Assembly: GCF_010672455.1 (NCBI RefSeq)
Contig: NZ_JAAHGO010000007.1
Coordinates: 72,697 to 133,704, forward strand
Length of the DNA stretch: 61,008 nt
Reading direction: 5' to 3'
Source: Okeania sp. SIO2C9
GTDB taxonomy: Bacteria > Cyanobacteriota > Cyanobacteriia > Cyanobacteriales > Microcoleaceae
This document shows, piece by piece, positions 1 to 61,008 of this stretch. The notes beneath the pieces were generated by a model, which did not search any database, had not been told where the DNA came from, and worked only from the letters and a program-made list of their open reading frames with translations. Position numbers and translations under genes: made by a program. Every line of letters starts with the position of its first letter. Positions within the stretch are counted from its first letter, which is position 1.

Positions 1-2610
1 CATGGCTAAATTTTTCTTCAAGTACCCCTTAAGAAATTTTGTTTAGCTCAGAATTGTTCTAATTCAGAATATTACAAATACTTGATAAGTCTATCTAGTT
101 CAGGATGACTCAAATAACTGACCAGTTACAAAATTCTCAAACAATTACAAATCTAAAATGATTGACTTTTAATTCCCGGGTAGCGAGACTAGAATCTGTA
201 GAGGCTTTAAATTTTAATTATTCAATCTTAAAAAATAGACTGCTGCTCTTCTTATGAAGATATAGCTCATCATTTTCACCTAATAGTTCTTCATGGCTAA
301 ATTTTTCTTCAAGTACTCCTTAATAAATTTTGTTTAACTCATAATTGTTCTAATTCAGAATATTATAAATACTTGATAAGTCTATCTAGTTCAGGATGGC
401 TCAAATAACTGACCAGTTCAAAAATCATCAAACAATTTACTTAGCAAAAATGATTGACTTTTAATTTCCGGGTAGCGAGACTAGAATTTGTAGAGGCTTT
501 AAATTTTAATTATTCAATCTTAAAAAATAGACTGCTGCTCTTCTTATGAAGATATAGCTCATAACTTTCACCGAATAATTCTTCATGGCTAAATTTTTCT
601 TCAAGTACTCCTTAATAAATTTTGTTTAACTCACAATTGTTCTAATTCTGAATATTACAAATACTTGATAATTCTATCTAGTAAATGATGACAGAAATAA
701 CTGAACAGTTCAAAAATCCTCAAACAATTTACTTAGCAAAAATGATTGACTTTTAAATGCATAACTTTTAACTTCCGGGTAGCAGCAATAGAATTTGTAG
801 AGCCTTGAAATTTTAGTTATTCAATCTTAAAAAATAGACTAAAAGCTGCTCTTCTTATCAATATATAGCTCATGATTTTCACCGAATAATTCTTCATAAC
901 CAATTTTTTCTTCAAGTACTCCTTAATAAATTTTGTGGAACTCACAATTGTTCTAATTCAGAATATTACAAACAGTCTCTAAGTCTATCTAGTGGAGGAT
1001 GACAGAAATAACTGACAGTTAAAAAATCCTCAAACAATTTACTTAGCAAAAATGATTGAATTTTAAATGCTAGACTTTTAACTTCCTGGTAGCAGCAATA
1101 GAATTTGTAGAGCCTTGAAATTTTAATTATTCAATCTTAAAAAATAGACTAAAAGCTGCTCTTCTTATCAATATATAGCTCATAATTTTCACCGAATAAT
1201 TCTTCATAACCAATTTTTTCTCCAAGTACTCCTTAATAAATTTTGTGGAACTCACAATTGTTCTAATTCAGAATATTACAAACAGTCTCTAAGTCTATCT
1301 AGTGGAGGATGACAGAAATAACTGACAGTTAAAAAATCCTCAAACAATTTACTTAGCAAAAATGATTGACTTTTAAATGATAGACTTTTAATTTCCGGGT
1401 AGCGACAGTAGAATCTGTAGAGGCTTTAAATTTTAATTATTCAATCTTAAAAAATAGACTGCTGCTCTTCTTCTGAAGATATAGCCGAGGATTTTCACCG
1501 AATAATTCTTCATGGCTAAATTTTTCTTCAAGTACTCCTTAATAAATTTTGTTTAACTCACAATTGTACTAATTCAGAATATTACAAATACTTGATAAGT
1601 CTATCTAGTTCAGGATGACTCAAATAACTGACCAGTTACAAAATCCTCAAACAATTTACTTAGCAAAAATGATTGACTTTTAATTTCCGGGTAGCGACAG
1701 TAGAATCTGTAGAGGCTTTAAATTTTAATTATTCAATCTTAAAAAATAGACTGCTGCTCTTCTTACGAAGATAGAGCCGAGGGTTTTCACCGAATAATTC
1801 TTCATTACCAAATTTTTCTTCAAGTACTCCTTAAGAAATTTTGTTTAACTCACAATTGTTCTAATTCAGAATATTACAAATACTTGATAAGTCTATCTAG
1901 TGCAGGATGACTCAAATAACTGACCAGTTACAAAATTCTCAAACAATTTACTTAGCAAAAATGATTGACTTTTAATTTCCGGGTAGCGAGACTAGAATTT
2001 GTAGAGGCTTTAAATTTTAATTATTCAATCTTAAAAAATAGACTGCTGCTCTTCTTATGAAGATATAGCTCATCATTTTCACCGAATAATTCTTCATTAC
2101 CAAATTTTTCTTCAAGTACTCCTTAAGAAATTTTGTTTAACTCACAATTGTTCTAATTCAGAATATTACAAATACTTGATAAGTCTATCTAGTGCAGGAT
2201 GACTCAAATAACTGACCAGTTACAAAATTCTCAAACAATTTACTTAGCAAAAATGATTGACTTTTAAATGCATAACTTTTAACTTCCGGGTAGCGACACT
2301 AGAATCTGTAGAGGCTTTAAATTTTAATTATTCAATCTTAAAAAATAGACTAAAAGCTGCTGAAAATTATGAAGATATAGCCGAGGGTTTTCACCGAATA
2401 ATTCTTCATGGCTAAATTTTTCTTCAAGTACTCCTTAATAAATTTTGTTTAACTCACAATTGTACTAATTCAGAATATTACAAATACTTGATAAGTCTAT
2501 CTAGTGCAGGATGACTCAAATAACTGACCAGTTACAAAATTCTCAAACAATTTACTTAGCAAAAATGATGGACTTTTAAATGCTAAACTTGTGACTTCCG
2601 CGTAGCGACA
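1..2610. repeat. Tandem array of a ~292/311-bp non-coding unit, about 9 copies
   Basis: Unit starts are visible at 1, 292, 584, 895, 1205, 1511, 1803, 2095 and 2407, giving periods of 291, 292, 311, 310, 306, 292, 292 and 312; the last copy is partial and fades near 2610. The longer units carry about 14-20 extra bases after 'GATTGACTTTTAA', a partial duplication of ACTTTTAA. Neighbouring units are the most alike (895/1205 and 1803/2095), as expected from unequal exchange. Each unit is AT-rich with stops in all frames. A small hairpin, TCTTC-TTAT-GAAGA, recurs; in some units its loop changes while the stem is kept, in others (895, 1205 and 2095 units) the stem is lost. Function unknown. Confidence 0.95.
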
Positions 2611-2715
2611 CTTGCCAATCAACTTTTATATATTTTCATCTTTATAGTTGGCAAACGATCGCTATCCTAATTAGACTAATAGCTGATTTTTGTCTACCTT
2701 TAACAACAAATAATT

Positions 2716-3675
2716 ATGTCTTCAAACCTACCCAATAGTTGGTTTCGCGTTGCCAGAAGTCAAGAACTATCTACCAAAGAAGTCATACCACTTCATTACT
2801 TCGGAAAAGACTTCGTACTATTTCGTACAGAAGATGGTAAATCTCATATTTTTGATGCTCACTGCCCCCACTTAGGTGCTAACCTTGCCCATGGAGGTAG
2901 AATTGAAGGCCAAACAATGAGATGTCCTTACCACGGTTGGTTTTGGGACACAAATGGAGATTGCGCTCAGATACCCTATCCCAGCAAAGCCAAACCAAAA
3001 CTCAAAATCCAGAGTTGGCCTGTTATAGAAGTCAATGGTCTAATAATGATGTATTACCATCATCAAGGAAAACTGCCTGACTGGAAAATCCCTCAAATAC
3101 CAGAACTCAATTCCCTTGAATGGACTCCCCTACGTTTAGTCCGTCAATGGAAAGTAAAGACCACCCTTCAGGATTATATGGATAATAGTGTAGATGTATC
3201 TCATTTATACAATTTGCACAGTCGTACCTTCAAAAGCGCTCATAGTCATGGCGTTCAAATCGACGGCCCGATTTTAACCCATAGAATGTCTCAAAAATAT
3301 AATCTATCTTCTTTAGCAGCAGGAAAATTAGTATTAGAAGATGGTTCAGTTACTACCATTTATTACGGACCTGCTTATGATGTTAGTTTTTACTGGACTG
3401 AAGGAAAATTAAAGTTAGGTTTATTGACTATTTTTACAGGTACACCAATAGACAAAGAGCATCTTGATATTTCAATTTATTATAGTGTGAAGAAAGTTTT
3501 ACCTTTTCCTTTAAGCTTAATTTTAAATAAGATGTTAAAACAAGATGTTTTAGAAACTTTTGAACAGGATGTCAATATTTTAGAGCATAAAACTAATATT
3601 AATAATCCACCTCTATATGAAGAAGATGGTCCGGTGCGTCAGTCTCGAAGTTGGGCGAGTCAATTCTACTCATAA
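2716..3675 (+). CDS. Rieske [2Fe-2S] non-haem iron oxygenase
   Basis: The N-terminal Rieske domain (about residues 8-110) has both cluster-binding pairs, C50-P-H52 and C70-P-Y-H73. The C-terminal catalytic domain has the mononuclear iron motif D160-x2-H163-x4-H168 in 'DNSVDVSHLYNLH'. At 319 residues it fits the single-component oxygenases related to aromatic-ring hydroxylases and sterol/ketosteroid hydroxylases, which need a separate reductase; none is encoded nearby, so it probably uses cellular ferredoxin. The substrate cannot be read from sequence. It is a lone gene between the tandem array and repeat-rich DNA. An imperfect inverted repeat (TTGCCAA/TTGGCAA, about 2613-2655) lies in its upstream region. 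Confidence 0.9.
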   Translation: MSSNLPNSWFRVARSQELSTKEVIPLHYFGKDFVLFRTEDGKSHIFDAHCPHLGANLAHGGRIEGQTMRCPYHGWFWDTNGDCAQIPYPSKAKPKLKIQSWPVIEVNGLIMMYYHHQGKLPDWKIPQIPELNSLEWTPLRLVRQWKVKTTLQDYMDNSVDVSHLYNLHSRTFKSAHSHGVQIDGPILTHRMSQKYNLSSLAAGKLVLEDGSVTTIYYGPAYDVSFYWTEGKLKLGLLTIFTGTPIDKEHLDISIYYSVKKVLPFPLSLILNKMLKQDVLETFEQDVNILEHKTNINNPPLYEEDGPVRQSRSWASQFYS

Positions 3676-4819
3676 AATTATTTCATTTTTTCTTTGAAGA
3701 AGGAAAAAGGAAGAAGGAAGAAGGAAGAAGGAAAAGGAAATTACGTCAATGACCTAAAAATGGCTAAACCCCTTGATAATTAAGGATTTATCAAAATAAT
3801 ATGGGTCGCGCCACCCCGCCTTTTAAGGCGAAATATTTTTGGAGAGTTGCTCACGCATCCCCTACTTCCCCTCCTGGGAGGGGTTAGGGGTGGGTTAACT
3901 TCTGACTTCTGACTTCTGACTTCGTTAAGCCTTTTTGATATCAAAGACTCTTCCTGTCTATATTTGAGCCTATTTTCTACGCCTATTTTGTGTAAGTCCT
4001 ATTAGGAAAATTAGTGCGAGCATCTTGCTCGCGTTATGAATCATCATCATTACAACTGATAACTGAAATGACCTGATTCCTAACTATAGTGGCAACTTTT
4101 ATAAAACCAAAAGGTAAGCATTCAGCGGTCAGCTATCAGCCATCAGTTATTGCTTCTTTTTAGTTCTAAATAAAAGCTTTCTAATTGAGTAAGAATTAAA
4201 TTTTACGCCTAAAAGTTGGCTTTAAAGTCTATATCAGGACTTACGCAAATCGACTTTTAAACCACAATCTGTAGGGGCGAATGGCATTCGCCCTAGCTAT
4301 ATATAGAGCCTCTGGGTAAGTCCTGTATATATTAAAATCCCCTCATCAGAGCTGGGAGCTGACAGCTAATAGCTGAATGCTTACTCCAAAAGAAAAAGAC
4401 AAACCCAAAAAAAACTTTTTCCTATTTTTCCTTTCTTCAAGTTTAGCAAAGTTAAAAATAAAACAGCCTGTATGCAACTACAAGCTGTTAAAAATTTCCT
4501 CAAAATATTCTCTCAATTTCAGAGATAAATTTATCTAATTTTCTGGTGAATCACTGATAGTTATAACAAGCAAAATATATAAACCAAGCATGACAAAACT
4601 CTTAAACTCAGATATAGAGTTTTCAAATGAGATGTCAAACAAGAGTTAGTTATTTACTAACAGTAAAAAGTACGGCAAACCTTCTTACCTGTTCCCTGTT
4701 GCCTGTTGCCTGTTGCCTAAAAGCGGCCAGTTTTTTTGACGCAACTCAAATGAAATTACTATATAAGTAAGATTTTATCTTTTGCTATCTACATTTATAT
4801 CTTTTGCCATAACCGATAA
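3676..4819. other. Gene-free, repeat-rich spacer
   Basis: I see no convincing gene in these 1.1 kb. It holds a GAAGGAA mini-satellite (about 3700-3738), a triple GACTTCT repeat (about 3898-3924), the 91-bp MITE listed separately, and GTTGCCT repeats near 4700. These are low-complexity or dispersed sequences seen elsewhere in the window. Confidence 0.7.
4235..4325. mobile_element. 91-bp MITE with CAGGACTTAC terminal inverted repeats
   Basis: It starts CAGGACTTACGCA and ends GTAAGTCCTG, a perfect 10-bp terminal inverted repeat. The centre holds an imperfect palindrome (GTAGGGGCGAATGG followed by its near complement). A full-length copy of exactly 91 bp lies in the opposite orientation at 35902-35992. 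Half copies occur at about 37407-37470 and 59685-59720. No coding capacity. Confidence 0.85.
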
Positions 4820-5224
4820 CTATTTAACTGTCACTTTAGCACCTGCATCTTCTAATTGCTTCTTAATATCTTCAGCAGCTTCCTTAGCAATACCTTCTTT
4901 AATTGGCTTAGGTGCAGATTCTACCAAATCTTTCGCTTCTTTCAGACCCAAACCTGTAATGGCACGAACCACTTTAAGAATAGCAATTTTCTTATCTGAA
5001 GGAAACTCTTCAAGAATTGCATCAAACTCAGTTTGCTCTTCAGCTTCTTCTGCTGGAGCAGCAGCTCCTCCACCACCAGGCATACCCATAGGCATCATCA
5101 TACCACCAGCAGGAGCAGCAGCACTAACACCAAAAGCTTCTTCTATTTGTGAAACTAATTCAGATGCTTCGAGCAAAGAAAGAGACTTAAGTTGTTCTAG
5201 AATTTCATCAGTTTTTGCAGACAT
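4820..5224 (-). CDS. rplL: Large ribosomal subunit protein bL12 (L7/L12)
   Basis: This 134-residue protein forms the stalk that recruits translation factors. It has the N-terminal dimerisation helices (about 1-35), the flexible Ala/Pro/Gly/Met hinge (about 36-58, with [20 protein letters not shown]) and the globular C-terminal domain with the conserved '[19 protein letters not shown]' segment. It lies 144 bp downstream of rplJ and is the last gene of the ribosomal cluster. Length and composition are standard for cyanobacteria. Confidence 0.98.
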
Positions 5225-5368
5225 TAGTAATCTCCTATTTTTTGTTAGTTTGCAATTATTTTTTTCCTAGAATTTTGACTTTTTATTACCTTAAATATAG
5301 TTAAATTACTGGAATTATTCTCATAATAAAACTCATAGAATATTAGTCAAAAATTCATGTTGTTTGTC

Positions 5369-5941
5369 TTAGGCACCATCGCCTTGTTGTTCTTTTTCTG
5401 AGATTGCTTTAATAGCTCTATTTACAGAAGCTGGAACCTCATTAATACCAGTGGCAAGTTGAGTAGGTACAGCATTTAGACCAACAGCCAACTTAGTTGC
5501 TATACTGTTGAGAGCACCAGCAACTTGAGCAAGTAACTCTTCCTTGGATGGTAGATCGGCGATCGCTTTAACCTGGTCTTGATCCAGCAGTCGCCCTTCC
5601 ATCACCCCACCCTTAAATTCTGTTTTTTTGGTGGTTTTTTGGAATTCTTGGTACGCTTTGATAGCACCGCCGATATCATCTTTCAGGAATAAGAAAGCAT
5701 TCGATCCGGCCAACAACTGTTCCATAGGTTGCCAGTTGGGATCTTCTTTAACTGCTATTCCGATCAGAGTATTTTTAGCTACACTGCAACAGCTACCAGT
5801 AGGCAGTAGTCGTCTACGCAGGTCTGTAATTTCTGCCACGGATAGTCCGTGATAATCAACTACAAGTGCAAGCTGACTTTCACTCAAGTTTTGCTTGATG
5901 TCTGCCAACATCTCTTGTTTTTGTTCTTTAGTTTTGCCCAT
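5369..5941 (-). CDS. rplJ: Large ribosomal subunit protein uL10
   Basis: uL10 anchors the L7/L12 dimers to 23S rRNA. The N-terminal 'MGKTKEQKQEML' and the segment 'LVVDYHGLSVAEITDLRRRL' are typical; the C-terminal helices bind L12. I chose the ATG at 5941 because AGGAGG sits 8 nt upstream; an in-frame GTG at 5950 would overlap that site. That gives 190 residues. It lies between rplA and rplL, behind a structured leader that probably controls it. Confidence 0.97.
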   Translation of the reverse strand: MGKTKEQKQEMLADIKQNLSESQLALVVDYHGLSVAEITDLRRRLLPTGSCCSVAKNTLIGIAVKEDPNWQPMEQLLAGSNAFLFLKDDIGGAIKAYQEFQKTTKKTEFKGGVMEGRLLDQDQVKAIADLPSKEELLAQVAGALNSIATKLAVGLNAVPTQLATGINEVPASVNRAIKAISEKEQQGDGA

Positions 5942-5959
5942 ATTGATCACCTCCTTGAC

Positions 5960-6140
5960 AAACCAAAAACCCTGGCGGACTATACTATCTGCCAGGGTAA
6001 AGAATTATGAATCCAAAACAAGTAACTTATTAAAGATTTCGACAAAAATCCCCTATGCTTGTTTTTGAATTGTTAATCCTTGAACCTCGGCAGGAAATTA
6101 AGCTATTAGCACCTGCTGTCTTAAGCTCTTTGATTTTGAT
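5960..6140 (-). promoter_or_regulatory. Probable L10 leader with attenuator-like hairpin
   Basis: Just upstream of rplJ the minus strand carries CCCTGGC...GCCAGGG (5970-5997), a 7-bp stem followed at once by a T run, so it looks like an intrinsic terminator placed before the rplJ ribosome binding site. Further upstream (about 6085-6120) the conserved-looking block GCAGGTGCTAATAG...CTGCCGAGG resembles L10-leader RNA, which binds L10 or the L10-L12 complex and shuts down rplJL. The outer boundary is a guess. Confidence 0.65.
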
Positions 6141-6239
6141 TATTTTAGCTTGAGAAATCTTATTTAACTAGATCTCAGCATTTAGCCATTAGCCATCAGC
6201 TTTTATCACTTTGGGTAAAAATACCAGGCTTACGAACAG

Positions 6240-6300
6240 CCGGATGGCCTTCGGAGGAGTTAAAATATCCTTTCCGTTCCGGAATGTTCCGCAAACGAAG
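6240..6300. repeat. Dispersed palindromic repeat
   Basis: The minus strand reads CGTTTGCGGAACATTCCGGA, then ACGGAAAGGATATTTTAACTCCTCC and CATCCGGCT. A diverged plus-strand copy lies at about 17968-18035. It contains TTCC/GGAA hairpin cores similar to those of the 24-nt units inside the tnpB relic at 26-27 kb. Non-coding. Confidence 0.6.
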
Positions 6301-6377
6301 CCATTTCAAAAAAAACCTGCTGAAAGCTGACCGCTGACCGCTGACCGCTTATTTAAATAGAGTGATATACTCCCACA

Positions 6378-6524
6378 CTAACCATTCGGTATAGTGTTGG
6401 CTTCTCGTTTCACGGCCCCGGTACCCCGTCGGACTCCACGAGCTTTAAGGACGGGATGCCCCGCCGCCCTATTTTTTATATTTATTGCGGCATTGAAGTC
6501 ACGATCTATTAATTTACAGTCGAT
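6378..6524 (-). pseudogene. 3' remnant of a tnpB gene (IS200/IS605 group)
   Basis: The minus strand encodes IDCKLIDRDFNAAINIKNRA followed by AGHPVLKARGVRRGTG and a stop. 'DRDFNAA' is the last RuvC catalytic motif of TnpB and 'GHPVLKARG' a usual cyanobacterial TnpB tail. An in-frame TGA precedes the fragment, and nothing more of the gene is left before rplA. It is an orphan 3' end lodged between rplA and rplJ, so it now lies inside the ribosomal transcription unit. Confidence 0.8.
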
Positions 6525-6575
6525 TCATCCCACGCAAAATCAGAGATTATGGCGTGGGGCTTCTCGACGATTTAG

Positions 6576-7292
6576 CTAAGCTTCTGCTTCTAATTTTAGA
6601 TCCCGCAAGGCACTAACTTCAATTTCAATTGATGGTCCCATTGTTGCTGATACATATATACTACGCCAATAGCGACCTTTTGCACCAGAAGGACGGTTAC
6701 GGTCAATACAATCTTGTAAAGCCTTTAAGTTGATCAGTAAATCTTCTGCAGAAAAAGAAGCTTTACCAAACATAACATGAACTATACCTGTCCGGTCGGC
6801 TCTAAATTCTAACTTACCTGCCTTAAATTCGTCAATAGCTTGTGCCAGATCGAAAGTTACAGTACCGCCTTTAGGAGATGGCATTAAACCTCTCGGTCCT
6901 AATAAACGTCCTAGTTTGGCTACTTGAGGCATCACATCAGGTGTAGCGATCAACGTGTCAAAATCCATCATCCCTTTGCTAATTTCTTCAATTAGCTCTT
7001 CCGACCCAGCTAAGTCAGCTCCTGCGGCCAGAGCTTCGTTAACTTTTTCACCTTTGGCAATGACTGCAATTCGGACTGTTTGACCAGTTCCTTTGGGTAG
7101 AGCTACTGTAGTTCGTAGCTGTTGATCTGTATACTTAGGATCGATCCCTAGGCGAATATGAGCTTCTGCTGCTTCTGAAAATTTTGCTGTAGCTGTTTCT
7201 TTTAAAAGTTGAAGCGCCTCTTGAGGTTCATAAGGTCGCTCTTCTACTTTTTTTCTGAGTTCTTCTAATCTACGAGAGACTTTTTTTGGCAT
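6576..7292 (-). CDS. rplA: Large ribosomal subunit protein uL1
   Basis: This 238-residue protein binds 23S rRNA at the L1 stalk and helps release E-site tRNA; in many bacteria it also represses its own operon. The diagnostic segments '[21 protein letters not shown]', '[34 protein letters not shown]' (quoted in part by name only) and the C-terminal '[15 protein letters not shown]' are present. Length is standard. It lies 115 bp downstream of rplK; the gap to rplJ is enlarged by a tnpB remnant and a dispersed repeat. Confidence 0.98.
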
Positions 7293-7407
7293 TTTATTCT
7301 CCTGGGGTACTTAACGAAGCTCTACTTCTCCCCCTAATATCAATTTACTGTTGTTTCTATTTCTAATTTAGAATGCAGATATTTCGGGACTAGATTAATT
7401 AATCAAA

Positions 7408-7833
7408 TCAATCTGCAATAGTAATACCCATATTTCTAGCTGTGCCTGCTACAATTTTCATCGCAGCTTCAATGTCATTGGCATTGAGGTCTGGCATTTT
7501 TGTTTGGGCTATTTCTTGCAATTGAGCTTGTGTAATTGAGCCTACCTTTGTACGATTTGGTTCACTTGAACCACGTTCTACACCTGCTGCTTTTTTAATT
7601 AAGACTGCAGCAGGAGGGGTTTTCAGAACAAAAGTAAAACTACGGTCTTCATAAACTGAGATTTCTACTGGAACTACTGTACCAGCTTGGTCTACAGTTT
7701 TGGCGTTATACTCTTTACAAAACGCCATAATATTCACACCATGCTGACCTAAAGCAGGACCTATAGGTGGAGAAGGGTTAGCCTTTCCCGCCGTAATAGC
7801 CAACTTGATCAGCGCCACGACTTTTTTTGCCAT
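7408..7833 (-). CDS. rplK: Large ribosomal subunit protein uL11
   Basis: uL11 (141 residues) forms the GTPase-associated centre with 23S rRNA. The proline-rich N-terminal '[20 protein letters not shown]' is the family signature, and the C-terminal RNA-binding domain '[20 protein letters not shown]' is complete. Its ATG overlaps the nusG stop by one base (TAATG), so the two are probably translationally coupled. Confidence 0.98.
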
Positions 7834-8507
7834 TATTTATGCTTTTCTACCTGATTAAACTCTAGTTCTACTGGCGTATCTCGTCCAAAAATGGATAATA
7901 GCGCTTTTAGTTTACTTCTTTCTGGACTTACTTCAATTACATCACCTTCAAAGTCTTTGAATGGCCCTGAGAGCACTGTAATATGATCTCCTTCTGCCAC
8001 TGTTACCTTGAGCATTGGCTCTTGCTCTTGAGCTCGTTTAAAGACCCTTTCTACTTCTGAAGGACTCAGTGGTAAAGGTTTAACATGACCACGACCTCTT
8101 CCGTAGCGACGCTTTTGTTCAGCCCCTACAAAGTTAATCACATTTGGGGTACCTTTGACAACCTGCCATGCTTCGTCATCAATTGTCCATTTTTTTTGTT
8201 CCTCTATCCAATTTAGCCTCATTTGTACTAATACATAGCCAGGAAAAACTTTTTCTTCACTATGTTGGCGACTGCCATCTTTACGAAGCCTAACTGCGGG
8301 TGTATGAGGTATTTCTATTTTAAATATTTTATCTGCAACATCAAGAGTTTGAATACGCTGGGTTAAATTAGCCTTAACTCGTTTTTCGCAACCAGAGGCA
8401 ACTTGTACTGCATACCACCGTAATTCTCCTTTGAGAAACTCTCTGGGCTTTTCTTCCCCCTGGTTTGATTGCGTTGTGTCTTGTGTTTCTTCAGGATATA
8501 ATTTCAT
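7833..8507 (-). CDS. nusG: Transcription termination/antitermination factor NusG
   Basis: NusG binds the RNA polymerase clamp and links it to Rho or ribosomes. The NGN domain starts at '[19 protein letters not shown]', and the C-terminal KOW domain has '[20 protein letters not shown]'. I prefer the ATG at 8507 ([10 protein letters not shown]): it overlaps the secE stop as ATGA, the usual coupled arrangement. A longer form from 8531 would overlap secE by 28 bp. The N-terminal acidic extension before the NGN domain is common in cyanobacteria. Confidence 0.95.
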
Positions 8508-8728
8508 CCAAACACCACCCCAGCTGCCCAACTAAAGAACTCATCTACTAGATAAATGATTGTTGCCGAGAGAATAACCATTAACAGTACAGCAACAGAC
8601 TCACTGATGAGCTGCTCTCTGCTTGGCCATACTACTTTATCTAGTTCTTCTTTTGTTTCTTTGAAAAAAGCTAGAAGCTGGAAACTTTCCTTGTTTTCTT
8701 GTACTCTAACTTCCTCTTTTTTGGCCAC
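8504..8728 (-). CDS. secE: Preprotein translocase subunit SecE
   Basis: A 74-residue SecE with one C-terminal membrane helix ('VAVLLMVILSATIIYLVDEFFSW'). The amphipathic signature 'FFKETKEELDKVVWPSREQL' precedes it. SecE clamps SecY in the SecYEG translocon. It is the first gene of the secE-nusG-rplK-rplA-rplJ-rplL string and overlaps nusG by 4 bp. Confidence 0.97.
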   Translation of the reverse strand: MAKKEEVRVQENKESFQLLAFFKETKEELDKVVWPSREQLISESVAVLLMVILSATIIYLVDEFFSWAAGVVFG

Positions 8729-9134
8729 AATAACTTATCTCCCTAAGTTTTGGATTTTCAATTTATTTACTTATACTTAATTGTTGGGATTTTTTACTGT
8801 ATTTACTGTATAGTCTTCCCAAATACTATTGCTAATGGTTGTTTTATAGATTCAGATTCTTAGTTCATCGGTAGGACTTAGAATCTCAAGGAAGATTCTG
8901 ATAATATTACATTTATACACTGGAGTCTCAGCAATCTACTTACTATAGCACAAATATTGTCCGCAATGAATAACTGCTTTTGATGTCACCGACAGCAGTA
9001 AAATTCCCATAGAAATCATTAGGAAACCTTTGCCTTAGTAAAAATTCTCTATACAAAAATATTATTGGTTAATTTGGGTAGATATAAAAATATCTACGAT
9101 GAAAGAATATTTTTAATTAATTTTCAGTATTAAG
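8729..9134. other. Upstream region of secE
   Basis: AT-rich spacer of about 400 bp between tRNA-Trp and secE, without a recognisable gene. It probably holds the promoter of the secE-rplL cluster. I see an imperfect TCTTAGT/ACTTAGAAT pairing near 8857-8885 but cannot assign a function. Confidence 0.4.
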
Positions 9135-9207
9135 CGCGCCCTGGAGGACTCGAACCCCCGACATCAGGTTTTGGAGACCTGCGTTCTACCAACTGAACTA
9201 AGAGCGC
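9135..9207 (-). tRNA. trnW: tRNA-Trp (CCA)
   Basis: The minus strand folds into a 73-nt cloverleaf. The acceptor stem GCGCTCT/AGGGCGC has one G-U pair and discriminator G73, the D arm holds TAGTTCAGTTGGTAGA, the anticodon loop is TCTCCAAAA with anticodon CCA, and the T arm has GGTTCGAGTCC. The 3' CCA is not encoded. Its place upstream of secE is usual in cyanobacteria and other bacteria. Confidence 0.97.
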
Positions 9208-9307
9208 ATCGTTGAGGCCTTAGATTAAATCTTAATGACCTCTACTTTATCTAGTATAACATAACTTTTCATCAAGTTCCAAATAATTTCTTAAACTATC
9301 TTGGAGA

Positions 9308-9691
9308 CTATAAAGGACGATCGAATCTTTGCTTGACACGGGTGGCCTTACCAATACGTTCTCTCAAGTAGTAAAGTTTAGCTCTACGCACCTTACCTCG
9401 ACGGATTAGTTTTATACTAGCAATTCTAGGAGAATGAAGCAGAAATACCCTTTCTACTCCTACACCCTGGAAAACACGACGGACTGTAATAGTTTCATTG
9501 ATTCCTCCATTCCGCATGGAAATTACAGTACCTTCGTAGGGCTGGACTCTTTCTTTTCCTCCTTCTATAATTTTGACTCCGACTCTTACAGTGTCACCTA
9601 CATAAATTTGAGGCAATTTCTTTTTTGAGCCTTGTTTGAGGTTTTCTATTTCCTCGGCTTCAATTGAGCGAATAATTTCTTGGGCTGTCAT
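9308..9691 (-). CDS. rplS: Large ribosomal subunit protein bL19
   Basis: This 127-residue protein sits at the 30S-50S interface. Signatures are '[20 protein letters not shown]', '[20 protein letters not shown]' and '[20 protein letters not shown]'. A short N-terminal extension (about 1-20) before the L19 core is typical of cyanobacteria. It is followed downstream by tRNA-Trp on the same strand. Confidence 0.97.
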
Positions 9692-10800
9692 AATAATCTT
9701 TAAAACTCACAATCTATTAGTATATATCAATTATTATGAGCAATGCAAGCAGCCACAAAATGATGAAAGACTGCCCATTCCCGATAAAATATTAGTTTTG
9801 CTAGTTTGATGATTATACCTTGGACATCTTCGTCAGTATTTGAGTCAAGGAAAAGTATCTCAGAGTCTCACAAGCTCACTAACATGGGAATATATTATGG
9901 TCGGCAATTATTTTTTAAGTCTCACAAAACTCTGGGCAAGTTTGACGCAGGAAAAAGTTTATAAACACAACTATCATTACAAAGTTTTATATTCGCTCTT
10001 CAGCACAACAAATATTGAGAACTATAGCTGAATCATTTAGGTCTTCAGGATGGTCTCATTATTGCCTATAATGAAGAAAAAATATCAGAAAGACCAAGGA
10101 TTCCTAACTACAAAAAAAAAGGGGGAATAGCTACAGTAAGTTACCCCAAGCAAGCATTAAAACTTAAAGATAATCTTCTTAGAGTACCACGCTTAGAATA
10201 CCTGTAAACCCTGGTTTGGAGTAGATAGCTTTTTAATACCAATGCCCAGTACAAGAGCATTTTCTACTCTCAAAGAACTGAGAATATTACCGAGAAATAG
10301 ATGCTTTTCTTGGGAATTTATCTATGAAAAAGAAGTAATAGTTAAACCTCAATTAAATCAAGAAAATGTCTTAGGAATTGACCATGGTGTAAATAATTGG
10401 TTGACCTGTGTATCTAATGTAGGTACGAGCGCGGGTTGTAGATGGGAAACAGATAAAATCAATGAATCGTTGGTACAACAAACAAGTATCAACTCTTAAA
10501 GAAAATCAACCGACTGGATTTTGGTCAAATAAACTAGCTGCAATTACAGAAAAGCGTAACCGCCAAATTCGATTTGGGTATAAATAAAGCAGCCAAAATA
10601 GTCATTAATCATTGCGCACAAAAATTCTATTGGTACAATTGTATTTGGTTGGAATAAAGGTCAGAAAAATCAAATAGATAAGGGTAATAAAAAGAATTCA
10701 GAATTTGTACCAATTCCCACAGCCAGACTCAAAGAAAGAATAGCTCAGTTGTGCGATGAATATGGAATAATATTTATAGAAACCGAAGAAAGTTATACTT

Positions 10801-10828
10801 GTAGGGGCGAATGGCCATTCGCCCCTAC
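10801..10828. repeat. Perfect 28-bp palindrome inside the tnpB relic
   Basis: GTAGGGGCGAATGG followed by its exact reverse complement. The host reading frame stays open across it, giving '...YTCRGEWPFAPTFLDGD'. The same element, with one base change per arm, lies at 26655-26682 in another tnpB relic. Imperfect copies are at 4271, 37440 and 37818. Confidence 0.95.
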
Positions 10829-10904
10829 ATTTTTAGATGGTGACAATCTACCTAATTATGGTGAAAAACCCAATGATTGGAAACCGTCAGGAAAGAGAAT
10901 AAAG

Positions 10905-10953
10905 CGATGCAGCGCCGCCAAAGGGGATTTCCCCCATGAGCGACTGCATCAAG
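10905..10953. repeat. Second palindromic insert in the same tnpB relic
   Basis: Arms GATGCAG-CG and CG-A-CTGCATC flank AAAGGGGATTTCCCCC, so two nested hairpins are possible. It interrupts the TnpB protein between 'SGKRIKR' and the last RuvC motif. The sequence type is a familiar dispersed repeat of filamentous cyanobacteria (from memory). Confidence 0.75.
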
Positions 10954-11290
10954 ACAGCGTGGTTTGTATAGAACAGGTAATAATTGGTGTATTAATGCAG
11001 ACTGTAATGGGGCTGCAAATATCATCACAAAAGTAAGCAGAAAGCTAAGGTCAAACTTAAGCCGACTGTGTAGGGGCACTTTGACTTGTCCCCAGAGAAT
11101 ATATCTTTGGTCAGCTAAGAAAAAACGAAGCAACATGGATTTATCGGTGTTGCGTAGTATCTGCTTAGAATCCCCGTGACTTGAGTCCGGGGAGTAGTCA
11201 ATGCCACATATTTATTAGTTCTGCCCCAATCCCAACGTACCTTATGGAGTGGGACTTTTCGCGGTATTAGTTAAAAGACCTATAGGGAAA

Positions 11291-13048
11291 ATGAATACTC
11301 AACCCCCAAATCAGGGAGCCGAAACTCCCAAATCACCAGAAGAAGTCCTGAAATTAGTAATTCAAGACTTAGATAGTTTTCGTCAAAATCTGACAAATCA
11401 GTTAAGCCAAGATGTATACAGACTGAGAGTCGAGAAAGAACAGCTTAATGAGGATATAAGTAAATTACGAAAGCAATATGAACAATTGCAATCTAAACAA
11501 CTCGAATCTTTATCTCAGCGACAAATAGCCCAGCAACAATTATGGCTTAAACAATTAGCCCAGGTTTTGGCTAATAACTTACAAAAACAGTTAGGCCAAA
11601 AAATTAGAGATTTAACGGAGAGTGTCGATCCGGGACTACAACAAGCTGGTATACCAGGGGGAGAGTTACCAATGACTCATCCTTCAAATAACTATTATGG
11701 GACTGCTAATGAATTTGGAGATTCTTTATCTGGTGTTGTGACTGGAACATTTGAGGCATTAAAACAGGAGTTGGATAGTTACCAAAGTGACCTTTCTGTA
11801 CAGTTAAATAGTATGCGTAGTATGGAGCAGCAAGGTGAGGTCATTTTAGAAGCTTTGGTCAGTCGCCTTCAGGCACAACTGGAAAATAGTAGTGTAGTTT
11901 CATCTGGAACTTATGAAGTTTCTCAACCTGGGCCTAATAACTCGGCAAATACCACTTCTTCAGGAAAATCAATGTTGACGACATCTCCTGCGGAGTCTCC
12001 AGAATCCCCTAAGTCCAAAACTGATTCTACTGCCAAACCTAAAAAATCTGCTTCTCAAGTTCAGGTAGGTTTGATTTTGGCTTTACTTTCTGCAGCACTT
12101 TTATCTTTATTTAATGTTTGTATTAAAGTTATACTCAATACGTCTCCACAACCTAGTACAATTTTCGGCTTATTTCCGGTGGAAGGGTTGATAAATCCTA
12201 ATGTTGGTAATTCTTTGTTAATTTTATTATTACGACTCATTGTAGTAATGTTGTTGATGCCTATAGTCGCAACATTTCTCTATCCTGCGGTTTGGAGCGA
12301 TATTGAGCGCCTGATCAAATCCAAAGATTTTTCTTTATGGTGGAAGGTTATTGGTAGTGCTTTCTTTTTGTTCTTATCTCAGGTATTGATATATATTTCT
12401 ATAGGTAATATACCTACTGCTATTGCTATTACAATTTTCTTTATTTATCCAATTATTACTGTTTTAGTATCTTGGGGATTATTTGGCGATCGCCCTTCTA
12501 TGGTCAGAATTTTTGCTATGGTTTTGATTGTTATAGGAGGGTTTTTAGTTCTTCCTAGTGGAGAGGGTGATTATCAACAAGGCATTTTGGCTGCTGTGGG
12601 TGCTGGAATTACTTTTTCTGGATATGTTATTCTCACACAAATGTCAGCAGGAAAACTTCATCCTATTCCTTTTAGTTTAGTGAATTTTGCCGGAATTTTT
12701 GTATTTTCTGCTTTAGGTTTGATGATGCCTTTACCTACAGAATGGTCGGTTAATATTAATATAGACCCTACTGTAAATGTGTGGTCTGGTTTAATTGTTG
12801 GTGGTATTATTCTGGGGATATTAACACTTTCTAGCTATGTATTAAATAGTTTTGCTATTAGATTTGCTGGAGCTGCAAGAGCATCTATAATTGGTACTTC
12901 TGGTCCGGCATTGACTGCTTTATTTGCTCTTTTAGTTATTGGAGAATTTTTATTATTCAAACAAATTTTGGGAATGTTATTGGTGATTATTGGAGTTGCT
13001 GCGATGAGCTTTGAAAGAATGTTTGCAGCCAGGCAAAAAACAAGTTAA
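11291..13048 (+). CDS. EamA/DMT-family membrane transporter with coiled-coil N-terminus
   Basis: From the ATG at 11291 (AGGG upstream) the protein has 585 residues. The first ~190 are hydrophilic and strongly helical, rich in Gln/Leu/Lys heptads ('VYRLRVEKEQLNEDISKLRK'), i.e. a coiled coil; then comes a Ser/Thr/Pro/Lys-rich linker. The C-terminal ~310 residues form about ten membrane helices as two EamA repeats, with the 'GNIPTAIAITIFFIYPIITV' motif typical of drug/metabolite exporters. Substrate unknown. The start at 11249 would add 14 unlikely residues. The soluble head on a DMT transporter is notable; I believe it recurs in cyanobacteria. Confidence 0.88.
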   Translation: MNTQPPNQGAETPKSPEEVLKLVIQDLDSFRQNLTNQLSQDVYRLRVEKEQLNEDISKLRKQYEQLQSKQLESLSQRQIAQQQLWLKQLAQVLANNLQKQLGQKIRDLTESVDPGLQQAGIPGGELPMTHPSNNYYGTANEFGDSLSGVVTGTFEALKQELDSYQSDLSVQLNSMRSMEQQGEVILEALVSRLQAQLENSSVVSSGTYEVSQPGPNNSANTTSSGKSMLTTSPAESPESPKSKTDSTAKPKKSASQVQVGLILALLSAALLSLFNVCIKVILNTSPQPSTIFGLFPVEGLINPNVGNSLLILLLRLIVVMLLMPIVATFLYPAVWSDIERLIKSKDFSLWWKVIGSAFFLFLSQVLIYISIGNIPTAIAITIFFIYPIITVLVSWGLFGDRPSMVRIFAMVLIVIGGFLVLPSGEGDYQQGILAAVGAGITFSGYVILTQMSAGKLHPIPFSLVNFAGIFVFSALGLMMPLPTEWSVNINIDPTVNVWSGLIVGGIILGILTLSSYVLNSFAIRFAGAARASIIGTSGPALTALFALLVIGEFLLFKQILGMLLVIIGVAAMSFERMFAARQKTS

Positions 13049-13979
13049 TTTTGTAATTTTGTTTCAAAAATTCTGAAAATTACAAGGGTAGGAGTCAGGA
13101 GTCAGTTCTCAGGAGTAGGGGAGCAGGGGAGTGGGTAGGGAGGTTGTATGCAAAGTCCGAGAGCGAGAAGTAAACATAAGACCCCGCCCTTAAGGACGGG
13201 GTTTAAATTAATTAATTGAAGTGCTACCTAAGTTAAGCATTAATTCATGGTAATTGGTATAACATACATGACCCAGAGCAGACTGAAAAGCTACCACTTT
13301 TTTCTACATAAAAAGGCACTTTCCTTTATCTGTGAATTCTTTGAGAGTTAATCAGCAATTCCTGTTAGACATCTCCAAATAATAAAAAATAAAGTTAATT
13401 ATAGTACAGAAATCATTAATTATTTCCACATACTGCCTAGTCCCTACTCCCTCTTTTGGTGGAGATGTCTATTGAGTATTTATGGAATGTACAACTGGGA
13501 TTTTTTCAGATAAATTCCAGACAAAAAATATTACACATTCAACAACACCAAAAAATCTAAAGATTATCAAACTTTACCTTCATAAATAAAAGTTCTTTAT
13601 AAACCGGATTTAGTATAATTTACATTAATGGCTAATAGTAAAAGTTATCATTAGATATCTGCGACAATTCACTTTAAAGCCTTGTAAAAAGGCGATAAAA
13701 TCTTAATTTACCGAAAAATTGTGGGTATGCGCCTCCCCTTTTAAGGAGATAATAAAAAAAAATTTTCATGAATTTGTCAATCCTCTTCAATTTATGGAGA
13801 GGTAATTATTCATTATTCATTATTCATTATTAATTGTTGAAAGAGAGGTCTATTGCTATAAGTACTAAAAACATCCGAAATATTTGCCCCAAAAATCGAT
13901 CAAAATGGTATGAACACCTAATATCTTGGTTCATGGCCATAATTCTCAAATTTTCTCAACTATGTACGGTTTCCACGAA
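13049..13979. other. Repeat-rich spacer upstream of groEL
   Basis: No gene is evident. Contents: a solo IS-type terminal hairpin, CCCCGCCC-TTAA-GGACGGGG (about 13182-13201); a copy of the dispersed element containing GCCTCCCCTTTTAAGGAGAT (about 13712-13815), whose relatives are at 48382, 48770 and 53124; and an ATTATTC mini-satellite near 13808-13832. The groEL promoter must lie in the last ~100 bp. Confidence 0.6.
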
Positions 13980-14006
13980 CTAGCACTCTACCTCACCGAG
14001 TGCTAA
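13980..14006 (+). promoter_or_regulatory. CIRCE operator (HrcA site)
   Basis: The inverted repeat CTAGCACTC-N9-GAGTGCTAA matches CIRCE (TTAGCACTC-N9-GAGTGCTAA) except for the first base. It lies 31 bp upstream of the groEL start, where HrcA binds to repress heat-shock genes. Confidence 0.95.
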
Positions 14007-14037
14007 ATTTTTATTTGGAAGCAATAGGAGAAAGTAT

Positions 14038-15720
<1,683 letters not shown>

Positions 15721-15735
15721 TTTCGGCTGTCTATT

Positions 15736-15985
<250 letters not shown>

Positions 15986-16202
15986 TTTAGTACTAGAAGG
16001 CAGAAAACTTTATGGTTTATGGTATCTGCTTCGCCACCCTGTACTAAAGTCTTATATTAATTTGCCTAAAACGGGATCGATGAATTGAGATGATGTTCAC
16101 CTTTCCCGTTTCCTTTTTTATATCTCTTGCAAAAGTCTTTCTTCAAACTTCAAACTTCTGAGTTCAATAATGAGTAATTTTCCTTTCTGCCTTGTGCCTT
16201 TT

Positions 16203-17168
16203 TCAATCAATTCCTTCTAACGCAATTTGAGTTAAGCGTTTGAGAATGCGAAGTACATCATAAAGTTCATTACCAGGATTAATAGTAATAAACGTTTTTG
16301 AAAGAGCATATTGTGGTGGTTTTCTATTCATGAATTTAACAAATATAAAACCGCCACCCGTAGAAATCATTCCATAATTAGGGCGATTTGGATGAGGATT
16401 GGATAACATATAAGCAAGAATTTGACCGCGCCCAGCTTCAGTAGAAAATTCAGCTTTTTTAGACTCAATTACCATTGCCCAGAATTGGTTTTTTAACACC
16501 AAAGTATCAATCTTACCTTTAATAACAATATCCTGATCTTCGACTGCTAAATTAATTGCAGGTTCGGAACGAATATAAAATGGATAAAGAAAAAATCCCC
16601 CAATAAATAAAATTGGGTCAACTACTGCCATCCTCACAACATTTTCTAGCACTGGGGGATAATCTGTTAGGTTATTGACATCCTCCCTACGCTGCTCTAC
16701 GAGACAGCGCGGGATTCCCATCCATCAATCAAACAGACTAAGCCGTTTGAAAGATTCAGGGCGGGTTGACACCTCACTGGAAAATGCTGGCAAAGCCAGT
16801 CTAATACTTCCTCCGTGTCCGTTTAACTTCTCCGAGTGCCCCTCGGCGACTTGATTGAACAGTTACAGTAATCTTAACCTTGATTTTTGGTCAAGCAATA
16901 TTTGTATGTTAACAGATTATCTGTAAAACCGCTCTTATTGATTGGTTTTCCCATCCCTCCGCTCCCCTGCGGGAGAGCGCGGGTCAAGGGCCGACGTTGA
17001 GATAAATCCAGCTTTTACTTAGTCTAAGAGTTGTTTTTCTAAGTCAGTAAGTTCCGGTAAATTATCTTGCCATTCCCGGAAAAATTCCTCGCCTTGGTTT
17101 TTTTGAAGTCCGAAGTTATCAATAAGATAGCGGATGTTTATGTCTTTAGCTGGAAGAGTTTGAGTCAT
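16203..17168 (-). pseudogene. Restriction-type (HsdR_N-like) nuclease gene split by an insertion
   Basis: The 3' part encodes 'TDYPPVLENVVRMAVVDPIL', then the PD-(D/E)xK core 'KGKIDTLVLKNQF...VIESKKAEFSTEAGRGQILAYM', like the N-terminal domain of type I R subunits and related stand-alone cyanobacterial nucleases. The true N-terminus lies beyond the insertion at 17168-17022: 'MTQTLPAKDINIRYLIDNFG' and on to 'ELTDLEKQLLD', followed by an in-frame TAA. The two halves are separated by about 320 bp of IS605-type sequence. Without the insert and stop, the protein would be about 210 residues. Confidence 0.82.
16682..17003 (-). mobile_element. Internally deleted tnpB-type element (PATE-like)
   Basis: The minus strand starts (16980-17000) with a hairpin-forming left end, CCCGCGCTCTCCCGCAGGGG and flanks, and continues with an AT-rich leader. 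It jumps directly to a TnpB C-terminal tail at 16862-16725 ('LFNQVAEGHSEKLNGHGG' through 'STRPESFKRLSLFD' and stop), and ends in a second hairpin region at about 16685-16715. The catalytic part is gone but both ends are kept, as in palindrome-associated non-autonomous elements. It lies inside the nuclease gene. Confidence 0.8.
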
Positions 17169-17280
17169 AGTTTTTGAGGAAATTTTATTGCAAATTATTT
17201 TCTACTTTTAGTATATAATTATGATATTGTAATTGGAAAAATTGCCCCAGAATGACAGGAATTTGTGAGGCAGCTAGTTA

Positions 17281-17960
17281 ATGTTTAATTACAAAAATGA
17301 TATGACTAACCATTCACTCACAGATTTCGAGCATAACTCTAAGTATTTTGTGCAGCAAATTAAAGAAACACAAAAATCCATAGTCTTAACAGTTAATGGT
17401 AAAGCAGAAATAGTTATTCAAGATGCAATTGCCTATCAAAAATTACTAGAAAGATTAGATTATGCTGAATCAGTTGCGGCAATTCCTCAAGGAATATCAG
17501 TTAACATTACTCCTTCCATTTTTCGAGTAATAACTAGACCTGCTTATTTTCGTCGTGCATTGCACTTTGATAATGCGGAAAAAGGTGGTGTTCGTAAACG
17601 CAAGGGTGGAACAATGACTCCATTTAATCAACGCTTAGGCGATAAAGTTTTAGCTGAAAAAGCCGGAAAAACTTATACTGGATGGGTTGGTGGTTTCACT
17701 AACGCTAAAACCAAAAATGTTAGCGTTTATGACCATAATTGGAAACGAATTGGGCAATTTTCTCCTAAAAAAGTACAACTGATTCGTAGGTCTAATAAAT
17801 TGTGTGTTGTTTAACTTTCCTGGCAGTTGAAACCTCCGTTCGTCTTGACTCCACTCTTTAAAAAGAGGAGGATTCCACGCTCTTGATTACTTTTTTTGAA
17901 CAAGGTCATGCAAAACCTGCCCGTGTTGCATTAACAGAGTTAAAGAAGCAGTCAGCAGAT
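17281..17960 (+). pseudogene. Phd/YefM-type antitoxin gene split by an IscB-element tail
   Basis: The first ~70 residues ('FVQQIKETQKSIVLTVNGKA', 'AYQKLLERLDYAESVAAI') are a Phd/YefM antitoxin N-terminus. The frame then runs into the tail of an IscB-type protein and stops at 17814. The missing antitoxin C-terminus reappears at about 17886: 'FFEQGHAKPARVALTELKKQ', the usual end of cyanobacterial YefM proteins. So an antitoxin gene was interrupted, and the open frame of 177 residues is a chimera. No Doc/RelE-type toxin is adjacent. Confidence 0.78.
17505..17885 (+). mobile_element. 3' relic of an IscB (RRXRR/HNH) element
   Basis: Encodes 'RPAYFRRALHFDNAEKGGVR', 'GDKVLAEKAGKTYTGWVGGF' and 'SVYDHNWKRIGQFSPKKVQL', ending 'RRSNKLCVV': the C-terminal region that follows RuvC-III in cyanobacterial IscB proteins. 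The arginine-rich N-terminus, RuvC and HNH parts are missing. A right-end hairpin-like stretch (CCTCCGTTCG...AAGAGGAGG, about 17831-17870) follows before antitoxin sequence resumes. Confidence 0.75.
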
Positions 17961-18070
17961 TTTTTTGAGACGCCCTCGTTTGCAGAGGATTCTGGAACGG
18001 AAAGGAGATTTCAATTCCTCCTCAACCATCCGAGCCAGGAATTTTTACCCAGAGCTATAAAAGCTGATAG
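17960..18070. repeat. Diverged copy of the 6.2-kb dispersed palindromic repeat
   Basis: CTCGTTTGCAGAGGATTCTG then GAACGGAAAGGAGATTTCAA and CTCCTC...CATCCGAGCC align with the reverse complement of 6240-6300. It adjoins the broken antitoxin end and extends its open frame with meaningless sequence. Confidence 0.6.
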
Positions 18071-18102
18071 CTAGTTAAGAAAAAAAACATGATATTTTAG
18101 GT

Positions 18103-19539
18103 TTAAATTTCTCCATTTGCTTTATCTAATTTTGTTGATACTTTCAAATTGTTCGAGTTGATTTTTAAATATTGTTTCCAGACAGGATTAAGAGTAAAGA
18201 CTGTCAAATTATTCTCTAATTTTCCATCTAATAATAACCGTTTTTTCAGGGATTGAATTACGTTTACAGATTCCTGAATAGATAGTTCTGATTTTCTAAT
18301 TATTTCTCCTATTGAAATTGGTTGGCTTTGATTGGCAATTTGCTCCATAACTCTGATTTCCATAGGAGATAAATGCTCAAATTGTTGTTCTAATTCCCCT
18401 TGTAATGCTTCTGGTAAAATTAGGGTTTGATATTCCATAAATTCTGCTACTTGACCGCTAAATAATTCTTGAATTGTTGTTGCTGCCATATCTAACCATC
18501 GGGGATTTCCTTGATAATTATTAATCAATTTTTCCCAAGATTCTCGATCTACTAATTGACGTTTTTGGCATATTTCATTTGCATAAGCTCCTAAACTTCC
18601 TAAAGTTAAGGTTCGTACTGGATAATTTTCTGTTTCTAGTTTGGTAATTTCTGGAATTTTTTCTCTACTTATTAATAGCAAACAACTCTGATGGGAGACT
18701 GTGACAAGTAGTTGAAAAAAATCCTGATAATCTTCATAACAAGATTTATATTGACCTGCCAGTTTTCCTGGAGCAAATAATTTTTGTACGTCATCAAAGA
18801 TGATGCAGCAACGATATTTTTCCAGGTATTTTTGTAGTTGTGATAATAGAGTTTCGATATTGTCTGAAGTTTCTGTTTCTGGTGCAAAAATTTGCAGGAG
18901 GTTAGTGAGAGTTGTGTTGAGGTTGGGAGAAAAGCGGAGGGTGCGATAAATGATGTAATTAAAATTAGTTTTGATTTGCTGGATTAATTGTAGAGAAAGA
19001 GTCGTTTTGCCAATACCACTTATTCCTAAAAGGGAGATAACACGGAGGCGATAACCTCTGGTTAAGCGTAAGCTATCGCTCACTATCCATTTTGACAAAG
19101 TAGAAAGTTCCTCTGTGCGGCCATAAAAGTTGATAATTTCTGGTGCTTTGTCTAGGTCGATAATATGTTGAGTTGGTGTTTGTTGAGAGTTGGTTTTTGT
19201 TGGGGAAGCGGGGGGGTTTGACGGACAGATATTAATGTTATTTGTTGCGTTATCTCTACAAAAAACGGGTACAAAATTGTGAATATTTGTATTTTCTAAT
19301 ATTGTTCTAAAATTTGCTTTAGTAATATTTTCACCCAGTATTTCCGATAAAATTTTCCATAATTTAGCACCGATATACCTAACATGAGTTTCGCTAGCGT
19401 AAGTTTCCTCAGCAATCTTTTTGTAAGTCTGACCTTCTAAAGTACGTTGCAATATAGTTTTTTGCAAGTAGTCTAAATTTTCTCCAGTATGGTCATAAAT
19501 TAGCTCTTCAGCCAACTTCAAAACTTCTTGAATATCCAT
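18103..19539 (-). CDS. STAND-type NB-ARC ATPase with vMAP N-terminal HTH domain
   Basis: From the ATG at 19539 the protein has 478 residues. Residues ~1-85 ('MDIQEVLKLAEELIYDHTGE', 'YKKIAEETYASETHVRYIGA') match the HTH-like N-terminal domain of vWA-MoxR-associated (vMAP) proteins. A linker with Cys/Thr/Pro follows, then an NB-ARC ATPase with P-loop 'GISGIGKTTL', Walker B-like 'YRCCIIFDDVQ' and a winged-helix end ('LSPMEIRVMEQIANQSQPIS'). It lacks a C-terminal sensor repeat. Such STAND proteins act as ligand-triggered switches, often in defence or cell death; the trigger is unknown. A dead paralogue lies at 37693-39234. Confidence 0.87.
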   Translation of the reverse strand: MDIQEVLKLAEELIYDHTGENLDYLQKTILQRTLEGQTYKKIAEETYASETHVRYIGAKLWKILSEILGENITKANFRTILENTNIHNFVPVFCRDNATNNINICPSNPPASPTKTNSQQTPTQHIIDLDKAPEIINFYGRTEELSTLSKWIVSDSLRLTRGYRLRVISLLGISGIGKTTLSLQLIQQIKTNFNYIIYRTLRFSPNLNTTLTNLLQIFAPETETSDNIETLLSQLQKYLEKYRCCIIFDDVQKLFAPGKLAGQYKSCYEDYQDFFQLLVTVSHQSCLLLISREKIPEITKLETENYPVRTLTLGSLGAYANEICQKRQLVDRESWEKLINNYQGNPRWLDMAATTIQELFSGQVAEFMEYQTLILPEALQGELEQQFEHLSPMEIRVMEQIANQSQPISIGEIIRKSELSIQESVNVIQSLKKRLLLDGKLENNLTVFTLNPVWKQYLKINSNNLKVSTKLDKANGEI

Positions 19540-19849
19540 AGATTGGGAAATGTTAGAGATTTTAGGGATTATAGCAAACAAATCCTACATTTCCTACAAA
19601 TCCTACAAACAAATTAAGGAAAAATTTCCAACAATTCCTACTGACAAAGCCAGAATTTATGAGGAAAGATGGATTATAGCAGTTCTTTAATCTACGAGGT
19701 AGAGTTTTAGATTCCCCCCGCCCCCTTAAAAAGGAAGCCAACAAAAAGCCCCCCTTTTTGAGAGGGATAGTCGGGGATCAGTAGATGTACCTCATACTTA
19801 TGAGAAAAGCTAAATTAGGACGTTAACAAATAGACTAATTCGGAACTTA

Positions 19850-19993
19850 TGAATAGTTACTCAGTTATTATACTTAGGCCAAGTGGATCTGGGAAAACTG
19901 TGTTTTTAGCAATTATGCACAAAAAGTTATCTACACAGGGGAAACTCGGCTTTTTTGTGAAAGTTGAAAGTGCAGAAAGTTGATTGGAGAGAC
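19850..19993 (+). pseudogene. N-terminal fragment of a P-loop NTPase
   Basis: ATG at 19850 gives 'MNSYSVIILRPSGSGKTVFL' and 'AIMHKKLSTQGKLGFFVKVE', then a stop after 'SAES'. The Walker A box (GxxGxGKT, with the first Gly changed to Arg here) and the start resemble the N-terminus of cyanobacterial GTPase-like proteins that begin 'MNSYSV..LGPSGSGKT'. Only about 47 residues remain. It lies 200 bp upstream of the E1 gene, so it may be a lost member of that operon (inference). Confidence 0.65.
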
Positions 19994-20048
19994 AACTGTC
20001 ACCCTGTTCGCTTAATCAGTACCTTTTATTTTAAGCAAGACTAAAGCC

Positions 20049-20130
20049 ATGCGAACCCAGAAACCCGGTTTCTCGTAGATGTCTATTGCTCAAAACAACG
20101 ATTTATCGTAGAAACCGGGTTTCTTTGCGT
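20049..20130. repeat. Inverted repeat with AGAAACCCGGTTTCT arms
   Basis: The 15-mer AGAAACCCGGTTTCT (about 20058) recurs as its exact reverse complement AGAAACCGGGTTTCT (about 20112). The ~40-bp spacer has ATGTCTATTGCTC. A large hairpin or small MITE just upstream of the E1 gene. Confidence 0.7.
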
Positions 20131-20194
20131 AAGTCTTGTTAAGAAAAACTCTAGGTTGTAGCAACCATATTATAGGGTAGGGAGAAAATGCTAA

Positions 20195-21355
20195 ATGCTT
20201 GAATCTATAGATTTTTTTGATATTAGCGAAGAGCCAGAAACTCGTTACGCTCGTCACCACTTAATTGACTGGTGGAATCAGGAAAAACTCAAACAGGCCA
20301 GAGTATTGGTAGCAGGATGTGGTGCTTTAGGTAACGAAGTTCTCAAAAACCTAGCACTTGTTGGCGTTGGTAAAATCACTGTCATTGATTTTGACACAGT
20401 GTCAATTACTAACCTAACTCGCTCAGTCTTATTTCGAGAGTCAGATGTAGACTTACCAAAAGTAGAAGCAGCTCGTCAGCAACTGCTGGAAATTAATCCA
20501 GATATTTCTATTGAGGCAATTCAGGGAGACCTAGAATTTGACCTGGGGATTGGGAATGTTAGAGAACATGACATTATTATTGGTTGTCTTGATAGTGTTA
20601 ATGCACGGTGGGCAATTAATCAAGCAGCTTACTATGCAGGGATTCCCTGGGTTAATGGTGGTATAGGTGTTGCTCAAGGAGAAGTAAGTTTTTTCGATCC
20701 TAAAAGCGAAGCAGCTTGCTATGACTGTAGTATCAGTGACAAAATGTGGGAAAGGCGTAATCAGCGATATTCCTGTCAGGGTGTGAAACGCAATATTCCA
20801 GATAGGGCAATGCCGACAACAGCTCCTATTGCTTCTATTGTAGCAGCGATGGAAGTTCACCAAGCACTGTTGTATTTACATGGCAAAGCAGGAATGCTTA
20901 ATCCTGGTGAAAAAATTTTTCTGAGTTTAAATCCTTGGACATCCTTTAAAGTTCAAATTCAGCGTCAGGAATATTGTCCAGCTCACGATTTGCCCATAGA
21001 ACCAACTATTAGTATTAAGTACGAGGCAAATAAACCAGTTGTAGAAATTCTGAAACATCTAGAAAAATCAGGGTTTTCTGAACCAGTTTTGTGGCTGCGC
21101 AATGAAATTATTGGCAAGATGAAATGTGATGATTGTGGATATGAGGAACAGGTGAATCAACTTCTGCGACAATACCCAGAATCAAAACTTCCTTGCCCCA
21201 AGTGTGAAAATGAGGAAAGGGATTTTGAAGTGATTAGAAATTTTACTCTTCAGGATAAATCTGCCGAAACTCTGTTAGCAGATTTGTGTTTAACACAGAA
21301 CGAAATTCTACACTGTGATACTAGCAAAGGTAAAATAGCCATTCAATTTTGCTAA
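20195..21355 (+). CDS. E1-like ubiquitin-activating enzyme (ThiF/MoeB/UBA fold) with C-terminal zinc ribbon
   Basis: Should adenylate the C-terminal Gly of the downstream ubiquitin-like protein and pass it on as a thioester. The Rossmann ATP site is 'VAGCGALGNEVLKNLALVGV' (G41-x-G-x2-G46), with 'VIDFDTVSITNLTR' holding the usual Asp and Asn/Arg. C175-x2-C178 is the ThiF-type zinc pair, and 'RYSC' (C194) upstream of 'MPTTAPIASI' is the likely catalytic Cys by analogy with UBA3-type E1s. Beyond residue ~265 there is an extra domain with C311-x2-C314 and C334-x2-C337, a four-Cys zinc ribbon. First gene of the operon, 25 bp from the modifier. Confidence 0.92.
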   Translation: MLESIDFFDISEEPETRYARHHLIDWWNQEKLKQARVLVAGCGALGNEVLKNLALVGVGKITVIDFDTVSITNLTRSVLFRESDVDLPKVEAARQQLLEINPDISIEAIQGDLEFDLGIGNVREHDIIIGCLDSVNARWAINQAAYYAGIPWVNGGIGVAQGEVSFFDPKSEAACYDCSISDKMWERRNQRYSCQGVKRNIPDRAMPTTAPIASIVAAMEVHQALLYLHGKAGMLNPGEKIFLSLNPWTSFKVQIQRQEYCPAHDLPIEPTISIKYEANKPVVEILKHLEKSGFSEPVLWLRNEIIGKMKCDDCGYEEQVNQLLRQYPESKLPCPKCENEERDFEVIRNFTLQDKSAETLLADLCLTQNEILHCDTSKGKIAIQFC

Positions 21356-21380
21356 ACAACTAAACATAGGAGGAAATAAT

Positions 21381-21635
21381 ATGAGTGATTCTGTATCTCT
21401 CGTTGTCCGTATGGCCGACGGTACTCGAAAAGCAGCTATTAGCTTACCCCCTACTCTAACAGTGGGACAGGTTTTGCAAAGCGCACAACAAAGGTGGAAT
21501 TTACCTTCAAATGCTGATTATGCAGCACGCTTGGAACGTACAGGTGAACAATTAGATAGTTCTGCAACTTTAAGCTCAGTGGGAATAGAGTCAGATGATG
21601 TAGTAGAAGTTTATCCTATTCTGGAGGCAGGTTAA
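21381..21635 (+). CDS. Ubiquitin-like beta-grasp modifier protein (YukD-like)
   Basis: An 84-residue protein with the pattern of a beta-grasp fold: strands at 'VSLVVRMADGTRKAAISL', a helix 'TVGQVLQSAQQRWNL', then 'YAARLERTGEQLDSSATLSS' and the final strand 'DDVVEVYPILEAG'. It resembles the YukD/EsaB and other prokaryotic ubiquitin-like families. It ends in a single Gly (...LEAG), not Gly-Gly, and has no extension to trim, so it may be conjugated directly. AGGAGG lies 8-9 bp before ATG. Only 2 bp separate it from the E2 gene, so the two are surely coupled. Confidence 0.88.
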   Translation: MSDSVSLVVRMADGTRKAAISLPPTLTVGQVLQSAQQRWNLPSNADYAARLERTGEQLDSSATLSSVGIESDDVVEVYPILEAG

Positions 21636-21637
21636 AA

Positions 21638-22132
21638 ATGAGTGTAAGAGAAAAACGATTGCGAAATGAGCATCAAGCATTATTAGAACTTGTTGGTAAT
21701 GCTGGCGGTTCTATAATAATTACTTCAGCTACTGGAAATCCTCCGTATCAATATGTGATTGACTATCGTTGTCGAGGCATAGAAAAATTACAGGGTAATA
21801 AACCTGTATTCCGCAGTAACCATAGCGTTGAAATTTCCCTTGGCAGTCAGTATCCAAGAGAACCACCCAGTGCTAAATTTTTGACTCCCATGTTCCACCC
21901 TAATGTTTATCTGAACAAAAATGTTTGTTTGGGTAGTTACTGGACAATGGCAGAAACAGTACCTCAACTGGTTATCAGAATTGGCAAGATTATTCAGTAT
22001 TCAAAAGATGTACTCAATTTGAACAGTCCAGCTAATTTGGAGGCAAAAAGTTGGGCGGCAAAAAATATGTCACTCTTTCCTGTTGACTCTCAAACCTTTA
22101 AGTCTCAGATTATCTGGGATGATATTAAGTAA
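21638..22132 (+). CDS. E2-like ubiquitin-conjugating enzyme (UBC fold)
   Basis: A 164-residue UBC-fold protein. 'RSNHSVEISLGSQYPREPPS' is the UBC beta-meander, H87-P-N89 is the HPN triad, and C97 in 'NKNVCLG' is the thioester Cys, eight residues after HPN as in true E2s. 'TVPQLVIRIGKIIQY' matches the helix after the active site. It ends 'QIIWDDIK', one of the tryptophan motifs shared across this operon. It should accept the modifier from the upstream E1. A 130-bp gap separates it from the JAB gene, so an internal promoter is possible. Confidence 0.93.
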   Translation: MSVREKRLRNEHQALLELVGNAGGSIIITSATGNPPYQYVIDYRCRGIEKLQGNKPVFRSNHSVEISLGSQYPREPPSAKFLTPMFHPNVYLNKNVCLGSYWTMAETVPQLVIRIGKIIQYSKDVLNLNSPANLEAKSWAAKNMSLFPVDSQTFKSQIIWDDIK

Positions 22133-22262
22133 TAATCAACACGATCTAGAACTGATTTGACCCAGGAAATCCTATACTTGATAGCTATCACTAATAGGAA
22201 AGTTAGGATTTCCCATCAACTCAGCATTTCGTTTATACACCACATCTATTGAGGAAATAGCC

Positions 22263-23663
22263 ATGTCAGATTTACATGATGTCGGTCCTGATAACTCATC
22301 ACCCAATCAAAATTCAGAACAAAACAAAATTGTCTGGGTTGAGAGTGAAGATGTTTACAAACCCATACCGAAATCAATCGAAGATTTTAAATCTGAACGA
22401 GATATTAGCAGTCGTACTCAAAAAGAAAAAGTATATATCACAAAAACTGCTGTTAAACATCTAACAGGACATTTGGGTTCAAACACAACGGTAGAGCAAG
22501 GTGGTATTCTTTTTGGTAATGCTTATGAAGATCCCCAGTATGGGATATATGTAGAGATTAAATCAGCAGTAGCAGCTCCATCAACTATTGGAACCGGAGC
22601 ACATCTAGAGTTCACATCTGATTCTTGGCAAGGAATTATGGATTATGCTAAAACTACCCATCCTCAAGAGAACATTGTAGGTTGGTATCACTCCCATCCA
22701 AATCTTGGAGTTTTCATGTCAGGTACAGATATGAATACACAAAGAGCATTTTTTCACCATCCTTGGTGTGTCTCAATTGTTTGCGATCCTGTACGGCGTA
22801 AAATTGGTTACTTCTTGGGCAAAAATGCAGAATCGGTTCAAGTAGTCGAGTTTGGTAGTGGAGATGCAGAAAATATTTTGTTCCCCGAACCAGCAGATAG
22901 AGGTCTAGATTCAGGGATTGAGTATTTACCAGAAGAGGAAACAAATAAGGATAAAGATATTGAGCAGAAAGAGCAATCTACAAACCAAAGAAATAGCAGT
23001 ACCTTTTTAGGGCTTTTATTGTTTGGTCTTTTGTTCATTTTGATGGCAGGAATGTTTTTAGACTTTGTGTTGAAAACGGCATTTAATAACGCTATCAGTC
23101 AATCTAATCCAAATATTTCTAACTCATCAGTTAATCAACCAGAAGCAGGTGGAAATTTGAGCAATTCTGACACTTCTACTGAAGGTAATTATGAGTTTAA
23201 CGCTGAGTACATAAGAATGCCTATTGCCACCTACAAAAAGTTAGAAGCTAATCAAAATGTTTTACACTCTCCAATTATCAAGCCACAAACTAATATTGGT
23301 GATGGGGACGAAATAATTGTGTTAGTTATTGAGCAAGATGTTAATTCTATAGCCAAAAATGTTACTCTAGAGATCGAAAGAGTCATTCTCAAGGATAAAG
23401 AAATTCAACTAATTGATTCTGTTAAAATTCCAGACAATATTCCAGATGAGATGATTTCTAAAACACTCGAACCAATAACAGAAAATTTGGGAAATCTAAG
23501 TAATGGCAAAGCAGTATTAGTTCTTATTTCCTCTAGTTATCTATCTAAAAATCCTTCTTCTCAAATAGTAGTACGCGACATAGTTAATATTCCACGTCGT
23601 CTTATCTACGAGGATAATGAAGGTAATGAAAATAGAATAAAAGTTAGGAAAATACTTAAATAA
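22263..23663 (+). CDS. Membrane-anchored JAB/MPN (JAMM) metalloprotease
   Basis: The JAMM zinc site is complete: E79 in 'VEQGGILFG', H143-S-H145-P and S153-x2-D156 ('HSHPNLGVFMSGTD'). Such enzymes cut isopeptide bonds or trim ubiquitin-like precursors; this modifier needs no visible trimming, so deconjugation is likelier. After the catalytic domain (about 55-200) comes an acidic linker, one membrane helix (247-270, 'LGLLLFGLLFILMAGMFLDF') and a ~190-residue extracytoplasmic or lumenal domain that I cannot assign. Near the N-terminus 'NKIVWVESED' carries the operon's tryptophan motif (W25). 466 residues, much longer than simple JAB proteins. Confidence 0.92.
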   Translation: MSDLHDVGPDNSSPNQNSEQNKIVWVESEDVYKPIPKSIEDFKSERDISSRTQKEKVYITKTAVKHLTGHLGSNTTVEQGGILFGNAYEDPQYGIYVEIKSAVAAPSTIGTGAHLEFTSDSWQGIMDYAKTTHPQENIVGWYHSHPNLGVFMSGTDMNTQRAFFHHPWCVSIVCDPVRRKIGYFLGKNAESVQVVEFGSGDAENILFPEPADRGLDSGIEYLPEEETNKDKDIEQKEQSTNQRNSSTFLGLLLFGLLFILMAGMFLDFVLKTAFNNAISQSNPNISNSSVNQPEAGGNLSNSDTSTEGNYEFNAEYIRMPIATYKKLEANQNVLHSPIIKPQTNIGDGDEIIVLVIEQDVNSIAKNVTLEIERVILKDKEIQLIDSVKIPDNIPDEMISKTLEPITENLGNLSNGKAVLVLISSSYLSKNPSSQIVVRDIVNIPRRLIYEDNEGNENRIKVRKILK

Positions 23664-23689
23664 AGACATTAGAGGATTGAATTTCTATC

Positions 23690-24103
23690 ATGGGATGTTT
23701 TTTATCTTTTATTTTTTTTCTTCTCGGATTTGCAAATTGGGGGTTTTGGGTATTAGCTGTTTTATTTCTGTTTATTGGTAGAGCTTCTAAACCTTCCTCT
23801 TCCTCCCAGACTGTTTCCAAGAACCCTGAGATAGTACCTGACGATCTAGATAACATCCTTCAATCTCTGAGTCAAGGAGAAATTAAAGATCCTGTAACTC
23901 AAGAAACATTTAGGTCAGGACAAAAAGTCTATCTCTGTCACACCCACCGACTCGCATACCACGAAGATAGTTGGCAGGAAATGGGATGTAGATGTATGGT
24001 GTGCGGACATAATAGAAATACTCGAGATTACATATTGCCAACTCCAATACAAATAACAGGAAACAAGACAAATGATTTAATTCAATGGGATGACCTGAAA
24101 TGA
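23690..24103 (+). CDS. Membrane-anchored RING-like zinc protein, E3 candidate 1
   Basis: 137 residues. Hydrophobic residues 3-30 form one or two membrane segments. A treble-clef/RING-like zinc domain follows: 'DPVTQETFRSGQKVYLC', C83, H85, H91, then C100-x-C102-x2-C105 in 'GCRCMVCGH'. The pattern fits prokaryotic RING-finger families known to sit in E1/E2 operons, but the first Cys pair is C-x-H. It ends 'LIQWDDLK', almost identical to the E2 C-terminus 'IIWDDIK'. It shares its zinc domain with the next gene ('RLAYHEDSW' in both). 26 bp after the JAB gene. E3 activity is inference. Confidence 0.8.
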   Translation: MGCFLSFIFFLLGFANWGFWVLAVLFLFIGRASKPSSSSQTVSKNPEIVPDDLDNILQSLSQGEIKDPVTQETFRSGQKVYLCHTHRLAYHEDSWQEMGCRCMVCGHNRNTRDYILPTPIQITGNKTNDLIQWDDLK

Positions 24104-24158
24104 TGAAATATAGATTATAACAAGTATGTAGATAGCTGAAAATCAAGCAAGACTTAAT

Positions 24159-24698
24159 ATGGAATGGTTAATTTTAATAGGGTTAGGAGTAATTGCTTCT
24201 ATCGGGGCATTTTTTTACCGTAGGTCTAGACTTCCTCCATCACCACCAAACAGAAACTCCCAAACATCAACTTCATATTCAAATAGGCACTCTTACCAAA
24301 GGGAGGCAAGGGGAATTCAATGGACAGATGTCAATCATCCTGAACAAACAAATCAAATTGGATGGGTGGAAGTTGATGTTAACACTTCTAGTAATAGTAA
24401 TGTTAATGAACCTGAAACTGTTACAGATGAAAACTTTTTCAATCAAAATGTGCCTGACGATCTAAACAACATATTAACAACTGTAATAGGATCTAACGAC
24501 CCTTATAGTCAGGAAGTTTTCAGTCCAGGAGAAACCGTTTATTTTTGTCGTCGCTGCCGACTAGCGTACCACGAAGATAGCTGGATAGAAATGGATTGTA
24601 AATGTAGAGATTGTGGGAGTGATACCCATACTAGACAACATACTTTGCCGCTCGCTCTTCAGTGGAATAACATTATCAGAAATCGGATAGAGCAATAA
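24159..24698 (+). CDS. Membrane-anchored RING-like zinc protein, E3 candidate 2
   Basis: 179 residues: one N-terminal membrane helix (2-20), a disordered Ser/Asn/Pro linker (25-100) and a C-terminal zinc domain paralogous to that of the preceding gene: 'DPYSQEVFSPGETVYFC', C130-x2-C133, H138, C147-x-C149-x2-C152. The linker has two tryptophan motifs, 'GIQWTDVN' (W55) and 'QIGWVEVD' (W69), and the C-terminus a third, 'ALQWNNII' (W169). The full C-x2-C here supports a real zinc site. The two copies probably arose by duplication within the operon and then diverged in the linker. Confidence 0.8.
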   Translation: MEWLILIGLGVIASIGAFFYRRSRLPPSPPNRNSQTSTSYSNRHSYQREARGIQWTDVNHPEQTNQIGWVEVDVNTSSNSNVNEPETVTDENFFNQNVPDDLNNILTTVIGSNDPYSQEVFSPGETVYFCRRCRLAYHEDSWIEMDCKCRDCGSDTHTRQHTLPLALQWNNIIRNRIEQ

Positions 24699-24777
24699 AA
24701 ATCTACAAGAGAAATATATTTTAACAAATTAGAGTCTCTGTTAAATTTACTAAATTGCGCACAAAGAGGTAGAAAAC

Positions 24778-25338
24778 ATGAAAGCATTGTACGGCATAGA
24801 ACCAGATTTATGTATTAGCAACCCTGATATCCTTATCTGGAATAATAAAGACGTAATTTTACCTAAGTATTTTTACAATCAGTTAGTCTATTTAACAGAA
24901 GGAGATTTTACCCAGGCGACACAAGCTGCTGAAAAAATTATCAACTCTTTAGAAAGACAAGAAATACCTAATCTACTAATATTCAAGACAATTTCTGAAG
25001 GAACCATATATTTCTATAACGAAGAAATTAATGCCAAACCAATTGGCGACTTAGATACTAGAAATCCTATAGATCGCTATATGCTTGGTTTAATAAATAT
25101 AGCTGAAATCCTAGAATGTCAGACAATATTTTTACCCTTATCTTCCGAAATAATTAATAAGTGTCGTGCTTTAAATATAGATGTTACAAATGCAGAAGAG
25201 TTTATGACTATAGATACTTCCTGGTTAGAACCGGAAATGTTAGTAGGTATTGAGGCAAAACTAGATCCACTATCACAAGTTCAATGGGAAGAAGTTCAAG
25301 CAGTAGAAGAGCTAGGAAACATTAATTGGGTAGAGTGA
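24778..25338 (+). CDS. Possible PIN-like protein, last gene of the ubiquitin-like operon
   Basis: 186 residues, no membrane segment. The order 'PDILIWNNKDVILPKYFYNQ', 'DLDTRNPIDRYMLGLINIAE' and 'TIFLPLSSEIINKCRALNID' resembles a PIN nuclease domain, with acidic residues near 10, 91-93 and 99. However, the first Asp of the usual 'DTN' is not clear, so the fold is a hypothesis and activity is uncertain. The tail carries two tryptophan motifs, 'SQVQWEEVQ' (W170) and the extreme C-terminus 'NINWVE' (W184). Same strand, 79 bp after the second RING-like gene. It could be effector, substrate or adaptor. Confidence 0.6.
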   Translation: MKALYGIEPDLCISNPDILIWNNKDVILPKYFYNQLVYLTEGDFTQATQAAEKIINSLERQEIPNLLIFKTISEGTIYFYNEEINAKPIGDLDTRNPIDRYMLGLINIAEILECQTIFLPLSSEIINKCRALNIDVTNAEEFMTIDTSWLEPEMLVGIEAKLDPLSQVQWEEVQAVEELGNINWVE

Positions 25339-25460
25339 ATTAATCAGAACAACAGCGATCGCCCTACCACAATAGTTTAAATTAATGTTTTTGTGACTTT
25401 TGGATATTTCTATTATAAATCAAGATATTTGGTGTTTTTTAGCCAGTAGAAATCAATAGA

Positions 25461-25859
25461 TTGACTATTTATATACAATCCGGTTATATAGTATATGTTC
25501 ATAATTGGTGTCTACACTTCAATCTCCCCATCCCCCCATCTCCCCATCTCCCCATCTCCCCATCTCCCTACGATACAATAACTATTCAACCGGATTCTAT
25601 ATTAGTAGTTGTGGCTCCTGATTTTATGTGCGAAGAGAATTATACGCTCATACTTGCTAACGCAACAGAAGAAGAAAGAACTAAAAAAATAACTTACAAG
25701 GGTACTATATACTACCGGAGAATTATTAACTCTAAAGTGGGATATTTAACATTAGCTTTCCGAGTTATTAAAGCTGTGAAAACAGATATAGGTATTTCTG
25801 GAGATGGTATTCTCAAAGACTGTTTTGGTAGAGTAATTCGTTATTACGGGATGATTTGA
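25461..25859 (+). CDS. Hypothetical protein, C-terminal part plausible only
   Basis: Residues ~5-38 come from a CCCCATCT-type mini-satellite (25528-25566) and are unlikely to be original protein. From about residue 40, 'ITIQPDSILVVVAPDFMCEE' to 'ILKDCFGRVIRYYGMI' looks like real coding sequence of an unknown family. The mini-satellite may have replaced its start, so it may be a truncated gene. On the same strand as the ubiquitin-like operon, 122 bp downstream; membership is doubtful. Confidence 0.35.
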   Translation: MTIYIQSGYIVYVHNWCLHFNLPIPPSPHLPISPSPYDTITIQPDSILVVVAPDFMCEENYTLILANATEEERTKKITYKGTIYYRRIINSKVGYLTLAFRVIKAVKTDIGISGDGILKDCFGRVIRYYGMI

Positions 25860-26654
25860 TCGGGAAGGAGCAACTATAATCGCCGTGTCTTGTCCCCGTG
25901 TCCCCGTGTCGGCCTCAATCATCCCAGTATTCAGCAACGCCAAAATTATTAATACTGCTCTATAAAACTGATACAAAGCGTCACATAGCGTGACAACTTG
26001 AGGTTTACTTCCTGCTTCTTGTGAGGCCGTCGGCGGTTGCTCATCCACAGGCATTCACGGTCGAGCCGACCGCATCTCTCAAATTTATACTTGCGTTTAA
26101 ATCTCGATCTATTGACAACCCACACTTCTTGCAGTCATAAGTTCTCAGATGCAAGGCCATGTCTTGAACATGACCACAGTTAGAACAAGTCTTTGATGAT
26201 GGAAAGAATCTATCTACTACTACTAATTCACTTCCGTACCATTGACACTTGTATTTAAGCTGTCTGGTGAAATTCATAAAATCACTATCTGCTAACTGAT
26301 TTTAGCTAGCCTATGGTTGGCTAGCATTCCAGACACATTGTCATACTTCAATGACAACACTGCCGTGGTTCAAAGCTTGCGTAAGTTGTCAGTTTATGAA
26401 GTGCATCTTTGCGGATATTAGCTACTCGTCTATGCTGCTTGGCTAACTTGATTACAGCTTTGTACCAATTATTTGAATACTTGACTTTTCTACTAATTTG
26501 ACGTTGCAACTTAGTCAGTTTTTTCTCAGCTTTTCTATATGGTTTGATACTAGGAAACACCTTGCCATCACTTAAAGTAGCTAAGGTTTTTACACCTAAA
26601 TCTACACCTACTACATTAGTTTTTTTGGGTATGGTGTGAGGATGAAATTCATTC

Positions 26655-26682
26655 GTAGGGGCGAACGGCCGTTCGCCCCTAC
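26655..26682. repeat. Perfect 28-bp palindrome in the tnpB relic
   Basis: GTAGGGGCGAACGG and its exact reverse complement. The tnpB frame stays open across it ('YISCRGERPFAPTNEFH'). It differs from the 10801 copy by one compensating base pair (T/C in each arm), so the hairpin is kept. Confidence 0.95.
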
Positions 26683-26831
26683 AGCTAATATACCAATCTC
26701 CTGCTTGCCTGCTAATAGTTATTTTTTTTACTGTTGCCTCACTCTTGTTCATAAGTTTTGACAATACCAATAAAAGGTAACTTGTGACTCCATCCGTTTA
26801 ACTCTATTGGCTTTCCACAATTATCAATTGT

Positions 26832-27092
26832 GTTTGCGAAGCATTCCGAAGGAAAAGAATCAGATTTACCCTTCTTCTTAAATTTTGGGCGTTTACCCAA
26901 CCCTTGTTTGCGAAGCATTCCGAAGGAAAAGAACCTCTTAAATGCTTCACCTAAGTTGATGTTTGCGCAGCATTCCGTAGGAAAAGCATATTGATAAACT
27001 CTAGACGACAAGTTTTTCATCCAGGGATAAAGAGGTTTTGTGTGATTAGTAAAAACAACTCTTAGCTTACGTTTGCGCAGCATTCCGCAGGA
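26832..27092 (-). repeat. Four dispersed copies of a 24-nt double-hairpin unit
   Basis: Copies at 26832-26855, 26906-26929, 26961-26984 and 27071-27092 (last shortened). In the coding direction each reads TTTCC-TTC-GGAA-TGC-TTC-GCA-AAC with variants TAC/TGC in the loops: two adjacent mini-hairpins. At 24 nt each copy adds eight codons and leaves the frame intact (e.g. 'FPSECFAN' or 'FGMLRKQ' depending on frame). Confidence 0.85.
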
Positions 27093-27237
27093 AGCATTGG
27101 GTTTGTAACCATCAATGTATGCAGCATTCCACAAACCTTTTACCCCAGTTATAGCACCATCGAGAGTAGCCCGCGTGTTGAGCCATCAGAGTTTTCTGTT
27201 TATTATTAAGTTTGAGCTTTGTTCTAATGGATTTCAT

Positions 27238-27561
27238 GTATGCGTGAGCGCAGCCAGTCTAAATAGTATGCTTAAATATGTATTATATCGTTATTCTCTG
27301 ATTAAGTCAATACTCTCCCTTATTCCCTGTTCTCTCTTTTTGAGTGGCCAAAAAGTTATGATTTTGGGCAGACAACCATAGAAAGATTAGGGGACAATTA
27401 TTCCTCCTACCTCCTACCCTAACCACTCATAATTTTTCAGCAAACTCTCTTGTTGACAAAACCAATAATTTTGTTTATACTTATGGCCAGGTAAATTATT
27501 TTTTTTATATCTTCCCATTCTAGTATATTTAACTATTGTCCAACAGTTAAGGAAAAAAATC
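27238..27561. other. Spacer with partial repeats
   Basis: No gene seen. Contains CCTCCTACC-type repeats (27400-27420) and a TTTTTCAGCAAACTCTC stretch near 27435 like the inner end of the GGGTTTGCTGA elements. The HTH gene's promoter is probably in the last 60 bp (TATATTTAACTATTG near 27522). Confidence 0.4.
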
Positions 27562-28035
27562 ATGGGTACTAGAGTTGCATCTTTTTTATTAGGTATCTCC
27601 CGTCAACGTTTATTAGTTTTACTCGCTCAAGGAAGAGTCAAAGGAGCACAGAAAAAAGGTAGATTCTGGGAAATACCAGTATCAGAAAGTGGAATGCCTG
27701 TAATAATTCCGGCTCGGCGGGGTCCGAAAGGTATGTGGCGCAAGAAAGAAACTACTAAACCAAAAATGATTCATGTCAATCAAAACAAAATTAAAAGTAA
27801 TAAAAAGAAGCCTCCAACAGAATTGGAAGCTGTAGTGTCAGTCAAGCATGGCGATGATAACTATTATGGTTATGAGTTATATATTTCAGGTCCTTGCCAA
27901 ATTGTCTATCGACCTTATAAACCAGCAAGTTGTGGCGCTCATCTATGGATTAATACTTTTGATTCTGTGCAATTTATAGATACTAAATCCAATCCAGCCA
28001 CTGCAAGGCAATCTAGCAAACAAATTTTCATCTAG
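27562..28035 (+). CDS. HTH DNA-binding protein (MerR/excisionase-like start)
   Basis: 157 residues. 'ASFLLGISRQRLLVLLAQGR' then 'VKGAQKKGRFWEIPVSESGM' is a short HTH followed by a wing, as in excisionase/AlpA-like or MerR-type domains that read a single DNA site. A basic linker (about 55-85, many Lys) follows. The rest ('DDNYYGYELYISGPCQIVYR', 'SCGAHLWINTFDSVQFID') is an unassigned beta-rich domain. Stand-alone, flanked by tnpB relics. The regulated target is unknown. Confidence 0.7.
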   Translation: MGTRVASFLLGISRQRLLVLLAQGRVKGAQKKGRFWEIPVSESGMPVIIPARRGPKGMWRKKETTKPKMIHVNQNKIKSNKKKPPTELEAVVSVKHGDDNYYGYELYISGPCQIVYRPYKPASCGAHLWINTFDSVQFIDTKSNPATARQSSKQIFI

Positions 28036-28231
28036 TCTGGTTTCAAAGGCACTCCGATCATCACCAAAAAATATTTCCAAGCTCACAGCAGCTCAACTGA
28101 CAATAACTTCAGCAGGCTTTGTGCTGTTTGTTTGTGGGAAATCGTCACAGTATTAAGGTAGAAAATTTTGATTTTCCTAATTTTTGAATTCTCTCGATCT
28201 TGACGGGACTTTTGAGAATAGTGAGGTACAG

Positions 28232-28480
28232 CTAAAGAATACTATCTTGTCGATCAAGGGTTGTAGTATAAATGCGGTATCCAGGCAAAATCAAACTAAC
28301 TCCCCAAAAGCTATGAACAGTTCCCGGATAGTTTTCTTCAGCTAAACTCCCTCCCAAAGAAATTCTCAACCATCCCAACCAAATGTAAAGACCAGGAATA
28401 AGAGCATCCATACTGTAGGCGATCGCTTGTAGTTGGCTGTCTAAATACTGAGAAGATAACGAAATTGTGCTTTTTTTCAT
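28232..28480 (-). CDS. Small hypothetical protein next to an IS end
   Basis: 82 residues, 'MKKSTISLSSQYLDSQLQAI' followed by hydrophobic 'ALIPGLYIWLGWLRISLGGS'. No family recognised. Its ATG is 11 bp from the boundary of the tnpB element at 28491, so the gene may have lost upstream sequence or its original start. Amino acid composition is plausible for a real small protein. Confidence 0.4.
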   Translation of the reverse strand: MKKSTISLSSQYLDSQLQAIAYSMDALIPGLYIWLGWLRISLGGSLAEENYPGTVHSFWGVSLILPGYRIYTTTLDRQDSIL

Positions 28481-28490
28481 ATATACTAAG

Positions 28491-29738
28491 ACCGTACGAA
28501 TTAAACTGTAGAAAATTGCAGTTGTTAAATTCTTGATATTGGATTAACCAATATAGGCGCTCTCGGCACAGCTCACTATTCCCTCGGCAGTAAATGCCTC
28601 TGGGAATTTCTTTCTGATTATCTGAAAACCGCTGTAAGATCGGCATTAATCACTTTACCTGTTCCACTTCTAAACAAACCGCGTTTGACTCGTTTTCCCA
28701 GATAATTCTCATGGCGCCTGGGTAGTTCTAAATCAAGTGCAGCAGTTTTACTGGTGTAACAATCTTTCTGTCTCCATAACTTTGATACCAGCAAGTTCAC
28801 ATTTATAAGTTATCTGTTGAATTAGCTTACAGTGAGGTATTTGGGTAAAGTTTTGATTGTTTTTTTTACATAAGTTTGCACCTTGTTTCCAGTTATCATT
28901 TTTTCCAATTACTACAGTACCAATATTATTAGTCACTAAATAATTAACCACTAACTTGCTGGTGTTATGCAGGTAATTCTCGACAAAACGATTTCGATGA
29001 TAACTCAATGCTTCAATATATCCGACTGGTTTTTCTGTTGCCTTTGAGATGATTTTGGTACTTGGCTTTTCGCTTGTTGTAAAGCTGATTGACGCTTTTT
29101 AGTGGCTTCCCATTAACCAGCATAGGTTTGACACCAGCCTTGTTTATAGCTAGAGCTACCTTACGGTCAATTCCTAAATCTATTCCTGCTACATATGTGG
29201 ACTCCATCGGTGGTTGAGATGTTTTTTCATATACTACTTCAATTATATAGCAACCAGTGGCAGGTACCCCAACTGACTTCAACTACAGTTTCCACAACTA
29301 CAGGTATTTTGATTTCACTCATTGATAAGTGACAAATACCATTTTTCAAAGGAGCTTTATAGACTGATTCCTTTGAATAGATAACTACATTTCTACCTTT
29401 GGTTTTGTCCTTATATTTGGGTATTTTGGGCTGACCCAAAAACTTCTCTGGACGTGCGTGACCATTCTTTTATAGCCTGAAAATAACCACGCCAAGTTGC
29501 AATCAAGCATTTGATTATTTGTTTTGATACCTTGGTTGGTAAGGCTCTTTTCGCATCACTATCTTTGGTTGCATGGTATAGTGTGGTTAAATCCAGACTT
29601 TTTGAGGACTTGAAAAAATGCTGACGACAGTAATAATTAGCCAAATAAGACCAAGTTTTTTGACTTAAAGGCTAACTCATCACACCAAGCCCAATATTGA
29701 TGTGTTCGTTTAATAATATGTCTGTCAACAAGTCGCAT
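28491..29738 (-). pseudogene. Decayed tnpB with its right end
   Basis: From ATG at 29738: 'MRLVDRHIIKRTHQYWAWCD', 'NYYCRQHFFKSS', 'KVSKQIIKCLIATWRGYFQA', 'QPKIPKYKDKTKGRNVV', 'YVAGIDLGIDRKVALAINKA' (first RuvC Asp), 'NIGTVVIGKNDNWKQGANLC', 'ITYKCELAGIKVMETE' and 'TGKVINADLTA' (last RuvC region), in several frames. The zinc-finger region is damaged. The 3' untranslated part from about 28617 to ACCGTACGA at 28491 is repeated nearly exactly at 60886-61008, which fixes this as the element's right end. Confidence 0.88.
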
Positions 29739-29957
29739 TCACATGAATTCTTTCATTTCTTTAGTTACCTGTTTAATATTAACACACATTTGTTACAAAT
29801 AGCAACTATTTTATACAATTTTCATTCAACAGTTAATCACCCTAATTTTCCTACGAACTATATATCTGATAAATCAGTAGATTTTTAATAAAATTCCCAG
29901 TGCGGGCATCTTGCCCGCTACAGGTGTACTTCACTGATATGACGCCCGCTATATCTA
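29739..29957. other. Spacer with TGCGGGCATCTTGCCCGC hairpin
   Basis: GCGGGCATCTTGCCCGC (about 29902-29918) can form a hairpin: GCGGGCA/TGCCCGC. It lies downstream of the Uma2 gene's stop and could terminate or be a dispersed repeat; similar GCGAGCATCTTGCTCGC lies near 4016-4032. No gene. Confidence 0.5.
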
Positions 29958-30824
29958 TTACTGCAAAATTTTCTGAACTTCCTCAACGCTCAAACTGAGA
30001 GCTTCAGAAACTTCCTCCATACTTAAACCTATTGCCAACAACCGAGAAATAGCATTCCTTTGGATAAGCAAAGCTTTTTCAAGTTCAGATTCAGCACGCT
30101 CTAGTTCAGACTCCGCACGTTCCGCTCTTGCTTTTTCTATTTCCGCACGTTCGTTTCCCATTAACAGCAAATTACCTTCTGCATCCCACCAACGTAACCA
30201 CAACATAAATTGATTGTCATAATTACCTTCCCAAAGTCCTAGTTCTATCCCCAAACGCTCAATAGGATAGTGACCCCGCTCATTTGGTGACATCTGCTGA
30301 TAATACCCATCTACCAAGTGATAAACTTCCAGATGACCGCTTGTAATTTCGTAAATGCCATAATAAGGAATTCGGATAACCTGTTCGTATACCCAAAACT
30401 TTCCAGGTTTAATTTTCTTTCCCTCAGATGTTCGGGATACAGGCGTTCGATCTCGTTCTTCTGCACCACTACCTGATGCCAACTCTAAAGCAATAAATGG
30501 TGCAAGATGTTCTCGCCAGATAACATAAGAGCGACGATATTGACCATCCAGTAAAGGGGGTACATTAGGAACATAAAACCAATCTGGGCAAACTGCACCT
30601 TGTTCGGGAGGGTCTGTTTCCCGCCAATAGATGCCACAGTCTTGTCCGATCGCATATTCTCCATCAGGGTGAATACGCTGCAAAACAGGAGTAATGGAAT
30701 CTGTAAGAATAATGCTTTGGGGATGCTCTTGAAAGTTTTTCACAAATGTACCGTCTGACTCTGGCAGTTGGGTATGGTCTGGAAAAGACGGTGGTAGTTC
30801 AGTTTGAATTTTTGTTTCTGTCAT
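29958..30824 (-). CDS. Uma2-family PD-(D/E)xK nuclease-like protein
   Basis: About 288 residues from the ATG at 30824 ('MTETKIQTELPPSFPDHTQL'); a start at 30839 is also possible. The Uma2 (DUF820) core has 'YAIGQDCGIYWRETDPPEQG' then 'VCPDWFYVPNVPPL' and 'APFIALELASGSGAEERD', with an Asp and a Glu spaced as in the family's catalytic set. The C-terminus is a Glu/Arg-rich coiled coil ('RAEIEKARAERAESELERAE') ending in a short HTH-like 'RLLAIGLSMEEVSEALSLSV'. These proteins are abundant in cyanobacteria; their role is unclear. Confidence 0.88.
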   Translation of the reverse strand: MTETKIQTELPPSFPDHTQLPESDGTFVKNFQEHPQSIILTDSITPVLQRIHPDGEYAIGQDCGIYWRETDPPEQGAVCPDWFYVPNVPPLLDGQYRRSYVIWREHLAPFIALELASGSGAEERDRTPVSRTSEGKKIKPGKFWVYEQVIRIPYYGIYEITSGHLEVYHLVDGYYQQMSPNERGHYPIERLGIELGLWEGNYDNQFMLWLRWWDAEGNLLLMGNERAEIEKARAERAESELERAESELEKALLIQRNAISRLLAIGLSMEEVSEALSLSVEEVQKILQ

Positions 30825-30910
30825 CACTAACCCATCCATATTTGATATGTTGTCTGATTTTAACAAAAATCTAGTTGTTTTTTTAGGCATTGCTGGCCAG
30901 AAAATGTATA

Positions 30911-31040
30911 ATATCATGTCCGGTTGAACAGTTATAAATAAACGACGAAGGAGTCAGGAGACAGGAGACAGGAGACAGGAGGGTAGAAAGAATGAAGAAG
31001 GAGAAAGTTTTTTTATCACGCTCTTATCCGGACATGATAT
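30911..31040. mobile_element. 130-bp MITE with ATATCATGTCCGG terminal inverted repeats
   Basis: Perfect 13-bp inverted ends: ATATCATGTCCGG at 30911-30923 and CCGGACATGATAT at 31028-31040. It contains a GACAGGA mini-satellite (30953-30980). A related left part lies at 36222-36250 (ATATCATGTTCGGTTGAATAG) with a different mini-satellite inside. Non-coding; lies upstream of the Uma2 gene. Confidence 0.88.
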
Positions 31041-31103
31041 AACTCCCTTTTAGATCTACAAATATCATCTAAACTTCTAACTTTTGACTTCTGACTTCTG
31101 ACT

Positions 31104-31180
31104 TAAATAAAGCGTATCCCTCTGCCGATCGCTCCTTCCCAAACTCCTAATAGCTTCTTGCAAACTTTCGACTCCCATAC
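31104..31180. repeat. Duplicated 3' end of cofH
   Basis: About 75 bp, from AAGCGTATCCCTCTGC through AACTCCTAATAGCTTCTTGC to CCATACAAGT, match the last codons of cofH at 32274-32348 with several substitutions. It has no reading frame of its own and adjoins the 130-bp MITE. Confidence 0.85.
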
Positions 31181-31350
31181 AAGTTGTAGTTGTAGGTTGG
31201 GTTAAACGATAGCGCAACCCAAAAAATCTATATACAAGTATGACAACATTTTTTTAAATTGGTATAGCTTCCGGATAAAAAAGGGTTTCTTAGAAATGCT
31301 ATAATCTAAAGTTAACTTAATCTGAATCCAATTTTAAGAGGTTAGACACT

Positions 31351-32130
31351 ATGGACCCTTTGACTATGGCCGCAATGGCAGTATGTACTGTAGTTTGTAC
31401 AAAAGCTTTAGAAAAAACTGGGGAAAAGGTTGGGGAGGCAGTTTGGAATAAAAGTGCGAAGTTTCTGAAATCTCTTAAAAAAGAGTCTCCTGATACTGTG
31501 ACGGCTCTTGAAAAAAGTGCAGAGCAACCTTGAGATTATGGTCAAGCAGTTTTAGAGGTGGAGAAGGCAGCAAAAGCTAATGATGTTGTGGAGCGGAGAA
31601 TGAAGGAATTAGTCACAGCAGCAAAGGCTGACCCGCTACTAAATATTGATGAATTTCTAGAAGAAATAACAAAAGCCTTAAAATCCCGAAATTCAAAAAA
31701 AGTAGAGAATTATCAAAAACTTGCAGAGAAAATCAAGGCAGAAAAAGGGGCAATGGTAGCTCAAAAAAAAGTAGAGAATTATCAAAAACTTGCAGAGGAA
31801 ATCAAGGCAGAAAAAGGGGCAATGGTAGCTCAAAAAATAGAAATTGGAAATCAAGAGAATAACTTTTATCATTCAGAAATTCACAACTATAAGGAAATTG
31901 AACCAATAAAAATTCAGGATAAGGAAGAAAACAAGGAGAAAGAGTTCAAACCAATTAAATACCAAGATGTACCTGAACAGCAAGAAAACAATGAGGTAGA
32001 AGAAGAGAATTTTACGCTAGATATTAATCCGGAAATAGCTTCCACCACACTTTCAGAAGAGAAGAATTTCCGTTCTTCTTCCGTTCAATTTCCATCTGTA
32101 GGAACAACAGTTGTAGGACAAAGTTGTTGA
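31351..32130 (+). pseudogene. Helical cyanobacterial protein gene with in-frame TGA and internal duplication
   Basis: One frame runs from ATG 31351 to 32130 but is cut by a TGA at 31531-31533. Before it: 'MDPLTMAAMAVCTVVCTKAL' and 'KTGEKVGEAVWNKSAKFLKS'; after it: 'DYGQAVLEVEKAAKANDVVE' and 'ITKALKSRNSKKVENYQKLA'. The segment KKVENYQKLAE-IKAEKGAMVAQ occurs twice in tandem (about 72 bp each). A GTG at 31558 could restart translation. The N-terminus resembles small cyanobacterial proteins often paired with effector-domain or STAND genes (family memory, weak). Probably a pseudogene. Confidence 0.65.
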
Positions 32131-32241
32131 CTTGCTGTCTGAATTTTTACAGTAGAATCCTACTTTTAGATATCTTCCATAAAGACTTTAGGGATGTTCC
32201 ATGGAACGTCCCTACAAATATTTCATCAAAGGCTGATTTAT

Positions 32242-33444
32242 TTACTCGAGATGTCTTTTAACTTTTTTTTGATAAAGTGTGTCCCTCTGCTGACAATTTC
32301 TCCCCAAACTCCTAATAGCTTCTTGCAAAGTTTCGACTTCCATACAAGTACCTCCAACAGCACCTGCCATTGTTGTAATATGTTCCTCCATTAACGTACC
32401 GCCAATATCATTACAACCCCACTTCAACGCTTCTTTTGCTCCATCCAAACCAATTTTTACCCAACTTGGTTGATGATTAATAATCCAATTTCCTAAAAAT
32501 ATTCTCGACACTGCTGTTAATAACAAAACATTCAGCAAAACAGGTTGGTCGCGTCCCACTCTCCGACGCAAAGGTGCAGGTGCTTCTTGCCCGACAAATG
32601 GTAATAAAATAAATTCTGTTATTCTCGCGGGATAATTTTTCTCAATGGCAGTTTGTTGGAGCGATCGTAATCTCTCCAAATGTAAAATCTGTTGTTGAGG
32701 GGTTTCAATATGACCGCACAACATTGTGCTTGTGGTTGGCATTCCTAAACGATGTGCTGTGCTGACTATTTCTAACCAAGTCGCCGTATCAATTTTTTCT
32801 GGACAAATAATCCTTCTCACTGCATCATCCAAAATTTCCGCAGCAGTACCTGGCATTGACCCAACCCCCTCATCCCGCAAAGCAGCAATTACATATTCAT
32901 AACTCACGCCATCTTCTCTAGCAATAAACTGTACCTCCTGGGGAGAAAAAGCGTGTAAATGTAATTGAGGAAACTCATCTTTAATACCTTTTACTATTTG
33001 CAAATAATAAGATAAAGATTTACCTGCAACTTTAGCTTGAAGATTTAATCCTCCCTGCATACAAATTTCTGTTGCCCCTCGTTGTACTGCATCATTAGCT
33101 TTTTCCAGAATTTGACCAATATCTAACCAAAAAGCACCCCCATCTCCCTCATCTCGGCGAAAAGCACAAAAACTACAATGTTGTTCGCAGATATTGGTGA
33201 AATTTATATTGCGGTTGATAACGTAAGTAACAGTATCTCCTACTTGTTGTTGTCGGAGTTTGTCTGCGGTTTTCTGGATAGTAGTTATTTCTGTAGGAAG
33301 TTGAGTTAAGGCAAGGTTTCCGAAATTTGCTTGAGAAGTTGGGGATAACAATAATAGTGTTTCTGCTGTAGATAGGTCATAACCTTCTAAGGCGCGATTT
33401 AAAATTGTCTCTAGGTTTTGGTTTGTCAAGTTGAAAGCGGTCAT
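32242..33444 (-). CDS. cofH: FO synthase subunit 2, radical SAM (CofH)
   Basis: CofH joins tyrosine to the flavin precursor; with CofG it makes FO (8-hydroxy-5-deazaflavin), an antenna of cyanobacterial photolyases. C86-x3-C90-x2-C93 ('[15 protein letters not shown]') binds the 4Fe-4S cluster, and '[20 protein letters not shown]', '[16 protein letters not shown]', '[15 protein letters not shown]' and '[13 protein letters not shown]' are CofH signatures. 400 residues, full length. cofG is not in this window. Its start overlaps the start of the divergent glycosyltransferase gene. Part of its 3' end is copied at 31104-31180. Confidence 0.94.
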
Positions 33445-35884
33445 ATTTATTAGGTTAAAAGTAAGAGTGAGAAAGTTTAATCGAGATATTAATCAGAAAA
33501 TAGTCAACTTTTGGCGCAGGAGTTTACACAGTCAATGGTTACTTTTGCTAGTTTGGATAGCGATCGCTACTTGTTTACGTCTGACTAATTTAGATGGTAA
33601 ATCACCTTGGACAGATGAATTTTCTACTTTGGTTTTTAGTTTGGGTAATAGTTTCCAGGATATACCGCTAGATCGAGCGATCGCTCCTGAGATTTTACTC
33701 CAACCCCTACAGTTTAATGTCAATACTGATATTAATCATGTAGTTGATAATTTATTAACTCATAGTAACCACCCTCCTATCTATTTTATCTTGACTCATT
33801 GGTGGATGCAGTTTTTTTCTAAAGAAGGAGAGTTAGTTTCTCTATGGGGTGCGCGGTCTTTGAGTATGATATTTGGCGTTGTTTCTATTCCTGCTATTTA
33901 TGGTTTGGCTAGGTTGGCTTTTCATTCTCGGTTAGTAGGGCAATTTGCTGCTGCAATCATGGCTGTTTCTCCTTATGGTATTTATCTTGCCCAAGAGGCA
34001 CGTCATTATACTTTAGCTATTTTATTTGTTATTGCTTCTTTTTGTTGTTTAATTATTAGTATTCGCCATTTTAAGCAAGGTCAATCTTTGCCATTTTTTA
34101 CAGCATTTATTTGGGTAGTAGTTAATAGTTTAGGTATTGCCACCCACTATTTTTTTTCTTTAACTCTCTGCGCTGAAGCAATGGTATTAATTTTTCTATT
34201 TTTTTTTGAAGAAGGAAGAAGGAAGAAGGAAGAAGGAAGAAGGAAAAATTTGATGGATACTCAAACTTTTACCAAAGAAGGAAGAGGGAATAAGCAAGAA
34301 GGAAGAAGGAAAAATTTGATGGATACTCAAACTTCTACCAAAGAAGGAAGAGGGAATAAGCAAGAAGGAAGAAGGAAAAATTTGATGGATACTCAAACTT
34401 CTACCAAAGAAGGAAGAGGGAATAAGCAAGAAGGAAGAAGGAAAAATTTGATGGATACTCAAACTTCTACCAAAGAAGGAAGAGGGAATAAGCAAGAAGG
34501 AAGAAGGAAAAATTTGATGGATACTCAAACTTCTACCAATTTTAAATACCCTATAGATTGCGGGGTATTAAATTCAAAAGAAAAAGTTGAATCAGAAAGA
34601 GGAAATAGGGGAGAAGTAAGAAGGAAAAATTTAATGTGGAATCAAACTTTTACCAAAGAAGGAAGAGGGAATAAGCAAGAAGGAAGAAGGAAAAATTTGA
34701 TGGGGACTCAAACTTCTACCAATTTTCAAAACCCTATAGATGGCGGGGTATTAAATTCAAAAGAAAAAGATGATTTTTCTAGTTTTAAGGTAAAAAAATC
34801 AAGTAAAATTTCTCTCCATACTTTCATCAAATCATTTGCTAGTTTCTACATAGTAATTTTGGGAACTTTAGCTAGTGCTTTAGTTTGGCTTCCTTTTTGG
34901 AAAAATGGTTATAGCAGTGAATTAACAGCATGGATTTCGATTAGTGATAGTAACTTAAAAAGTTTGCTCAGTCCGATTTTTCAATTCCTGGCTACAGGGA
35001 TTACTATGTTATTTTTATTGCCGATAGAATCTCCGATTTTTCCCATAGCAATTATGGCTGCTGTGGTGATGATTTTATTTTTAATATGGCTATTTCCTCT
35101 ATTTATTAGTGGCACTATTAATTGCTTAAAAAATTCCGATATTAGTTTTTCTCTTATTACTTTTGCCGGAGTCATATTAGCTAGTATATTATTATTTTTT
35201 GGTTTTACTTATATTTTCGGTATTGACCTAACTAGAGGTGCTCGTTACAGTTTTGTTTATTTTCCAGCAGTAATTATTTTAGTAGCAGTAATTCTCGCCC
35301 AAATTTTTGAGTTGCAGTTTGTTAAAAGTAAGTTTTTGAATATCTCTATTTGTACAACTACTGGCAAAAAAGCAGTAATTTTAATTTGGTTAATGGCTTT
35401 ATTAAGTGGCTTAACTGTTGTTTCAAATTTAGGCTATCAAAAATATTATCGACCAGATTTATTGGTTTCTCTCATAGAAAAAAAATCTGACAAACCGATA
35501 GTTATTGCCACGACTCATTATACTCATGTTGAAACTGGAGAAATGATGGGAATAGCCTGGAATATGAGAAAAAAAATTAAGCAAAAATTGCAATATGAAT
35601 GTAGAGAAGAGAGTATTTATAAGGAAAAATTTCTAGTTAATCATAGTATGAATATTGCTCAAGTAAAATTTATTTTGCTACATGAAGAACTTGAGAGTAT
35701 AAATCAAGTAAATTCACTTTATAAAATTTTAAATAAACTAGAATATCCTTTTGATTTATGGTTAGTAAATTTTGCGAGTGATTTTAATATAGCAGTAGAA
35801 AATTGTCAGGTCGATCAAGGTGAATTTCCATTAATAGATGGTTATAAATATCAGCTTTATCATTGCCATTTGTCGAGTGGATAG
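33431..35884 (+). CDS. GT39/ArnT-type membrane glycosyltransferase with expanded internal repeat
   Basis: A multi-helix protein of the dolichyl/undecaprenyl-phosphate-sugar-dependent GT-C class. The first extracytoplasmic loop has the acidic pair D62-E63 in '[12 protein letters not shown]', and '[17 protein letters not shown]' is another GT39 hallmark. About ten membrane helices lie on both sides of a ~210-residue insert (about residues 257-460) made of a Lys/Arg/Glu-rich 22-residue repeat. Acceptor and sugar unknown. The ATG at 33431 overlaps divergent cofH by 14 bp; a GTG at 33467 would avoid this and may be the true start. 817 residues versus ~600 without the insert. Confidence 0.82.
34203..34760 (+). 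repeat. In-frame 66-bp coding repeat in the glycosyltransferase gene
   Basis: Five consecutive units of about 66 bp (22 codons: [22 protein letters not shown] split for length) run from about 34251 to 34545. A diverged unit pair follows at 34620-34710, after a segment '[18 protein letters not shown]' that is itself repeated as '[18 protein letters not shown]'. The seed is the GAAGGAAGAAGGAA mini-satellite (34207-34245) that occurs non-coding at 3700. All units keep the frame. Confidence 0.92.
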
Positions 35885-35901
35885 ATATAGATTATTACTC
35901 T

Positions 35902-35992
35902 CAAGACTTACGCAGAGACTCTATATATAGCGAGGGCTAATACCATTCACCCCTACAGATAGTGGTTGAAAAGTAAATTTACGTAAGTCCTG
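35902..35992. mobile_element. 91-bp MITE, second full copy
   Basis: Reverse complement of the 4235-4325 element, same length, with about a dozen substitutions. The ends CAAGACTTACGCA and GTAAGTCCTG form the inverted repeat. It lies just downstream of the glycosyltransferase gene. Confidence 0.85.
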
Positions 35993-36039
35993 ACTCTATT
36001 AATCCACCACTAATTAATTCCGTCTCCTAATTCCTGTTC

Positions 36040-36185
36040 TTGAATATCCATAGATTGGAAAATGTTAGGGATTTTAGGAATTATAGCAAACAAATCCTAC
36101 ATTTCCTACAAATCCTACAAACAAATTCAGGGAAAATTTCTAACAATTCCTACTGACAAAGCCAGAATTGATGAGACAATATGGG
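36040..36185. repeat. Copy of the 5' end and upstream region of the STAND gene
   Basis: CTTGAATATCCATAGATTGG to GCCAGAATTGATGAG matches 19527-19672 over about 145 bp at roughly 93% by eye. It includes the STAND start codon (minus strand, 'MDIQ') and the TCCTACATTTCCTACAAATC block upstream, but nothing of the gene body. Confidence 0.88.
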
Positions 36186-36456
36186 ACTGTAGTGGACCGA
36201 CACAGCTAAAATGGTGCATTATATCATGTTCGGTTGAATAGTTATAAATAAAAATGGAGGAGTAATGAGTTATGAGTAATGAGTTATGAGTAATGAGTTA
36301 TGAGGAGGGAATTTTAAGCTATAAATGAAGAGAAAGTTTTTTGCGTGGTCAAGTTTTCTCTATCCTTAGTGCTTTAGTTATTTATTTCCTATTTTCCTAT
36401 CTTTCCCTCTGTCGCAATTACATCCGCCGCCATTTGTTCTAATATAATAATCTCTC

Positions 36457-36566
36457 CATCTCCCATCTCCCCATCTCCCCATCTCCCCATCTCCCCATCT
36501 CCCCATCTCCCCATCTCCCCATCCCCCCATCTCCCCATCTCCCCATCTCCCCATCTCCCCATCTCC
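36457..36566. repeat. CTCCCCATCTCC mini-satellite
   Basis: About ten tandem copies of CCCCATCT (8-9 bp unit) immediately after the panB stop on the minus strand. A shorter array of the same unit is at 25528-25566. Confidence 0.9.
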
Positions 36567-36568
36567 CC

Positions 36569-37357
36569 TTATGATGGTGGTTGAGGAAATTTTTTCTCCC
36601 TAACTTCCCAACTATATTCTTTTACTGCTTGAGTAATATTTTCTCGCAAATTAGCATAAGATTTAGCAAAAGGAGGTTGCCAATCAGAAATGCCTAAAAC
36701 ATCATTAATAACCAATACCTGACCATCACAATACACACCTGCACCAATACCAATAGTAGGAATAGAAACTTTTTCAGTAATCTCTTTGGCTAAATCTGCT
36801 CCAATATGTTCTAAAATCATGGCAAAAGCACCAGCTTCTTCCACAGCGACAGCTTCTGCTAAAATACGCGCCTTAGCATCGGGAGTTTTGCCTTGTTTGC
36901 GATAACCTCCAAATTGATGTACAGATTGGGGAGTTAGACCAATATGACCCATAACCGGAATACCTACTGATGTTAATTTACTTATCGTTTGAGCGATCGC
37001 TTCATTTCCACCTTCTAATTTCACAGCTTGAGCGCCTGTTTCTTTGAGTATTCTCCCTGCGGAATGTATGGCTTGTTGAATGCTTTCTTGATAAGTTAAA
37101 AATGGTAAATCTACAACTATTAAAGCTTGTTTCACACCTCGTCGCACTGCTTTAGCATGATGAATCATTTCATCAAGAGTGACTGGTAAAGTTGTATCAT
37201 AGCCTAATGCTACCATTGCCAGAGAATCTCCCACCAAAATTAAATCTACTCCTGCTTGGTCTAAAATTTGAGCGATCGCATAATCATAAGCTGTTAAAGC
37301 TACTATAGGGCGACCTTTTTGTTTCCATTGAATTAGTTGTTTTGTAGTAACCGTCAT
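36569..37357 (-). CDS. panB: 3-methyl-2-oxobutanoate hydroxymethyltransferase
   Basis: PanB makes ketopantoate from 2-oxoisovalerate and methylene-tetrahydrofolate, the first committed step of pantothenate/CoA synthesis. Signatures: '[20 protein letters not shown]', '[20 protein letters not shown]' (metal ligand D44), '[17 protein letters not shown]', '[20 protein letters not shown]' and '[20 protein letters not shown]'. 262 residues, full length. The stop abuts a mini-satellite. panC is not adjacent, as is usual in cyanobacteria. Confidence 0.97.
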
Positions 37358-37692
37358 TTTAATTAAGTTAAAAGTTATAGCAAGAAAAGTATAGTTTATA
37401 TTAACAGAACTTACGCAAATTAACCTTTAAAACGCCTATGTAGGGGTGAATGGCATTCGCCCTTATAGGTTTTTGGTTATGACAATGTGGTTTATCAATC
37501 TGAAAAGGGCTGTAATGTAAAAGGGGAAGCTTTAAACCACAATTTCTCGGTAAATCAATTCATGGAGCAAATTTCATCAGGCGTGAGGTGCGCCTTGCGA
37601 GCAAGATGCTCGCACTAGAAAGATTCCCTCAATATCTGTACTTCATATACGACCGAATTTTTTGCTATTCCCTATTCCCTGTTCCCTAGCGC
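37358..37692. other. Spacer with partial MITE and palindrome
   Basis: A left half of the 91-bp element (GAACTTACGCAAAT, 37408-37421) with its palindromic core (37440-37467). A GCGAGCAAGATGCTCGC hairpin (about 37598-37614) follows, then TTCCCT repeats. No gene seen; the panB promoter should be near 37360-37410. Confidence 0.6.
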
Positions 37693-39234
37693 CTAGCGCT
37701 GTAACATTTTGCCAAAAGATTTAACAACAAGTTGAATTGTAAAAAACGAACCTTCTGTTTCTATCACTTTTTCTACTAAACAACGTCTTTTTAATGATTG
37801 TGTTCCTTTCCATATATGTAGGGGCGAATGGCATTCGCCCTCAAACAAACCTTCTGTTTCTATCACTTTTTCTACTAAACAACGTCTTTTTAATGATTGT
37901 ATTCCTTTCCATAAATCTGAATGAGAGAGTGGAAATTCTGCGGGAGTAATAGAAATATCCACTGCTGTTTCTTGATTAGCTATCCAAAATATTACTTGTT
38001 TTTCCAACTCTGATAAACGCTGAAATATTCTCTCTAATATTGGTTCTAAATCTCCTAAATATAGGGTTGAGCAAGATAAAAATTGAGCTACATTTCCATC
38101 ACATAAATCTTCAACAGCATCGGCAATAATATTTAACCATAAAGGATTTCCGCCATAGAGATTAATTAACTCTAACCATCTATCTTCATCTGTTAAATTT
38201 CTTTCTTGTAAAAGCATTTTGCACGCCTCCAAAAAACCATGAATTTTTAAAGTATGACAGTAATGATTTCCTAGTTCTATTTTTGGCTCTTCCTGACTCA
38301 GGAGTAATAAACAACTTTGGTGGGATGATGTGGCTATTTGTTTAAAAAGTTTGCCATAATTTTCATGGTCTGGCAGGTAAGTGCCTGCTAATTCTCCACT
38401 GGCAAAAATTTATTGTAGGTTATCAAAAATTAGTAAGCAACGATATTTACGGAGGTAATTTATTAATTGATTATTGGTAGTTTTGGCAGGAGAAAAATCT
38501 GCTGTTTTTTGGGAAGAAGAATCAGGTGGAGATAAAAAATTAACAATGCTTGTTTGCAGATATTCTAAAGTAGAGTAGTTATCAATATTGCGCCAAATTA
38601 TATAATCAAATTTATCTTTTATTTGTGGAATTAATTGTAGGGCAAGTACGCTTTTGCCGATGCCAGCTAATCCTAATATGGTGATGATGCGGGTGTGATT
38701 TTCGTTTATCCATTGTTTGAGGGTGGTAAGTTCGGTGTGGCGATCGCACAACCAATATAAATCTGGAGCTTCAGATAAATCATAATTATTTTCTGGGTTT
38801 GTGTGGTTTTGATTTTGGTTAGTGGGAGTAGGAGAAGATTTGTTTTTATGGGTAGGAGATTCTCTGTTTTCTCCACAGATACTTATATGATTATTGTTAA
38901 CATTTACCCATTCATTAGCTGTATTTGAAATATGTGAAAAATGCCATTTTTCTAAAATAGAACGAACATTAGATTGTTTAATATCATCCTCTTTTAAAAC
39001 ATCCTCTAAAAGTTGCCATAAATCACTACCCACCTGTTTCACATGATTGTACTTGCGATGACTATCCTCAGCTATTTCCGGGTATTTCTTACCTAACAAA
39101 GTGCTTTTCAATACTTCTCTCTGGAGAGAATCTAAGTGTTTCCCCGTTTTCGCGAACACTAACCTATCCGTTAATTCAACTAATGTCTGAACATCCATAT
39201 CTACAGGTAAAAATGTAGCTTCATTATGTTTCAT
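37693..39234 (-). pseudogene. Dead paralogue of the vMAP/NB-ARC STAND ATPase
   Basis: A single continuous frame from ATG 39234 to 37693, broken by one TAA at 38410-38412 immediately after the Walker B region 'YRCLLIFDNLQ'. The vMAP-type head is 'MDVQTLVELTDRLVFAKTGK', the P-loop 'GLAGIGKSVLALQ'. After the stop the frame reads on as 'IFASGELAGTYLPDHENYGK', then 'YGGNPLWLNIIADAVEDLCD', all homologous to 18103-19539. Near the 3' end a palindrome lies between two copies of a 66-bp segment. A readthrough product of 513 residues is conceivable; otherwise a recent pseudogene. Confidence 0.85.
37751..37915. repeat. 66-bp direct duplication around a palindrome, in frame
   Basis: CCTTCTGTTTCTATCAC...CCTTTCCATA occurs at 37751-37816 and 37850-37915, offset 99 bp. 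Between them lies GTAGGGGCGAATGG plus partial complement (37818-37840). In protein: 'IQSLKRRCLVEKVIETEG', then 'LFEGECHSPLHIW', then 'TQSLKRRCLVEKVIETEG'. 99 is divisible by three, so the frame is kept. Confidence 0.92.
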
Positions 39235-39717
39235 CTGACTGTATCACACTTTTTCCTACTAAAGCAACTAAATCGCACAGTTTAATACTAAATTAGTGCA
39301 AAAAAAAATTACTACTTGTGACTAAAACAGACATTATTGATTAGACAAAACACAAGTTATAGGAGAAAATAATCGAGAAGAAAAATTATCGGTAAGCATC
39401 TGATAAATTATAAAAAAATAGCTCATAGCTCTAAAATTAGAAACTCAAAATCATGCTAAATAGTAACTTTATAGATTTTTGAGATTTATTAGGTTTTGCT
39501 TATTATACAAAGTTTTTATGACTAGACTTGATAGCAAACTATTATGAACTTTATGGAATTTAACTATTGAGCGAAAATGTCAGAATTAGAGCTAAAAAAA
39601 TTAATTGGTGGTGCATCAAGAAAGTGTAGAAATAGTAATAAGTAGTTAAAGATAAAAAAGACATTTATATATAGGAATAAATGACAAATTATTCCGTAAT
39701 AGTACAATGCCCAAAAT
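39235..39717. other. AT-rich spacer
   Basis: No gene, repeat or clear signal seen. Short poly-A/T tracts only. It may contain divergent promoters for the STAND paralogue and the 605-residue membrane protein. Confidence 0.4.
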
Positions 39718-41535
39718 ATGGAACATTACAACATGGATGAACATCAAATTGACGAGTCTAGTCTAGATTTAGAGACCGAAGAATCTCCCAATGGTAGTCT
39801 TGCCACCAACACAGAGTCAGCAAATGAAGATGACAAACATAATCTGGTAACAAAAATAAAATCTTCAGCAAGAGGTGGCATCACTTTTGCAACTAATCGA
39901 TTTGGTGCTGTAACTGCTTTTCCATTAATGATTTTTAATGGAATTACGACGACTATAGGTGCGAATAAAATACTTCCTTATGGTACTGGAATTGTCGTCG
40001 GCTTAATACTGTCAACAATTTATTTTTTTGCGGTGGTTCTTATCGAAATAAAAAAAGAACATCCACTCCGCCGATTTTTGTTAATTTTAATTTTATGTAT
40101 CGGCAGTATATATACAAGCTTTTTTGCGATTTATAACCAACTGAGCGAGGGTCAACTTAAATACCAACCTGCGACCAAAACAGTCAATGCACACAATCAA
40201 TTTATCAACGACCTCCGCACTTCTTTAAATCAAACTATCAACAATATCGAAAAAGAAAATCCAAATATAGGAACTGTTAACTTGCTCAAGCAAGAAATAG
40301 ATGAACTCAGACAAAAGCGGGAAGAAGCAAGAGACAAAGATGTAAAGGGTGAAATTGCGGAACAAATAAAAAAAAGGAACGATCGCCTTCAAAATATTAG
40401 TTCCGTAGAATCATCCTATGAATATCAAGTGCATCAAGAATTAAATCAACTGTCGCAGAAAAAAGAATCTCAACTGAACAGTTATTTGAGCGTCGAAGAG
40501 TTCATAGAGTCCAATCAAAGTTCTTCAGAGCTTTTTGCCAAAGATGATAGCTTGTTCAGAGATCTAAAGGTAGCTCTTGAAAATATCCAAGGATTTGACT
40601 CTAATTTACTTGGAAAAAATTTATTTCAAGCTCCTAATTATGATAATTATGTCAAAACTCCGACATTTTTAGTCCCCCTAGAAATCCTCTTAAACCCGAA
40701 CAGCAAAAGACAAATTAGTTTTCTTATTTTTGCAATTACTGTTTCAATTTTTCTAGAAATAATTCCATTGTTATTAGGAGGCATTCAAACTGAATACAAA
40801 GGCAATAGCAATGATGTCAAAGAGGATATAAAAAATGATAATGAACCACAAAATAAAACTGCTTTAGGTCAGTTTTCTCGTTCAATAAGCACGTTGATTG
40901 AAAATCTCAAAGAAACAAGAGTTGAAATCTGGTCGGCTCTTACAGAACCTATAGGCACTACTAAAAACTTACAAAATGAAATCAAGAATAAGTTAACTAA
41001 ATCAATGTCTGCTGTAGGATTAAATGATCAAGAAAAAAAAGATTTTCTGCTATTTTTTTATCGAAATATCGATATGGAAGACAAAAAGATTTCGGTTAAT
41101 CAAATTTCCAATTCTGACAATCAAGCCAATCAAAAATCAGAAAAAGATCGATCAGAATCAGTTCAACAAAGTTCTGGATCTGAGAATCAACAATTAACTG
41201 ATCGAGAAAAACTACAAAGATTTGAAATTGCTACCGTATTAATTATTGATATAATGCAAAATACTAGAGTCAAATGGCTAACTAAACCTTTGCTCCCTAA
41301 CACATGGCTAACTAAACCTTTGCTCCCTAACAAAGTATGTTACCATTTTTTAGATTCAAAAAAATATCAGGAGTTTCTTGCTTGGTGGCTCGATGAATTA
41401 ACAACAAATCAAGCAAATCCTGCCAAAAATTCGGATAATATGCATACTTTATTAGAATTACAATCCGGTTATGAAATAAACCAAGAATGGAAACCAAGTC
41501 GTATAAATTTTCCAATAGAGCAATCTGAAAAATAA
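39718..41535 (+). CDS. Unknown membrane protein with long central coiled coil (DUF4407-like layout)
   Basis: 605 residues. An acidic N-terminus is followed by three membrane segments (about 64-82, 88-110, 118-140), a ~190-residue charged helical region ('VNLLKQEIDELRQKREEARD'), a fourth membrane segment (about 333-357, 'ISFLIFAITVSIFLEIIPLL') and a soluble tail. The order resembles DUF4407-type membrane proteins, but I see no diagnostic motif. Near residues 519-540 the nine-residue segment WLTKPLLPN is tandemly repeated (27-bp duplication near 41275-41330). An alternative ATG at 39733 is possible. Function unknown. Confidence 0.65.
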   Translation: MEHYNMDEHQIDESSLDLETEESPNGSLATNTESANEDDKHNLVTKIKSSARGGITFATNRFGAVTAFPLMIFNGITTTIGANKILPYGTGIVVGLILSTIYFFAVVLIEIKKEHPLRRFLLILILCIGSIYTSFFAIYNQLSEGQLKYQPATKTVNAHNQFINDLRTSLNQTINNIEKENPNIGTVNLLKQEIDELRQKREEARDKDVKGEIAEQIKKRNDRLQNISSVESSYEYQVHQELNQLSQKKESQLNSYLSVEEFIESNQSSSELFAKDDSLFRDLKVALENIQGFDSNLLGKNLFQAPNYDNYVKTPTFLVPLEILLNPNSKRQISFLIFAITVSIFLEIIPLLLGGIQTEYKGNSNDVKEDIKNDNEPQNKTALGQFSRSISTLIENLKETRVEIWSALTEPIGTTKNLQNEIKNKLTKSMSAVGLNDQEKKDFLLFFYRNIDMEDKKISVNQISNSDNQANQKSEKDRSESVQQSSGSENQQLTDREKLQRFEIATVLIIDIMQNTRVKWLTKPLLPNTWLTKPLLPNKVCYHFLDSKKYQEFLAWWLDELTTNQANPAKNSDNMHTLLELQSGYEINQEWKPSRINFPIEQSEK

Positions 41536-41612
41536 ATAATTTGCGATCGCTCCTCCCAAACAAAGCATATTTTAGGAGCGATAGCGCAGCATTGCGGATG
41601 CAACATCGCCTT

Positions 41613-41904
41613 TTATTCAAGACAGTTAAACCCTGCTTCTCCTCTTAATTTTTTGTCAAACGTCACAGTTTCCACACAACCTGCTTGGCGAGCGATCGCT
41701 CCTATCAAAAGTTGCTTTCTCAATTCCAGGATAATGTAGGATACCCGACAAGTCTTCCACAGAGAATTTCAGAGGAATTATTTTAACCTCTCCTTCTTCA
41801 TCAATGACAAATTCTATTTTAGTACCTGCATTCAGTTTAAGGTAGTCCCTAATTTCTTGAGGGATCGTTATTTGCCCTCGAGCGCTAACTATTGTACTGG
41901 CCAT
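41613..41904 (-). pseudogene. Collapsed vapBC-type module: AbrB-type antitoxin head joined to PIN toxin tail
   Basis: From 41904 the frame encodes an AbrB/SpoVT antitoxin ('MASTIVSARGQITIPQEIRD', 'SVEDLSGILHYPGIEKATF'). Just where the antitoxin C-terminus should continue, the DNA switches at a HIP1-type GAGCGATCGCTCG to the end of a PIN toxin, in another frame: 'AIARQAGCVETVTFDKKLRG' and 'EAGFNCLE' with stop at 41613-41615. About 400 bp (rest of antitoxin and most of toxin) must be missing. The open antitoxin frame ends at 41656 with an altered tail (82 residues). Confidence 0.8.
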
Positions 41905-41946
41905 TACTATAAATATTTACTAAATTTGCTTAATTTTAATGGATAT

Positions 41947-42183
41947 TTAGAAAAATTGTCGCCACCTGGCGAAAGTAGCAGCAACTTCTTCATCGCTAGC
42001 AAACTCACCTGCATCCGCCTGACGTAAACCTTCTTTAATGTGGTTTAACTGCCACTGCTGGACTTGCAAATAAGCATCGATCGCATCATTAAGAATCTCA
42101 GAACGAGAGCGTTCCAATAAAGAAGCAATATTATCAATGGCCTTTCTTTTTTCAGAATTCAGACTAAAGCTGATTGTTTCCAT
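41947..42183 (-). CDS. Ribbon-helix-helix (CopG/ParD-like) protein
   Basis: 78 residues. 'METISFSLNSEKRKAIDNIA' is an RHH beta-strand plus helix, and 'SLLERSRSEILNDAIDAYLQ' the second helix that binds DNA as a dimer; the C-terminal helix ('HIKEGLRQADAGEFASDEEV') is the usual toxin-binding tail. In antitoxins of this type a ParE/RelE toxin normally follows directly; here only the collapsed vapBC lies downstream, so this antitoxin appears to be orphaned. Confidence 0.8.
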   Translation of the reverse strand: METISFSLNSEKRKAIDNIASLLERSRSEILNDAIDAYLQVQQWQLNHIKEGLRQADAGEFASDEEVAATFARWRQFF

Positions 42184-42245
42184 AATACAATTCCAAGAAT
42201 TAGAAGTTATAGTGATTCGACAGATAGAATCTTACCAATATCATA

Positions 42246-42375
42246 CTAAAAAATTTCTCCAGATAAAAGACGACCATCCAACCGCTCATAGTCATCTTCA
42301 ACTAACCATGAGTGAGCTTCATCATAAATAGCACTTTCAAACAAAGGTTTGTAGCTAGCAGTCGCATCATAAATA
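42246..42375 (-). pseudogene. Short unknown gene fragment
   Basis: The minus strand encodes 'YDATASYKPLFESAIYDEAH' and 'SWLVEDDYERLDGRLLSGEI', then a stop. Codon use looks genuine but no start is in place, and the upstream DNA is the right side of a tnpB element. Family not recognised. Confidence 0.4.
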
Positions 42376-42522
42376 CAATAGTTTCCGTTCTACTAAACTT
42401 ACCCAAACTTACCCATGAATGATTGCATGAGCTTTGGAGCTAGCTTCCTGCTTCACAGAAGACCACTGACCGCAGTCTGCAACTTATCTTCTCCACAGGC
42501 TTAAATTCGCTTGAAACTCAAG
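42376..42522 (-). ncRNA. Probable omega-RNA/right-end region of the intact tnpB element
   Basis: In IS200/IS605 elements the guide RNA for TnpB spans the 3' end of tnpB and the right end. Here the 147 bp after the stop are compact, with CTGCGGTCAGTGG and GAAGCAGGAAGCTAGCTCC able to fold, and AAGTTTGGGTAAGTTT near the presumed end. The boundary and the guide start are not fixed by the sequence alone. Confidence 0.45.
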
Positions 42523-43590
42523 CTACTGATTCACATAGTTTTTCAGGTTGATAGCAGCATTCAAATCTCTATCAGCTTCAAAACTGCATTCACTACACTC
42601 ATAAGTTCTCAAGTGTAACGGCATTTTCTGTTGATGCCCACAGTTTGAACATATTTGAGAACTTGGATAAAATCTATCAGCTATGACTAATTCACTGCCG
42701 TACCATTCACATTTGTATGTAATTTGACGTTTAAACTCATAAAAACCACAGTCTGCTATGGCACTTGCTAGTTTATGATTTTTCAACATTCCACTTACGT
42801 TCAAGTCCTCAATTACTATGGTGCTGTGGTTTTTAGCTAACCATGTTGTGAGTTTATGTAGTGCGTCTGCTCTAATATCGGCTACTTTTTTGTGAACCTT
42901 TGCTAGTTTTTTTACTGCTTTGCGTCTGTTTTTGGAACCAATAACTTTTTTGCTGACTGCACGTTGATGACGAACTAATTGTTTTTTGGCTTGTCTGTAG
43001 GCTTTGACATTGGCAAATTTACTGCCATCAGAACAGGTTGCTAATGTATTTATGCCTATGTCTACACCAATAGTTTCTTCAACTTTTTCTGTTGGAGCTG
43101 ATTCAATATCATACTTAAAACTGATGTACCAATTATCTGCTCTTTTGGATATTCTGACATTTTTTACTTTGCAATTCGGTAAGATTTCGTATGTTTTTAC
43201 GACTCCTATTCTGGGTAATTGTATGTAGTTTCCTTGGAAAATCTTAATACTTCCTTCTAAGTAAAAGCTATCTTTTCTACCTTTTTTCTTAAAGAGTGGG
43301 AATCCACGTTCAGGAATAGTTAGAAAGTTTTTAAATGCCCTCTCTAAATCCCTTAATGCTTGCTGGGGGGCACACTTTGATACTTCATAGTACCAGGGAT
43401 TAATTGATTTGACTTCGGCTACTAAACGCTTATGCAGGGTGATAGCGCTTGGGCGTTTTTTAGTTTCTTCGTACTCTTTTATGCAAGTTACTAATCCCCA
43501 ATTATAAGCATGACGTGCAACACCTGCGTGTTTGGCAAGTATGGTTTTTTGGTAATTGTTAAGTTTTAATTTGGTCTTAATTGATTGCAT
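42523..43590 (-). CDS. tnpB: TnpB RNA-guided nuclease (IS200/IS605 OrfB), apparently intact
   Basis: 355 residues with every catalytic feature: RuvC-I Asp in 'TIGVDIGINTLAT' (D177), RuvC-II Glu in 'IVIEDLNVSGM' (E261), zinc finger C314-x2-C317/C332-x2-C335 ('ICSNCGHQQ', 'YECSECSFE') and RuvC-III Asp in 'DRDLNAAINL' (D342). The N-terminal HTH region 'MQSIKTKLKLNNYQKTILAK' is normal. No tnpA is nearby, so mobility would need TnpA from elsewhere. It is the only tnpB of four in the window without frameshifts. The two relics at 26 and 28.5 kb belong to different subgroups by their N-termini. Confidence 0.95.
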   Translation of the reverse strand: MQSIKTKLKLNNYQKTILAKHAGVARHAYNWGLVTCIKEYEETKKRPSAITLHKRLVAEVKSINPWYYEVSKCAPQQALRDLERAFKNFLTIPERGFPLFKKKGRKDSFYLEGSIKIFQGNYIQLPRIGVVKTYEILPNCKVKNVRISKRADNWYISFKYDIESAPTEKVEETIGVDIGINTLATCSDGSKFANVKAYRQAKKQLVRHQRAVSKKVIGSKNRRKAVKKLAKVHKKVADIRADALHKLTTWLAKNHSTIVIEDLNVSGMLKNHKLASAIADCGFYEFKRQITYKCEWYGSELVIADRFYPSSQICSNCGHQQKMPLHLRTYECSECSFEADRDLNAAINLKNYVNQ

Positions 43591-44036
43591 TTAAACACGC
43601 ACACCATGAAAAAAAAGTATTTGATAATTTAGGAGAGTTTAATATACCATAGCAGATAATCGTAATTGTTTTCAAGATTTATTAAGATTTTTCCAACGCA
43701 TGTCCAATTATTCGGCTTCAGTAGTTAGCCCTGTTTGCCCCCAACTAACACCAAAATTCGGGGGGGAAAGACAATGGGATCTACCCATAACTCAATAAAC
43801 TCCCAATCATCACTTTGGGCGACGAGGTTTTGTACGAGGGATAACATGGTACAAATTACCTCCTTTAATAATTTTAATTTCGGCGTATTTTATATTCATA
43901 ATTATACCCGTTAACTAACTTATTTATTTTAGAACCAGAATCAAGTGATCGCTATAAAAAAGGTTGCTAAAATCAATCATTTTAGGTAGACTAGATTTTG
44001 GAAATAATTCCAATTATATAGAAAAAATTATATACG
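43591..44036. other. Spacer with a possible gene remnant
   Basis: The minus strand at 43849-43760 reads 'MLSLVQNLVAQSDDWEFIEL' then 'WVDPIVFPPEFW' and a stop, a short fragment of unknown origin. A GGGGGG run (about 43763) interrupts it. The left end of the tnpB element lies near 43600-43700. The hicB promoter is presumably within the last 60 bp. Confidence 0.4.
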
Positions 44037-44246
44037 ATGAAAACTAAAAGCTTTACTGCTATCCTTTATAAAGAAGATGATATGTACATAGCTGAATGCC
44101 CAGAAGTCGGCACAGTTGACCAAGGTAAAACAATAGAAGAAGCTTTAGCGAATCTCAAAGAAGCTACAAAACTCTATCTGGAAGAATGTCCGATACCTGA
44201 AACAACCCCAAGATTGGTCACCAGTATAGAGGTTAGTTATGCCTAG
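44037..44246 (+). CDS. hicB: HicB-family antitoxin
   Basis: 69 residues: 'FTAILYKEDDMYIAECPEVG' and 'TVDQGKTIEEALANLKEATK' form the partial RNase-H-like fold of HicB. It neutralises the HicA mRNA interferase encoded next. It lacks the extra C-terminal DNA-binding domain of long HicB proteins, as is usual for cyanobacterial short HicB. It overlaps hicA by 8 bp, giving the antitoxin-first order. Confidence 0.93.
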   Translation: MKTKSFTAILYKEDDMYIAECPEVGTVDQGKTIEEALANLKEATKLYLEECPIPETTPRLVTSIEVSYA

Positions 44247-44466
44247 ATTACCAATAATTTCCAGCAAAAAAGCTATTGGTGTTTTACAGCGTTTGGGATT
44301 CTACCAAGCTAGGCAAACAGGTAGTCATGTCGTTCTCAAAAAACCTTTGCCTGATGGAGAAATTGTTTGTGTTGTACCAATGCACAAAGAATTAAAAACT
44401 GGTACTCTTAGTGGAATTCTCAGACAAGCTAAAATTATGCCAGAAGAGTTTATAGCCAATTTATGA
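44239..44466 (+). CDS. hicA: HicA-family mRNA interferase toxin
   Basis: 75 residues with the dsRBD-like fold: 'SSKKAIGVLQRLGFYQARQT', catalytic His in 'GSHVVLKK' and 'VVPMHKELKTGTLSGILRQA'. HicA cleaves mRNA unless bound by HicB. It appears complete and in frame with its antitoxin, so this is the one whole toxin-antitoxin pair in a region of relics. Confidence 0.93.
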   Translation: MPRLPIISSKKAIGVLQRLGFYQARQTGSHVVLKKPLPDGEIVCVVPMHKELKTGTLSGILRQAKIMPEEFIANL

Positions 44467-44813
44467 TGGTAAAGCTCACTCTATGGTTGGTGGGAAAAAA
44501 TGACTTCGCTATTACCTCACTATGAAAAAGAAGGCGATCGCTCCTTCCCAAACTAACCTAGTTTTAGAGGGAATTGCCTTTTATTCAATACAGCTAAATT
44601 AAACTTCTTATCTTAACTTTCTATCGAAAAAATCAGCTTTTTTTTATTCTCAAAACATAGTAATCGCTCCCATCTCCCACCTATTAAATAAGAGCGATCG
44701 CTCCTTCCCAAACAAACCATATTTTATGAGTGATCGCTTTTTTATGGTCTGATAGAATAGTTTGAAAAGAATCTATAAATGGTATAATCAGTTAATAACA
44801 AAAGGAGGTACTC
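44467..44813. other. Spacer with a PIN-toxin tail relic and HIP1 sites
   Basis: The minus strand around 44635-44580 reads 'ADFFDRKLR' then, after a stop, 'FSCIE' with stop, a decayed version of the PIN tail seen at 41613 ('TFDKKLRGEAGFNCLE'). GCGATCGC occurs at about 44535 and 44695. AGGAGG lies just before the next gene's ATG. Confidence 0.55.
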
Positions 44814-45131
44814 ATGCAGCAAATTCAGATTGTGTTGCCAGACGAACTAGCATTTTCTTTAAAGGAAAAATGGGGCAATTTAGAACGTAAATTAATGGAA
44901 ATAATTGTAGTAGAAGCTTATCGCGAAGGTTCTATTAGTAGTGGTAAATTACGAGAACTATTAGGTTTCTCTACTCTTTTAGAAGCCGATAAATTTCTGA
45001 AAGCTAAAGGAGTTGATTTAGATTACGATGAAGAAGATTTTATTGCCGATCGCCAAACCCACGAACAACTAGAAAAAGAAGGGAAATTAAAGAGGGGTTT
45101 AGATTCAAAAAATACTATAAACCTTGACTAA
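44814..45131 (+). CDS. UPF0175-family protein (antitoxin-like)
   Basis: 105 residues. 'QIVLPDELAFSLKEKWGNLE' and 'AYREGSISSGKLRELLGFST' match UPF0175, small helical proteins that often precede a DUF3368/PIN toxin gene. No toxin follows: 45132-45179 is non-coding and the next gene is on the opposite strand. AGGAGG (44806-44811) gives a strong start. Probably an orphan antitoxin; the role is inferred. Confidence 0.8.
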   Translation: MQQIQIVLPDELAFSLKEKWGNLERKLMEIIVVEAYREGSISSGKLRELLGFSTLLEADKFLKAKGVDLDYDEEDFIADRQTHEQLEKEGKLKRGLDSKNTINLD

Positions 45132-45179
45132 TAAGGGTTTTAGCCATTTTTTTAGCTTAATTCCCAACAACTCTATTAT

Positions 45180-45902
45180 TTATATAGACAGTATTATTAA
45201 ATACATGACTAATGAAATTATGAGCAATATTCTTACAAAGTCTTGACTTGGTGGAGACTGTGGTTTTTGCTTACTTCTCGAACTAAAACTATCAATTTCT
45301 TCAACTCTTCCCTCTTCTATTTTGATGTTTTGAATACCTACTATTCTACCATCTATATTTATGTTATTTTCTTCTAAATTTGTGATAATAGATATATCAA
45401 AGCTATCGCCAGAATTCATTAATAAAGGTTCTAATTCTATAATATTATTTTTGACTTCAATGATCGGCTGAAGATGTTCAGTTGCATTTAATATTTCAGC
45501 TTTGATAATTTCTGTAGTTGTAATTATTGGAGTAAATATCAATGATATTGGACGTACAAAATCACTAGGAGTAATTGGTAAATCACCTGAATTATAAACT
45601 CTTAAAACTGTGAAAGTAAGATATTTAATTTTTTTACCTTGAAAAAATATTTCTAGTTCATTTGCGATTTTTTTATCAACTTTCACTAATGAAACACTGG
45701 AAATTTCAATACATTTAATTTCTTTAATTTCTTTTTTTGGGAATTTTGTGATTACGATCTGAATAATACCAATTATTATGGCTGCAAGTAATGTAGCAAA
45801 ACCAATTATTGCACTTATCATGCCCCAATCAGGAGTTAAGTTTTTTTGAGATTGGGATGTTGCTAAAAGCTCTAAGTGAAATAGAAAAATTTCTAAGCTC
45901 AT
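45180..45902 (-). CDS. Hypothetical protein with N- and C-terminal membrane helices
   Basis: 240 residues. A membrane helix at about 28-50 ('MISAIIGFATLLAAIIIGII') is followed by a soluble ~170-residue domain ('IEISSVSLVKVDKKIANELE', 'LRVYNSGDLPITPSDFVRPI'), then a C-terminal tail helix (about 222-240, 'ILLIISLVMYLIILSI'). The middle looks like a beta-rich domain, but I recognise no family. Single gene with no evident partner. Confidence 0.6.
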   Translation of the reverse strand: MSLEIFLFHLELLATSQSQKNLTPDWGMISAIIGFATLLAAIIIGIIQIVITKFPKKEIKEIKCIEISSVSLVKVDKKIANELEIFFQGKKIKYLTFTVLRVYNSGDLPITPSDFVRPISLIFTPIITTTEIIKAEILNATEHLQPIIEVKNNIIELEPLLMNSGDSFDISIITNLEENNINIDGRIVGIQNIKIEEGRVEEIDSFSSRSKQKPQSPPSQDFVRILLIISLVMYLIILSI

Positions 45903-46155
45903 TTTGAATCAATAGAAGTAGTTATTTTAGAATAATATAAATTTAATATATTTTATCATCAAGCATTTTTTCTATATTTTTAAAATGACTAGCTGAGGAC
46001 ATGAAAATCAAAAATTCGACTTATAGGAAATTTCCGGATAGTGAGGTAAAGTTAAAAATTATAGATTAATTTTTATTCTTTATTTCGTAAAAGCATAAAA
46101 TTTTGTATCTCCAAGAATCGAAAACTTTTATTAATAAACCTTTGCTGAACATCAA

Positions 46156-47991
46156 CTATCTTAAACCTAACCACCGTAAAATAGGAATAATCACATAATG
46201 ACTCACTCCCAAACAAAAACCACCGATACAACCTAATAAACTGAAAAAAGTTATGCTTGCAAAAAATTCTAATAAATTAGGTTGACTGTGATTAATAGCA
46301 CTAAACTGTAAAAATAACTCTGGAAAAATATTAAATTGCTCCAAACCAACAAAAACTATTGCCGTCAAAGTAGCAACTATCAAAGCATAAATATAATTAT
46401 GCTTTCTTAAACCAAGTCCTAAAGTAATAACGCCAGTAGCTACCCCCACAGATAATTTACCCATAATTTCTAGGATAATTAAATCTTCCTTTGTCGTATA
46501 GACACTACTGCCAACTTGGGAAAATTGCCAACATAAACCACCCAAAATGTAACCAATAATTCCCATAAATGCAGCCAACCCATAACGACGACGTTGACCT
46601 AAACCTCCCACATCTGTTAAACCAACTCCCGTTCCCAAACCAGCTAAACCAAAGACAAGTATTTCCGGACCAATATTTAGGGGAACATCCCACACAAGAA
46701 AAATCAGATTCGTAAATATACTAGCGAGGCGATCGCCTATTCCTGACCAATAAGCAAAAATTAATCCGAATGTTGCTCCAATACTCCCCCCAATTGCCCC
46801 CAGTACCATTTCCCAAATTGTATCTACACAACCTGAAACTATTTGATGAAAAATTTTAGACAGCGTAAAAAATAACCTATTAATATTCTCACTGAGATTT
46901 TTCAACTGAGCTATTAATAAATTTTTAACAGTTGTAGCGAATGTAGCTAAGGAATATATTCTCAGAGATCTCTTTTGCCGTCGATAAATTTTGGCTAAAC
47001 GGACTTGCACTTCTGCCGCTGTTGCTGGTCGTTGTGCCACATCTAAGCTCACCATATCATCAAGTAAGTTAGCCAAAGCTGGATGAACAGGCTTAAGTTG
47101 ACGCCACTTTAGCTTACCTGTTAAAGGGTCTTCCAATTCTGCTGGATATTGACCAGTTAGTAAATGAATGCAAGTACGACCCAAAGCATAAAAATCTGTG
47201 AATGGGCCTATTTCATCTCCATTAATTTGTTCTGGAGGGCTATATCCAGGAGAAACTAATCTGGTTGTGCTGCGTTTTGCTACAGTTTCTCTAGGTTGGA
47301 TTCTATAATTACTAATTTGTTTTACCCCACCGAAGTCAATTATGACCAGTTGACCTCTTTTTTTTCGTTGATGATGAAAAGAATAGGATAAAGAAGATTT
47401 TGTCAAAGTTGAAGGTTGGATTTCCCGCAACATTAAATTAGAAGGCTTAATGTCCCTGTGAATAATTTTCCGGCGATGTAATTCCCATAAAATTTCTACA
47501 GCTTGGGAAAGCCAATTGATTACATAGAAATCTGGACATCCTTGGGGATATTGTTCCAGAATTTCCTCTAGGGTACAGCCATCAATTTTTTCCATGACCA
47601 GGCATGGGAGAAACCATTGACTAGAGTGGCCAACTTGTGGCTGACTATTTCGCTTGCGTAGATGAAAATAGTCTCCTGTTTCGACTCTAGGAATACCTGA
47701 ATGACGCATACTGGCTAGTACCCAGGCTTCCTGGTCAAATAGTTCGAGTGCTTTGGGAGAGCTTTCTAATAGTACTTTCAGAATACGTTCGGTTTGAGTT
47801 TCTTGGTCCCAAATAATGTAGATTTTCGCAAATCCACCAGCGCTTAATTTTCGCAGGGGAATATAGCGATCGTTAAGTAGAAGTGGGGTTCCACAACTTT
47901 GACAAAAGTTATTGCCCCATGCCTGAATTGGACTTAGACAATGGGGATTGATACAGTGGACTTTTGATAAAACAGACTGATGTACAGTCAT
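46156..47991 (-). CDS. Membrane Ser/Thr protein kinase with N-terminal zinc ribbon
   Basis: 611 residues. The zinc ribbon has C13-x4-C18 and C30-x2-C33. The Hanks-type kinase domain spans about 40-320: glycine loop 'LSAGGFAKIYIIW', Lys K72, 'HRDIKPSNLM' (H178-R-D180), 'IIDFGGVK' (D219) and 'SPGYSPPEQINGDEIGPFTD' in the activation segment. After a basic stretch come about six membrane helices (about 370-605). This SPK-type architecture is common in filamentous cyanobacteria, where such kinases tune stress and cell-envelope responses. It is complete and stands alone; substrates unknown. Confidence 0.93.
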   Translation of the reverse strand: MTVHQSVLSKVHCINPHCLSPIQAWGNNFCQSCGTPLLLNDRYIPLRKLSAGGFAKIYIIWDQETQTERILKVLLESSPKALELFDQEAWVLASMRHSGIPRVETGDYFHLRKRNSQPQVGHSSQWFLPCLVMEKIDGCTLEEILEQYPQGCPDFYVINWLSQAVEILWELHRRKIIHRDIKPSNLMLREIQPSTLTKSSLSYSFHHQRKKRGQLVIIDFGGVKQISNYRIQPRETVAKRSTTRLVSPGYSPPEQINGDEIGPFTDFYALGRTCIHLLTGQYPAELEDPLTGKLKWRQLKPVHPALANLLDDMVSLDVAQRPATAAEVQVRLAKIYRRQKRSLRIYSLATFATTVKNLLIAQLKNLSENINRLFFTLSKIFHQIVSGCVDTIWEMVLGAIGGSIGATFGLIFAYWSGIGDRLASIFTNLIFLVWDVPLNIGPEILVFGLAGLGTGVGLTDVGGLGQRRRYGLAAFMGIIGYILGGLCWQFSQVGSSVYTTKEDLIILEIMGKLSVGVATGVITLGLGLRKHNYIYALIVATLTAIVFVGLEQFNIFPELFLQFSAINHSQPNLLEFFASITFFSLLGCIGGFCLGVSHYVIIPILRWLGLR

Positions 47992-49559
<1,568 letters not shown>

Positions 49560-50990
49560 ATGAGTTACGCTAAAACACAAAGTCAGTCTAAGTCTGGATA
49601 TCAGGCTGGAGTAAAAGACTATAAACTAACTTATTACACCCCTGATTACATACCAAAAGATACAGATGTTCTGGCAGCCTTCCGGATGACTCCTCAGCCT
49701 GGAGTTCCTCCAGAAGAAGCTGGTGCTGCAGTAGCGGCTGAATCTTCTACTGGTACTTGGACAACAGTATGGACTGACTTGTTGACTGACCTTGATCGCT
49801 ACAAAGGTCGTTGCTATGATATTGAATCGGTTCCCGGCGAAGATAATCAATACATTTGCTATGTAGCTTATCCTCTAGATTTATTTGAGGAAGGTTCAGT
49901 AACTAATATGTTGACCTCTATTGTAGGTAACGTATTTGGTTTCAAAGCATTACGAGCGCTACGTCTGGAAGATATGCGCATTCCAGTAGCTTATCTGAAG
50001 ACTTTTGAAGGTCCTCCTCACGGTATTACTGTTGAACGTGACAAATTAAACAAGTATGGTCGTCCTCTATTAGGTTGTACTATTAAGCCTAAGTTGGGTC
50101 TATCTGCTAAGAACTACGGTAGAGCAGTATATGAATGCTTGCGCGGTGGTTTAGACTTCACAAAGGATGACGAAAATATTAACTCTCAGCCTTTCATGCG
50201 TTGGCGCGATCGCTTCCTGTTTGTACAAGAAGCTATTGAAAAGGCCCAAGCTGAAACTGGTGAAATTAAAGGCCACTACCTCAACGTAACTGCCCCCACC
50301 GTTGAACAAATGATGGAGCGTGCTGAGTTTGCTAAGGAAATTGGCACTCCAATCATCATGCACGACTACCTAACTGGTGGATTTACTGCAAATACAACCT
50401 TGGCCAAATGGTGTCGTCGTAACGGTGTGTTATTACACATCCACCGTGCAATGCACGCTGTAATTGACCGTCAAAAAGCTCACGGTATTCACTTCCGCGT
50501 TTTGGCTAAGTGCTTGAGAATGTCTGGTGGAGACCACCTACACTCTGGTACTGTTGTTGGTAAGCTCGAAGGTGAAAAAGGTATCACTATGGGCTTTGTT
50601 GACCTAATGCGCGAAGACCACATCGAGCAAGACCGCGAACGTGGTATTTACTTCACTCAAGATTGGGCATCCATGCCTGGTGTAATGCCAGTTGCTTCTG
50701 GTGGTATTCACGTTTGGCATATGCCAGCTCTAGTTGAAATCTTCGGTGATGATTCCTGCCTACAATTCGGTGGTGGTACTTTGGGCCACCCTTGGGGTAA
50801 CGCTCCTGGTGCAACTGCTAACCGTGTAGCTCTAGAAGCTTGTATCCAAGCTCGTAACGAAGGTCGTAACCTCTTCAAAGAAGGTGGCGATGTAATTCGT
50901 GAAGCTGCTAAGTGGTCTCCTGACTTGGCCGTTGCTTGCGAACTATGGAAAGAAATCAAGTTCGAGTTCGAGGCAATGGATACCCTCTAA
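49560..50990 (+). CDS. rbcL: RuBisCO large subunit, form I
   Basis: 476 residues, full length. It carries the carbamylation and catalytic regions '[17 protein letters not shown]', '[20 protein letters not shown]', '[20 protein letters not shown]' and '[20 protein letters not shown]'. It fixes CO2 on RuBP in the carboxysome. Close to form IB of beta-cyanobacteria: the gene order rbcL-rbcX-rbcS and the Cys-rich '[15 protein letters not shown]' support this. GGAAAGA lies about 8 bp before the ATG. Confidence 0.99.
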
Positions 50991-51004
50991 GTCTGTCTTT
51001 GAGA

Positions 51005-51105
51005 TGTGGGATTTTAGATTTTAGATGGCAATTATGAGATAGATATGTCACACTTGTCTGCTAAAGGATTAGATAGATCCTCAATCTAAAATCTAAAGTC
51101 TAACA
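51005..51105 (+). promoter_or_regulatory. Hairpin between rbcL and rbcX
   Basis: TTTTAGATTTTAGA (about 51012-51025) pairs with TCTAAAATCTAAA (about 51085-51098), a 12-13 bp stem with a ~60-nt loop. With no T run it is not a classic terminator. It may stabilise rbcL mRNA or set the rbcL:rbcS ratio (inference). Confidence 0.55.
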
Positions 51106-51129
51106 ACAATATTCAGGCTGGGGTCAAAA

Positions 51130-51510
51130 ATGGATATTAAAAAAGTTGCGAAAGATACTGCAAAGGTACTGACGAGCTACCTGACCTATCAAGCTGTGCG
51201 GACTGTAACTGCTCAGTTACGAGAGACGAACCCTCCCTTAGCAATTTGGTTAAGTGGTTTTTCCTCAACAGGCAAAATTCAAGATGGAGAAGCTTACCTA
51301 CAAGAGTTGTTCCAGGAAAATAAAGAATTAGCATTTAGAGTGATGACCGTTCGAGAACATTTAGCAGAGGAAGTGGCTGAGTATTTACCAGAAATGCTTC
51401 GCAGTGGTATTCAGAAAGATAATATGGAACATCGCCGTCGGTATCTGGAAAAGATAACGCAACTGGAAATAGCAGACCCTAGTCTAGATCCAGAACAACA
51501 AACAGATTAG
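51130..51510 (+). CDS. rbcX: RuBisCO assembly chaperone RbcX
   Basis: 126 residues. 'KDTAKVLTSYLTYQAVRTVT' and 'ETNPPLAIWLSGFSSTGKIQ' are the RbcX helices that form the groove binding the RbcL C-terminal peptide; 'HRRRYLEKITQLE' is the C-terminal helix. RbcX dimers hold RbcL dimers together until RbcL8 forms. Its place between rbcL and rbcS is the usual one. Confidence 0.98.
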   Translation: MDIKKVAKDTAKVLTSYLTYQAVRTVTAQLRETNPPLAIWLSGFSSTGKIQDGEAYLQELFQENKELAFRVMTVREHLAEEVAEYLPEMLRSGIQKDNMEHRRRYLEKITQLEIADPSLDPEQQTD

Positions 51511-51627
51511 CCACGAAAATTTGCGGTTAAAAATTCCTCCACGGAGAGACCGGGGGGCTGAGATATAAAATCTTGATTGATTCAAAATTTGGCTCCCTAG
51601 CACATTTATTCAACAGTAAAAAAATCA

Positions 51628-51963
51628 ATGAGAACATTACCAAAAGAGCGTCGTTACGAAACCCTTTCCTATTTGCCTCCTCTGAGTCCTCAGCAAATTA
51701 GTCAGCAACTTGAGTACATTTTGGATCAAGGTTTCATCGCTGGTGTAGAATTTAGTGAGTCTTCTGCACCAGAAATGCACTACTGGACTTTGTGGAAGTT
51801 ACCTCTATTCCATGCCAAAACAGTTCAAGAAGTTTTAAGTGAGATCGATGCTTGCCGTTCTGAAAATCCTGATTGCTTTATTCGCGTGATGGGTTTTGAT
51901 AACGTGAAGCAGTGTCAGGTATTGAGCTTCATCGTACATAAGCCAAATCAGAGAAGATACTAA
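51628..51963 (+). CDS. rbcS: RuBisCO small subunit
   Basis: 111 residues, complete. '[20 protein letters not shown]', '[16 protein letters not shown]', '[20 protein letters not shown]' and '[20 protein letters not shown]' are cyanobacterial RbcS. It caps the RbcL8 core to give L8S8. Third gene of the rbc operon, followed by a strong terminator. Confidence 0.99.
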
Positions 51964-51988
51964 ATTCATTGCTAAATTGATTTAGTTA

Positions 51989-52025
51989 TAGTGGGGTAGG
52001 TAAGAGTCTATCCCACTATTTTTTT
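51989..52025 (+). terminator. Rho-independent terminator of the rbc operon
   Basis: TAGTGGGGTAGG-TAAGAG-TCTATCCCACTA forms a 12-bp stem (two G-U pairs) with a 6-nt loop, followed by seven Ts. It lies 26 bp after the rbcS stop. Confidence 0.93.
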
Positions 52026-52267
52026 AATTGTGTCCGGTGGCGATCGCCTCACTCTGAAACGAGACTTTCTAATTTTCTCTTCATATAAATTTTATAGATC
52101 GTGACTGATATAGCAAGGAAAGAGTTGGTTAGGACAAAGATTGATGATGAACCTGAGACACCAGAAAAGCTTTTACCACTGTTCCCTGTTCCCTGTTCCC
52201 TGTTCCCTGCTATATCAACTACAGCAAAATGTACAAATAAATTTTTACTATAATTTTTCGCTCTAAA

Positions 52268-53110
52268 ATGGAACTTAAACCACAAAAAGTTGAAATTAGC
52301 ACTCAAAATATCGCTTATTATGAAAGTTCAGGTAAGGAGCAAACTATTTTCCTCGTTCATGGTAATTCTTCATCCGGACGCTCTTACCTACATCAATTAC
52401 AAAGTCAGCTTGGTGAGACTTATCGCTCGATCGCGATGGACTTACCAGGTCATGGACTTTCAGATGTAGCTGCTAACCCAGAAGTAACTTATAGTCTGCC
52501 TGGTTATGCTGATGCTGTCGTTGAAGTAGCTAAAGCTTTAGATGCTTCTAATGCAATTTTTGTAGGTTGGAGTCTAGGCGGACATATTCTTTTAGAAGCT
52601 AGCGATCGACTCACTGATGCACAAGGTATTGTTATATTTGGTACGCCACCAATTGCTGACAACCCTCCCAGTCTAGAAAATGCTTTTTTGCCACATCCAT
52701 CTTTGAGCTTGGGTTTAACTGCGGAGCTAAGTCAAGAGAATATGTTAGCCTATGTGACAACTTTCTTCAGACCGGATATGGTAGAAATTCCTGAGCTTTT
52801 CTTAGAAGATATTGCTTTAACTGATGGTCAAGCGCGTGGTAATTTAGGTGCAAGTATTACCCCTGGTGGTTATCGAGACGAGATTGAAATTGTGGGTAAT
52901 ATGAAGATTCCCTTAATGATTATTCATGGGGAACAAGAGCAATTAGTAAACGCCGATCATATCGCAAAATTGAAAATGCCTACCCTTTGGCATGGAAAAA
53001 TTCAATTTATTTCCAATGCGGGACATGCTCCACATTGGGAAACACCAGAGAAATTTAATAGCTTATTGATAGATTTTATTACCGATGTGACGATAGGCGA
53101 TCGCCGTTAG
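52268..53110 (+). CDS. Alpha/beta-hydrolase
   Basis: 280 residues, standard fold: oxyanion-hole region 'IFLVHGNSSSGRSYLHQLQS', nucleophile elbow 'VGWSLGGH' (S102), acid probably in 'MIIHGEQEQLVNADHI', and catalytic His in 'NAGHAPHWETPEKF' (H253). No signal peptide or membrane helix, so cytoplasmic. Substrate unknown. It follows the rbc terminator and so has its own promoter; a TTCCCTG mini-satellite lies just upstream (52180-52207). Confidence 0.93.
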   Translation: MELKPQKVEISTQNIAYYESSGKEQTIFLVHGNSSSGRSYLHQLQSQLGETYRSIAMDLPGHGLSDVAANPEVTYSLPGYADAVVEVAKALDASNAIFVGWSLGGHILLEASDRLTDAQGIVIFGTPPIADNPPSLENAFLPHPSLSLGLTAELSQENMLAYVTTFFRPDMVEIPELFLEDIALTDGQARGNLGASITPGGYRDEIEIVGNMKIPLMIIHGEQEQLVNADHIAKLKMPTLWHGKIQFISNAGHAPHWETPEKFNSLLIDFITDVTIGDRR

Positions 53111-53693
53111 TAAAATTGATATTACCGAAAAATTGTGGTTTAAAGCCTCCCCTTTTAACGGGATAATAAGCGGTTGAGGGATGGCGTTTGCTATCGCAAA
53201 GCTGCGCTAACAGCGGAGCGGCTCTGATAAGAGCGGTCTCCTCGCCATATCCAATTGACCAAGAGAAGAAAAATTTTTATTATTAGTCAATCCTCTTCTT
53301 TATTAAGGAGAGTTCAATAATTGATAATTGATAATTGATAATTGATAATTACCTCTCCCTAAAACGGATAGGATTGAATAAAAGGAAAAAATATATTTTT
53401 TTTCCCTTGAAAGGGGAGGCTTCAAGGCGTGAATTACTTAATTATTTAATTATTTAATTATTTAATTATTAATTATTCGGTAATTATTAATTATTCATTA
53501 TTGATCATTCATTATTAATTGTTTAAAGCACTTTGCCTGGATAATGAGGTACAGTTTATGAATTCTTTTTCCTGTTTCCTAGAGTTATAAAATTTTGTAC
53601 CTTATTAAGTGGAAAACTCCTGTAACTGGAAGAAGTAAGAAACTTTATCCTTGCTCCTGTATTGAGCTGTAATTCCATAGTAGAACTCAACAA
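53111..53693. repeat. Composite dispersed element with mini-satellites
   Basis: ACCGAAAAATTGTGGTTTAA, then GCCTCCCCTTTTAACGGGAT, begins the same element family as 13712, 48382 and 48770. Within it are CGCTAACAGCGGAGCGG, CCATATCCAATTGACCAAGA and, in the right half, an inverted match CTTGAAAGGGGAGGCTT. TGATAAT and ATTATTTA mini-satellites (53313-53347, 53440-53470) lie inside or beside it. No gene. Confidence 0.75.
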
Positions 53694-54083
53694 TCAAACA
53701 AATTTCTGTGCATCACTATACTCGTTAATATTGGTGTAGAATAAAGTTACTTCCTCACCTTTGTTAATATCTTTATCGGCAATCAAATGCGCCCATAAAC
53801 CTACTTCATTTTCAACCCATTCTACACAAGCATTAGGCTTTTCTGCATGATTACAAAAAGAAGCCAAACCAAACACAAGATATCTATTCGCATTTTTACT
53901 TTTGCTATATTCTGATGGGGATACAAAGTAATACTTAAAGATTCCTGTTTCATCTATAGTTTGTTTTGGTTCAAATGGAAAAATCTCTACAGGAGCAACT
54001 TCTAGTAATGCTCCTTCAGGAATATCTTGTGTAGCAATAATTCCTCGCCCTTTATGAGGAATTTTTTTTACTTCAATCATCAA
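53694..54083 (-). CDS. SET-domain protein, putative methyltransferase
   Basis: 129 residues, a minimal SET domain: 'KGRGIIATQDIPEGALLEVA' (SAM-binding start), 'LASFCNHAEKPNACVEWVEN' (the NHxxxPN motif) and 'DINKGEEVTLFYTN' (catalytic Tyr). Bacterial SET proteins of this size methylate lysines of unknown targets. There is no post-SET cysteine cluster. Stand-alone gene. Confidence 0.88.
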   Translation of the reverse strand: MMIEVKKIPHKGRGIIATQDIPEGALLEVAPVEIFPFEPKQTIDETGIFKYYFVSPSEYSKSKNANRYLVFGLASFCNHAEKPNACVEWVENEVGLWAHLIADKDINKGEEVTLFYTNINEYSDAQKFV

Positions 54084-54361
54084 TTATGTCCAATAAATCA
54101 ATTTTTAACATCAATCTATAATATTTTAGTGTATCATACATCAAGAAATTTCATAAAATTTCTTTAATGGTTAAATAACTATCAGCTTTTAGCATTTAGC
54201 TATCAGCTTTTAGAGGTCTGGGTTAAAATCCCTTACTTCTGTAAGCAGGATTGTTTAGGAGGAGTTGAAAGCCCCCCTTTTAAACTTTAGAAAAATGACC
54301 TTGCTGACCGCTGAGGTGCTGACCGCTGACGGCTTTTTAAAATTGAAGCTATAAAAGCATT
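54084..54361. other. Spacer with TCAGCTTTTAGC and CTGACCGCTGA repeats
   Basis: ATCAGCTTTTAGCATTTAGC (54180) and GACCGCTGAGGTGCTGACCG (54305-54325) are members of the dispersed short repeats also seen at 4120, 6180 and 6325. No gene. Confidence 0.5.
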
Positions 54362-54949
54362 ATGAATGAAAAAATATTATTAGAGCAAGAACATAAACCA
54401 ACAGGATTTAAGGTTTTCTTGACTTCTATGGAAGATACTCATATTAAGCACTTAATCGAGCTTGCTCAAGACCAAAGTTTAATAGATTTAATGGGTTGGA
54501 ACACATTCTTTGAACCTGATGATACAGAACAATTCATAGAGGCAATTTCAGATTGCACTCTCTCTTATTCTCGCAAAAGTCAGCCTCTAGTATTTGGAGT
54601 TTACTTAGCTCTAGAAAGTTTGCCTATTGGATATGTACTATTAAAAGGCTTTAATATGGATTTGTTGACTGCTGAAACTGCTGTAGCAATTCTGGATAAA
54701 AAATATAGAAATAAAGGATATGGGAAGCTAGCATTAAAACGAGTAATCATTTATGCTTTCGATGAATTACAGATTAAAACTATTGGTGCAACAATTTTAT
54801 TGTCAAATAAAAGTTCAATTAATATGGTTAAAAATCTTGGTTTTGTAGTTAGAGAAATTATGTACAAATCATGGCCAATGCCTAACGGAGAGCTAGCAGA
54901 TATGGTATTAATGGAATTGAAAAATGATAGTATTAAAAGCTGGAATTAG
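54362..54949 (+). CDS. GNAT-family N-acetyltransferase
   Basis: 195 residues. Motif A 'ILDKKYRNKGYGKLALKRVI' gives the R-x-x-G-x-G acetyl-CoA loop. 'TIGATILLSNKSSINMVKNL' and 'GFVVREIMYKSWPMPNGELA' are the downstream strand, helix and end typical of RimJ/RimL-like or amine acetyltransferases. The N-terminal half is less conserved. Substrate unknown. Same strand as the SRPBCC and glf-like genes downstream, but separated by 200 bp. Confidence 0.85.
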   Translation: MNEKILLEQEHKPTGFKVFLTSMEDTHIKHLIELAQDQSLIDLMGWNTFFEPDDTEQFIEAISDCTLSYSRKSQPLVFGVYLALESLPIGYVLLKGFNMDLLTAETAVAILDKKYRNKGYGKLALKRVIIYAFDELQIKTIGATILLSNKSSINMVKNLGFVVREIMYKSWPMPNGELADMVLMELKNDSIKSWN

Positions 54950-55152
54950 GGGTAATCAAAAGCAAATAAAATCAGAATGTTAGTAATTATAAATTCCTTT
55001 TATTTGTATGATATTCGGATAATTTGAGATGTTTGATAGTATTGATAACAATCATTGTTTTGTAATATGATTTTTTGAGATAAAGTCGATCGTTTAAATC
55101 AAAATTGCTGTAGAATATATTATAGTAAACCCGGTTTTCCCACATTACATTT

Positions 55153-55590
55153 ATGGTTAGAGTTTTTACAAGTTCTGTTATCAATGCTCATGTTGATAAA
55201 GTATGGATGAAGATTAGAGATTTTAATGCTCTACCTAATTGGCATCCAGCTATTGCTAACAGTTCCATAGAAAATGGTGAGCATAGCGATAAAGTTGGCT
55301 GTATTCGTAATTTCAATCTTAAAGAAGGGGGTACTATTCGCGAGAAGCTATTGGTTCTCAGCGACTTAGATTATTTATACTCCTACTCAATCCTAGAATC
55401 ACCCATGCCCTTAAAGAACTATATAGCAACACTGCAGCTTAAGCCAATCACAGATGGAGATTTAACTTATGCTGAATGGACAGCTATATTCGATTGCGAT
55501 CCCCAAGAAGAACAGAATCTGATTAAGTTAGTAGGTGATGGTGTTTTTCAGACAGGTTTTAACTCATTGAACCAGATATTTAGGGAATAA
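55153..55590 (+). CDS. SRPBCC/START-like lipid-binding protein
   Basis: 145 residues. 'VINAHVDKVWMKIRDFNALP' with 'NWHPAIANSSIENGEHSDKV' and 'GGTIREKLLVLSDLDYLYSY' are the polyketide-cyclase/MxaD-like branch of the SRPBCC fold, ending in a long C-terminal helix ('LIKLVGDGVFQTGFNSLNQI'). It binds a hydrophobic ligand; catalytic role uncertain. It lies 92 bp upstream of the glf-like start. Confidence 0.87.
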   Translation: MVRVFTSSVINAHVDKVWMKIRDFNALPNWHPAIANSSIENGEHSDKVGCIRNFNLKEGGTIREKLLVLSDLDYLYSYSILESPMPLKNYIATLQLKPITDGDLTYAEWTAIFDCDPQEEQNLIKLVGDGVFQTGFNSLNQIFRE

Positions 55591-55682
55591 CATCTTAGAT
55601 ATATGTAGTGTTTAGAACTCAAAAATGCGTAAGTCCTGATTTAATTAAGATAAAAATTAACCACAAAAATATAACAAAAGTT

Positions 55683-56882
55683 ATGAAGAAAAAAATAGTT
55701 ATTATTGGTGCAGGTTATGCTGGTGCAAGTCTAGCAAGGTTATTTAACGATCAGGCTCAAATCATAGTATTGGAGAGTGCTAAACGTCCGGGAGGATTGT
55801 GTAAAAGCTATTATAAAGAGGGAATGGTTTATGAGTATGGTCCTCATATTTTAGCTAATCATCATTGCTCTGATGAAGCGATCGCCTTTATTCTTAAACA
55901 TATTGATTGTGTGGAGACTGGATTAACCTCCGCATCTTATGTGAAAGGAAAATTTACCTATTATCCTCCTCATCAGAAAAATGCTGAAATTTTGGGTATT
56001 AAAGAAATTGTAGAAGAAGAATGGAAAAACCTACCCCATATTCCTAATGAAGAGAACTTTGAAACTTATTTAATTGATAAAGTAGGAAAAACTTTTTATG
56101 AAATATATTTTAAAGATTTTACCGAAAAATTTTGGGGAATTCCTCCGAAAACAATGTCAGCAGAATGGGCAAAAATGCGACATTTAGGTGAATCTTTAAA
56201 AGATGAAAAGATGTTTTTTAATAAACGATGGTGTGCATATCCAAAGAGCGACTGGAATGAATTGTTTAAGAATCTTTTGCAAGGGATAAATGTCGTCTAT
56301 GATGCTCTAGTTTCAAAAGTAGATTTGGATAAAAAAGAGGTTATTTTAGATTCAGGAACGACTATTTCCTATGATATGTTGATTTCTACTATGAGTATAG
56401 ATAAATTGTTCGGGTATCCGTATGGCAAATTAAAATATTCCGGTTATGAAATAGAACCTGTTATTTTAGAAAGGGATTATTATGGTGAATTCAATAGTAA
56501 ACCTATTTCTATGACTTACTTTCCTGAAAAAGATCATATACAAGCTCGAATTACTGATTATAAGAGCTTTCAAAAAAAGGAAACTTTGGAAACATATCAA
56601 GGAAGAACTATAATCACCATAGAAAAGCCTTCTCATAAACAGGAATTTTATCCCTCTAACGATAGTGAAAATGCAAAACTATTGGAAAAATATTTAGAGT
56701 TAGCCGCAACTCATAAAGATGTTATTACTTTTGGTAGAAAAGGACTGTATAAGTATTTGACGACTGATACCACTACAGAAATGGCACTTCGCCTTCAGAA
56801 ATATTTTCCTGATTGGCAAGAGCTAAATGTTGCTAGTCGTCTAGATGCCTATAATATTGTGAGAGGGAATTGGAATAATTAG
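55683..56882 (+). CDS. UDP-galactopyranose mutase-like FAD protein
   Basis: From the ATG at 55683 (MKKKIVIIGAGYAGASLARL), 399 residues. The GxGxxG FAD site, 'LESAKRPGGLCKSYYKEGMV', 'YEYGPHILANHH' and 'YFKDFTEKFWGIPPKTMSAEWAKMR' (quoted in part) match UDP-galactopyranose mutase (Glf) and related amine-oxidase-fold sugar enzymes. An upstream start at 55608 would add 25 unlikely residues. It would supply a galactofuranose-type precursor for surface glycans, in line with the neighbouring epimerases. Its last ~30 bp are part of the tandem duplication. Confidence 0.8.
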   Translation: MKKKIVIIGAGYAGASLARLFNDQAQIIVLESAKRPGGLCKSYYKEGMVYEYGPHILANHHCSDEAIAFILKHIDCVETGLTSASYVKGKFTYYPPHQKNAEILGIKEIVEEEWKNLPHIPNEENFETYLIDKVGKTFYEIYFKDFTEKFWGIPPKTMSAEWAKMRHLGESLKDEKMFFNKRWCAYPKSDWNELFKNLLQGINVVYDALVSKVDLDKKEVILDSGTTISYDMLISTMSIDKLFGYPYGKLKYSGYEIEPVILERDYYGEFNSKPISMTYFPEKDHIQARITDYKSFQKKETLETYQGRTIITIEKPSHKQEFYPSNDSENAKLLEKYLELAATHKDVITFGRKGLYKYLTTDTTTEMALRLQKYFPDWQELNVASRLDAYNIVRGNWNN

Positions 56883-58070
56883 TAAAAAGGTTGAGGAGAA
56901 ACTAATTATTTTTTAGTCCAACGATTTACATTATTCATAAAAATTTCCTCTAATATATCTTTAATGGTGTAGGTTAATTTCCACTCAGGGTAATGATTTG
57001 TAAATTTTTGGATATCACTAATCCACCAAATATGATCCCCAATTCGATTAGATTCTACATAACTATAATCAAGCTTTTTTTCTGTAATTACTTGACAATA
57101 ATCAATGGCTTCTAACATTGAGCAATTGCTAAAACGACTGCCTCCTATATTATAAATTTCCGCTACTCTAGGAGCTTGATAATAGTGCCAAAAAGCATTG
57201 ACTAAATCATAGCTATGAATGTTATCACGCACTTGTTTGCCTTTATATCCATAAATTTGATATGGTTCTCCAGTCATAGTGCATTTCATCAAATAAGATA
57301 AAAAACCATGCAATTTAGCCCCTGAATGACTAGGCCCTGTCAAACATCCACCTCGAAAAGAAGCTGTTTTTAAGTTAAAATAACGACCATATTCTTGCAC
57401 TAAAATATCAGCAGCTACTTTAGAAGCTCCATATAGAGAATGTTTGGAATTATCAATACTCATATTTTCATCAACACCTTGAAAGTAATGATGTGACTTC
57501 TGAATTTCCCAGCGTAGTTCTTGCTCAACCAGGGGTAAATAGTTAGGTGTATCTCCGTAAACTTTACAGGTTGAACAAAAAATAAATACAGAATTTGGAC
57601 AGTGCTGACGAGTATTTTCTAGTAAAACTAAAGTGCCATTAGCATTAACAGTAAAATTAGTATAGGGGTCTTTAGCTGCCCAATCATGGGAAGGTTGACC
57701 TGCCGTATGAATAATTAAACTAATGTCTTTGCCATAAGTCTGGAAAATTTTAGAGATTTCTTGTTGGTCTCGAATATCAGCATTATGATGAATATAACGC
57801 TCTCCATAATCTTCTAAAAGGCGATCGCGATTCCAATCTGTTGATGCTTCTTCACCAAAGAAAAAAGAACGCATATTATTATCAATGCCAACAACAGTAA
57901 AACCTTTGGCGCAAAAAAAACGCACAGATTCAGATCCTATTAATCCCGCTGCTCCTGTTATTAAGATAATACTCATGTTGTGTCTATCCTCAGAATATTT
58001 TTCAATAATAAACTTACTATAAGATTGTTTTAATAAATTAGCAATCAGATAATTATAGATTTTATTGATT
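56852..58070. repeat. First copy of a 1.2-kb tandem duplication
   Basis: This unit (end of the glf-like gene plus the epimerase and its upstream region) recurs at 58278-59494, offset 1424-1426 bp, with about 95% identity by eye. The right boundary is 'TTTTATTGATT', the left 'TAATATTGTGAGAGGGAATT'. Confidence 0.93.
56906..57976 (-). CDS. NAD-dependent sugar epimerase/dehydratase, copy 1 (extended SDR)
   Basis: 356 residues. '[20 protein letters not shown]' holds the GxxGxxG NAD site, and Y182-x3-K186 in '[12 protein letters not shown]' the catalytic pair. '[20 protein letters not shown]', '[16 protein letters not shown]' and '[20 protein letters not shown]' mark the group around CDP-paratose/tyvelose-type 2-epimerases. 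Compared with copy 2 it has '[12 protein letters not shown]' and 'STCKVYGD' where copy 2 has '[12 protein letters not shown]' and 'STNKVYGD'. Convergent with the glf-like gene, 23 bp away. Likely acts on nucleotide sugars for surface glycans. Confidence 0.87.
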
Positions 58071-58286
58071 TTTGTAGATTTCTGGGAAATGTTTCAAGCT
58101 GTAGTCAAAGCAGGATATTGGTTTGGCGCTATGGTGAATGTTCCACAATCCTATTCACTGGTGAGGTGTACAGTAGCTCCTAGTTTTGATTTTAATGATT
58201 TTGAGTTGGGTAAGCAAGAGAAATTAAATAAACTTTATCCCCAACATCAGTCTCTGATTGAGAAAATGACACGATTAATATTGTGA
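58065..58286 (+). pseudogene. C-terminal fragment of a cupin_5 (DUF985) gene
   Basis: '[20 protein letters not shown]', 'YSLVRCTVAPSFDFNDFELG' and 'YPQHQSLIEKMTRL' are the C-terminal half of cupin_5 proteins. The N-terminal half is absent: the fragment begins exactly where the first duplication copy ends and stops where the second begins. So it is a remnant of the original neighbour, trapped between the copies. Confidence 0.85.
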
Positions 58287-59494
58287 GAGGGAATTGGAAT
58301 AATTAGTAAAAAGATTGGGGACAAACTAATTATTTTTTAGTCCAACGATTTACATTATTCATAAAAATTTCCTCTAATATATCTTTAATGGTGTAGGTTA
58401 ATTCCCACTCAGGATAATGATTTTTAAATTTTTGGATATCACTAATCCACCAAATATGATCCCCAATTCGATTAGATTCTACATAACTATAATCAAGCTT
58501 TTTTTCTGTAATTACTTGACAATAATCAATGGCTTCTAACATTGAGCAATTGCTAAAACGACTGCCTCCTATATTATAGATTTCAGCTACTCTAGGAGCT
58601 TGATAATAGTGCCAAAAAGCATTGACTAAATCATAGCTATGAATATTATCACGCACTTGTTTGCCTTTATATCCATAAATTTCATAGGGTTCTCCAGTCA
58701 TAGTACATTTCATCAAATAAGATAAAAAACCATGCAATTTAGCTCCGGAATGACTTGATCCTGTCAAACATCCACCTCGAAAAGAAGCTGTTTTTAAGTT
58801 AAAATAGCGACCATATTCTTGCACTAAAATATCAGCAGCTATTTTAGAAACTCCAAATAGAGAATGTTTTGAATTATCAATACTCATATTTTCATCAACA
58901 CCTTGAAAGTAATGATGTGACTTCTGAATTTCCCAACGTAGTTCTTGCTCAATAAGGGGTAAATAGTTTGGGGTATCTCCGTAAACTTTATTCGTTGAAC
59001 AAAAAATAAATACAGAATTTGGACAGTGCTGACGAGTATTTTCTAGTAAAACTAAAGTGCCATTAGCATTAACTGTAAAATCAGTGTAGGGATCTTTAGC
59101 GGCCCAATCATGGGAAGGTTGAGCTGCTGCATGAATAATCAAGCTAATGTCTTGACCATAAGTCTGAAAAATTCTAGAGATTTTTTGTTGGTCTCGAATA
59201 TCAGCATTATGATGAATATAATGCTCTCCATAATCTTCTAAAAGGCGATCGCGATTCCAATCTGTTGATGCTTCTTCACCAAAGAAAAAAGAACGCATAT
59301 TATTATCAATGCCAACAATAGTAAAACCTTTGGCGCAAAAAAAACGTACAGATTCAGAACCTATTAATCCAGCTGCTCCTGTTATTAAGATAATACTCAT
59401 GTTATGTCTATTCTCAGAATATTTTTAAATAATAAACTTAATATAAGATTGTTTTAATAAATTAGCAATCAGATAATTATAGATTTTATTGATT
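58278..59494. repeat. Second copy of the 1.2-kb tandem duplication
   Basis: See 56852-58070. It lacks most of the glf-like gene; only its last ~30 bp are copied, now fused to the cupin fragment's end. Confidence 0.93.
58330..59400 (-). CDS. NAD-dependent sugar epimerase/dehydratase, copy 2
   Basis: 356 residues, about 95% identical to copy 1. Differences fall at informative sites: '[12 protein letters not shown]' has Phe where copy 1 has the Tyr of YxxxK; '[11 protein letters not shown]' replaces '[11 protein letters not shown]'; 'STNKVYGD' and 'HAAAQPSHD' look like the more usual family forms (from memory). Which copy is ancestral at position 182 cannot be told without an alignment. Both frames are intact, so both are probably expressed. 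Same upstream sequence as copy 1. Confidence 0.87.
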
Positions 59495-59894
59495 AGAGTT
59501 TTGGCGATACCTAGGTGCTTAGTTCAGTATATCTAGTATCTGAACTCAAATATCCTGCAATTAACATGACGGTTATTTAAGTTTTTATGGATAGAGATAG
59601 AATCAGAAATACTGGGCGATCGCTGAAAAAATTATAGCGTTAGGGGAGCTTTGCGTCAGCAATCGCTCTATTTACTATGCGCTATATATAGTGTATTTGC
59701 GTAAGTCCTGACTATAGTTTTATGTCGGTTTTATGAAGCAGCGTAGTTTAGATAGAGGTTATCGACCTGGAATCGTACTAATTGATGCTGGTGCATGGTA
59801 ACAACACAGCATTTCTGAAAAAATTAGAAGAAAGAAAATTAGAATAAAGCTTTGACTGAGAAACAGGTAGATTAATCTGACTTCTTTTAGCCGA
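59401..59894. other. Spacer with transposase remnant and half MITE
   Basis: After the duplication end (59494) comes AT-rich DNA with GCGATCGC (about 59617), the right half of the 91-bp MITE (TATATATAG...GCGTAAGTCCTG, 59685-59720) and the DDE transposase fragment listed next. Confidence 0.6.
59734..59860 (+). pseudogene. Fragment of a DDE transposase (IS701/IS4-like)
   Basis: 'MKQRSLDRGYRPGIVLIDAG' then, after a frameshift, 'GNNTAFLKKLEERKLE' and a stop. The 'D-x-x-Y/W-G-N-N-x-x-F-L-x-x-L-E-E' order is a DDE-type transposase core. Only about 40 codons remain. Confidence 0.7.
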
Positions 59895-60884
59895 TTAATG
59901 ACTCGCTGCTCTCTGATGACGTTCTCTCAGATAAGAAAGAAATTCTTTACCTTCACGCAAACGACGCACTAACATTTGCGGGTCTACTAGCATTTCACCA
60001 ACTATAGGAATAATTGACTTCGGTCTAAAATAAAACCGACGATACATCTGCTCTACTCCATCTTCAATTTCACTACCTGACAAATTAGGATACTGCAACG
60101 CTGACATCTGAATTCCAGAATTAGCAACCAAAGCATCGCCAGTAAACCAACCATTTTCCTGAGCTTGACTATATAATTCTGTTCCAGGGTAGGGGGAAGC
60201 GATCAAGACTTGAATCGTATGAGGGTTTACTTCACAAGCAAAACGGATAGTTTCCTCAATAGTTTCTCTACTCTCATTGGGTAAACCGAGAATAAAAGCT
60301 CCATGAACTTTAATCCCCAACTTATGGCAATTTTCCATAAATTTGCGGGCGACTTCTAATTTGATTCCTTTTTTGACTCCATCCAAAATTTGTTGATTTC
60401 CAGATTCAAAACCTACCAAAAGCAAACGTAGACCGTTATTTCTCAATTCTTTAAGAGTGTCATAATCTAAATTTCCACGAGCGTTGCAACTCCAGGTTAG
60501 CTTCAGTCGCTTCAAATGTTCGCTAATAGCGATCGCTCGTTTTTTATCAATAGTAAAGGTATCGTCATCAAAAAAGTATTCTCGCACAGAGCTGCCCCAA
60601 ATAGCTTTTGCTTCTGCCATTTCTCGCCCTACTGCTTCGGGACTTTTGGCTCGGTATTGATGTCCGCCAATAGTTTGTGGCCACAAACAGAAAGTGCATT
60701 TAGCAGGGCAACCGCGACCTGTATATAAGGAGATGTAGGGAGCGAGTAAATAACCAATTAGATATTTGCGAATATCCAGATGTTCTGCATAAACAGGAAA
60801 AACACTAGGCATTGCATCCCAGTCATGAATTAATTCTCGTTCTGGTGTATGGTGAATATTGCCTTGGGAATCATGGTAACTCAA
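59895..60884 (-). pseudogene. hpnJ: 5'-truncated hpnJ, hopanoid-associated radical SAM protein
   Basis: The remaining 329 residues hold the radical SAM core: C59-x3-C63-x2-C66 ('GRGCPAKCTFCLWPQTIGGH'), 'EYFFDDDTFTIDKKRAIAIS', 'LRLLLVGFESGNQQILDGVK' and 'KVHGAFILGLPNESRETIEE', with the C-terminus 'RLREGKEFLSYLRERHQRAA'. HpnJ proteins are about 470-480 residues; the missing ~145 N-terminal residues would be the B12-binding-like domain. The break falls at ACCGTACGA, the right end of a tnpB element that fills 60886 onward. The ATG-less start shows an insertion cut the gene; product probably not functional. Confidence 0.88.
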
Positions 60885-60885
60885 C

Positions 60886-61008
60886 CGTACGAAAAAAACT
60901 GTAGAAAATCGTAACAGCTTTTATCTTGATATTGGATTAACCAATACAGGCTGTACGGCACAGCTCACTATTCCCTCGGGAGGAAATGCCTCTGGGAATT
61001 TCTTTCTA
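60886..61008. mobile_element. Right end of a tnpB-type element, running off the window
   Basis: ACCGTACGAAAAAAACTGTA to GGGAATTTCTTTCTA matches 28491-28617, the right end of the tnpB relic there, over about 120 bp with small indels. The tnpB body would lie beyond the window edge. Confidence 0.9.

What the first reader, a model, noticed from the sequence alone, without database searches (positions are those of the whole stretch)
22103..25338. A shared tryptophan motif in five proteins of the ubiquitin-like operon
Eight copies of [ILV]-x-W-[DEVTN]-[DEN]-[ILVS] occur: E2 C-terminus 'IIWDDIK'; JAB N-terminus 'KIVWVESED'; RING-1 C-terminus 'IQWDDLK'; RING-2 'GIQWTDVN', 'IGWVEVD', 'LQWNNII'; PIN-like 'VQWEEVQ' and C-terminal 'INWVE'. 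(In the last the residue after E is the terminus.) Most are at termini or in low-complexity linkers, and the host domains are otherwise unrelated except for the two RING-like proteins. This is what a docking motif read by one partner (E1 zinc ribbon, Ubl or E2) would look like, or a tag for the same ligase. I know no description of it.
Basis: partly seen in the sequence, partly recalled or inferred. Interest (0 to 1): 0.85.

Follow-up and report, generated by a model that had tools for sequence, protein, structure and literature searches.

The report
Ubiquitin-reading tags in cyanobacterial operon
Several proteins encoded by a bacterial ubiquitin-like operon carry the same short tryptophan-centred tag, and sequence comparison plus one structure prediction suggest the operon's own ubiquitin-like protein reads that tag, much as SUMO and Atg8 read short motifs in our cells.

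Summary
All eight copies are present. In 15 window-like (type A) cyanobacterial operons the motif recurs at the same places: E2 tail 15 of 15, JAB N-terminal arm 13 of 13, two copies in the PIN-like protein 10 of 10, RING-like proteins 9 of 13 operons, 11 with a C-terminal F form. It is rare in flanking genes. The tag is rewritten as a set: a related operon type uses LNWRD in E2, JAB, a TraG-like ATPase, a nuclease-like and a RING-like protein; three more operons, two of them consistently, use a basic form. Chloroflexi have acidic GINIL-type E2 ends and two similar peptides in a dynamin-like protein. Across 12-13 Ubl clades E2-tail charge mirrors Ubl charge (Spearman -0.84 to -0.88); E1 and the E2 core do not follow. 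AlphaFold2 orders the E2-tail tag as a strand (block pLDDT 88) when the Ubl is in the chain; without it the tail stays at 66, no strand. Best reading: an LIR/SIM-like motif read by the operon's Ubl through strand addition. Binding is untested.

The parts
20195..21355 (+).
   Evidence: Pfam ThiF 1.5e-56
21381..21635 (+). Ubiquitin-like protein (Ubl, 84 aa, ends LEAG); proposed reader of the motif
   Evidence: Pfam Rad60-SLD 3.6e-5, just over its cut-off; charge mirroring; model of a relative
21414..21434 (+). Ubl residues 12-18 ADGTRKA (beta1-beta2 turn into beta2), the stretch whose charge best mirrors the E2 tail
   Evidence: Spearman -0.85 over 12 clades, best of 78 windows
21450..21497 (+). 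Ubl residues 24-39 (approach to and length of alpha1, ending in RW), further windows whose charge mirrors the E2 tail
   Evidence: windows at -0.80 and -0.81
21638..22132 (+). E2 (ubiquitin-conjugating fold, Cys in VCLG)
   Evidence: Pfam UQ_con 5.7e-12; a profile of 26 relatives finds UBE2B/UBE2A/RAD6 first among solved sequences
22109..22126 (+). motif copy 1, E2 C-terminus IIWDDI
   Evidence: Trp invariant in the 26 E2s aligned (L197's E2, not in that set, lacks it)
22263..23663 (+). JAB/JAMM deconjugase with a hydrophobic, possibly membrane-spanning segment
   Evidence: Pfam JAB 8.6e-11; RPN11 closest among solved sequences; segment read from the sequence
22329..22346 (+). motif copy 2, JAB N-terminal arm IVWVES
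   Evidence: 13 of 13 type-A JABs have an N-terminal copy
23690..24103 (+). RING-like zinc protein 1 with an N-terminal hydrophobic segment
   Evidence: Cys/His ligands conserved; weak Prok-RING_1 matches of relatives
24080..24097 (+). motif copy 3, RING-1 C-terminus IQWDDL
   Evidence: five other type-A operons have a C-terminal F form in a RING-like protein
24159..24698 (+). RING-like zinc protein 2 with an N-terminal hydrophobic segment
24315..24332 (+). motif copy 4, IQWTDV in the linker of RING-2
24357..24374 (+). motif copy 5, IGWVEV in the linker of RING-2
24657..24674 (+). motif copy 6, LQWNNI near the C-terminus of RING-2
24778..25338 (+). 'PIN-like' protein (fold not confirmed); fused to a protein kinase in L056
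25279..25296 (+). motif copy 7, VQWEEV, first of the tandem pair
25321..25335 (+). motif copy 8, INWVE at the C-terminus, second of the tandem pair (I and W invariant in 9 of 9 aligned)

Best explanation
The repeated peptide is a short linear motif that docks on the operon's own ubiquitin-like protein. Proposed mechanism: the peptide adds as a beta strand to the exposed edge of the Ubl sheet, most likely beta2, with its aromatic and hydrophobic side chains in the groove between beta2 and alpha1 and its charged residues facing oppositely charged Ubl residues. On E2 it would hold a donor or acceptor Ubl near the active site; on JAB it would hold the Ubl to be cut; on the RING-like proteins, which have hydrophobic N-termini, it would gather Ubl or E2~Ubl at the membrane; the repeated copies on the PIN-like/kinase, TraG-like ATPase, nuclease-like and dynamin-like proteins would recruit these effectors to Ubl-modified targets. 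Shown: the motif, its sharing, its rewriting as a set in related operons, the charge mirroring with Ubl, and ordering of one copy in a predicted model.
For: (1) Same places in 15 type-A operons ([ILVMF]xW at the expected place): E2 15 of 15, JAB 13 of 13, PIN-like 10 of 10 with two copies each; RING-like, with [ILV]xWx[DENQ], 9 of 13 operons, 11 of 13 counting a C-terminal F form. Trp invariant in 26 E2s chosen from motif-bearing operons. (2) Rewritten as a set: type B (7 operons) has a basic residue at +1 in 50 of 59 copies over E2, JAB, ATPase, nuclease-like and RING-like; type B' (3 operons) is basic at +2 in 11 of 15; type A acidic at +2 in 59 of 70. (3) E2-tail charge against Ubl net charge: -0.88 over 12 clades (81 operons; 0 of 2,000 permutations as low), -0.86 without 13 operons, -0.84 with three more added; in the same 50% clades E2 core 0.06 to 0.18, E1 0.01 to 0.32. 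Windows at -0.6 or below: Ubl 13 of 78, E1 7 of 352, E2 core 3 of 127. (4) AlphaFold2, Prochloron Ubl plus E2: tail motif a strand at residues 254-257, last block pLDDT 88 after a linker block of 60; E2 alone: last two blocks 66, no strand. (5) F replaces W at some RING-1 C-termini, as LIR motifs allow (PMC7615515, passages).
Against: No binding data. The model is one sequence; Ubl and E2 were in one chain, read through one stop, so the motif was tethered to the Ubl; which strand it pairs with was not shown; no peptide or unrelated-Ubl control could be run (2 of 2 jobs used). Charge mirroring rests on 7 to 18 clades and weakens to -0.59 to -0.67 at the finest split. The stretch I had picked beforehand as beta2 (Ubl residues 13-24) gives only -0.54, p 0.07; the better windows were found by scanning. 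One E1 window reaches -0.88. The +3 hydrophobic residue is frequent in type A (43 of 70) but not in B (7 of 59) or B' (1 of 15). L081 and L085 have no copy in their RING-like protein. L197 is mixed (WRD in JAB, basic in ATPase and nuclease-like, no W in the E2 tail). In Chloroflexi 0 of 43 JABs and 0 of 27 RING-like proteins carry the E2-tail pattern, and many planctomycete E2s have no such tail. A generic E2-tail similarity test was near background.
Confidence: 0.75

Rival explanations
1. The motif is read by E1 (for example its C-terminal zinc-ribbon-like part), gathering all pathway proteins on E1.
Against: E1 net charge does not follow the motif charge (-0.26 to 0.32); only 7 of 352 E1 windows reach -0.6; JAB, nuclease-like and dynamin-like proteins have no obvious need for E1 (inference).
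Confidence: 0.08
2. The motif is read by another operon protein (E2, JAB or a RING-like domain) or packs on its own carrier.
For: The same proteins travel together.
Against: E2 alone leaves its tail unordered in the model; E2 core charge does not follow; RING-like or PIN-like genes were not found in the fetched stretch of some motif-bearing operons, such as L068 and L086.
Confidence: 0.07
3. The peptide is a shared tag acted on by an enzyme (preferred modification or degradation signal of the pathway) and not a docking site.
For: Many copies lie at chain ends (24 of 70 type-A copies within 12 residues of the C-terminus).
Against: I see no conserved acceptor residue in the listed copies; charge mirroring with Ubl and the strand seen in the model are not predicted by this idea.
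Confidence: 0.06
4. Chance or composition: tryptophan in acidic linkers looks alike.
Against: Shuffles and flanking genes; near-constant placement and set-wise rewriting.
Confidence: 0.01

Closest known systems
LIR/AIM motifs of the Atg8/LC3 family
   Same: Aromatic (W/F/Y) at 0, hydrophobic at +3 and acids nearby in the window lineage; beta-strand docking predicted; carried by the pathway's own E2 (human ATG3 core WVDT), protease (C-terminal LIR of Atg4B) and effectors (PMC7615515, passages).
   Different: The modelled Ubl has no N-terminal helical arm; types B and B' lack the +3 hydrophobic residue and B' is basic; bacterial; no binding shown.
SUMO-interacting motifs (SIM)
   Same: Predicted strand on a Ubl matching Rad60-SLD (SUMO-like); SUMO binds SIMs between beta2 and alpha1, and SIMs lie in flexible extensions of SAE2 and SENPs (PMC12687455, passages); Chloroflexi ends such as EADDIGINIL look SIM-like (SIM consensus recalled).
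   Different: The cyanobacterial core is W-centred, without the hydrophobic run of SIMs (recalled).
Bil and Bub bacterial ubiquitin-like operons
   Same: Bil: E1, E2, Ubl and JAB in one bacterial operon (PMC11354881, passages). Bub: named as a ubiquitination-like operon family (PMC13373217, passages); its gene content was not given in what I saw.
   Different: The passages seen mention no such motif. The main Bub papers (Gong 2025, Ye 2026) are not held.
Prokaryotic E1-E2-JAB-Ubl neighbourhoods of Iyer et al. 2006
   Same: The general kind of gene neighbourhood, including cyanobacterial cases (PMC1779556, passages).
   Different: Passages seen mention no shared terminal tryptophan motif; the conserved Arg and Trp named there belong to an alpha+beta domain at the N-terminus of one JAB type.

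Membership tests
LIR/AIM | aromatic residue (W/F/Y) at position 0 | tested here: met
   W in the window copies; F at six RING-like C-termini in five other operons (L076, L083 twice, L183, L184, L186)
LIR/AIM | L/I/V at +3 | tested here: inconclusive
   hydrophobic (ILVMFY) in 43 of 70 type-A, 7 of 59 type-B, 1 of 15 type-B' copies
LIR/AIM | acidic residues next to the core | tested here: inconclusive
   +2 acidic in 59 of 70 type-A and 45 of 59 type-B copies, basic in 11 of 15 type-B' copies
LIR/AIM | reader is an Atg8-family Ubl with an N-terminal helical arm | tested here: not met
   Prochloron Ubl model starts with a strand at residue 7, no N-terminal helix
SIM | hydrophobic core such as [VIL]x[VIL][VIL] beside acids (consensus recalled) | tested here: not met
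   not in the window copies; SIM-like ends in 21 of 24 Chloroflexi E2s
SIM / LIR | peptide docks as a strand on the Ubl beta2 edge | tested here: inconclusive
   strand forms only with Ubl in the chain, partner strand not shown
SIM / LIR | measured binding to the Ubl | not testable with these tools
   needs an experiment
Bil operon | BilA-BilD protein matches | tested here: not met
Bub operon | matches to Bub proteins | not tested
   no models named Bub came up and the papers are not held
RING finger | cross-brace zinc ligands and a curated family match | tested here: not met
   some Cys/His ligands conserved but Pfam matches below cut-off; called RING-like only
PIN domain | family match | tested here: not met
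   no Pfam match over the PIN-like part and no credible solved-structure match

The most novel reading that the evidence does not exclude
Bacterial ubiquitin-like operons have their own motif-and-groove code: each Ubl reads a lineage-specific peptide worn by its E2, deconjugase, ligase-like and effector proteins, and motif and groove change together. The SIM/LIR way of reading ubiquitin-like proteins would then be older than eukaryotes or have arisen at least twice, and the peptide becomes a search key for unknown effectors (TraG-like ATPase, nuclease-like, dynamin-like, kinase) of these pathways.
Probability: 0.6. Interest if true: 0.92.

Novelty: new variant of a known kind. Interest (0 to 1): 0.87.

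Why it matters
A review in the held library says that SUMO's SIM groove and similar grooves of ATG8/LC3, UFM1 and ATG12 may, some or all, come from a common ancestor (PMC12687455, passages). A bacterial Ubl that reads a peptide in the same way, inside operons with an E2 close to UBE2A/RAD6 and a JAB close to RPN11, would make that question directly testable. It would also give a way to find effectors of bacterial ubiquitin-like pathways by their peptide, and natural charge-swapped pairs (types A and B') for specificity-swap tests.

Tried and rejected
An unbiased 7-mer comparison of E2 tails with other ORFs was near background (p 0.01 or less: JAB 3 of 94, R1 2 of 45, R2 2 of 24, PIN 1 of 11, other ORFs 11 of 948). 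A DNA pattern for C-terminal copies in the own genome gave 89 matches against 52 for the reversed control; it was drawn too wide (it lets Lys in). Besides E2 and RING-1 I picked eight matches by eye, dropping the rest; of these eight only one ended an ORF of 20 aa or more, a 25-aa one. Not all 89 were checked.

Rows dropped. Of 118 loci with possible operons, the charge analysis kept 81; 15 were duplicates or near copies (for example L076/L185, L084/L188, L085/L199), and 22 more fell out, 18 because no Ubl or no E2 was found and L072, L130, L135, L149 because of fused or over-long ORFs. Adding L130, L135 and L149 back gave -0.84 over 13 clades, permutation p 0.0005. One search also left out 13 planctomycete operons by my choice; with them back the value was -0.88.

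Counts mended. In one search missing residues were counted as acidic; one search corrects this. One search's RING rule gave 8 of 13, with L186 counted only through a hydrophobic segment and some other hydrophobic-segment hits among its 19 copies; one search is the better count. The type-B RING count (7 copies) also holds one such hit (L190).

E1 as reader was considered and is less likely. Foldseek's 50 listed matches were nearly all E2 enzymes, which says nothing about the motif. PHROGs gave no match.
Full report
SETTING. The window is a stretch of contig C285 of a 10.9-Mb genome; the closest named relatives found are Okeania and Trichodesmium, so it is probably an Okeania or close to it. The operon on the + strand is E1-Ubl-E2-JAB-RING1-RING2-PIN-like. 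E1 is a ThiF-family protein, the Ubl just passes the Rad60-SLD cut-off, E2 matches UQ_con. Among solved sequences a profile of the E2s finds UBE2B/UBE2A/RAD6 first, and the JAB part finds RPN11. The RING-like proteins share Cys/His ligands but have only sub-threshold family matches. The PIN assignment found no support.

OBSERVATION. All eight copies are there. Shuffles never gave more than 3 (mean 0.09, 5,000 shuffles), and 172 background ORFs of the same genome gave 2 in 58,453 aa. Because the pattern was drawn from these copies, I tested it elsewhere.

ORTHOLOGUES. The window's E2 finds a relative in 14 of 386 genomes of the phylum, the own genome counted; a profile of seven E2s finds one in 30 of 388 of the order, likewise. 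A scan of named genomes kept the best 80 of 117 loci, from Cyanobacteria, Chloroflexi, Planctomycetes and others. By position, in 15 type-A operons (two of them, L082 and L189, without a JAB in the fetched stretch): E2 tail 15 of 15, JAB N-terminal arm 13 of 13, PIN-like pair 10 of 10, RING-like proteins 9 of 13 operons, or 11 of 13 if a C-terminal F form is counted; L081 and L085 have none (the two longest of the nine, L057 and L077, have more room for chance). The tail tryptophan is invariant in 26 E2s that I chose from motif-bearing operons, alongside the catalytic cysteine, while the linker before it varies; L197's E2, not in that set, lacks it. Where the PIN-like protein is fused to a protein kinase (L056) the pair sits at the end of the fusion; where a separate kinase gene follows (L184), it has its own pair. 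That is hard to explain unless the peptide itself is what matters.

REWRITING AS A SET. A related operon type (B; seven operons) has E1-Ubl-E2-JAB, then a TraG/VirD4-like ATPase (L190: T4SS-DNA_transf 4.5e-17), a nuclease-like protein (my reading of the sequence; no family match for L190's, a sub-threshold DUF234 match for L071's) and in some a RING-like protein. Its motif is of the LNWRD kind in all of these: E2 often ends in KLNWR, JAB begins near KLQWRDSED, the ATPase has 3 to 5 copies by my rule, some ending the chain as in PKLNWRD. The residue at +1 is basic in 50 of 59 copies. In type B' (three operons) the motif is basic: E2 KVKWHKKQ and KVKWGKKT, JAB VRWHKR and IRWHKR, ATPase IRWRR, nuclease-like VKWRKQ and IKWGKQ; L197 is mixed. 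In Chloroflexi 21 of 24 E2s end in an acidic GINIL-type peptide; outside E2 the pattern is in 6 of 230 other ORFs, five of them in one class of 864-903 aa, in 1 of 19 E1s, and in 0 of 43 JABs, 0 of 27 RING-like and 0 of 24 Ubls. By eye all seven proteins of that size class in these loci show two such peptides; the two that were scanned match Dynamin_N (1.5e-12 and 1.8e-12). In some planctomycetes E2 ends in EITFL-like and JAB begins with DEMSFGEL-like peptides; this is suggestive only.

WHO READS IT. For 81 operons I compared the net charge of the last 12 residues of E2 with that of Ubl, E1 and the E2 core, averaged over Ubl clades (50% identity). Ubl: -0.88 (12 clades, 0 of 2,000 permutations as low); -0.86 with 13 planctomycete operons left out; -0.84 with three more operons added; E1 0.01 to 0.32; E2 core 0.06 to 0.18. 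With finer clades it is -0.59 to -0.67. The stretch I had picked beforehand as beta2 (residues 13-24) gave only -0.54, p 0.07. By scanning, the strongest Ubl windows are residues 12-18 (ADGTRKA, -0.85), 33-39 (QSAQQRW, -0.81) and 24-30 (-0.80); one E1 window reaches -0.88, but 13 of 78 Ubl windows are at -0.6 or below against 7 of 352 in E1 and 3 of 127 in the E2 core. The Prochloron Ubl has three more residues at its start, so these windows fall at about 15-21, 36-42 and 27-33 of the model, whose beta1, beta2 and alpha1 are 7-14, 20-26 and 31-41: the turn into beta2 and both ends of alpha1, that is, around the beta2/alpha1 groove. The plainest swaps: type A has TRKA and acidic motifs, type B' has KEEEA or KDGEEA and basic motifs; one Phycisphaerae group has NQEFDVELPDD and basic E2 tails such as RISIRPKPKK.

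STRUCTURE PREDICTION. In locus L086 (Prochloron) the Ubl and E2 genes are in the same frame with one stop between. Reading that stop as glycine gave one chain. AlphaFold2 with 48 aligned rows placed a strand at residues 254-257, inside the tail motif RINWHDLA, with a mean pLDDT of 88 for the last block after a linker block of 60. E2 alone with 26 rows left the tail at 66 with no strand. As the E2 part is the same, the new strand most likely pairs with the Ubl; the free edges of a beta-grasp sheet are beta2 and the far edge (general knowledge), and the charge data favour beta2.

COMPARISON. The nearest known systems are LIR/AIM and SIM motifs. A review of Atg8 proteins gives the LIR core as W/F/Y-x-x-L/I/V, docked as a strand beside beta2, with LIRs in human ATG3 (WVDT) and at the C-terminus of Atg4B (PMC7615515, passages). 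A review of SUMO places the SIM groove between beta2 and alpha1 and notes similar grooves in ATG8/LC3, UFM1 and ATG12 (PMC12687455, passages). The window motif works like these but is not a member of either: the modelled Ubl has no Atg8 arm, and the core is not a SIM run. Related bacterial operons are described or named in PMC1779556, PMC11354881 and PMC13373217 (passages only). My searches (listings and starts of abstracts) and these passages showed no description of such a motif, but the main Bub papers are not held and most subscription papers are missing, so I cannot say it is unpublished.

VERDICT. Confidence 0.75 for the Ubl as reader; function downstream is inference.

Noticed in passing
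L190:9314-11044, L191:3132-4910, L193:4612-6387, L196:10821-12629: A TraG/VirD4-like coupling ATPase recurs in a cyanobacterial ubiquitin-like operon type and carries 3-5 motif copies near its C-terminus (Pfam run on L190's only); other conjugation genes were not searched for.
   Followed up: partly
L093:392-2986, L101:2255-4936 and five ORFs of similar size: A dynamin-like GTPase (two of seven scanned) lies near Chloroflexi E2/Ubl operons and carries two SIM-like peptides resembling the E2 C-terminus.
   Followed up: partly
L190, L192, L196: Some operons encode two Ubl genes in a row, and L196 also two E2 genes.
   Followed up: no
window 18103-19581 (-): An NB-ARC/AAA STAND-like ATPase gene lies just upstream on the opposite strand.
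   Followed up: no
window 26041-27134 (-): Pieces of a TnpB-like transposon protein split over several frames lie downstream of the operon (my reading of the ORF list).
   Followed up: no
L054, L055: JAB is split into two ORFs in these two close relatives, while the part with the motif and the JAB domain stays open.
   Followed up: no
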